Of a stretch of 32,002 bases of DNA, positions 1 to 32,002 are shown piece after piece. A program made the translations under genes and the position numbers. Source of the DNA: a virus; IMG/VR virus record IMGVR_UViG_3300044701_002190, positions 1-32,002 of that record. One strand, 5' to 3'. Each line of letters starts with the position of its first letter. Within the stretch, counting starts at the first letter, position 1. The notes under the pieces are model-generated. The model saw only the letters and a program-made list of their open reading frames with translations. It made no database searches and was not told where the DNA came from.

Positions 1-54
1 AGTAGTCCCGGCATCGGACCACGTCCGACTTAGGTTATCTAGTGATTGCGCCAT
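1..54 (-). CDS. Start of a phage structural (fibre-like) protein, cut by window edge
   Basis: Only the first 18 codons are present, beginning MAQSLDNLSRTWSDAGTT. A purine-rich AGGGGG lies just upstream of the ATG, and the gene starts 9 bases after the head-spike fibre stop codon, on the same strand. The N-terminus resembles phage appendage proteins that begin with a '...TW..AGTTFT' stretch; that similarity is from memory. It probably continues the late operon beyond the left edge. The function is not provable from this fragment. Confidence 0.5.
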   Translation of the reverse strand, partial: MAQSLDNLSRTWSDAGTT

Positions 55-63
55 AGCGGCCCC

Positions 64-1971
64 CTATTCGTAGTTTTGGTAAACAAACAGGTCGTCGCCG
101 CCTGCCGTCAGTGTGATTTGGTCGCCATCGGAACCGAGGACGGGCTCGTAGAGCACATAATTCATATCCTTCCCGAACGTCTTGCTCTCGACGTAGCCCT
201 CGGTCTGCGTCAGTTCAGTGGGGGTGACGCCCCTACCCAAGACAACCAAGGAATACAAGCGGCCGTTGTAGGGCAGCGTGGTGCCGCCACGAGAGCCGAT
301 ATACAGCGGGTAGTTGCCGTAGTTGCCAATGCCTTGGTCTGTGGTGCTAATGGCGGCTTGAACTGCATTAACGCGCAGGATCGCGCTGTCGCCAGAAATA
401 TCCCCGAGGCCCGTTTGAATTAGTGTTGCTGGTGGGTTATACGCAGCGTCATTTGCTAGCGCATTGCCGGAAACGTTATACCTACTTACAAACGCAACGC
501 GGTAGGTTGTCAGATTCCCGTTACCGGACATAAGAAACGCCCCGGTGTTGGAATCTCCATTATTGGACAACTCAACCAGCGCGCCGTAAGTGCCGCCAGT
601 CAAACTTCTTACCCCCGCGAACACGGACATCTCGTCCGTTGCGGTGAAATCAATCGAGTTCGTCACCAGCGCATCATTGCTGCCATCAAACAGCAGGTAA
701 GGCGGGAACCCTGTCGTGTCGTAGGTCAGTGCATCGACAACACGCTGATACGGCGGGAGGGCAGAGGATTCGTTGGCGACTCGGAGGTCGGCTCCCCAGA
801 TGTAAATGCCGCTTACGCCGTCGCCGGTGTAGGAACCACTTGTGCCAGAAGAAATCAGGTAAAGCTGAATACTTCCGGACGTTCCAGCAGCGGTGTTTGT
901 AACTGAGATTCTGTACCAACCATCACCCAGATTCGATATAGAAAACGATTTAGGTTCGGTAAGACTACCCCCGGCTACAGAAAAAGTTGTCCCGTTGGAA
1001 AGGTCAAAACCACGATACCCTGTTGCTGAAAACGTAAAACTTCCAAGAGCAACGCGGGTGCGGCCAGCGGCTTTTACTGCAAAGCTAAAGGTGTAATCAG
1101 CACCAACAGTTGCTCCAGCAACGGTAAAACGAACATCATGAAAACCTGTTGTCGTATTTTCTTGGATGAAATCCGCAGTATTGCCTCCCAGCGGGTCCGT
1201 TGTTGCGGTTGTGTTTGCGACTGAGCCACTACCAAAGGCGTTAAACCCCACCTTTGACCACGCCGCGTTATCAAACTGCTCCGTATACGTCAGCAGGTTG
1301 TACTTCGCACTCAGCGCAGGCCGCTTCGTCGAGTCCGTCTGGTAGGCGTGGTTGCCGGGGAGTTCGCGGACGGAGATGTTATCCCAGTCAGTGTAGACAG
1401 CCGCAGACGACGACGTAGTACGGAGCGTCACCCATGTTGTAGATGTAGCGGCGAAAAAATACCTTGTGATCGACCCGCTTACAATTGTTGTCCCTAAAAT
1501 AGAGGCGTCGTTGTTGCTGTTTCCGATTCTAATAGCCGAGCCCGCTGCCCCTCCAACAACCGTAAGCTCTAACTTATAAAGCCTTCCCGCAGTAGTCGCA
1601 AAGGAAGTTCCTACCGCCGCGACAGTCGTTCCGTCCGGGGTTAATCGGCCCGCTTCCGAGTCAGAGACAAAAGACCCGCCGCCAAACAGTGACCATCCGG
1701 CCGTGTCGGTCGTGAACGTCCCATTCGTGACAAGCTCACTGCCGAGCGTAAGCCCCTTGCTCTTATCCAGCATCAGCCCAACAGTGACAGCCGAGCCTGC
1801 ACCGGGGGTGGCGACGGGCGTGGTTCCGGCGGAGTCGGAGAACAGGGTCGTCAGGTCGCTGGGGTCGTACCAAGCGCCCGCCTCGCCTGCGGCGAACAGC
1901 GATGCTGGCGAGAACCCGCCAGCGCGGCGCAGCGCCAGCGCTGGCAACGACAGATCGAGTCCCAGGTACAT
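64..1971 (-). CDS. Head-spike fibre-like protein with two jelly-roll domains and a LamG-like domain
   Basis: A 635-residue protein with no membrane segment. The N-terminus has a 'WYDPSDLTTLFSDSAGTTPV' stretch that is common in phage surface proteins. A first carbohydrate-binding-like jelly roll starts near residue 75 (SELVTNGTF...GW). A second starts near residue 225 with NLLTYTEQFDNAAWSK, the signature I associate with phage head-spike fibre domains. A concanavalin/LamG-like domain follows from about residue 420 (LLFDGSNDALVT) to 600. It starts 3 bases after the spike-base gene, so the two are co-transcribed. In the RcGTA gene transfer agent the equivalent pair (GhsA/GhsB) forms capsid spikes that bind host capsule; the same role is inferred here. 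The middle of the gene is visibly richer in A and T than its neighbours, which suggests domain acquisition. A tail fibre is the main alternative. Confidence 0.7.
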   Translation of the reverse strand: MYLGLDLSLPALALRRAGGFSPASLFAAGEAGAWYDPSDLTTLFSDSAGTTPVATPGAGSAVTVGLMLDKSKGLTLGSELVTNGTFTTDTAGWSLFGGGSFVSDSEAGRLTPDGTTVAAVGTSFATTAGRLYKLELTVVGGAAGSAIRIGNSNNDASILGTTIVSGSITRYFFAATSTTWVTLRTTSSSAAVYTDWDNISVRELPGNHAYQTDSTKRPALSAKYNLLTYTEQFDNAAWSKVGFNAFGSGSVANTTATTDPLGGNTADFIQENTTTGFHDVRFTVAGATVGADYTFSFAVKAAGRTRVALGSFTFSATGYRGFDLSNGTTFSVAGGSLTEPKSFSISNLGDGWYRISVTNTAAGTSGSIQLYLISSGTSGSYTGDGVSGIYIWGADLRVANESSALPPYQRVVDALTYDTTGFPPYLLFDGSNDALVTNSIDFTATDEMSVFAGVRSLTGGTYGALVELSNNGDSNTGAFLMSGNGNLTTYRVAFVSRYNVSGNALANDAAYNPPATLIQTGLGDISGDSAILRVNAVQAAISTTDQGIGNYGNYPLYIGSRGGTTLPYNGRLYSLVVLGRGVTPTELTQTEGYVESKTFGKDMNYVLYEPVLGSDGDQITLTAGGDDLFVYQNYE

Positions 1972-1974
1972 CGC

Positions 1975-2247
1975 TTAGACCAGCCCGACGATGTCGCTAG
2001 CCGTAGTCGCCGCGAGCACGCGCTGCGGCCGAATCGGAAGCACTGCGCCCGCCGGCACGCCCGCGAACGTCACGGTGCCCGAGTCGCCCACGAGTTGCAC
2101 GACTACGCTGCCGGCGGTACCGACGTACAGCGCACGCGGAACGCGCAGCCCGGCGCCCGTGAGGTAGTTGGTTTCGTCGGACTTGGTGATCGCAAACGCA
2201 CTGCGCGCCGACGTGATGAGCGAGTCGCTGGCGAAAGTGTCAGCCAT
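1975..2247 (-). CDS. Head-spike base-like small protein (RcGTA Rcc01079 type)
   Basis: A 90-residue protein. It has the pattern I recognise from the spike-base family: an acidic S/D-rich start, 'ITKSDETNYL', 'RALYVGTAGSVVVQL', 'VTFAGVPAGAVLPIRPQRVLAATTASDIVGL'. In RcGTA this protein forms the socket on the capsid that holds the spike fibre. The next gene, 3 bases downstream, is a spike-fibre-like protein, which supports the call. Its ATG overlaps the end of the preceding gene by 8 bases. The family match is from memory of motifs, not from a search. Confidence 0.7.
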   Translation of the reverse strand: MADTFASDSLITSARSAFAITKSDETNYLTGAGLRVPRALYVGTAGSVVVQLVGDSGTVTFAGVPAGAVLPIRPQRVLAATTASDIVGLV

Positions 2248-2974
2248 TTTGGTTTGCTTCCTGTTGTGCGCGGACCAGCGGGTTGCTCGGACGCGAGTGG
2301 TCGTAGCGTTGCTCTATCTCGTCTGCCGTCGGCGTATCTTCATCGGACCGCGGCTCAAGTTCGACGACCAGTTCGCTCGCCTGACCCGCAGTGCGAACGT
2401 GAACCATGTCGTACCCGTACCAGCGGCGGTCTGGCGTATAGCAGGCGTCGAGCAGCGATGACGTCTTAGGCGCCTGCACCTTGATGCCGCGCGCCGTTGC
2501 CAGTCCAAGCCAGAACTCGACGCAGCCCCTACCCTGCTCGGCGTCGTGCGAGTTCGGGTACGTGAAGTCCATTCCGAAGCACATGATCGACGTCGCGCCT
2601 CGGTGAATTGCGAGCGCCACCGCGTAGGCGGCAGTGCTGTTGAAGTACACCGTGCCCAAGTCGCGCACCACGTCCTGCAGTGGGTAGGCAACCGTGCCGG
2701 GATAGTCGGGGTGCGGGATGCTGGTATAGATAGGGCCGGGGTGGGCCTTCATCCATTGCAGCATCGCCGCGATGTTCGAGTCGGGAGCGGCAGCAGCGCG
2801 CCGCTCCTGAATCCTCACGTCGTCCATATGAATCACGGCATCGCATTGCACGATGTCGCCGACCGCGTTGATGCCCCACACTTGGTCGACCAGCTTGTGC
2901 CGGCCGCCGAGACGCTTGGTCAGATCGACGTAATCGCTGAGTGACGGACCCAGCCCGAGGATTGCGACTCGCAC
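2240..2974 (-). CDS. Rossmann-like GxGPSL protein, possible glycosyltransferase or MptE/DUF115-like
   Basis: A 244-residue protein starting with GTG. It opens with a hydrophobic strand and 'AILGLGPSLSDY', a nucleotide-binding-like glycine motif found in DUF115/MptE-like and some glycosyltransferase-like proteins. Other blocks are 'DAVIHMDD', 'TSIMCFGMDFTYPNS' and 'GRGCVEFWLGLATARGIKV', followed by a polar tail from about residue 205. It has no signal peptide or membrane segment. The gene lies between the small head protein and the spike-base gene, 3 bases after the former, so it is made with virion proteins. A role in decorating capsid or spike with sugar is inference. The reaction and substrate are unknown. 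Confidence 0.5.
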   Translation of the reverse strand: MRVAILGLGPSLSDYVDLTKRLGGRHKLVDQVWGINAVGDIVQCDAVIHMDDVRIQERRAAAAPDSNIAAMLQWMKAHPGPIYTSIPHPDYPGTVAYPLQDVVRDLGTVYFNSTAAYAVALAIHRGATSIMCFGMDFTYPNSHDAEQGRGCVEFWLGLATARGIKVQAPKTSSLLDACYTPDRRWYGYDMVHVRTAGQASELVVELEPRSDEDTPTADEIEQRYDHSRPSNPLVRAQQEANQNG

Positions 2975-2977
2975 AGA

Positions 2978-3403
2978 TCAGCCGACGGCGGGATTAAACA
3001 GCACGGCGTTGACCGACACCAACGTGCCGGCCGTGGCAGTGGACTTGACGCCGCACTGCACATACCGTTTGTTGCCCTTGTAGCCGAGCTTCTTGGTGAC
3101 CAGCCGGTTGGTGCCGTCGACCCGAGTCCCGGCGCCAACGCCCGCGAGCGCTTCGGTGCCGATCATGTCGGAGTCAGCGACCGAGGTCATCGAGCCGGTC
3201 GCGTCGCCCTCTTTCAGCGTCACGGTGTAGACCGCAGCGGTGGCGGTGACGGTGCCGTAGCTGATGAGAAACTCGACGCCGCCGTAGCCCTGGCGGTCGA
3301 TGATGGCGCCGACTTGGCCGGTGCCGGTAGTGCCGATCGCGACCGGCCCGACGCCGCGCGCGATCGTCACGTTCGAGTGAAGATCGTTGTTCTGAATGCT
3401 CAT
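2978..3403 (-). CDS. Small head protein, possible decoration protein
   Basis: A 141-residue, beta-rich protein of low complexity, with stretches such as 'GAIIDRQGYGGVEFLISYGTVT', 'LKEGDATGSM' and 'GYKGNKRYVQCGV'. Similar proteins often follow the major capsid gene in siphophages and have been regarded as capsid-associated, but I cannot name a proven function. It follows the capsid gene after a terminator-like hairpin and has a good AGGA ribosome site 8 bases before the ATG. A decoration or head-completion protein is the best guess from position. Confidence 0.55.
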   Translation of the reverse strand: MSIQNNDLHSNVTIARGVGPVAIGTTGTGQVGAIIDRQGYGGVEFLISYGTVTATAAVYTVTLKEGDATGSMTSVADSDMIGTEALAGVGAGTRVDGTNRLVTKKLGYKGNKRYVQCGVKSTATAGTLVSVNAVLFNPAVG

Positions 3404-3431
3404 GACGAATTCCTGATGTGGTTGCGCGAAA

Positions 3432-3456
3432 GACGAGCGGCGCGTGGCCGCCCGTC
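3432..3456 (-). terminator. Terminator-like hairpin after capsid gene
   Basis: On the minus strand, arms GACGGGCGGC and GCCGCTCGTC form a 10-bp stem with one G-U pair and a 5-base loop, followed by TTTC. It lies between the capsid stop and the next start. The T-run is short, so it may only partly terminate, or it may protect the capsid mRNA end. Confidence 0.55.
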
Positions 3457-3466
3457 ATTCAGTCGA

Positions 3467-4750
3467 TCAATTAATGAACTTGATGAGCTTAATTGCATCG
3501 AAGTCCCGGACAGCGCCGCCCACGCGACGCCGCACGTACAGGCCGATGTACGGCTTGTTCGAGTACGGGTCACGCAGGACCGAAGTGCCCACGCGATCGA
3601 CGATCAGATAGCCGCGCTGGAAGTCGCCGAACGCGATGGACAGCGACGACGCGGCGATGGCCGGCATGTTCTCGTCGAGCGTCACCGGGTAGCCGAGCAG
3701 CGTCGACGGCACGCCCGCCTGCAGCGACGGCTCCCACAGGTAGCGGTCCGAAGTCGCTTCCTTGAGCTTGCGCACCGCAGCCAGCGTCGCCCGCGCCATC
3801 AGCCAACGCGCGTTCGCGAGGTAGCCCGTCTTGAGCGCCGCGACAGCGTCGACCAGCGGGTCGGCCTTCGTGGTGTGGAACGCACCCGACGCGCCCGTGA
3901 TGACGTGCTGCAGCTGGCCCCAGGTGCGGGTTGCATCAGCCGTCGTCGCGGTCGTGTAGGTCGTCAGGCCACGCGGCGACGCAACGCCGGCACCGCCCAC
4001 GAACGCGGTGTCCTCGGCCTCGGCAAACGCCGTGGCGACGCGGTCGATCATCCAGCCTTCGACGTCGACGCTCGCGTCCTCGACGAGTTGCTGCGACAGC
4101 TGCGGGTTGCTGTAAATCTCGAACGTCTCGATCCGGTCGCGCGACAGGTTCGGGGTGTCGGTCGCGGGACGCGACGCAACTTCACCGACCCACGCGGCCG
4201 CCGCATCGCCACGGTCGACCACGCCCTCGATGGCGTTCGTGCTGATCGCGATCGAGCCGCAGATCTCGCGCATGGCGGACATCTCGCGCACCTTCTGCAG
4301 GATCGCAGCTTGGGCGGGCGGCGGCAGCAGGTAACCGCCGTCGATGTCGATACCGGCCTGCATCGACTTGCGATGCACGTCCGACATCAGGTCGAGGTTG
4401 CCGCGGGCGCGCAGGTAGCCGTTGAACGCCTGCTTGTAGGCGACATAGGCGTCCGTGTCCATCGGCCCGGACCGGCGCACGGGCAGGCCGGTAAACGCCT
4501 TGGCTTCCATCTCGACCGGGTCGTGCGGGCCGGCGCCGAAGTTCGGCCGCTGGGCGATCTTCACCGCTTCGTCCGCGCGCTTTTGGGCGGCGTCAAGCGC
4601 AGCGTCGATGGTGGCGAGTTTCGCCTCAAAGTCGCCGGTCGCCTTCGATTTCTCGATGGCGTCGATGCGGGCGTCGTTGGTGCGCTTGAACTCTTCCCAA
4701 GCGCGGCCCTGCTCTTCGAGCAGGTTTTTCAGTTCGAGCATGTCGCTCAT
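3467..4750 (-). CDS. HK97-family major capsid protein
   Basis: A 427-residue protein with the HK97 capsid layout. Residues 1-75 are a charged, coiled-coil-prone delta domain (MLELKNLLEEQGRAWEEFKR...), which normally acts as scaffold and is removed by the prohead protease. The folded part begins near residue 125 with 'GGYLLPPPAQAAILQKVREMSAMREICG' and ends with 'RDFDAIKLIKFIN'. It directly follows portal and protease genes, the canonical order. The ATG has a good TGAGGT site 6 bases upstream. It forms the icosahedral shell. I did not identify the exact cleavage site. Confidence 0.95.
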   Translation of the reverse strand: MSDMLELKNLLEEQGRAWEEFKRTNDARIDAIEKSKATGDFEAKLATIDAALDAAQKRADEAVKIAQRPNFGAGPHDPVEMEAKAFTGLPVRRSGPMDTDAYVAYKQAFNGYLRARGNLDLMSDVHRKSMQAGIDIDGGYLLPPPAQAAILQKVREMSAMREICGSIAISTNAIEGVVDRGDAAAAWVGEVASRPATDTPNLSRDRIETFEIYSNPQLSQQLVEDASVDVEGWMIDRVATAFAEAEDTAFVGGAGVASPRGLTTYTTATTADATRTWGQLQHVITGASGAFHTTKADPLVDAVAALKTGYLANARWLMARATLAAVRKLKEATSDRYLWEPSLQAGVPSTLLGYPVTLDENMPAIAASSLSIAFGDFQRGYLIVDRVGTSVLRDPYSNKPYIGLYVRRRVGGAVRDFDAIKLIKFIN

Positions 4751-4768
4751 TTGCTGACCTCAGAAATG

Positions 4769-4788
4769 AAAAAACCGCCCGAAGGCGG
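4769..4788 (-). terminator. Intrinsic terminator between protease and capsid genes
   Basis: On the minus strand, CCGCC-TTCG-GGCGG is followed directly by six T residues. The TTCG tetraloop makes a very stable hairpin. It lies between the protease stop and the capsid start, so it would reduce read-through into the capsid gene unless polymerase is antiterminated. Confidence 0.75.
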
Positions 4789-4815
4789 CTTGGTTTGGGT
4801 TGTTGACGGACTGCG

Positions 4816-5529
4816 TTAACGCAGCGCGCCGATGTTCCGCTTGATGAGCGCGGACAGCTCGTCGACCGCCGGATCGCCCGGCCCGTCATGACCTTTTGCA
4901 GACTCGCTCCGCAGCAGGCCATTGATTCGAGAAACGAACGCGACCGCCTCGGACTTGCTGCATCCGAAGCGCTCACGCAGGAACCGTTCGGCGTCGCGCA
5001 GGGACGCCAGTTCTTCGATGGACTTCACCCCGTCGACCCGCGCCAGCAGGTTCGCCGGTCGCGAGACAACCGAGATTTCGACCAACTCAATGTCGGTCAG
5101 CGTGCGCTTGGGTTCTTCCGGCTTCGTGCGCGGACTCCACGCCTTCGCCAGATACCCAATCGACATGCCGTCGAGCGCAGGACGCGGCGACATGCGCAGC
5201 AACTCGTACACCTCGCGACCGCGCGGCGTATCGGCGAGCCGGCCCTTGACGCGCAGCCCGTGGCCGTCCTCGGCAAGTTCCGTCCAGACACCGATCGGCG
5301 TCATGTCCTCGGCCGTCAGTCCCGCCGCGCCGTGCTGCGAAAGCATCATCGGCCAGGCCGTGCGGCCGGACTTCACGTCGGCCAGGTAACGCGCAAAGGC
5401 ACCCGCCTTGATGACGTCGCCGTACGCATCGACATTGCCGAACACCGCCCCGTAGCCTTGAAAGGCCATGGCTTCGCTCTCCGCCGGGTCGAACTTGACC
5501 TCCAGCGGCACGCACATCGTCTGCTGCAT
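4816..5529 (-). CDS. HK97-family prohead protease (S78)
   Basis: A 237-residue protein. It shows the expected catalytic elements in order: histidine in 'MMLSQHG', serine in 'LDGMSIGY', and an acidic residue in 'IELVEISVVSRPAN'. The N-terminus 'AFQGYGAVFGNVDAYGDVIKAGAF' is typical of this family. It matures the capsid by cutting the delta domain and itself. It sits between portal and capsid, the usual place. The C-terminal 60 residues are a charged helical tail, as in relatives. Confidence 0.93.
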   Translation of the reverse strand: MQQTMCVPLEVKFDPAESEAMAFQGYGAVFGNVDAYGDVIKAGAFARYLADVKSGRTAWPMMLSQHGAAGLTAEDMTPIGVWTELAEDGHGLRVKGRLADTPRGREVYELLRMSPRPALDGMSIGYLAKAWSPRTKPEEPKRTLTDIELVEISVVSRPANLLARVDGVKSIEELASLRDAERFLRERFGCSKSEAVAFVSRINGLLRSESAKGHDGPGDPAVDELSALIKRNIGALR

Positions 5530-5538
5530 AAGTAGCCC

Positions 5539-6777
5539 CTACTGGTCGCCGCGGTCGTCCGGCGTGTCATCGCGATCACTGTCGCGATCGTCATCGGGCG
5601 CTTCCATGTTCATCGGCACGCGCCTCTCGTCGCCGCCCGGGTACGGGTTCATATCCTCGAGCGCACGGATCTCGTTTGGCGACAGAGCGCCGACGTTGAA
5701 GAGCTTGGTGTAGAAGTCGGCCCTTGCCTGGCTGGCCCCGCGCATGAGCGCATTCGGGAAGAACTTCCACGCCAGTCCGCCCGCACGTTCTTCGGGCGAC
5801 AGCAGCGCCATTGATGCCGACTTCTCGACCCGCCGATACCACGGACCCATCGTGTGCACGACGTGCGCCAAGAACATCTGCTCGGCCGACGCATACGTCG
5901 TCGTGTTGTTGGCGTAACCGACCATGATCGGCATCACGCGAAAGTGCCGGCAGACTTCCTCAACCTGGAACGCGCGGGCCTCGAGGAACTGTGCCTCGAC
6001 GTTGCTGCCGCTCATCGCCAAGAACTTCATTCCGTTGCTCATCACGGCGACGCGGCCCGCGTTCTCGCTGCCGCCCTGGCTGGCTTGCCAGGACTCGCGC
6101 AGTTGCGTTCGCTGGTCGGCGGTCAGCACCTGGTCCGTCGTCAGAATGCCGCTCGGCCTCGCGCCATTGCGGAAAGTGCTTGAGCCGTGCTTCTCGGCTG
6201 CCAGCGACAGACCAATGGCCTCGCGCGCGAGATGCACGCCATCCAGTCCGGTGTAGCCGTTCCAGGACGGCCCGCGGATATGCCACACCTCGGATGCCGG
6301 AAGCGTGATCGACGCGCCGTCGTCCGGCTTGATGCGATAGGTCAGCGTCCACCCGTCACGCTCGACCGTGACATGCCGCGGCTCGAACGGCAGCAACTCA
6401 GTTGCGCGCCCGTTGACCCGGTTGACCCAGACGTACGCATTGCCGGCCAGCACCAGGTGCATGCCGATCTGGTCGAAGAACTCGACCGCTGTCTGAAACT
6501 CGGACGGTGCAGACTCAAGCAGTTCGTACCGCGGATCGTCCATCGCGGCTTCGTGCATCAGTCCGTCGGACCGCATCAGCCGGCACGGCACCTGCGACAT
6601 GCCCTCGGCAATCACTCGCGCGCAGGCCAGCGCAACCGAGCATTGCAGCGCCGTCTGATAGTTGACGGTGATTCCGCTCGACGACGTCGCCCCGCCGTAG
6701 ATGTCGCGCAGCAGGCTTAACGGATCGGACGCCTTGCGCTGCGGCAGCAGCCGGCGCCACCAACTGTCGGTCGCCAC
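5539..6777 (-). CDS. HK97-family portal protein
   Basis: A 412-residue protein matching the HK97 portal pattern: 'GITVNYQTALQCSVALACARVIAEGMSQVPCRL', 'LAGNAYVWVNR', 'EVCRHFRVMPIMVGY' and 'TKLFNVGALSPNEIRALEDMNPYPGGDERRVP'. Its last 20 residues are strongly acidic (DDDRDSDRDD...). The GTG start overlaps the last base of the terminase TAG stop. The protein forms the dodecameric DNA channel at one capsid vertex. A 9-base gap separates it from the protease gene. Confidence 0.94.
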   Translation of the reverse strand: MATDSWWRRLLPQRKASDPLSLLRDIYGGATSSSGITVNYQTALQCSVALACARVIAEGMSQVPCRLMRSDGLMHEAAMDDPRYELLESAPSEFQTAVEFFDQIGMHLVLAGNAYVWVNRVNGRATELLPFEPRHVTVERDGWTLTYRIKPDDGASITLPASEVWHIRGPSWNGYTGLDGVHLAREAIGLSLAAEKHGSSTFRNGARPSGILTTDQVLTADQRTQLRESWQASQGGSENAGRVAVMSNGMKFLAMSGSNVEAQFLEARAFQVEEVCRHFRVMPIMVGYANNTTTYASAEQMFLAHVVHTMGPWYRRVEKSASMALLSPEERAGGLAWKFFPNALMRGASQARADFYTKLFNVGALSPNEIRALEDMNPYPGGDERRVPMNMEAPDDDRDSDRDDTPDDRGDQ

Positions 6778-8282
6778 TACCAGACCTCGGCAAAAACGGG
6801 CGGCGCAACTTCCGCGGGCGCAGCCGATCCGGCCGCCATTGCCAGCGCGACCATGCCGTCGATGCGTCCGGTAGATTTCATCTTGTCCAGTTTCCTATTC
6901 CCAGCAGGGTCCGCCGTGACGACCGCGTTAGCCGCGCACATCGTCAGCACAGGGTGCCCGCCGTGACTGATTCGTTTGCCGAGCAGCGCCCGCTCGGTTG
7001 CGTCCAACGCCGGGGCCATGCTTTGGAACCCTTGGCCGAACGGCTTCATCAACGACAACAACTCGTCGCTTGCGCCTTGGCGCTGCATCGCGCCCTTGAA
7101 CTGATCGATGCGCCACCTGTCGAACGACAGCACCGCGACGTCCCATTCCGAGCACAACTCGCACACCATCGCGGCGACGTGGTCGTAGTCAATCGACGAG
7201 CCGGGCGTGGTCAGTAGGTAGCCTTCGCGGACCCACTGGTCATACGGCGCGCGGTCGCGTCGGGCGCGGTCGTGCAGCCCATCTGCCGGCGTCCAGAACC
7301 ACGCGCGGACTTGAATCGACTCGTCGCCCTGCCACCAGGCGACTAGCGCCGTCAGGTCGGACACCGACGACAGGTCTAGGCCAAGAGTCACGGGCGCGCC
7401 GTTGTAGTCCTCGAGCGTGCCAATGTTCTCTTGCCACAGCGCCCGCGAAATAAACGGCGAGCGCGTCTCAATCCTCTGATTGAGTACGAGGTTTCGATAG
7501 CTGCCCTCGCGGGACTTCATCCGCTTCGCCTCGGCCGCTTGCTGGCGGACCTCGTCGCGGTTCATGAACTCATCGAACGCGGGATTCGCCGCTCGGATTG
7601 ACTCGTCCGAAAACGGGTCGTCATCGATCGGCGCGGAGTACAGGAACAACCGCGTACGCTCGTCGCCGCTCGCCTTTGCGTCATCGATCAGCACCGACAG
7701 CAGGTCGGCGTCGTTCGGTGCCTGCGTCGAAATCACGATCGACAGCGGCTCGACCTGCGCGGCCGACGCCGTCTCGAGCGCCTCGAACAGTTCCGAGCGC
7801 GGCCCGCGCACTTGGCCTAGCTCGTCATGCACGACGAACACGGGCGACAGGCCGTAGGCGGTCGACGCGTCGGCCGACAGCGCGCGGTACAGCGTGCCCA
7901 GTTCAGCGCACGCCAACTGCTTCGCGGTGTCGCGGATGGTCACGTAACGCGACAGGCCCGGCGACATGCGGACGACTTTCGCCGCGAGTGCAAACAGAAT
8001 CGACGCCTGCTCGCGCGACTGCGCGGCCGAGAACAACTGCGAATTGCGCCGCGCCTCTGGGCCCGCTAGGTGAAGCAAAAGCAAAAATGCCGACAGCGAA
8101 GTCTTCGCGTTTTTACGTCCGAACGAGACGATCGCCCGCCGGGTGCCGGCCGGGTTGTCGTAGATACCGCAGACGATCTCGCGTTGGAAAGGGCGCAACT
8201 CGACGGGCTGGCCGACTAGCCGGCCCTCGGGGACGCGGCAATTGCGTTCGATCCAGGCGCAGTTGCGCTCGCCGCGCGTCAA
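6777..8282 (-). CDS. Terminase large subunit (TTG start)
   Basis: A 501-residue packaging ATPase/nuclease. The Walker A-like motif is GRKNAKT at residues 55-61 and Walker B is VFVVHDE at 148-154. The nuclease domain shows 'TLGLDLSSVSDLTALV' and a C-terminal 'GRIDGMVALAMA' block. I place the start at a TTG whose last two bases overlap the small-subunit TGA stop (TTGA), giving a family-typical length. An ATG at 8612 is in frame, but the extra 110 residues would lie over the small-subunit gene and look like out-of-frame translation. The enzyme cuts concatemers and pumps DNA through the portal. Confidence 0.93.
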   Translation of the reverse strand: MTRGERNCAWIERNCRVPEGRLVGQPVELRPFQREIVCGIYDNPAGTRRAIVSFGRKNAKTSLSAFLLLLHLAGPEARRNSQLFSAAQSREQASILFALAAKVVRMSPGLSRYVTIRDTAKQLACAELGTLYRALSADASTAYGLSPVFVVHDELGQVRGPRSELFEALETASAAQVEPLSIVISTQAPNDADLLSVLIDDAKASGDERTRLFLYSAPIDDDPFSDESIRAANPAFDEFMNRDEVRQQAAEAKRMKSREGSYRNLVLNQRIETRSPFISRALWQENIGTLEDYNGAPVTLGLDLSSVSDLTALVAWWQGDESIQVRAWFWTPADGLHDRARRDRAPYDQWVREGYLLTTPGSSIDYDHVAAMVCELCSEWDVAVLSFDRWRIDQFKGAMQRQGASDELLSLMKPFGQGFQSMAPALDATERALLGKRISHGGHPVLTMCAANAVVTADPAGNRKLDKMKSTGRIDGMVALAMAAGSAAPAEVAPPVFAEVW

Positions 8283-8719
8283 CCCGCGACTTGCTGGTCG
8301 TCGTCCCACGGCCTGCGTCCGCCGCCGCTGCTCGCGGCCTTCGTTGCCGCCGACTTCTCGGTGTAGCGGGCCGACGGGCAGAGCCGCAGCTTCACCGCCA
8401 TCTGCGCCATCGCCGACGCCTGGCTCGTCAGGACTTGGTGGTGCGGGTTCACGTACTCGCGGCCCTTGTCGTCCGTCAACGTCATGCCGCGCGCTTCCAT
8501 CTCGGCAGCGGCTTTCTTGTAGAACGTCGCCGCGACGCAGTAGGCCGCAAGCAGCGGCACGTCGCCGGGCCGGAAGTAATCGGCCGGCAGCGAGTCGACA
8601 ATCGCACGCCATTCCGCCGCCTGGTCAGCCGACAGGTGCGACGGCGGCATCAGCCGGTCGTCCGACATTGGCACGACGACCGCCAGCGCGGACAGCGATT
8701 TACGGCCTCGAGCGCCCAT
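8279..8719 (-). CDS. Terminase small subunit, P27 family
   Basis: A 146-residue protein with the P27-type pattern: 'PPSHLSADQAAEWRAIVDSLPADYFRPGDVPLLAAYCVAATFYKKAAAEMEARG', 'GREYVNPHHQVLTSQASAMAQMAVKLRLCPSAR'. It recognises the packaging site on phage DNA and loads the large subunit. It lies between an HNH endonuclease gene and the large subunit, as in HK97-like phages. The start is the ATG after 'gaacac'. The last 25 residues are polar and poorly structured. Confidence 0.92.
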   Translation of the reverse strand: MGARGRKSLSALAVVVPMSDDRLMPPSHLSADQAAEWRAIVDSLPADYFRPGDVPLLAAYCVAATFYKKAAAEMEARGMTLTDDKGREYVNPHHQVLTSQASAMAQMAVKLRLCPSARYTEKSAATKAASSGGGRRPWDDDQQVAG

Positions 8720-8876
8720 GTGTTCCTACGTGTGATTCCACGCGCGCGCGTGGAGACCCCTAAAGGTCGCGGTTACTGACTGCTGAGGCTTATGCGCGGT
8801 CTAGGCCCATCGACCCGGAAGATTGGAACCGCCCCCGGTGTCGCGCCCGCGCAACAGTCAATGCCGCAGTCAGCGG
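8720..8876. other. Candidate cos/packaging region with an 18-bp palindrome
   Basis: This 157-base non-coding stretch separates the HNH and small-terminase genes, where cos lies in HK97-like phages. It contains the perfect palindrome TCCACGCGCGCGCGTGGA at 8737-8754. An adjoining imperfect inverted repeat, GACCCCTAAAGGTC, runs from about 8755 to 8768. The exact nick positions cannot be read from the sequence. Confidence 0.45.
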
Positions 8877-9179
8877 TCACGCACGCCAGTGGTGCGTCGG
8901 GTCGAGCGGCACCCCGCTTGCGTCGCAACCCGGATCGATACCGCCGCGCTCGATGCGCTGCTTGCGCGAATCGTGGCAGTGCTTGCACAGGGACTGCAGC
9001 TCGCCGTGCCAGAACTTAACGGCGTCGCCTTTGTGCGGCACGACGTGGTCGGCGACGGTTGCCGCAGTGACTCGCCGGTCGGCCGCGCACATCCGGCACA
9101 ACGGCTCGGCGGTCAAATGCGAAGCGCGGCGCCTTTGCCAAGCCGCTGTCTGGTATGGACCGTGTCGTGTCTTGCTCAT
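8877..9179 (-). CDS. HNH endonuclease, packaging-associated
   Basis: A 100-residue protein. Zinc-binding cysteines are in 'CRMC' and 'CKHC'. The HNH core is 'VADHVVPHKGD' followed by 'ELQSLCKHCHDSRK'. HNH proteins beside terminase genes, such as HK97 gp74, work with the terminase in cleavage at cos. The ATG at 9179 is chosen because the longer in-frame extension to 9386 runs through two hairpins and has no family resemblance. No Shine-Dalgarno is evident; a terminator-like hairpin ends 7 bases before the ATG. It is the first gene of the late operon. Confidence 0.9.
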   Translation of the reverse strand: MSKTRHGPYQTAAWQRRRASHLTAEPLCRMCAADRRVTAATVADHVVPHKGDAVKFWHGELQSLCKHCHDSRKQRIERGGIDPGCDASGVPLDPTHHWRA

Positions 9180-9186
9180 GAAAGAA

Positions 9187-9212
9187 ACCCGGCGAACATC
9201 AGCCCGCCGGGT
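9187..9212 (-). terminator. Second terminator-like hairpin just before the HNH gene
   Basis: On the minus strand the arms ACCCGGCG and CGCCGGGT pair over 8 bp with a 10-base loop, followed by TTCTTTC and then the HNH start codon. It could stop transcription or hide the ribosome site. Confidence 0.5.
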
Positions 9213-9258
9213 AACCCTGACCGTGTAAGACAAGGGAGAGGAGACACGGACAAAACGA

Positions 9259-9293
9259 AAAGGCCCGCGAGTCGTGATGACTGGCGGGCCTTT
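9259..9293 (-). terminator. Strong intrinsic terminator between Q-like and late genes
   Basis: Arms AAAGGCCCGC and GCGGGCCTTT form a perfect 10-bp stem. On the minus strand the stem runs into TTTTCGTTTT. It lies about 60 bases after the predicted start of the late transcript, in the position of lambda tR'. It could also work on the plus strand. Confidence 0.8.
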
Positions 9294-9357
9294 GAGACGC
9301 CGACAGGCCCAATGCGGGCCTGCGAGGACACGGACTGCGTTCCGGCGACGTTGTGTG

Positions 9358-9386
9358 AATGTAACGCGTACATTATCCGGCGTCAA
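9358..9386 (-). promoter_or_regulatory. Candidate late promoter (pR'-like)
   Basis: On the minus strand TTGACG (9386-9381) and TACATT (9363-9358) are separated by exactly 17 bases. The -35 overlaps the stop codon of the Q-like gene. Two terminator-like hairpins follow before the first late gene. This matches the lambda pR'-tR' arrangement, but promoter activity is inferred. Confidence 0.55.
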
Positions 9387-9823
9387 GCGTCAAGGGTCAC
9401 GCGCATATCACGACGTTGCAGCGCGTTGGCTGCCGCGTGGATTGCGATCCGCACCAACTCGTCGTATTCGCGCTCGCGCACGTGCTCGCCGTGGCGGCGC
9501 ATGTAGGCGCGGAACTGGTCCGGGCGCAGCCGGAAGATGAACTCCGCCGAGAGCGCCAGAGTGAACCGCACCGGGAACCCGTTGGCGGGATTGACCGCGC
9601 GGAAGACGGCAAGCGCATCCCGCACGTCGATCGGATCGTCAGCCGTGCGCCGGTCCGCCTCCTCCTGCTCAGTCAACCGCTCGGGCCGATAGCGCCCTTC
9701 GATGCTGCAGCAGGTATGCAGCCGGTTGCGGCTGGTGCGCGACCACCTGGCCCAGTTGACCAGACGGTCACGGGTTGACTCTATGCGTTCAGTGCGGGCA
9801 AGCATCAAGCGGTCGTCGGTCAT
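9383..9823 (-). CDS. Q-like late antiterminator candidate
   Basis: A 146-residue basic protein. Its first half has 'RDRLVNWARWSRTSRNRLHTCCSIEGRYRP', which resembles the N-terminal pattern of phage antitermination Q-type proteins in GC-rich hosts, followed by 'DPIDVRDALAVFRAV' and a helical second half. It is the last gene of the Cro-side operon and sits just before a promoter and two terminators that precede the packaging genes, exactly where a Q protein would act. Q proteins bind near the late promoter and let polymerase pass terminators. Sequence similarity is moderate; position is the stronger argument. Confidence 0.5.
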   Translation of the reverse strand: MTDDRLMLARTERIESTRDRLVNWARWSRTSRNRLHTCCSIEGRYRPERLTEQEEADRRTADDPIDVRDALAVFRAVNPANGFPVRFTLALSAEFIFRLRPDQFRAYMRRHGEHVREREYDELVRIAIHAAANALQRRDMRVTLDA

Positions 9824-10017
9824 GGCCTGGCCTTCGTCCGCCGCTCGATCAGCATTTCCAGTCGCAGCGCATCCTGCCTGCTGATCTGCAACCGTATGCG
9901 CTCGAGCGCCGTCATGAGCCGCGCACGCACCTCGTCACGATGCAGCGGCGATTCGTCGAGCGATGCTGTCTCGTCGAGGATGTCGACCTCGAGCCGGTGT
10001 ACGAGCGCGTCAGCCAT
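9820..10017 (-). CDS. Hypothetical small phage protein
   Basis: A 65-residue acidic-then-basic protein, largely helical by eye (VHRLEVDILDETASLDE; ARLMTALERIRLQISRQDALRLEMLIERR). Its stop overlaps the start of the Q-like gene (ATGA) and its start overlaps the end of the upstream gene by 8 bases, so it is translated within the operon. I do not recognise a family. Confidence 0.6.
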   Translation of the reverse strand: MADALVHRLEVDILDETASLDESPLHRDEVRARLMTALERIRLQISRQDALRLEMLIERRTKARP

Positions 10018-10201
10018 TGCCCACGACCTCCAGGAACTTTGCGTCAGCCCATGCGACCTCGCCGTCGTCGAGTTCCACCAGCGCGTGCGAGCCAGCGCGT
10101 TTGCGCACGTAGCCGAGCAGCCGCAGTCGCGGCGTATTGCAGGGCGATCCGCGACGCGGCATACGCCACCAGATAACGCGCGTCCCGACCGGCGGCGTCA
10201 T
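10010..10201 (-). CDS. Hypothetical small phage protein
   Basis: A 63-residue protein. After a basic N-terminus (VGTRVIWWRMPRRGSP) it has an SH3-like pattern, 'LLGYVRKRAGSHALVELDDGEVAWADAKFLEVV', which suggests a small beta-barrel binding fold. ATGA overlaps couple it to the nuclease-like gene upstream. No function can be assigned. Confidence 0.6.
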   Translation of the reverse strand: MTPPVGTRVIWWRMPRRGSPCNTPRLRLLGYVRKRAGSHALVELDDGEVAWADAKFLEVVGNG

Positions 10202-10512
10202 AGCTCGCCCCGCATCAGCCGCAGGAAATCGTCGTTACGCAGCACCACGCGCCACTCCTGCCCGTTTCGACGGTAGGCGACGACCGGAATCTGACCGGGC
10301 CCGGCGCATGCCTCGACTTGCTCGCACCACGCGTCGATGCGCAGCGCTTCCCTGCGCTTCACCTCAATCCGAAACGGACCCACTTCGATGTCGTCGCCGC
10401 CGTCGCGGGCCTGACCGAGCTTGCGGCGGATGGGCATGCCGAGCGCTTCGGACAGCAGCGCGGCGTATTCGTTTTCGCCTCGAGCCCCCTTGTCCCGTTG
10501 CGCGCGACTCAC
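10198..10512 (-). CDS. PDDEXK nuclease, Holliday-junction-resolvase-like
   Basis: A 104-residue protein beginning with GTG. It has the features of small phage PDDEXK nucleases: 'GARGENEYAALLSEALG' with a conserved acidic residue, 'QARDGGDDIEVGPFRIEVKRRE' giving the D...ExK core, and a C-terminal 'IPVVAYRRNGQEWRVVLR' strand pair. Such proteins resolve or trim branched phage DNA. The GTG overlaps the previous TGA stop (GTGA), which fixes this start over a longer in-frame ATG. It lies among replication-related genes. Confidence 0.75.
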   Translation of the reverse strand: MSRAQRDKGARGENEYAALLSEALGMPIRRKLGQARDGGDDIEVGPFRIEVKRREALRIDAWCEQVEACAGPGQIPVVAYRRNGQEWRVVLRNDDFLRLMRGEL

Positions 10513-10712
10513 TGCGCACCCCCGACCGGCGCTGCCGCAAACAACCCCGCCTCGGCCTCGCCCACCCCAGCCATGTTCCAGGTCTGGAACTCGGAGACGC
10601 CGTCTGCGTGCGCCACGTGTATCTCGCACCCAATGGCCCCGCGCCGCTGGACCTGCTCGAGCGCACGGGTCAGCATCCGCACGACCTCGTCAGTGTTTCG
10701 TGATGCGTTCAA
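10509..10712 (-). CDS. Hypothetical small phage protein (TTG start)
   Basis: A 67-residue protein, reading (M)NASRNTDEVVRMLTRALEQVQ and then an alanine/glycine-rich C-terminus. The TTG start is chosen because GGAG lies 4 bases upstream and the position overlaps the end of the preceding gene by 23 bases; the ATG at 10676 would give a shorter form. Its stop forms a GTGA overlap with the nuclease gene. No family recognised. Confidence 0.5.
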   Translation of the reverse strand: MNASRNTDEVVRMLTRALEQVQRRGAIGCEIHVAHADGVSEFQTWNMAGVGEAEAGLFAAAPVGGAQ

Positions 10713-10890
10713 AGCGTCTCCCTTTGCATATCTCGCGCGCCAGCGATGCCAGCCAGACCGCGCCCTGGTTGATTCGGATTGCCGACGGGTGCGTGCAGAC
10801 CAGTGCGAGCGCCTTGGTTTGCAGGAACGGCGGCTTCCAGCCCTGCGAATGCCGGCACTCGTTGCACGGCGGCTTGTCGTCAGTCCGCAC
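10690..10890 (-). CDS. Small cysteine-containing protein (GTG start)
   Basis: A 66-residue protein with 'PPCNECRHSQGW' and a later 'LVCTHPSAI', giving a CxxC...C..H pattern that suggests a single zinc site. The remainder is helical (INQGAVWLASLAREICKGRRFE). A GAGAG element lies just upstream of the GTG. Small zinc proteins of this sort are frequent in phage replication operons, but their role is unknown. Confidence 0.55.
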   Translation of the reverse strand: MRTDDKPPCNECRHSQGWKPPFLQTKALALVCTHPSAIRINQGAVWLASLAREICKGRRFERITKH

Positions 10891-11014
10891 CGGGCTCTCG
10901 CTGGTAGTCGGCGCAGACGCGCGTCGGGATGGTTCGCCACTTCGCGCACCAGAGCACGCGTGTCCATTCCGCCGTCGCGCGCTCGCCCGCATGCGTACAC
11001 GTCCGACACGTCAC
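10880..11014 (-). CDS. Very small zinc-ribbon-like protein
   Basis: A 44-residue protein beginning at a GTG that overlaps the upstream TGA (GTGA). It shows CRTC near the N-terminus and later 'WCAKW' and 'VCADYQREPGAD', a four-cysteine pattern typical of tiny phage zinc-binding proteins. It overlaps the next gene by 11 bases. Function unknown. Confidence 0.55.
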   Translation of the reverse strand: MTCRTCTHAGERATAEWTRVLWCAKWRTIPTRVCADYQREPGAD

Positions 11015-11502
11015 GCGCCCGCCCCTAGCGCCTCGCGAGCGATCTGCACTGTGATCGGGGCGAGCGCCTTGTCGCCCGCTGCGGCGCGCTCGATCACGCG
11101 CATCGCCCACGCCTTGTCACCCGCCCTGCGCGTCGACACGCCCGCGGCGCTTTTCGCCGCCGCCAACCGTTCGGCCCCTGCGGCAACTTCTTCCGCCGTG
11201 CGCTGCGGCAGCGGCAATGCCTGGACGTGCTCGGGCCGCACCTTCTGCGCGCGACACAGCGCCAAGAATTCGGGCAGCGTCGGGGGCCAGGCCGAATCGC
11301 GTTCGGGCATCGCGCGCACCGCAGCGCCTAGCGTCGCGGCGTCAAACCGGCCAAGTGCCTCGGCCCACACCGGCACAAGCGAATCCACGCCCACGTCGCC
11401 CCACATGGCCGCCGTCTTTTGCGATCCGTACACCTCGGCGAACCGCGCGAAAAGCCTAAGCACCCAGGAGTCGGGAAGCGGCTGCGTTTGTTGTCTCGAC
11501 AT
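11011..11502 (-). CDS. Replication P-like helicase-loader candidate
   Basis: A 163-residue protein. The first half has 'VLRLFARFAEVYGSQKTAAMWG', 'VPVWAEALGRFDAATLGAAVRAM' and 'WPPTLPEFLALCRA', a combination found in phage replication proteins of the P type that deliver the host DnaB helicase. The C-terminus is alanine-rich and helical. It has an unusually strong ribosome site, GGAGGTGAT, just before the ATG, and overlaps the preceding gene by 47 bases. The helicase-loader role is from family knowledge. Confidence 0.6.
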   Translation of the reverse strand: MSRQQTQPLPDSWVLRLFARFAEVYGSQKTAAMWGDVGVDSLVPVWAEALGRFDAATLGAAVRAMPERDSAWPPTLPEFLALCRAQKVRPEHVQALPLPQRTAEEVAAGAERLAAAKSAAGVSTRRAGDKAWAMRVIERAAAGDKALAPITVQIAREALGAGA

Positions 11503-11782
11503 TAATCACCTCCGATTGGCGCAACGGTTCGCGCAGGCTTGCCATGAACGCCGCAGCGCGGCTCGCGGCGGGCGACTGTCGCGCGGCTTGCGGGACGCGC
11601 CTGAACCAGTTCGCGACGAACTTCGGCGCGGACTTAGGGCTGGCGGGACGGCGCGACGGATTGGCTTCCAGCCATATCGCCATGCGCGCGAATTCGTATT
11701 CGGCGGACGGGTACAGCTTCAAGTACGCAGCCGCGACGGCTTCGGGCATTTCATAGTCGCCGGATTTGGTGGGCAGGTTCAT
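11456..11782 (-). CDS. Primosome-associated small protein, resembles C-terminal part of replication O-type proteins
   Basis: A 108-residue protein with 'YEFARMAIWLEANPSRRPASPKSAPKFVANWFRRV'. The 'W..aNP.rr....kFv.nWf.R' pattern occurs at the C-terminal end of phage replication initiators. There is no room for an O-type DNA-binding domain, so it may be a stand-alone interaction module. An ATGA overlap joins it to the gene upstream, and it precedes the P-like gene, as O precedes P. The origin-binding partner may be the ParB-like protein upstream; that is inference. Confidence 0.5.
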   Translation of the reverse strand: MNLPTKSGDYEMPEAVAAAYLKLYPSAEYEFARMAIWLEANPSRRPASPKSAPKFVANWFRRVPQAARQSPAASRAAAFMASLREPLRQSEVINVETTNAAASRLLGA

Positions 11783-11988
11783 CGCTTAACGCTCCAGAGC
11801 AACTCGGCAAGCGCCTCGTTTAGAAAGCTCTTCCAGGCAAGCGACGCATCGAATGCGACCAGTTCCTCGAGCGCGGCATACGCAATGGCGGTATCGCGCT
11901 CGTCTCCAGACATTCGAAGCGATTGCAACTTCGGTCCGATCACCGCTCGAGCGTTCGCAATCCTCGTTTCCATGATGTCGTCGTCCAT
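11779..11988 (-). CDS. Hypothetical small helical protein
   Basis: A 69-residue protein, MDDDIMETRIANARAVIGPKLQSL..., predicted by eye to be all helical. The ATG overlaps the ATPase stop by one base (TGATG) and its own stop overlaps the next start (ATGA). No family recognised. It may be an accessory to the ATPase or the primosome proteins. Confidence 0.6.
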   Translation of the reverse strand: MDDDIMETRIANARAVIGPKLQSLRMSGDERDTAIAYAALEELVAFDASLAWKSFLNEALAELLWSVKR

Positions 11989-13532
11989 CACGCCCTTCCT
12001 CCGCGCGCGGCCTCGATGCGATCGAGCCGGTTCAAGATCACCGACGACAGCTCCATCAGACAGCGGTGGTCGAGCTCGCCGTTGATGTCGGGCTGGCTTC
12101 CGGGCTTGAGCTTCTCCCAAAGGATCTGCCCGGCGCGCGGCTCCTCCGCGACACCGCCCGGCACGATGAACGCCGCGACGTGCCGCTTGAACCAGTCGGT
12201 TCGCCAGTGCTTCGAGACGTGCTGAATGTCCATGTTCAGCGCGACCGTCACGCGCAGCACGCCCTTCGGGGTCGCCGCTCTAACCTGGGCAACCGGGCCG
12301 TCCGCACCAAGATGCTCGGGGTTAATTCGCCAAAGGAGCGAGCGCCCAGCCTGCGATTCGATGCTGCCGTCCTGGTCGTCGTGGATCTTCGACGCGCGGG
12401 TGCGGCGCGCTCCGCTATGCGCGGGCTGTACCGCGCCCGTGTCGCTCTCCGGCGACTCGCGCCGCTCGCGCCGGCCGCCGATGACCTCGCCGCCAAACAC
12501 GTCGCACAGCAGGTCGGCAAAGTCCTCGGTAGCAATCTGGATGTCCAGCGCCTCGCCCTCGCCCTGCGCCTCGTCTAGAAACTCGCGGGCCTCTTGCTGC
12601 GCGCACAGCCACTCGAGGAACTCGGTGCGGCATGTGATGTCCGTCTTGTCAGGCGTCAGCGGCCATGGCGACTCCGACGACTCATGCAAGCGCACAAGAA
12701 TCCAGACCGGCGCGCCGATGTAGTCGTCCAGCCCGTCCTCGAACGCCCGGCGGCGCTTTTGCTTCTCGGACACGCGGCTAATCAGCCGGCCGGCGCACTC
12801 AAGATAAATGCCGTTCGTCCAGTTGTTTCCGAGCTCGCCCTGACGAGCAATGCAGCAGTGCGCCGAAAACGTCGCGCCGCCATACTCGCCTTCGTAGACA
12901 AGCGCCGGGCTCGACTCGCACGCCGGGTAGTCCATGGGCAGCACGCGGTCGCCGCCAACCGTAAGGTTGAGCCGACCGCTACGCAGCGCCGGGCCGTAGG
13001 TCATCGCGAGCTCTGCGCGAAGCATTGCCTGCGGGTAGTCATCGAACAGGCCCTTGTAACGCTCCAGCCCGCTGCGGATGCCAAACAGCGAGATGTGCGT
13101 GCCGCTGTGCTCACGGGTCGCCCGTTCCTTGCCGCGCTCAAACTGCAGTTCGGTGGCCTGCTCAATCGAGCGGGTCCAGTGAACCGTGCCGCTGCGCTCG
13201 ACGCCACGGTGCCGCGTCAGCACATGCACGCGGTCCGACAGATAGCAGCCAGCACGAACGCCGCCCATGCCGAAGCGCCCGAGCCGCTGGCTCGCGTCGT
13301 GACCCTTGGTATCGCCCAGGTTGAAGAACCGCGCGATGTTGTCCGAGCCGACGCCGTCGTCGATGATGTCGATCCTGTCCCGCGCCTTGTCGAAGGTCAC
13401 CACGACGTTACTCGAGCGCGCGTCGATCGCGTTGTCGATGAGCTCGCACAGCGCGACCCACTGCGACCACCGCTCGTGCCGCCACGAACTGAAGTAGTGC
13501 CCATACACCCGCACCGTCTCAAGCGTCGTCAT
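11988..13532 (-). CDS. GHKL (Hsp90/MORC-like) ATPase
   Basis: A 514-residue protein. All GHKL motifs are near the N-terminus: N-box ELIDNAIDA at 30-38, IIDDGVG at 56-62, and the lid glycines GRFGMGG at 85-91. The fold is shared by gyrase B, Hsp90, MutL and MORC ATPases, which clamp around DNA or proteins on ATP binding. The C-terminal 350 residues match no partner domain that I know. The ATG overlaps the stop of the ParB-like gene (ATGA), so the pair is translationally coupled. No kinase receiver or MutL domain is visible. A role in phage DNA replication, segregation or defence is inference. Confidence 0.85.
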   Translation of the reverse strand: MTTLETVRVYGHYFSSWRHERWSQWVALCELIDNAIDARSSNVVVTFDKARDRIDIIDDGVGSDNIARFFNLGDTKGHDASQRLGRFGMGGVRAGCYLSDRVHVLTRHRGVERSGTVHWTRSIEQATELQFERGKERATREHSGTHISLFGIRSGLERYKGLFDDYPQAMLRAELAMTYGPALRSGRLNLTVGGDRVLPMDYPACESSPALVYEGEYGGATFSAHCCIARQGELGNNWTNGIYLECAGRLISRVSEKQKRRRAFEDGLDDYIGAPVWILVRLHESSESPWPLTPDKTDITCRTEFLEWLCAQQEAREFLDEAQGEGEALDIQIATEDFADLLCDVFGGEVIGGRRERRESPESDTGAVQPAHSGARRTRASKIHDDQDGSIESQAGRSLLWRINPEHLGADGPVAQVRAATPKGVLRVTVALNMDIQHVSKHWRTDWFKRHVAAFIVPGGVAEEPRAGQILWEKLKPGSQPDINGELDHRCLMELSSVILNRLDRIEAARGGRA

Positions 13533-14422
13533 GCGCGCTCCTTCGTGTACTGCTGCAGGGCGTTGCACAGGTACTCGGCGCACGTCACGCGCTGGCTCGC
13601 GGCGGCAAGCGCCGGGATCTCGCGGTTGATGACCTTCAGACAGGCATGCAGCGCCGCGTCAACGAACACGTCCCCGGTGCGCGACGGCTTGGTCGGCGCA
13701 GTCGGCTTCGGCAACTGCAGGCCGGAAAGATCATCGGCCTCGCGCTGCACCTGTTTTGCCGCGTCCTTGAGCGACACCTCGCCAGCAACTACCTGCTTCG
13801 CGAGCTCCGGATTAGCCTCAACCACGCGCAGCGCCTGGCGGGCCTTGTGCTCGGAGACGCCAGCCTCCTTCTGCACCTTTTCGTGAGTGCGCCGGGTCGC
13901 TTTGCCAGTGGTGGTGATTTCACCACCACTGGGTGACAGCGTGCCGTCCGCCTTTCGCGGCCTCGCCTTTGCCTTCTCGGCGCGCGATTCGTTCGCCCGC
14001 TCGGTATGCCCGTGGAACAGCAACGCCACCGCAGCCGCCTTCTGCTCGTCGGTCAGGTGCCGGCGCGAGAGGTTCTTCGATGCCACGTAGTCGCGCTCGG
14101 TCACCAGTTCGTGATCGATGGGCAACTGGTCGAAGAACACAAACTTCGGCGCTTTCTCGTCGTCCTCGGCATGCACCGCCTCGAGCGCCGCGCGCAGCCG
14201 GTTGCGGCCGTCGAGCACGCGCATGTCCCGCGTCAGCACAATCGGCTCGAGCACCCCAAATACGGAAATGGACCCGGCCAACGACCCGTAGTCCTTCGAC
14301 TCGGGGTCAATCATTGGGAAGATCTCCGCCAGCGGGTGCGCGGTGTACGTGCGCGCAAAGTGCTTCCAGTCCTTAATGACCGGGCCGCCCACATGGGGCA
14401 ACAACTGCGGCATGGCGCTCAT
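13529..14422 (-). CDS. ParB-like DNA-binding protein
   Basis: A 297-residue protein. It has a ParB/Srx-type N-terminal domain with 'DYGSLAGSISVFGVLEPIVLTRDMRVLDGRNRLRAALEAV'; the DGRNR box is at 71-75. A helix-turn-helix-like segment follows around 115-180 (NLSRRHLTDEQKAAAVALLFHG; EAGVSEHKARQALRVV). No ParA gene is visible, so classical partition is not supported. It is coupled by ATGA to a winged-helix gene upstream and to the GHKL ATPase downstream. A 28-bp palindrome lies within the gene and is a candidate binding site. Replication initiation or gene control are alternatives. Confidence 0.8.
   Translation of the reverse strand: MSAMPQLLPHVGGPVIKDWKHFARTYTAHPLAEIFPMIDPESKDYGSLAGSISVFGVLEPIVLTRDMRVLDGRNRLRAALEAVHAEDDEKAPKFVFFDQLPIDHELVTERDYVASKNLSRRHLTDEQKAAAVALLFHGHTERANESRAEKAKARPRKADGTLSPSGGEITTTGKATRRTHEKVQKEAGVSEHKARQALRVVEANPELAKQVVAGEVSLKDAAKQVQREADDLSGLQLPKPTAPTKPSRTGDVFVDAALHACLKVINREIPALAAASQRVTCAEYLCNALQQYTKERA
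13905..13932. repeat. 28-bp palindrome inside the ParB-like gene
   Basis: Two perfect 13-base arms, CCAGTGGTGGTGA and TCACCACCACTGG, flank a central TT. In the coding frame it reads PSGGEITTTG, a linker between the two DNA-binding parts. It could be a ParB-type binding site, an origin element or an mRNA hairpin. Confidence 0.85.
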
Positions 14423-14628
14423 TTCCTTTCTCCGCTGTTAACCAGCGAATACCGGGCAACCCGTTTGCCGGCCGGCGTCTTGTACTTCTCGACCACGACC
14501 GGGTAGCCGCGCTCCCGGAGCTCGCCAACTCGAGCGGCCAATCGGAAAACGCCGTACCGTGCGAGCGCATCCATCGGCGTAAGCGGGCCGTTTCTCAGCG
14601 CCGCCAGGATCTGATCCGTCTGACTCAT
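14419..14628 (-). CDS. Winged-helix DNA-binding protein
   Basis: A 69-residue protein: MSQTDQILAALRNGPLTPMDALARYGVFRLAARVGELRERGYPV followed by a 'KTPAGKRVARYSL' wing. This is the common phage winged-helix domain whose recognition helix is 'FRLAARVGELRERG'. It lies directly upstream of the ParB-like gene with an ATGA overlap and probably regulates or assists the replication genes. Confidence 0.75.
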   Translation of the reverse strand: MSQTDQILAALRNGPLTPMDALARYGVFRLAARVGELRERGYPVVVEKYKTPAGKRVARYSLVNSGERK

Positions 14629-14868
14629 CGCGCACCCCTCTGTGCTTGGTTTTGTGCCTATCGCCTAAAGACCCCCCTACCCCCCACGGGTAAGAAAGCC
14701 CATCGCCGCCCTTTCGGGCTCCCGCGCTCACCGGCGCACGGGTCCGACCACCGGCAGGCTCTGAGTCCTGCTAACCGCTCACGCTGCGGCTACCGTCTGT
14801 CCTTTCCTTCCGCGCGGCGAGACAGATGCGCCCTTGGTTACGGCCCGGAGTGCCGCAGATGTCGCGCC
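14629..14868. other. Non-coding stretch with a G-rich element
   Basis: I see no gene in these 240 bases. On the minus strand there is a G-rich element, GGGGGGTAGGGGGG, at about 14672-14686, and a short GCCC/GGGC hairpin at 14708-14719. The G-rich element partly resembles TTTAGGGGTCT in the putative cos region at about 8754-8764. Confidence 0.4.
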
Positions 14869-15102
14869 CTAAACCAGCGCCTCCTGAATCCCCTCCAGCG
14901 CATCCACCGCCACGAACTCGCGGCGATGCACCCACACGTCGACCGGAAACGGCCAGTCGCCGTCGGTCAACCGAACGCGCACCCACTTCGGGTCGCGGGC
15001 GACGACGACACCGACGCGGCCGGCGTGCTGGCCGGCGGTGATGCGCACTTTGTGTCGCGCATGGTCACCAGTTCTGGCGTCACACTTTTCGGCTAAGTGC
15101 AT
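14869..15102 (-). CDS. Small KOW/SH3-like protein
   Basis: A 77-residue protein with 'KVRITAGQHAGRVGVVVARDPKWVRVRLTDGDWPFPVDVWVHRREFV'. The G.haGr.G.V pattern is KOW-like, as in NusG and some ribosomal proteins. It is the second gene of the Cro-side operon. GGAGAAG lies 6 bases before the ATG. A role in early antitermination or RNA binding is speculative. Confidence 0.65.
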   Translation of the reverse strand: MHLAEKCDARTGDHARHKVRITAGQHAGRVGVVVARDPKWVRVRLTDGDWPFPVDVWVHRREFVAVDALEGIQEALV

Positions 15103-15175
15103 TTCGGCTTCTCCGGATTGACAAAGGGGTGGATCACGTCGCGAGCCAGCACGGCACTACGATTTCTTCACGCAC

Positions 15176-15379
15176 CTAGCGAGCGGCAAAGATTTCGGGC
15201 AGCAACTGCTTGCGCGTAACCGCGCCTTTCGTGGCTTTCTCAACCCGAAGGGCAAAACGCGCCGACATACGGCGGTCTCCGGCCAGCCAGGCATAGATCG
15301 TCGCGGGGGCGATGTCTGCGGCGGCAGCAAGCCGCCGCACCCCGCCCGCGGTCTCGATTGCTTGTTTCAGTGCGTCCAT
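15176..15379 (-). CDS. cro: Cro-like repressor (YdaS/Cro HTH)
   Basis: A 67-residue protein, MDALKQAIETAGGVRRLAAAADIAPATIYAWLAGDRRMSARFALRVEKATKGAVTRKQLLPEIF, which is a classic YdaS/Cro-type helix-turn-helix. It is transcribed divergently from the CI gene and is the first gene of the leftward operon. It probably binds the operator palindrome in the shared control region and commits the phage to lytic growth. The ribosome site is weak. Confidence 0.85.
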   Translation of the reverse strand: MDALKQAIETAGGVRRLAAAADIAPATIYAWLAGDRRMSARFALRVEKATKGAVTRKQLLPEIFAAR

Positions 15380-15415
15380 TGCTTACGAGTCACCCACTTG
15401 AAAACCGTCTGCAAG

Positions 15416-15444
15416 AGTCTACATATGCGTATCCCAATAGTCAA
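15416..15444 (-). promoter_or_regulatory. Leftward early promoter (PR-like) for cro operon
   Basis: On the minus strand TTGACT (15444-15439) and TAGACT (15421-15416) are separated by 17 bases. The predicted transcript starts about 30 bases before the cro ATG. This is the best sigma70 match in the switch region. Confidence 0.7.
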
Positions 15445-15461
15445 CAAAGGCGGATGCCGTG

Positions 15462-15474
15462 GACAACAGTTGTC
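15462..15474. promoter_or_regulatory. Operator-like palindrome in the CI/Cro switch
   Basis: GACAAC-A-GTTGTC is a perfect 6-1-6 palindrome. It lies just upstream of the cro -35 and between the presumed -35 and -10 of the CI promoter, so a bound repressor could affect both directions. I found only one perfect copy in the switch. Confidence 0.65.
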
Positions 15475-15476
15475 GT

Positions 15477-15489
15477 CATACTGTCCATA
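15477..15489 (+). promoter_or_regulatory. Candidate CI promoter -10, giving a leaderless mRNA
   Basis: CATACT (15477-15482) is a 4/6 match to TATAAT. Transcription would start at about 15489, the A of the proposed ATG. No good -35 is visible, as for promoters that need activation. The early operon promoter uses the same -10 hexamer. Confidence 0.4.
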
Positions 15490-16145
15490 TGGCAATGGGC
15501 AAGCGGATACAGGCGCGGCTAGACGAGCTTGGCTGGCATCAGACCAAACTGCTCGAGCACGTCCCGGAGCTTTCCAAGTCCTCGCTGTCGGCGATGATCC
15601 TTCGCGACAGTTCGCGCTCGCAGTGGTCGGAGCGGATCGCCGACGCGCTGGGCGTGAATCACCGCTGGCTGCAGACGGGGGAAGGGCCGCGCGACCTGAT
15701 TGGCGGAGCGGTATCGCCGTTCCGCCCGCCGGGATTCGTGCCGCTGCTCGCGTGGGAGGCGCTGTCTGCTATGAATGAGCGGGCCGCCTGGGAACAAGCA
15801 TTGACGGACGGCAAGCCGATCACGACGCGAGAAGTCACGCCGCGTCCGGGCTGGTTCGCGCTGCGGATCGACTCCGACGCCATGACAGCGCCGCCAGGTG
15901 CCGCCCTGTCCTTGCCGCGCGGGACGATCGTCGTCGTTGATCCATTCAAGCGGGCCGCGCCCGGCGACTACGTGATCGCCCGCGACCCTCAAACGGGCGC
16001 ACCGACCTGCAAGCGGCTAGCGGCGGACGCAGGCCGGTTGTTACTTGTACCGCTCAACTCGGCATACCCTGCGGTGTCAATTGATAGCGTCGAGTCGTCG
16101 ATCATCGGCGTTTGCGTCGAGTGGCAGACTGGCGGCGTGTTCTAG
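15489..16145 (+). CDS. cI: CI-like repressor with degenerate S24 peptidase domain
   Basis: A 218-residue protein. The N-terminus is a helix-turn-helix (GKRIQARLDELGWHQTKLLEHVPELSKSSLSAMI). The C-terminus is a LexA/CI S24 domain: 'FALRIDSDAMTAPPG', 'GTIVVVDPFKRAAPGDYVIARD', 'TCKRL'. The usual serine of the GDSM box is alanine (codon GCC at 15879-15881, residue 131); the lysine (175) remains. No Ala-Gly or Cys-Gly cleavage pair is visible in the linker. It should hold the lysogenic state but may not self-cleave in the SOS response. The start is uncertain: 15489 or 15495 fit the HTH, and an ATG at 15459 lies upstream over the operator. No Shine-Dalgarno is present, so the mRNA may be leaderless. 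A terminator follows. Confidence 0.88.
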   Translation: MAMGKRIQARLDELGWHQTKLLEHVPELSKSSLSAMILRDSSRSQWSERIADALGVNHRWLQTGEGPRDLIGGAVSPFRPPGFVPLLAWEALSAMNERAAWEQALTDGKPITTREVTPRPGWFALRIDSDAMTAPPGAALSLPRGTIVVVDPFKRAAPGDYVIARDPQTGAPTCKRLAADAGRLLLVPLNSAYPAVSIDSVESSIIGVCVEWQTGGVF

Positions 16146-16160
16146 AAGATCGACGCCCCG

Positions 16161-16186
16161 AGCCCGCACTGAGCGGGCTTTTTTTT
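16161..16186 (+). terminator. Intrinsic terminator after CI
   Basis: AGCCCGC-ACTGA-GCGGGCT forms a 7-bp stem followed by a run of eight T residues. It isolates the repressor transcript from the early operon. Confidence 0.9.
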
Positions 16187-16206
16187 GCTTTCGGAGTCCG
16201 CACCTG

Positions 16207-16235
16207 TTGACGTCGGTAGAACGCACTCGCATACT
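16207..16235 (+). promoter_or_regulatory. Promoter of the plus-strand early operon (PL-like)
   Basis: TTGACG (16207-16212) and CATACT (16230-16235) are separated by 17 bases. A GGAGG ribosome site and the first early gene follow. No copy of the switch palindrome is visible here, although GTTGAC resembles a half-site. Confidence 0.65.
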
Positions 16236-16260
16236 ATGTAGACGATTGCGGAGGCACAAC

Positions 16261-16578
16261 ATGGGATCTGCAGACCTTAGACATTGCATTGAAGCCCGCG
16301 AGCGCTTTGTCGACCGGCGCTTCCAAGAGCTGCGCGGCGCGCTTCTGTACTACCCCAGCACTCGGGTAGCTGCCATCTGGTCCGCGCAGCTGCGCCCGAC
16401 AGTGGGCGAAGAGCTTGTCGCCTGGATCTGCGAAACCGCAGACCAGCCGGAAGCGGCTATCGCAATGGCGATCACGAACCCGTGGTCGCGCCGGGAAACG
16501 CTCGAGCGGTTCTGCGAGGCGCGTGCGCAAGCCGAAGCCGACGCCCTTCCTTCTGACTATTTCAACGAGGTCGCGTGA
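16261..16578 (+). CDS. Hypothetical early phage protein
   Basis: A 105-residue soluble protein, mostly helical, with 'RHCIEARERFVDRRFQELRGALL', 'GEELVAWICETADQPEAAIAMAI' and 'TLERFCEARAQAEADALPSDYF'. It is the first gene of the early operon. GGAGG lies 6 bases before the ATG, which fixes this start. No family recognised; first-position early genes often affect host functions, but nothing shows this here. Confidence 0.7.
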   Translation: MGSADLRHCIEARERFVDRRFQELRGALLYYPSTRVAAIWSAQLRPTVGEELVAWICETADQPEAAIAMAITNPWSRRETLERFCEARAQAEADALPSDYFNEVA

Positions 16579-16802
16579 TGAACAACAAGTTCCTTTCTGT
16601 CGACCGCCGCGGCGGCTCGCAGGTGTCCGCGGACCTTCGCGACGGCCGCACCGCCCGCCACGCGCAGGGCTGGCGCGAACTGAACGCGGCCAACGACCCG
16701 ATGGACGTGCCGACGTCCATCATTCACGCGCTTGTGCTGGCGTTCTCCGTTTGGCTGACCATTGCCCTGGCCGTCGTCGGCGCGGTGGCGCTGCTCGGAT
16801 GA
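16578..16802 (+). CDS. Small inner-membrane protein
   Basis: A 74-residue protein. A soluble N-terminus of about 45 residues is followed by one clear transmembrane helix, 'SIIHALVLAFSVWLTIALAV', ending close to the C-terminus. The ATG overlaps the upstream stop (TGATG); a GTG three bases earlier is also possible. Its stop overlaps the exonuclease start (ATGA). Function unknown; superinfection exclusion is one possibility from its place in the early operon, without direct evidence. Confidence 0.65.
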   Translation: MNNKFLSVDRRGGSQVSADLRDGRTARHAQGWRELNAANDPMDVPTSIIHALVLAFSVWLTIALAVVGAVALLG

Positions 16803-17590
16803 CGCCGACCATCGACTACGGCATGCCGCACGCTGAGTATTTGGCGGTGCCGGCGATGAGCGCGTCGGGCATCAAGCGGTTTATCCGCTCGCCTGCGCAC
16901 TTCAAGGCCGGCAGCGCCGGCATCGACGCGAGCGCCGCGGCGGTTGGCACGGCGACGCACATGGCGGTCCTTGAGCCGGCGCGGTTCGATGCCGAGGTCG
17001 TCGTGTCGCCTAAGTTCGACAAGCGCAGCAAGGCGGGCAAGGCCGAAGCCGAGGCGTGGGCTGCGGCTCACGCCGGGCGGCTTGTCATTGACGAGGAAAC
17101 CTTCGACGCCGTCCGCCGCATGGCCGACGCGGTGCGGGCGCATCCGGCCGCGAGCGCGCTCCTTCAGTCGGGCGTGCCCGAGGTTTCAATGATGTGGGCG
17201 GACGCGGACACCGGCGTTGCCTGCAAGTCGCGCGCTGACTGGTTGCGGCCCGACGGGCTGATCGTTGACCTCAAGACGGCCCGCGACGCGTCGCCGGGCG
17301 GGTTCGCGCGGGCGATCGGGCAATACGGCTACGCGCTGCAGGCGGCTTGGTATCTCGCCGGCGCGCGCGTCGTGCTGCGCGAAGAGCCCGCCGGGTTCGT
17401 GTTCGTGGCGGTTGAAAAAGACCCGCCGCATGCGGTCGGCGTCTACGCGCTCGACGCAGCGTCGGTCGATGCCGCAGCCGACCGCATCGCGGGTGCGCTC
17501 GTGCGCCTGCTTGACTGCCAACGCTCGGGCCACTGGCCCGCGTACTCAAGCCTCGTTGAAACGATAACCGCGCCCGCGTGGGCGCTCTGA
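16799..17590 (+). CDS. RecE-like PDDEXK exonuclease
   Basis: A 263-residue protein. It matches RecE/ExoVIII-type phage nucleases: 'MSASGIKRFIRSPAHFKA', 'GTATHMAVLEP' with His54, 'CKSRADWLRPDGLIVDLKTARDAS' giving Asp147 and the D157xK159 core, and 'YGYALQAAWYL' with the RecB-type Q/Y motif. Such enzymes degrade one strand from double-strand ends to leave 3' tails for an annealing protein. The bet gene follows 13 bases later, a standard pair. The start is the ATG overlapping the previous stop. Confidence 0.85.
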   Translation: MTPTIDYGMPHAEYLAVPAMSASGIKRFIRSPAHFKAGSAGIDASAAAVGTATHMAVLEPARFDAEVVVSPKFDKRSKAGKAEAEAWAAAHAGRLVIDEETFDAVRRMADAVRAHPAASALLQSGVPEVSMMWADADTGVACKSRADWLRPDGLIVDLKTARDASPGGFARAIGQYGYALQAAWYLAGARVVLREEPAGFVFVAVEKDPPHAVGVYALDAASVDAAADRIAGALVRLLDCQRSGHWPAYSSLVETITAPAWAL

Positions 17591-17603
17591 CACAGGAGCA
17601 CAA

Positions 17604-18395
17604 ATGTCCGCAGTACCCGCAACCATTGGCTCGCAGCCGCCGTCGCTGCTGGCAAAGCTTGCCGATCGGTTTAGCGTCGACCCCGCCAAGATGATGGGCA
17701 CGCTCAAGGCGACGGCCTTTAAGGGCGAAGTCAGCAACGAGCAACTGATGGCGCTGCTGATTGTGGCCGACCAATACGGCCTGAACCCGTTCACCAAGGA
17801 AATCTACGCATTCCCGGACAAGGGCGGCGTTGTGCCGGTCGTCGGGGTCGATGGCTGGGCGCGCATCATCAACCAGCACCCCGCCTTCGACGGCATGGAC
17901 TACGCGGACGGCCCGACCGGGAAAGACGGGCTACCCGAATGGATCGAGTGCGCCATTTACCGGCGCGACCGCTCGCACCCGGTGAAGGTGCGCGAGTACA
18001 TGGCCGAGTGCAAGCGCGGCACGCAGCCGTGGAACAGCCACCCGCGCCGGATGCTGCGGCACAAGTCGACGATTCAAGCGGCCCGCATGGCGTTTGGCTT
18101 CGTCGGCATCTATGACGAAGACGAGGCGCAGCGCATCGTCGGCGGCGGAATGAAGGACATCACGCCCGCGCGCCAGCCGTCGGCCGTCGCCGCCATCAAC
18201 AGGCAGATTGCGCCGCCCGTGGTCGAGTCGCGCGCACCGTCGTTCGATGACGTGGCCGCGATGATTACCGAAGCGGCGACCGCCGACGCGCTGGCCGAGA
18301 TCCGCAACATCGTGCCCAGCGTTGAGTCCGACGACGACCGCGAAGAACTTGAGGGTCTGCTTGCCGTGCGCGAGGCGGAGCTGGCCTCGAAATGA
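17604..18395 (+). CDS. bet: Bet/RecT-type single-strand annealing protein
   Basis: A 263-residue protein closely matching lambda Bet: 'VSNEQLMALLIVADQYGLNPFTKEIYAFPDKGGVVPVVGVDGWARIINQHPAFDGMDY', then 'WIECAIYRRDRSHPVKVREYMAECKR' and 'RRMLRHKSTIQAARMAFGFVGIYDEDEAQRI'. It anneals complementary single strands during phage recombination and works with the upstream exonuclease. AGGAG lies 6 bases before the ATG. The last 70 residues are a less conserved tail, likely the partner-binding part. Confidence 0.93.
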   Translation: MSAVPATIGSQPPSLLAKLADRFSVDPAKMMGTLKATAFKGEVSNEQLMALLIVADQYGLNPFTKEIYAFPDKGGVVPVVGVDGWARIINQHPAFDGMDYADGPTGKDGLPEWIECAIYRRDRSHPVKVREYMAECKRGTQPWNSHPRRMLRHKSTIQAARMAFGFVGIYDEDEAQRIVGGGMKDITPARQPSAVAAINRQIAPPVVESRAPSFDDVAAMITEAATADALAEIRNIVPSVESDDDREELEGLLAVREAELASK

Positions 18396-18631
18396 CGCCG
18401 CACCAGGTCGAGATAGCCGAGGCAATCCTCGCGGGCGTGTCCCGTGGCGACCTGGCCGCGCATCTCGGCGTGACGCGGCGTGCCGTAGACGGCCGGCTGC
18501 ATCTGATGAAGCAGCGTTTCAAGGTCGATACCTATGCGGCGCTTGTCGATTTGCTTCGACAGTCCCGGCCGCACACGAACCAAACAATCCAAAAGGCGCG
18601 CGAGAACCCGCGCCAATGGTTCCACGTTTAA
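18392..18631 (+). CDS. Helix-turn-helix DNA-binding protein
   Basis: A 79-residue protein with 'MTPHQVEIAEAILAGVSRGDLAAHLGVTRRAVDGRLHLMKQRFKVDTYAALVDLL', a LuxR/GerE-like helix-turn-helix. It overlaps the bet stop (ATGA). It may regulate the early operon; its operator is unknown. Confidence 0.65.
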   Translation: MTPHQVEIAEAILAGVSRGDLAAHLGVTRRAVDGRLHLMKQRFKVDTYAALVDLLRQSRPHTNQTIQKARENPRQWFHV

Positions 18632-18645
18632 CCACGGAGCAGCGA

Positions 18646-18897
18646 ATGCCTGAGTACAACAACGACATGACCGGAATCATCGGCAAAAACGACCGCAAGG
18701 AGTCCGACAAGCACCCGGACATTAAGGGCCATTGCGAAATCGGCGGCGTGAAGTACTGGATCAGCGGCTGGCGCAAGGAGCGCAAGGACGGGTCGGGTTC
18801 GTTCTACAGCCTGCGGTACGAAGCGGCCGACCAGCCCGCGCCCGCGAAGAAGCCCGCGCAGGTGTCGATGGCGGACGACGATTCGATTCCGTTTTGA
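18646..18897 (+). CDS. Small recombination-associated protein with SSB-like C-terminal tail
   Basis: An 83-residue protein. The core 'HPDIKGHCEIGGVKYWISGWRKERKDGSGSFYSLRYEA' is a small beta-rich domain that I recall from phage recombination regions. The tail 'MADDDSIPF' closely mimics the acidic -DDDIPF tip of bacterial SSB, which recruits host repair and replication proteins. GGAG lies upstream of the ATG. It sits two genes after bet. A single-strand-binding or SSB-mimic role is inference from the tail and position. Confidence 0.65.
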   Translation: MPEYNNDMTGIIGKNDRKESDKHPDIKGHCEIGGVKYWISGWRKERKDGSGSFYSLRYEAADQPAPAKKPAQVSMADDDSIPF

Positions 18898-18904
18898 GGC
18901 GACG

Positions 18905-19354
18905 ATGCGCTGCAAAACTTGCTTGCTGGACTTAGCGCCCAGCGCCTTTTATGCATCGAACCAAGCGCAGTGCAAAGAATGCATAAAAGCTTCGGTGAAG
19001 CAAAATCGCAGAGAAAAGATTGAGTATTACCGCTCATACGATCGCATGCGATCCAACCTGCCGCACCGGGTTCACGCGAGGTTGACTTACAGCATCACGG
19101 ACGCTGCTCGCATTTCGCAGGCGGTAGCCAAAAAGAAGTGGGCGGTGGCAAACGCACTCCGGAAAAAAGCAACGACCACAGTCCAAAACGCCATTCGAGA
19201 CAAACGCCTAGAGCGTCAACCTTGTTTCATCTGCGGCGCTAAAGCGCAGGCCCATCATCCTGACTACAACGCCCCGCTCGCAGTGTCTTGGCTGTGCTGT
19301 ACGCATCACGCTCAGACTCACCGCGAGCACCGCGAGTGGCTACGCGCAGCATGA
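18905..19354 (+). CDS. Zinc-ribbon/HNH-like nuclease candidate
   Basis: A 149-residue basic protein. An N-terminal zinc ribbon has Cys3, Cys6, Cys23 and Cys26 (CKTC...CKEC). A basic helical middle follows. The C-terminus has 'CFICGAKAQAHHPDYNAPLAVSWLCCTHHAQTH', an HNH-like zinc site with the paired HH. The gene is visibly more A/T-rich than its neighbours, with AAA and GAA codons, as expected for a later arrival such as a homing nuclease. A stem-forming inverted repeat lies within its first 90 bases. Confidence 0.65.
   Translation: MRCKTCLLDLAPSAFYASNQAQCKECIKASVKQNRREKIEYYRSYDRMRSNLPHRVHARLTYSITDAARISQAVAKKKWAVANALRKKATTTVQNAIRDKRLERQPCFICGAKAQAHHPDYNAPLAVSWLCCTHHAQTHREHREWLRAA
18946..18989. 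repeat. 11-bp inverted repeat in the zinc-ribbon coding region
   Basis: CTTTTATGCAT (18946-18956) and ATGCATAAAAG (18979-18989) are perfect inverted copies 22 bases apart. They could form an mRNA hairpin early in the gene. Confidence 0.7.
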
Positions 19355-19584
19355 ACCGCGCTGAATACTTGGTACGCGCCCGCGAGCTAGCCCCGCGCGG
19401 CGACGCCTTGCCGCATACCAAACTGTCCGAAGCCGACGTGCGCGAGATCCGCAGGCTCGCCCAGGTGCGCGAGCAGGCGCGGGCGCGGATCAACGCGGAA
19501 CTGAGCAACGCGGCGATTGCGGCGCGGTATGGCGTGCATCAGCGGACGGTTGAGAAGGTTTTGTCGTGGGAGCGGGTGCGGTGA
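19351..19584 (+). CDS. Small helix-turn-helix protein
   Basis: A 77-residue protein. After 'MNRAEYLVRARELAPRGDALPHTKLSEADVREIRRL' it ends with 'LSNAAIAARYGVHQRTVEKVLSWERVR', a clear helix-turn-helix of the kind seen near HNH or methyltransferase genes. ATGA and GTGA overlaps couple it to the genes on both sides. It may control the methyltransferase. Confidence 0.7.
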   Translation: MNRAEYLVRARELAPRGDALPHTKLSEADVREIRRLAQVREQARARINAELSNAAIAARYGVHQRTVEKVLSWERVR

Positions 19585-20381
19585 ATGTGCTGGACTTGTT
19601 CAGCGGTATCGGCGGCTTCTCGCTCGGTTTGGAGCGTGCCGGCATGACCACCGTCGCGTTCTGCGAGGTCGATCCGTTTTGCCGCCGCGTGCTCGCGAAC
19701 CATTGGCCCGAGGTGCCGATCTATGAGGATGTACGAGAACTGGACGCTTCCCGGCTTCGAGGTGACGGGATCGATCGAATCGATGTCGTCACCGGCGGAT
19801 ACCCGTGCCAGCCCTTCAGCCACGCGGGCAAAAGGGGCGGCACCGCTGACCCGCGCCACCTCTGGCCGGCAATGCGCCGAATTGTTGGCGAAGTCCGACC
19901 CGCTTGGGTCATTGCTGAGAACGTTGCTGGTCACATCTCCTTGGGCCTCGACCAAGTGCTTGCTGACCTGGAAACCGACGGCTACTCCGGGCGGGCGATT
20001 GTTGTTCCGGCTGCAGCCGTCGATGCCCCGCACATCCGGCAGCGAGTCTGGATCGTGGCTCGCGACAGCGACAGCGACAGCGAATCAGCTTGCGCCGTCG
20101 ATGCGCAAGCACAAGGGCTGCGCGGCGATATGGCCGACGCCGACGGTGAACGACAGCAGGAACGTCACGTTGCCGCCGAGTCAGATCAAGCACGACAACA
20201 TCCCGGGCGCAATGCTGCGGGCTGGCGAGCAGCCAGGTGGCCGGCTGAACCCGGAATTCGTCGAGTGGTTAATGGGCTACACGACGGGATGGACGGACAT
20301 CGGCTCCGAGCCCTCGGCAACGCCGTCGTCCCGCAGATCCCCGAAATGATCGGCCGCGCAATTATGGCGCACGCAGCATGA
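19581..20381 (+). CDS. C5 cytosine DNA methyltransferase
   Basis: A 266-residue protein with the motifs in order: I VLDLFSGIGGFSLGLERAG (3-21), IV with the catalytic Cys76 in GGYPCQPFSHAGK, VI ENV (113-115), VIII QRVWIVA (154-160), and IX-X RLRALGNAVVPQIPEMIGRAI (241-261). The variable region between VIII and IX is only about 80 residues, so the target domain is short. The GTG start overlaps the previous TGA. It probably protects phage DNA from host restriction; no partner nuclease is seen. A second open frame is nested inside the gene. Confidence 0.92.
   Translation: MNVLDLFSGIGGFSLGLERAGMTTVAFCEVDPFCRRVLANHWPEVPIYEDVRELDASRLRGDGIDRIDVVTGGYPCQPFSHAGKRGGTADPRHLWPAMRRIVGEVRPAWVIAENVAGHISLGLDQVLADLETDGYSGRAIVVPAAAVDAPHIRQRVWIVARDSDSDSESACAVDAQAQGLRGDMADADGERQQERHVAAESDQARQHPGRNAAGWRAARWPAEPGIRRVVNGLHDGMDGHRLRALGNAVVPQIPEMIGRAIMAHAA
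19723..20349 (+). CDS. Nested +1-frame ORF inside the methyltransferase gene
   Basis: A 208-codon open frame lies fully within the methyltransferase gene, shifted by one base. It has its own ATG (another two codons later) and GAGGTG ending 7 bases before it. The product includes 'GRLLFRLQPSMPRTSG', 'IWPTPTVNDSRN' and 'LNPEFVEWLMGYTTGWTDIG'. I recall the last two patterns from annotated phage proteins linked to cytosine methyltransferases. It may be a real overlapping gene, or its look may follow from conserved motifs in the main frame. Function unknown. Confidence 0.4.
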   Translation: MRMYENWTLPGFEVTGSIESMSSPADTRASPSATRAKGAAPLTRATSGRQCAELLAKSDPLGSLLRTLLVTSPWASTKCLLTWKPTATPGGRLLFRLQPSMPRTSGSESGSWLATATATANQLAPSMRKHKGCAAIWPTPTVNDSRNVTLPPSQIKHDNIPGAMLRAGEQPGGRLNPEFVEWLMGYTTGWTDIGSEPSATPSSRRSPK

Positions 20382-20611
20382 GCGACAGCAAGATCCTACC
20401 CGCCGCGTCCGGCCCCACCGGCTACCGCTGGCCCGACGAGCACCCGCCCCCGCGCGGGACGAAGCTCTTGATCTACACGTCGGGCGGCGTGGCGATCATC
20501 AGCGACTGGTCGGACAACAGCAATCACGTGGCCTGGTCGCCGCTGCCAGCGAAGCCGGTGCGCCGTGGCGAGCCCGTGCAATGGACCGAGGAACCGGATC
20601 ATGGCGAGTGA
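20378..20611 (+). CDS. Hypothetical small phage protein
   Basis: A 77-residue protein with 'YRWPDEHPPPRGTKLLIYTSGGVAIISDWSDNSNHVAWSPLPAKP'. The spacing of Trp and the final 'W.PLP' resemble DUF551-like phage proteins. The ATG overlaps the methyltransferase stop. Function unknown. Confidence 0.65.
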   Translation: MSDSKILPAASGPTGYRWPDEHPPPRGTKLLIYTSGGVAIISDWSDNSNHVAWSPLPAKPVRRGEPVQWTEEPDHGE

Positions 20612-20876
20612 GTTTGACGACACCGCACAAATTGAGGGTTTCCCCAAACTTTCTCAAACTCCGGAGCCGGTCGCGTGTCACAACGTAATTGAAATTACGC
20701 AAAGCGCAGCCGACAACACCGAAGCGATGCGGCAGGCACTCGATTGGCTCACCGACGAGCAGTCCGTGGAGGACGAGGACTGCGGGGAGGCCATGTGCGG
20801 AGACTGCATCGTCGTGCGCAAGCGGCAGGTAATCATTGACGCGCTGAAGCGGGCGCTGGGAGAGCGTGATGAGTGA
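20601..20876 (+). CDS. Hypothetical acidic phage protein
   Basis: A 91-residue acidic protein. Its middle, 'NTEAMRQALDWLTDEQ', resembles 'HTEVMQQALEALENC' in the next gene, and both have paired cysteines near the C-terminus (CGEAMCGDC here), with a final helix 'VIIDALKRALGE'. The two genes look like diverged copies. It overlaps the previous gene by 11 bases. Confidence 0.6.
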   Translation: MASEFDDTAQIEGFPKLSQTPEPVACHNVIEITQSAADNTEAMRQALDWLTDEQSVEDEDCGEAMCGDCIVVRKRQVIIDALKRALGERDE

Positions 20877-21174
20877 GCCGGTGGCGTGGCGCACTTTTGA
20901 TGGCGAAGGCGGATACGACTATCGAACGTACGAGGACAACGAGACGTATCGCGACGACTACATCGCACGCAATGGCCCGCGCTATCGGGATTGGGTCGAG
21001 CCGCTCTATACCGCCCCGACAGATCACACCGAAGTGATGCAACAGGCGCTGGAGGCGCTGGAGAACTGCACCAGCGAACATGGACACCGCTGCACCCGAT
21101 GCGACAGCGAAGTGGACGAAGGCGGAAAAGTCATAGCCGCACTGCGCGCGGCGCTGGGAGACGGCAATGGATAA
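20869..21174 (+). CDS. Hypothetical phage protein, paralogue of the preceding gene
   Basis: A 101-residue protein. The N-terminus 'SEPVAWRTFDGEGGYDYRTYEDNETYRDDYIARNG' and 'WVEPLYTAP' are typical of small phage proteins of unknown role. The second half repeats the pattern of the preceding protein: 'TEVMQQALEALENC', 'CTRCDSE', 'VIAALRAALG'. The GTG three bases before the ATG is an alternative start. Confidence 0.6.
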   Translation: MSEPVAWRTFDGEGGYDYRTYEDNETYRDDYIARNGPRYRDWVEPLYTAPTDHTEVMQQALEALENCTSEHGHRCTRCDSEVDEGGKVIAALRAALGDGNG

Positions 21175-21370
21175 GTTCCTGCACGCCCTGGTTGGCGCAA
21201 CCATCGCCGCCACGCCCATCACGCCGCAGCAGGCGCTCGGACTGGTTGTCCTCGCAGCCGTTGGCAAGGAACTGCACGACCGCCGTCGGGGCGGCGATGC
21301 GAGCGGGCTGGATGCTCTGGCGACGATTGCCGGCGCCGGACCGGTGCTGACGTTGCGGTGGGACTGGTGA
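21167..21370 (+). CDS. Small membrane protein (YfiM/DUF2279-like)
   Basis: A 67-residue protein: 'MDKFLHALVGATIAATPITPQQALGLVVLAAVGKELHDRRRGGDASGLDALATIAGAGPVL'. The pattern 'DKFLH...G......GKE..D......LDALAT..G' fits small membrane proteins of the DUF2279/YfiM kind. It has two weakly hydrophobic segments. Its role in the phage cycle is unknown. Confidence 0.6.
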   Translation: MDKFLHALVGATIAATPITPQQALGLVVLAAVGKELHDRRRGGDASGLDALATIAGAGPVLTLRWDW

Positions 21371-21410
21371 TGATGAACTTATCCATGAGCACTACACAAA
21401 CGAGGGTCGC

Positions 21411-21656
21411 ATGAACCTGCTCACGACTGCATACCTGCTGGAACGCTACGGCCCGCGCTTGGGAATGGACCAGATTGCCGAGGTGCTTGGCATGTCCACC
21501 GGCACGCTGCACAACCGTGTGTATCGCGGCCAGATAGAACTGGCGACCTACATGGACGGCGGCAAGCGATACGCCGACGTTAGGGATTTGGCTGCGTACC
21601 TCGACCAGATGCGAGGGCGTGCAACTGCTCGGGCCGCAGATTCGTGTATCTCTTGA
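21411..21656 (+). CDS. HTH protein, excisionase or PrtN-like candidate
   Basis: An 81-residue protein: 'MNLLTTAYLLERYGPRLGMDQIAEVLGMSTGTLHNRVYRGQIELATYMDGGKRYADVRDLAAYLDQM'. The layout resembles pyocin activator PrtN and excisionase-type winged helices. It lies beside the integrase gene and its last 77 bases overlap the integrase 3' end on the other strand. GAGG lies upstream of the ATG. An excisionase role is favoured by position; a transcription activator is equally possible. Confidence 0.6.
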   Translation: MNLLTTAYLLERYGPRLGMDQIAEVLGMSTGTLHNRVYRGQIELATYMDGGKRYADVRDLAAYLDQMRGRATARAADSCIS

Positions 21657-22608
21657 GTTGCGACCAGCTACGGTGGCCGCTGACCAGCGCCACCTGTTCA
21701 ATGGTGTATCCCTGCTCGAACAGCAGCGAGATGCCGTGATGCCGCAAATCGTGCAGATGAAGATCAGTGACGCCCGCTATCCGGCAGGCCAGCAGGAAGG
21801 CGTCGCTGATCCACTCTGGCGACACCGGGAAGATGCGGTCGTCGTCGCGCGGCTGGCGCTCTATGATGGCGAGCGCGTCGCCCAGCAGCGGGATCGTTTC
21901 GTGATTGCCGGCCTTCTGGCGCGGGTGCTTGCGGTCTCGAATCGTAATCAGCCGCTTGTCGGCGTCTAGGTCGCGCCACTGCACCCGCGCGATCTCCCCG
22001 CGCCGCATGCACGTCGCGATGGCGAAGTCGATGATGTCGCGCAGCAGCGGCTCGGCCCGATCGCGCACCGCCTGCAGTTCTTCCGGCGTCGGCCTGCGGT
22101 CGCGGGACTGCCCCGGCCCGATCAGCCCCAGGTGCTCCAGCAGCGGGCGCGCCGAACCGACTGGGTCGCCCCAAGTCGCGTGCAGGCTGATGCTCGCGTA
22201 CTTGAGCACGGTCCCGAGCTTGGATACTTCCATGTTGACCGTGTACGGCCCCGCCCCGTCCTCGTGGCGGCGCTTGGCAAAGGTCGCCAGCCGCTGCGGC
22301 GTCAGCGCGGTGATCTGCGTGTCGCCCAGGTCGGTGTCGAGATGCGCGAGCATGTAATGCTCGTTGGACGACCCCGAGATGGGGCGCTTGCCGCCGTCTC
22401 GCAGCTTGCGATACGCGCCGATTGCATCGCCCACTGTCGCGCCGCCCGGCTTGGTAGCTTCGCGCCCTGCGTCGATGTCGGCCTCGGCCTGCCGCGCCCA
22501 GCGGTCGGCCTCCTTGCGCGTCGGGAACGTCTTGCACAGCGCTTTGATACCCTTGCGCCGTATGAGCACGCGGTAGCTGCCCGCTGCTGTCTTGATGATG
22601 CTCGCCAC
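21580..22608 (-). CDS. int: Tyrosine integrase
   Basis: A 342-residue protein. The N-terminal arm-binding domain (ASIIKTAAGSYRVLIRRKG...FPTRKEADRWARQAE) is followed by a SAM-like core-binding domain from about 55 to 160. Catalytic residues are visible: Arg202 in TCMRRGEIARVQW, a Lys near 227-232, His286 and Arg289 in LHDLRHHG, His312 in SGHRSW and Tyr321 in LKRYTNL. It recombines attP with the host attB. It starts with GTG after GGGGGA. Probable attP lies just upstream, between the gene and the lysis terminator. Confidence 0.95.
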   Translation of the reverse strand: MASIIKTAAGSYRVLIRRKGIKALCKTFPTRKEADRWARQAEADIDAGREATKPGGATVGDAIGAYRKLRDGGKRPISGSSNEHYMLAHLDTDLGDTQITALTPQRLATFAKRRHEDGAGPYTVNMEVSKLGTVLKYASISLHATWGDPVGSARPLLEHLGLIGPGQSRDRRPTPEELQAVRDRAEPLLRDIIDFAIATCMRRGEIARVQWRDLDADKRLITIRDRKHPRQKAGNHETIPLLGDALAIIERQPRDDDRIFPVSPEWISDAFLLACRIAGVTDLHLHDLRHHGISLLFEQGYTIEQVALVSGHRSWSQLKRYTNLRPEQLHALASGRGTQPNP

Positions 22609-22844
22609 CGAGTATCCCCCGTATCACTGGCCGCGTACCGTTCGTATCTGCGCCTTGTGAATCGGGATGGTACAGCGTGTAGAGAAGTGCTGAAAACTAG
22701 CGGTTGACGTGCTACAGTAGACCCCATCGCCTCCGTAGCTCAAGGGGTGCCGTGTGTAGCAAACATGCGGTTCTTCGGGTTCGCGTATCACGGGGCGTAT
22801 CACTGATAAGCGAATGAAGGCGGGATCTTGTACCGCTTAAACGC
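22609..22844. other. Probable attP region with GTATCAC repeats and a tRNA-like segment
   Basis: This gap holds no gene. CGTATCAC occurs at 22620-22627, and GCGTATCAC at 22783-22791 and 22795-22803, all in direct orientation; these are possible integrase arm or excisionase sites. GCCTCCGTAGCTCAAGGGG at about 22731-22749 looks like the 5' end of a tRNA, but no matching acceptor 3' strand is found. The crossover core is not identified. Confidence 0.45.
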
Positions 22845-22881
22845 AAAAAGAGCCGCCGCAACCCCGAAGGGCAGCGGCGGC
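22845..22881 (-). terminator. Strong terminator at the end of the late operon
   Basis: On the minus strand GCCGCCGC and GCGGCGGC form an 8-bp stem with a 14-base loop, followed by TCTTTTT. It ends lysis-gene transcription before attP and the integrase. Confidence 0.85.
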
Positions 22882-22934
22882 AAATGACCCGCACCGGAGA
22901 CCGTGCGGCGCGGGCAGCAGAAACTAGGGACAGA

Positions 22935-23081
22935 TCATTTGTCCAGCAGGTCCGCCGGCACGGGCGGCAGCGGCCCGGGAATGACGAGCAGCCCAGTCGG
23001 CGGCTCGGGGAGCTTGCAGTCGACGGGCACGGTGCTGGCACAGCCGCTCAGCAGCAGCACGGCGAGATAGGCGCGAATCAT
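22935..23081 (-). CDS. Rz1: Rz1-like spanin lipoprotein
   Basis: A 48-residue protein with a short signal peptide and a lipobox: MIRAYLAVLLLSGCAST, lipidation at Cys14. The mature part is proline-rich (LPEPPTGLLVIPGPLPPVPADLLDK), as for Rz1. It should sit in the outer membrane and join Rz to disrupt the outer membrane in lysis. Its ATG overlaps the Rz stop (ATGA) rather than being embedded in Rz. Confidence 0.85.
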   Translation of the reverse strand: MIRAYLAVLLLSGCASTVPVDCKLPEPPTGLLVIPGPLPPVPADLLDK

Positions 23082-23587
23082 TTGGCCCCCGTCGCGGTCC
23101 GAATCCAGTCCACTAAGCGCGCGACCTGTGCCCGGCAGGCACTGTGCTCGGCCTGCGCGTTGGCGATCCACTCGGCAGCCGCCTGCTCGGACGTGCCGCC
23201 GCTAGGCGCGTGGACGACGACTTGCGCCGGCTCTCCCACGCGCTCGACCGTCTCGCGGATGGGCTGACGGTTCAAGGCGGCGGTGACGTCGGGCGTCAGG
23301 CACTGCTTCGTGGCGGACGCGGTGCGGTAGACGACGCGGACCTTGTCGACGTACTGCACCCGCACGTTCGCCCGCGCTATCTCCAACTCCGCCGCCAGAC
23401 GTTCCCCGCGCTCGCGCATGCTCGCCGCCTTGGCCTCGGCCTGGGCAATGATCTGCGCCCGCTCGAGCACCCAGCGCTCGCGCTCGGACGTCACGCCTTG
23501 GTGCCAGCCGAACAGGTAGGCGGCGAGATGCGTGCCGGCCAGCACGGCCAGCACCACCGCCGCGATCTGCAGCCGCGCGCCGATCAC
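23078..23587 (-). CDS. Rz: Rz-like inner-membrane spanin subunit
   Basis: A 169-residue protein. One N-terminal transmembrane helix, 'LQIAAVVLAVLAGTHLAAYL', is followed by a long coiled coil (ERERWVLERAQIIAQAEAKAASMRERGERLAAELEIARA) and a periplasmic C-terminus ending 'SACRAQVARLVDWIRTATGAK'. It forms the spanin with Rz1. The GTG start overlaps the previous TGA; a longer in-frame ATG at 23818 would cross two other genes and is rejected. Confidence 0.85.
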   Translation of the reverse strand: MIGARLQIAAVVLAVLAGTHLAAYLFGWHQGVTSERERWVLERAQIIAQAEAKAASMRERGERLAAELEIARANVRVQYVDKVRVVYRTASATKQCLTPDVTAALNRQPIRETVERVGEPAQVVVHAPSGGTSEQAAAEWIANAQAEHSACRAQVARLVDWIRTATGAK

Positions 23588-23760
23588 AGCACCCCCCACG
23601 CGATCGCTACCAGAGTCAGCACCACGCCGCAGGCAAACCCGCGCCAGAACGCCGCGCCACCGGCCGCGCGCTTGCCCCACGCCATGCCTGACGTGTAGGC
23701 CTGGCGCTCGACGCGGTCCAGCAGCTCCCGCACCGGGTCGGGGGTCACGTTCCCATGCAT
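23584..23760 (-). CDS. Small membrane protein in the lysis cassette
   Basis: A 58-residue protein. The soluble N-terminus 'HGNVTPDPVRELLDRVERQAYTSGMAWGKR' is followed by one transmembrane helix, 'FWRGFACGVVLTLVAIAWGVL', at the C-terminal end. Its start overlaps the endolysin end by 16 bases. It may be a second holin or an antiholin; nothing in the sequence decides this. Confidence 0.65.
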   Translation of the reverse strand: MHGNVTPDPVRELLDRVERQAYTSGMAWGKRAAGGAAFWRGFACGVVLTLVAIAWGVL

Positions 23761-24209
23761 CGGCGGTACTCCTGTTCGCGGCGGTTGACGAGACCCTGCA
23801 CGACGCGGCCCTGCACATGCACCCAGCGAAGCAGCTCGGCGCATGCGCCCGCGTAGTCGAGCGCCCGCAGCTTCGCGGCGGCCGTGCTGCGACAGAACGC
23901 GGACTGACCTACGTTCGTGGTAAATCCGACCCACAGGTCGAATTCGTGCTGATACATCGGCACGTTCGCGCAGCGCTGCACCGCCTGCTCGGCCTCGGTC
24001 GCGTCCTGGCCGAGCCGCACCAGCGCCCGCACCGGGTCGGTCCGCTCGCCCATCTGCACGCCGTTGGCAGCGCCGAACCCGATCGTCGGGCGGTCGCCGG
24101 GGACGGGCACGTAGGCCGTGTCGCGGTAGCCCTCGTGCTGCGCAATGGCAATGAGCCCGGCGGCCGACAGCGTGAGCACCGCTGCCGCCACCCGCCCGCG
24201 CACGGTCAC
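23745..24209 (-). CDS. SAR endolysin, lysozyme GH24 family
   Basis: A 154-residue protein. The N-terminus is a weak signal-anchor, 'VAAAVLTLSAAGLIAIAQ', without a cleavage site, as in SAR endolysins. The catalytic region is 'HEGYRDTAYVPVPGDRPTIGFG' with Glu26, Asp39 and Thr42. Later blocks 'HEFDLWVGFTTNVGQSAFCRSTAAAKL' and 'GLVNRREQEYRRCMG' fit the family. It cuts peptidoglycan after release from the membrane. An ATGA overlap joins it to the holin gene. Confidence 0.88.
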   Translation of the reverse strand: MTVRGRVAAAVLTLSAAGLIAIAQHEGYRDTAYVPVPGDRPTIGFGAANGVQMGERTDPVRALVRLGQDATEAEQAVQRCANVPMYQHEFDLWVGFTTNVGQSAFCRSTAAAKLRALDYAGACAELLRWVHVQGRVVQGLVNRREQEYRRCMGT

Positions 24210-24424
24210 TGATCCTCGGGCGCTTTCGTGGCCGGCTGGCCGCTGGTCAGTAACCGCGCCCAGCGGTGCACGAGATAGCCGATCTGCAGCGCGATATAGA
24301 CGAGCGTCGCGATCAGGACGATGTCGGACAGCGAGACGCCCGCAACTGATAGGCCGGCAACGGCCACCGGCGGCGCCGCCTTGATCGTCTCGGTAATAAC
24401 CTCGGCTCTGGTCTGTATGGTCAT
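24206..24424 (-). CDS. Holin candidate
   Basis: A 72-residue protein. A charged N-terminus (TIQTRAEVITETIK) is followed by hydrophobic segments 'APPVAVAGLSVAGVSLSDIVLIATLVYIALQIGYLV' that can form two short membrane helices, then a polar tail. It directly precedes the endolysin gene with an ATGA overlap. The size, topology and place fit a class II holin of the kind seen in GC-rich siphophages. The ATG overlaps the previous stop. Confidence 0.75.
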   Translation of the reverse strand: MTIQTRAEVITETIKAAPPVAVAGLSVAGVSLSDIVLIATLVYIALQIGYLVHRWARLLTSGQPATKAPEDQ

Positions 24425-26394
24425 TTTCTGATCCATCGCGCCCACGGCGAGACGCGCTTCGTCACAACCGCAGCCTCGGCGATGCTGATGGTCAGCACCC
24501 GAGACGACGCACCGTAATCGTTTGTTGCGGTTGCCGTGATCTGCCATGTCCCGGCCGACGTCGGCGTGCCGCTAATTGTCGCGCCGGATCGCGTCAGCCC
24601 GGGCGGCAGCGCGCCCATCGTCGCCCAGGTGATTGGGCTTGCGCCCGTCGCGGCGAGCGTTTGGCTGTATGCGGTTCCGACAGTCCCAGATGCAAGCGAC
24701 GCCGTCGTGACTGACGGCGCAGCCCCGACCGTTATTGTCAGCTCTTGCGTGTCATTGCCGGTCGAATTTTCCGCTCGCAGCGTAAACGTCTGCGACGTGG
24801 CGCCGGCAATTGGCGTCCCGGTGATGGTCCCAAGCGCCACAGCAAGCCCGAGCCCAGTCGGCAGCGCGCCAGACTGAATCGCCCAGGTAATCGGTGCCGA
24901 CCCGGTGGCCGCGAGCGTCTGCGAGTACGGCACGCCAGGCACCGCTGCGGGCAGTGACGTCGTCGTGATTGTGGGCGCGACCGCGCCGCCCGATTCAGCC
25001 AGCACGACAGCGGCGGCGGCCCATGAGTCAGAGAAACTCAGTGCCCAAGTTGGGTCATAGTCGCCGGTCGTGGCGACGCGCCGCTCAATCGACGCCAACG
25101 CCGCCGTGCCAGATCGCGTGCGGACCTGCGTCCAGTTGGCGACCGCGGACCAGGCGGCGGTCGAGTTGAGCGAGGTCGCGACCGCCGTAATTAGCGCGGG
25201 CGCGGATGCAACGGATGCGAGGTTGACGGACGGCGCGTTGCTTGCGCCATTGGCCCCGGTGGGCGTGCCAATGACCGGCGTCACCACGTCGACCTCGTCG
25301 ACTTCTTCGACGCTGATGCTGATCCAGTTGCTGGCCGCGTTAGGCGTCGCCGTGACAGTAAACGGCGCGACTGCATCCGACGGCACGCGCAGCGTCCAAA
25401 TGCCGGCCCACATCTGCGCGCCCGCGCCTGTACCTTGCTGAAGAATGCGCTGCGTGTATGTGTTCGGACCAAGCGGCGAGCCGACGCGCTGGTTGTCGGT
25501 AATCGCGATTGTCGTGGCCGTCTGCATGAAACCCGAGACCTTGACGACGAGTACGTCGTCGGGCTCGGGGGCGTTAGGCAAGGTAACGGAAACGCTCGCC
25601 CCAGACTCAACGCTTGCGATGGCCGACTGCACGGTGCCGATGCCGGGCGCGGCCGGCACCGTGTCAGGCATCGTCCACGCGCCCGACAGCGTCGGCGCCG
25701 AGCCGCTCGCGTAGGTCGGCGCGTCGGCCGAATAGACCGGGTTCGAGCGCGCGACGCCTGCGTAGTCAAGATTCGACCAGGTGTCGGCGTAGGCGGCGTT
25801 CGAGACGTTGCTCGACAGCGCGGCGCTGATCGACCCGCCGTCGAAGTAGTTAGCGCAGATCAGATTAGTCGTGCTGACCGCTGCCTGTGACGCGAACTCG
25901 GCCTCGACCTCGGCATCCGACAGTGCGCGGGACCAGAGTTTCACGTCGGCGATCTTGCCCCGGAACCACGTCCCGAGCGTCGTGTCGGCCGCGCTGATGT
26001 GGATGTTGTCTAGCGTGTCGTTGTATTGCGGATTCGGTGCGGTGATTGCGCTGACCGAGCCGCCGGGCGGCTGAATCAGACCGCGCAACTCGGACTGATC
26101 CGATCCGTTGACCGTGCCAACCAGCGCGACGCTGACCCACACGCCGGTTGCACTAGTGCCGATCGTGCGGCTGTTCGTGGCGTTGCGATAGTTGACGCCG
26201 ACGCGCCATCCGGTCGCACTGCCCGCCCAATACAGCTCATGATATTGGCTGCTGGTCGTCTCCAGTGAGATCGCAGCGCCGGCCGTGTCGCTGTCTAGGT
26301 ACGCCTTGCACGTAATCGTGAACGCGCGATGGCTGATCGCGTTGTTGCTGTCGATCCCGCAGACGTGCGTATTGCTTGTAAATTGGACGCTCAT
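24421..26394 (-). CDS. Tail-associated surface protein with LamG-like and two Ig-like (He_PIG) domains
   Basis: A 657-residue protein. Residues 1-170 form a LamG/concanavalin-like domain (FTITCKAYLDSDTAGAAISL...KIADVKLWSRALSDAEVEAEF). The middle, about 255-480, is a beta-rich region of unknown type. Two putative Ig domains (He_PIG) follow, each with 'G..YSQTLAATG..PITW...GALP.GL....ITGTP'. The protein ends with a basic WARWIRK. It lies between the polysaccharide-lyase-like tail protein and the holin. Host surface binding is inferred. It starts within the end of the preceding gene (ATGA). Confidence 0.7.
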   Translation of the reverse strand: MSVQFTSNTHVCGIDSNNAISHRAFTITCKAYLDSDTAGAAISLETTSSQYHELYWAGSATGWRVGVNYRNATNSRTIGTSATGVWVSVALVGTVNGSDQSELRGLIQPPGGSVSAITAPNPQYNDTLDNIHISAADTTLGTWFRGKIADVKLWSRALSDAEVEAEFASQAAVSTTNLICANYFDGGSISAALSSNVSNAAYADTWSNLDYAGVARSNPVYSADAPTYASGSAPTLSGAWTMPDTVPAAPGIGTVQSAIASVESGASVSVTLPNAPEPDDVLVVKVSGFMQTATTIAITDNQRVGSPLGPNTYTQRILQQGTGAGAQMWAGIWTLRVPSDAVAPFTVTATPNAASNWISISVEEVDEVDVVTPVIGTPTGANGASNAPSVNLASVASAPALITAVATSLNSTAAWSAVANWTQVRTRSGTAALASIERRVATTGDYDPTWALSFSDSWAAAAVVLAESGGAVAPTITTTSLPAAVPGVPYSQTLAATGSAPITWAIQSGALPTGLGLAVALGTITGTPIAGATSQTFTLRAENSTGNDTQELTITVGAAPSVTTASLASGTVGTAYSQTLAATGASPITWATMGALPPGLTRSGATISGTPTSAGTWQITATATNDYGASSRVLTISIAEAAVVTKRVSPWARWIRK

Positions 26395-27761
26395 TGCCGA
26401 TCCAGCAGAAGTGAGTGCATCGCGTCGGCCGTGATGGTCGGCGTGCCCGGCTCATCGCGGAACGCATACATGCCGGTCGCCCACATCGTTTTCCGTGTGT
26501 CGAGATCCCAGCGGTAGACGCCCAGCTTCAGGAAGCAACTGTTAGGGTCCATTCCGACGTAGCCAAACGGCTCGTCCGCTGTCGCGGTTTTGTTCACGAC
26601 CTGCGTCAGCGCGCCGGTTCCGATGGCCCGCCAAAGCTGCACGAACGGCCCCGAAGCCAGCGAGCGCGACACCTTGAAACGAATAACGAAGTGCTGCCAC
26701 GCGGACGGCAACGAAATTGTTTCGCTAGTCCACAGGTCGGTCGAGTCCTTCGCTGCGCCAGATGTGTATTGCCCCCAAATCCGAAACGTCAGCGAGTCGC
26801 TGGTTGTCGACCACATTAGCTCAATTGGTGAGCGGTTGTAACCTCCGCCGGACTCGTGAAGATCGAAAATTGTGATGCCCAGCCCGACGCTCGTGTTAGT
26901 TGGATCGGTCGTGAAATCCGAATCCATGCGGATGGAGAACGCGACCCAGTAGGTGACGTCGTCGGTTACCGCGTAGCAGAGATACTGCGACCTCTGCGTG
27001 CCGCGCCAATCCAAATATCGGCTGTCGATGCGGTGAAGATGGGCGAGCTTCGCGGCGTTGGTCGGGTGCGTGACCCGAGCGATGGTGTACTCGCCGGCGG
27101 GCGCGGGGTCGCCCGGATTGCGGCTTACGGCAAGCACGCCAGGCTCGGGAAACTCCGTGATCGGGCGGGGGTTGACCCAAACGTCATTAACCTGCATGTA
27201 AGGATAGGTACTAGCATGCTGGCCCTGTTGCTCCGGCGTCTGCGCCCACGGAATCGCCGGGTCGATCCACGCGAACATCCGAGAATCAGTGACCTGCGGA
27301 TACGCCAAACCGCCCCCACCACCGCCCCCGCCCGTGTCGAGCGTCGGGCCGGTAATCACAATCGTGCTTATCAGCAGATTCCCGTCTGCTGCGAGGTCGT
27401 CAGTGAGCAGCGCCTCGCCGCCGCCGCCCGTTTTGGTGAGCGTCACGGTGATATACACGCTGCCCGGATCGGCACGATTTGCAACCGTCAGCGTCCACGC
27501 ACCCGAGTCGATGTCCGCGTCCGCGATTGACTCCTGCGTCACCGGCAGCGGCACCACAAGCGCCGATTCGGTCAGCGTCAGCAGCCCTACCGGCCCGCCG
27601 CTCCACACGATGACGCCCTCCCGACGAATCGTGAGCAGCGGTGATGCCCCAAGCGCGTCGCGCCAGACCGTCAGGTAAGCGAGACGCTTGTTGCCGTTGG
27701 TCGCGGCCGTCGCCGCCGCCATCGCATCGCGCTGGGTGGCGTCCGAGTAAGTAATGGTCAT
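26391..27761 (-). CDS. Tail protein with polysaccharide-lyase-like domain (depolymerase candidate)
   Basis: A 456-residue protein. Residues 1-135 form a tail-attachment-type domain. A run of eight glycines at about 144-151 is a hinge. The C-terminal 300 residues resemble heparin-lyase/PL jelly-roll enzymes: 'YWVAFSIRMDSDF', 'PIELMWST', 'SAWQHFVIRFKVSRSLASGPFVQLWRAIG' and 'CFLKLGVYRWDLDTRKTMWATGMYAF', where 'KlGvYr' is the best mark. It would digest host capsule or exopolysaccharide. Catalytic residues are not identified, so it may only bind sugar. Confidence 0.6.
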   Translation of the reverse strand: MTITYSDATQRDAMAAATAATNGNKRLAYLTVWRDALGASPLLTIRREGVIVWSGGPVGLLTLTESALVVPLPVTQESIADADIDSGAWTLTVANRADPGSVYITVTLTKTGGGGEALLTDDLAADGNLLISTIVITGPTLDTGGGGGGGGLAYPQVTDSRMFAWIDPAIPWAQTPEQQGQHASTYPYMQVNDVWVNPRPITEFPEPGVLAVSRNPGDPAPAGEYTIARVTHPTNAAKLAHLHRIDSRYLDWRGTQRSQYLCYAVTDDVTYWVAFSIRMDSDFTTDPTNTSVGLGITIFDLHESGGGYNRSPIELMWSTTSDSLTFRIWGQYTSGAAKDSTDLWTSETISLPSAWQHFVIRFKVSRSLASGPFVQLWRAIGTGALTQVVNKTATADEPFGYVGMDPNSCFLKLGVYRWDLDTRKTMWATGMYAFRDEPGTPTITADAMHSLLLDRQ

Positions 27762-27765
27762 CGGG

Positions 27766-30700
27766 TTACCGCTTGACGAGGGTTGCGCGCCACGAAATCA
27801 CACCGACCGAATCGGTTGTATTGCCGACGGTGACGCCGCCGACGATGCCGTAGCGCGTGCGCGAAATGCGCAGGATCGGCCGGATGGTTTCGCCTGCGCT
27901 GGCTTGGATCGTCGCGAACAGCGTGACGGTCGCGCGTCTGGTTTCGTTTGCGGGCGCAGTTAACGCCTCGCGGCTGATAAGGGCGACGCCCTTTGCGGTC
28001 TCGTAGATCCCGGCATACATGCGGTTCTCGCCGCCGCCACCGCCGCCCGTGCCGCTGCCGCTGACCTCGAATGTCATCGAGACCTCGAACGTGCCCGACG
28101 CCGCAGCCGTGATCGCAAACGGGGCAACGTCGATAAACTGCGGGCCGGGGTTGCCGAATACGGCGCCAGGCGAATCGCCCGACGTCATGTCAGTTGCGGC
28201 GCCCTGCGCGAGTCCACCCGTGCCGACGACAGGCGATCCGCCGCCGTCCCACGGCGGCAGCTCAGTCGTGCCGAGCGGCACCTCGCCAAAAAACGGCCTC
28301 GCAGCCCACAGGTATTTCAGACCGAAGATGTCCGATGCGGTCCAGTTGCCGCCAGCCGCTAGGAAAAGCCGCGCGTACCGCGCGCCCGCAGGCGCAGTCG
28401 CAAACAGCGACGACACGGCGCCATCGCCTGCGTAGTTCGCGAGACTAGACGGGCTCGGTGCGGTTTGGATTGCGTATCCGGGGACGATGTTTCCGTTGAC
28501 TCCGCTGAGCTGAGTGTCCGCGCCGTCGTACCAATACACGGCAACGAACGGATCAACCGACTGCCCGATCAGACCGCAGAACGCCACATAGCGCGCGCCT
28601 TCGCGCACCGCGATGCGGTCGCTGATGACGTATGCCGTATTTCCCGGACCGGTGGCAGTCGATGTGATCTGTAGCCGAGCATTCGATATCGGCCCCGCGA
28701 TGGCGAAGAACTGCTCTTTAAGGAACACGGCGTTCCCGAAGATGTTCCCCCACCGCTCGACGCCGTACTCAAACGACGCGTTAGCGAGCAGGTTCGCCGA
28801 CAGCGTACCGATAGGCTGGCCGTTGGTCGGCAAGTCCGCGTTCAGCGTGAACGTCGGCACCCAGTAGATATTCGATCGCGCACCGGTCGCGGAGACGTGC
28901 GCGAGGTACAGGTTGAGCGTGTCGCTGCCGCTGACCGGCTCGATGCGCGCGCTAGTCGCGTTCGCGGCCGTTCGCAGCAACCGAAAGTCGGTTTCCTCGG
29001 CGCGCTTCCAGAATACTTCGGTCACGACGTCGGGCGACGCCGGCTCGTTCCAGGTAATGTCCAGGTACGGAACCGCCGTGCCGTCTGCGCGCGAGTAAAA
29101 ACTCGTCGCGCTGTTGATGAGCTGTACGCCAGAAGGCGGCGCCACGTAACGCGGGTCGGGCAAGTTGCTGTTCGGCGCCGGGTCGAGCGTCGTCGCGTCC
29201 GCATCGAAATCCCACGCGTAGACGGCAGTTGCTTCTTCCTGCAACACAAGCCGCACGCGCGACAGGTCCGCGAATTCTCGTTCGATCACTCGGAACAATT
29301 TCGCGGACCAGCCGTAGCGCTCGAGCGTGAGGTTGACCGTGTCGCCAGGCTGCAGCCGGTAGGCGCCGAGCTTCCAGTCCGCGACGATGGTCACCGCCTG
29401 GCGCGAGCGGTTCAGAATGAGCTTCGCGATGCGCTGCGCCATCACCGACGACTGCGTCATCGGCAACTCGATGTCCTCGTAGACGACCTCGCCGTTGTCC
29501 TGCGCCGCGTAGAACGCGCTTTCGTACGGCGGGAAGTCGCTGATCGCGTAGAAATTGTCCGGGTCGCGGAACCTGCCGCGCACGGCGTTGAACAGGTCCG
29601 CTCGCGGCTGCCGCGCAATGACGGTGATCTCGCCGCCCGCCAAGTCGCTGTCGTCCAAATCGAACGGCGTGGCGACGTTGGCAACGCCCGCGCGGATGTA
29701 CCACTGCCCGCCGCTGTAGAACGCACTGCCGACCATCGACGACAGGATCGCCTCGAGGTTGGCCTTGCGGCTGGCGTCGGTCGAAAGCACGCCATCGCAG
29801 AGATAGCGCGGCGCGGAATTGACGGTCTCGTCACACGCGTTCGCCGCCGCGATGATGCTCGGCCAATTGATGCGCGACGACGCAACGCCGAACCCGAGCG
29901 TGTCCATAAGATAGTCGGCCGCGCACAGTGCCGGGTTGCGCGACCACGTCCATGTCGACGGGTCCGCCACGCGCTGCGACCCGCTGCCGCCGTTGGTGCT
30001 ATCTGCGCGCGGGTCGTAGACCTTCTTCCCGCGAACGATTGCGGACGCGGCCGGAACGCCAGACGTATAGATGGAATCGTCCCAGCGATGCGTGACGTGC
30101 AGACGCGCCACGCCGCGCTGCAGATGCGCAGACGTCCACGGCGCGTCTTGGCCCGCAGTCCACGTCTCAAGGTCAGTGTCTCGCTCGCCAGCCGCCAGCC
30201 CCAGGAACCGTTTTATTTTGGCCTTGCTCTGCCCGCGCGTGGCCGTGAACGTGACGACAAGTTCGACGCCTATGGCGTTGAACGTGCCGGTGTCAATCAG
30301 CGTGATCGTCTTGGCGTTGAGCGAATACGTGTAGTCGGTATCCGGCGTCAGCAGCGACTGCGAGCGCTGGCCCTCGCCCGTGTCGTACACGAACGCCACT
30401 GAGTCGATGGACGCCAGGGGCGCGGACTCGGTAATGGTTAGCGTCTGGCTGTTCGACGATGACACGAACGACTGGGTCAGCCCGACGCGCTCGGACTTGT
30501 ACCAATCCGAGCCGAGCGTTACTTCGTCGTTGCCGTCAAGTGTGCCGACGCTTTCCTCGTTGAACCACACGGCCTCGATTGCATCGACCTCGTGGCCGGT
30601 CAGCGAGTAGACGATGGTGATTTCGTCGTCGATGCCAAGGTCGGTGCCGCCATCGTGCGATGCGCCGTAGCTGATGACGCCGGCGACGCGCGTGCGACCG

Positions 30701-30936
30701 TAGACGATCGTGCGCGGTGCATCCGACGCGCGGATGGGCACGGTGCGATCCTGCAGCGTCGACAATGCGGCGCGCTCGGCCTTGCGCCGCGCGTAGTTGC
30801 TATACCCGACGGACGCGACAAGCAGCGAGCCGTAGACGATGGCGGATGCAATCGTGGTGGCCGCAATTCCGGTTGCGAGTACACCCGCGCCGACGGCGGC
30901 CGAGGTCGCCAGATATGCGACGGCTAGTTGCGGCAC
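27766..30936 (-). CDS. Tail tip protein, host-specificity J-like
   Basis: A 1056-residue protein. The N-terminus has a long hydrophobic stretch (residues 4-45), then 'RKAERAALSTLQDRTVPIRASDAPRTIVYGRTRVAGVI', the usual opening of siphovirus tail-tip proteins. The central part has the phage-tail_3 pattern (RVADPSTWTWSRNPALCAADYLMD; LTLERYGWSAKLFRVIEREF). A fibronectin-like segment spans about 600-690. A jelly-roll domain (LLANASFEYGVERWGN) and a six-glycine hinge near the C-terminus follow. It forms the central tail tip and sets host range. The order NlpC-like, then J, supports it. Confidence 0.85.
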   Translation of the reverse strand: MPQLAVAYLATSAAVGAGVLATGIAATTIASAIVYGSLLVASVGYSNYARRKAERAALSTLQDRTVPIRASDAPRTIVYGRTRVAGVISYGASHDGGTDLGIDDEITIVYSLTGHEVDAIEAVWFNEESVGTLDGNDEVTLGSDWYKSERVGLTQSFVSSSNSQTLTITESAPLASIDSVAFVYDTGEGQRSQSLLTPDTDYTYSLNAKTITLIDTGTFNAIGVELVVTFTATRGQSKAKIKRFLGLAAGERDTDLETWTAGQDAPWTSAHLQRGVARLHVTHRWDDSIYTSGVPAASAIVRGKKVYDPRADSTNGGSGSQRVADPSTWTWSRNPALCAADYLMDTLGFGVASSRINWPSIIAAANACDETVNSAPRYLCDGVLSTDASRKANLEAILSSMVGSAFYSGGQWYIRAGVANVATPFDLDDSDLAGGEITVIARQPRADLFNAVRGRFRDPDNFYAISDFPPYESAFYAAQDNGEVVYEDIELPMTQSSVMAQRIAKLILNRSRQAVTIVADWKLGAYRLQPGDTVNLTLERYGWSAKLFRVIEREFADLSRVRLVLQEEATAVYAWDFDADATTLDPAPNSNLPDPRYVAPPSGVQLINSATSFYSRADGTAVPYLDITWNEPASPDVVTEVFWKRAEETDFRLLRTAANATSARIEPVSGSDTLNLYLAHVSATGARSNIYWVPTFTLNADLPTNGQPIGTLSANLLANASFEYGVERWGNIFGNAVFLKEQFFAIAGPISNARLQITSTATGPGNTAYVISDRIAVREGARYVAFCGLIGQSVDPFVAVYWYDGADTQLSGVNGNIVPGYAIQTAPSPSSLANYAGDGAVSSLFATAPAGARYARLFLAAGGNWTASDIFGLKYLWAARPFFGEVPLGTTELPPWDGGGSPVVGTGGLAQGAATDMTSGDSPGAVFGNPGPQFIDVAPFAITAAASGTFEVSMTFEVSGSGTGGGGGGENRMYAGIYETAKGVALISREALTAPANETRRATVTLFATIQASAGETIRPILRISRTRYGIVGGVTVGNTTDSVGVISWRATLVKR

Positions 30937-31329
30937 TCAGATCCTCCAAGCGGCGACGGCATGCGCCATCGGCACCAGCACCAAACCATTCGCGCCGGGC
31001 CCTGCGATGTCGGCGCTAACGCAGATCCCAAGCGTCTCGCGATCGTCGAGCACCAGCAGCACCACGTCGCCGCGCTGCGCAAACGAAGCGGGGATAGGCT
31101 CGCCCAGCAGCGCGCACGCCATGTCACGCAGCGACCCCTGATCGCGCAACAGCCGGGCATACGCCTCGGGCGTGTCGGCCCGCGGGATTGCCAGCCGCTC
31201 GCCTGTGATCGCTTCGACCGCATCTGCGGCAAAAGTTGCGCAGTCGTTCTGCGCCCACGCAAACGGCATCACGCGGCGCGCGTCCATGAACGCGTAGAGC
31301 CGCGCCTCCCAATCCGTGACCCGCATCAT
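30937..31329 (-). CDS. Tail assembly protein, NlpC/P60-like (DUF6950 type)
   Basis: A 130-residue protein. 'PFAWAQNDCATFAADAVEAITGERL' supplies the cysteine-containing helix seen in NlpC/P60-like tail proteins, and 'RGDVVLLV' the following strand. The later histidine in 'MAHAVAAWRI' fits the family pattern. It may cut peptidoglycan locally or act in tail assembly. It starts inside the end of the upstream gene and stops one base before the J-like start. Confidence 0.8.
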   Translation of the reverse strand: MMRVTDWEARLYAFMDARRVMPFAWAQNDCATFAADAVEAITGERLAIPRADTPEAYARLLRDQGSLRDMACALLGEPIPASFAQRGDVVLLVLDDRETLGICVSADIAGPGANGLVLVPMAHAVAAWRI

Positions 31330-31904
31330 CCGCGCCTCAATGCGTCGCCGCTCGGGAACGGCAGCGCCTTCTCGCGCATTTGCGCGACGTACTGAAACCC
31401 GAGGTCGCCCGGGTATTGCTTTTGCTGGTCGGCGTCTGTGAAACGGCGAACGGCCGCCGACATGAGCGCCGCCATTTCGGACTCGACCGTCAATGCGATG
31501 GTTGCGGACTGTTCACCCTCGACGATCGTCATCGTGTCCAATCGCCCCGCGTACTCCGCAACCGGCGTTCCGATGAGCGCGCCGGCCGAATCCAGCAGCC
31601 CGAGCCATAGCGTGATCGGCCGGCCTTGGAACTCGCCTACCAGCGCGAGCGAAATCAGGTTGGACGGCACGCCAGACATCGTGACCCGCAGCCCGACGGA
31701 TTCGATGGCGCCGGTCTCGCGGATCGGCTCGATGTTGACCAGCCCGCCCGTACCGAGCCACGTGTAGCCGTTCCAGGCAATCGACGCGCCAGCGGTGCAG
31801 TACCGCTGCACGTTGTCCACCGCGAAATCAATCTGCGCAAACACGACGGGCACGACATGCGACGCGTCCAGCGCGGACTGCTGCGCAATGGATAGACTTT
31901 TCAC
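31326..31904 (-). CDS. Minor tail protein
   Basis: A 192-residue protein: 'QIDFAVDNVQRYCTAGASIAWNGYTWLGTGGLVNIEPIRETGAIESVGLRVTMSGVPSNLISLAL', 'GRPITLWLGLLDSAGALIGTPVAEYAGRLDTMTIVEGEQSATIALTVESEMAAL', 'RRFTDADQQKQYPGDLGFQYV'. I know this pattern from tail genes just before NlpC-like genes in siphophages. It probably forms part of the distal tail. The GTG start overlaps the preceding TGA (GTGA). Confidence 0.75.
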   Translation of the reverse strand: MKSLSIAQQSALDASHVVPVVFAQIDFAVDNVQRYCTAGASIAWNGYTWLGTGGLVNIEPIRETGAIESVGLRVTMSGVPSNLISLALVGEFQGRPITLWLGLLDSAGALIGTPVAEYAGRLDTMTIVEGEQSATIALTVESEMAALMSAAVRRFTDADQQKQYPGDLGFQYVAQMREKALPFPSGDALRRG

Positions 31905-32002
31905 GCCGTGACCTCGATCAGCTCGAGCGTGATGGGCGGCGCCTCGCCCGGCACGAACTGCGCGGACCAGTCGCTAGAAGCAAGCCGGAAAAGCGCGGTC
32001 GG
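31901..32002 (-). CDS. C-terminal end of a tail protein (DUF1833-like), cut by window edge
   Basis: Only the last 33 codons are present, ending LFRLASSDWSAQFVPGEAPPITLELIEVTA. The 'vPG.aPP.tleL.eV' ending and the place before the minor tail gene fit DUF1833-type tail proteins. The rest is beyond the right edge. Confidence 0.55.
   Translation of the reverse strand, partial: PTALFRLASSDWSAQFVPGEAPPITLELIEVTA

Follow-up and report, generated by a model that had tools for sequence, protein, structure and literature searches.

The locus and its two reading frames

The window analysed here is the whole of a 32 kb virus record (IMG/VR record IMGVR_UViG_3300044701_002190, positions 1 to 32,002). As read on its plus strand, an ORF for a C5-cytosine DNA methyltransferase, here called alpha, occupies positions 19566-20381 (PF00145, E = 3e-40; phrog_363, E = 8e-79), and a second ORF, here called beta, is nested inside it in frame +1. 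The longest alpha ORF begins at the GTG at 19566. Judging from the sequence, the GTG at 19581 is the likelier start codon, and it overlaps with the stop codon of the preceding frame (TGA, 19582-19584). At the other end, the alpha stop codon is overlapped by the ATG (20378) of the next frame. The beta ORF runs on the same strand from an ATG at 19723 to a TGA at 20349 and encodes 208 amino acids (phrog_1008, E = 2e-27). The original prediction had pointed to this 208-codon frame and to a ribosome site of its own, and both were found at the claimed positions. The Shine-Dalgarno sequence GAGGTG lies at 19710-19715 on the plus strand, 7 nucleotides ahead of the ATG. The two peptides quoted in that prediction are also encoded by the nested frame, WPTPTVNDS as beta residues 137-145 (20131-20157) and LNPEFVEWLMGYTTGWTDIG as beta residues 175-194 (20245-20304).

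As for the other genes of the window, a RecT recombinase gene (17604-18395) lies upstream of the methyltransferase gene, and a tyrosine integrase gene (21580-22608, minus strand) lies just downstream. The gene for the terminase large subunit (6777-8612, minus strand) is found further left. The minus-strand proteins encoded at 24421-27761 have Ig-like and laminin-G-like domains and a weak match to a polysaccharide lyase; they are probably virion or receptor-binding parts.

The outer frame and its motifs

Alpha has the features of a C5-cytosine DNA methyltransferase (PF00145), namely motifs I, IV (PCQ), VI (ENV), VIII, and X together with a Rossmann-type catalytic domain. All these motifs are on the plus strand. 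Motif I, DLFSGIGG (19593-19616), is the SAM-binding motif and lies ahead of the overlap with beta. Motif IV, GGYPCQPFS (19794-19820), contains the catalytic Cys, and its P80, C81, and Q82 are invariant in alignment A2. In motif VI, AENVAG (19914-19931), E118 is invariant, and N119 and V120 are nearly invariant. Motif VIII, IRQRVWIVA (20034-20060), ends the well-folded catalytic domain, while motif X, LRALGNAVVPQ (20304-20336), is again in frame 0. Motif IX was not found in the stretch between motifs VIII and X (20061-20303), which is predicted to be disordered. In the +1 frame, the same stretch encodes the variable WPTP part of beta and a motif IX.

The structural comparison gave a similar picture. 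Rows from annotated phage records were left out of the AF2 alignments. The AF2 model of alpha has a pLDDT of 81 and matches M.HaeIII and M.HhaI in Foldseek (E of about 1e-14). It shows a confident M.HhaI/M.HaeIII catalytic-domain fold up to about residue 170 and is confident again at the motif X helix; disorder is predicted for residues 176-241 (blocks with a pLDDT of about 43-65). At the profile level, alpha positions 6-170 match M.HhaI positions 11-178 (E = 2e-39). It had been claimed that the main frame keeps all methyltransferase motifs. This holds for motifs I, IV, VI, VIII, and X, but motif IX was not found there and sits in the nested frame instead. Alpha is not a single-chain C5-methyltransferase in the sense of having motif IX between motifs VIII and X in one chain. 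The absence of motif IX from the main frame makes sense of the nested arrangement.

Openness and conservation of the nested frame

Is the nested frame a real gene? Relatives of the locus were gathered twice, with beta as the query and then with alpha as the query, because a bias from the beta query was to be avoided. After incomplete copies and copies more than 80% identical had been dropped, 112 alpha genes with a GC content of 42-69% remained as the test set. The window itself has an open +1 run of 233 codons, a length reached in 24 of 500 synonymous shuffles of alpha; thus, a single sequence with 64% GC is no proof of a nested gene. Across the 112 homologues, the longest +1 open run is never shorter than 154 codons and its median length is 237 codons, and the corresponding median in the +2 frame is 55. 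Synonymous shuffles give a +1 run of 112 codons on average. The real run was significantly long (p <= 0.01) for 92 of the 112 genes in the +1 frame and for none of them in the +2 frame. A chance open frame in GC-rich DNA is ruled out by this comparison of homologues, although the window by itself does not exclude it. Among the loci found with alpha alone, the +1 frame was always open, and an intact methyltransferase gene with frequent +1 stops was not encountered.

The translation of the +1 frame was then scored with hold-out HMMs, whose profiles were built from half of the betas and applied to the remaining half. The real translation scored higher than all 100 synonymous shuffles in every one of the 112 genes, with a mean of 198 bits for the real frames versus 82 bits for the shuffled ones. 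Since the shuffled frames still reach 82 bits, part of the similarity among beta sequences is a by-product of frame 0.

Base conservation follows the same boundaries. At conserved fourfold-degenerate codons in pairs of 50-70% identity, the third-base identity is 0.28-0.37 ahead of beta versus 0.53-0.60 inside it. Between the window and its nearest relative, L010, fourfold third bases are identical at 7 of 21 sites before beta versus 47 of 65 sites inside. Inside the overlap, alpha codon position 3 is more conserved and position 1, which is position 3 of beta, is less conserved. Such a move of variation from alpha position 3 to position 1 is expected if a second frame is read. The pair shows purifying selection in both frames, as is required of an overlapping gene pair.

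The start signals are also enriched. A Shine-Dalgarno sequence of at least 5 bases, followed by a start codon and at least 100 open codons, occurs in 58 of the 112 homologues versus 1.65 expected. The chosen beta start codon is ATG in 91 of 110 cases and lies at a median of 170 nucleotides into alpha; a Shine-Dalgarno sequence is absent in 7 of the 110. Taken together, the openness, the shuffles, the hold-out HMMs, the third bases, and the start signals establish dual coding computationally, that is, a real and conserved nested +1 gene with protein-level constraint in both frames. The suspicion that one stretch of DNA encodes two conserved proteins was well founded in this respect: both frames are conserved, beta has a Shine-Dalgarno sequence and a start codon of its own, and its homologues are annotated in several phages.

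The nested protein and motif IX

The beta protein is conserved from about residue 20 onward. Its conserved N-terminal half (SGRxC...PxGSLxKM...STxCxLTWKxxxTPxxRLLFQLxPS; 19861-20034, plus strand) overlaps with alpha motifs VI-VIII, and AF2 places helices within residues 51-76 and a hairpin at residues 80-100. However, when beta is modelled by itself, the AF2 prediction is poor (pLDDT 62, pTM 0.29), and Foldseek returned no fold match for it; thus, no structural claim is made for beta. By sequence, no PDB entry and no Pfam family was matched by the beta profile.

The conserved C-terminus of beta resembles motif IX of ordinary C5-methyltransferases. In the window, the motif reads RLNPEFVEWLMGYTTGWTDIG (20242-20304, plus strand), the family consensus being GxLNPEWVEWLMGYPxGWTDL, and the counterparts in two other loci are RLTPRECARLMGF (L252) and LTPEECEQLNGFPKGWTE (L292). 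The identity of the motif depends on a comparison of 20 residues, for which the controls are as follows. The profile of the beta C-terminus finds its best place at motif IX in 16 of 35 canonical enzymes and at another place in the other 19. Column-shuffled profiles (500 in number) reach at most 9 of 35, and mostly 0 or 1. Other windows of beta are placed at motif IX in at most 2 of the 35 enzymes, except for two overlapping windows, and the frame-0 protein of the same DNA has its best place there in 2 of 35. An earlier and smaller scan gave a weaker result, with 4 of 11 canonical enzymes, a number that 3 of 1000 shuffles reached. On the DNA, motifs VIII, IX, and X follow one another as in a normal methyltransferase gene, with motif IX in the other frame. 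The distance from the first codon of motif IX to the GN of motif X is 24.7 codons, similar to the 29 residues seen in an alignment of two canonical single-chain enzymes.

The window copy departs from its family at a few positions. Beta has a T at the nearly invariant P187, so that MGYTTGW stands in place of the family MGYPxGW. The base change behind T187 also affects alpha, where histidine replaces a conserved proline (NGxPxR), and the window alpha has two extra residues (GH) directly before motif X. Judged by its sequence, this copy of the alpha/beta pair may be drifting.

Geometry across phages and prophages

The loci were scanned with separate profiles for the alpha N-terminal part, the beta N-terminal part, the beta motif IX, and the alpha motif X. 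In 239 of about 251 loci, these four segments lie in frames 0, +1, +1, and 0, respectively. Nine of the remaining loci are partial or short of a segment match; they include contigs that end early, one locus without the beta N-terminal part, and one without the alpha N-terminal part. Two further loci are rearranged. No standalone beta gene was found among the approximately 251 loci scanned.

The nested geometry recurs in an E. coli prophage, in coliphage K1ind1, in Salmonella epsilon15, and in mycobacteriophage, Burkholderia, and Xanthomonas sequences, and the N15/epsilon15-like group shares it. When E. coli genomes were searched with the window gene, no matches were obtained. A search of E. 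coli genomes with an Edwardsiella phage gene revealed relatives in 68 genomes, often beside a VRR-NUC gene. In the prophage of E. coli ETEC H10407 (L312, 1496-2509), where the methyltransferase is annotated as one protein, the nested +1 frame is present.

Two loci show different arrangements. In L193 (3760-5059), the alpha ORF does not extend to a motif X but ends behind motif VIII, and the beta frame contains motif X downstream of motif IX. This could be a real variant or a frameshift or sequencing error. As it reads, it looks as if two chains share one set of parts. In L041 (1715-2658), the reading frame of the alpha N-terminal part leads on into a motif IX, a different frame holds motif X, and beta ends in a second, degraded segment resembling motif IX.

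A probable methyltransferase of two chains

Very probably, alpha and beta are two chains of a single DNA (cytosine-5) methyltransferase that depend on each other, both encoded by the same stretch of DNA with beta nested in alpha. Alpha, translated in frame 0, would provide the SAM-binding catalytic domain with motifs I-VIII and the helix of motif X. Beta, translated in frame +1, would begin at its own Shine-Dalgarno sequence and ATG inside alpha and would give motif IX in trans, probably adding other parts of the small DNA-binding domain. It is likely that both chains are made and bind to each other and that both are required for activity. Cytosine methylation by the alpha/beta heterodimer may be directed at a specific site of phage DNA, with beta as the possible carrier of target recognition. 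The role would be anti-restriction, most simply the protection of phage DNA from host restriction.

Alternatively, beta may be a real overlapping gene whose product is unrelated to the methyltransferase and, for example, regulates the enzyme or acts on the host. The N-terminal half of beta has no recognisable homology to solved methyltransferases, and the beta model lacks any fold match, as such a product might. However, it is beta in which motif IX was found, and alpha in which it was not. In addition, no beta was seen apart from alpha in the loci examined, motif X accompanies motif IX in the beta frame of L193, and M.EcoHK31I is a precedent for a motif IX chain. An unrelated function is thus unlikely.

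It had also been suggested that the +1 frame yields a frameshifted product. If the frame were read only through ribosomal frameshifting from alpha, a fusion of the alpha N-terminal part and the beta C-terminal part with motif IX would be made. The order of the motifs on the DNA, with motif VIII in frame 0, motif IX in frame +1, and motif X in frame 0 again, would suit this, as would the L041 ORF that runs from the alpha N-terminal part into motif IX in frame. Yet the conservation of beta from about residue 20 extends well to the 5′ side of any useful shift site, over DNA that would never be read in +1 by a shift after motif VIII. The strongly enriched start signals of beta also speak against such a product, and the fusion would be devoid of motif X. 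Frameshifting is therefore an unlikely explanation, somewhat less likely than an unrelated function. Finally, the reading that GC content and a conserved frame-0 protein leave the +1 frame open as a by-product, without a second protein, is hardly credible, since the shuffles that match the window alone and the 82 bits of shuffled frames are outweighed by the 112 of 112 genes that exceed all shuffles, an effect present at 42% GC too, by the third-base conservation and start-signal enrichment, and by a +2 frame that shows nothing.

Comparison with known enzymes and annotations

A methyltransferase of two chains would not be without parallel. In M.EcoHK31I, the gene of the large chain also encodes the small chain, in a different reading frame, and the nesting of one chain in another frame is shared by the pair found here. 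By the published motif partition, this E. coli enzyme (alpha/beta C5, YGGCCR) resembles the present pair, as its large chain has motifs I-VIII and X and a separate small polypeptide has motif IX (PMC3404938). On the other hand, M.EcoHK31I belongs to a restriction-modification system, unlike the pair described here. A predicted TRD is also attributed to its large chain; the alpha stretch between motifs VIII and X is, by contrast, predicted to be disordered. M.AquI, a cyanobacterial C5 enzyme (CYCGRG), similarly consists of two subunits sharing one set of C5-methyltransferase motifs, with motifs IX and X in the small subunit (PMC3404938). In contrast, the window and 239 loci have motif X in alpha, in frame 0, and are not of the M.AquI type; the partition in L193 resembles that of M.AquI. 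The canonical single-chain enzymes M.HhaI and M.HaeIII share their fold with the alpha model but have motifs VIII, IX, and X in one frame, whereas motif IX is in frame +1 here.

The annotation of the inner ORF is uneven. It is annotated in some Paenibacillus phage and coliphage genomes, as an "internal gene" or an "Mte8-like protein". The internal genes of the Paenibacillus larvae phages (Shelly g55/g56 and Lily g62/g63) and the Mte8-like ORFs of K1ind1 and fTaEco01 are homologous nested pairs, or pairs of the same geometry, deposited as two overlapping CDSs. The inner gene is given no function or motif IX assignment in these records. In many homologous records, for example those of epsilon15 and the E. 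coli ETEC H10407 prophage, alpha is the only one of the two genes listed. PHROGs assigns the two frames to different "DNA methyltransferase" families, 363 and 1008. No published description of a phage-wide nested pair was found in the literature searched, subscription journals being outside its reach. Since a two-chain split with motif IX apart is already known from M.EcoHK31I, what is notable here is the breadth of the arrangement in phages and its uneven annotation.

In prokaryotes, claims of long overlapping genes on one strand often meet with doubt. In the present case, several independent tests concur over more than 100 divergent loci, and a concrete function can be proposed for the inner gene. 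There is about an even chance that obligate heterodimers make up a large class among the C5-methyltransferases of phages and prophages, whose members are usually annotated as one protein each; their small-domain subunit, with target recognition included, would be overprinted in the +1 frame. The overlap would then be ancient and stable, spanning phages whose hosts are Gram-negative, Gram-positive, and mycobacterial, and one variable stretch of DNA would serve as a linker in one chain and as a recognition part in the other. If the inner chain is missing, phage cytosine methyltransferases annotated and cloned as a single gene may lack activity or be misread. The evolution of overlapping genes would also find a natural test in a phage enzyme with a recognition region that is possibly read in two frames.
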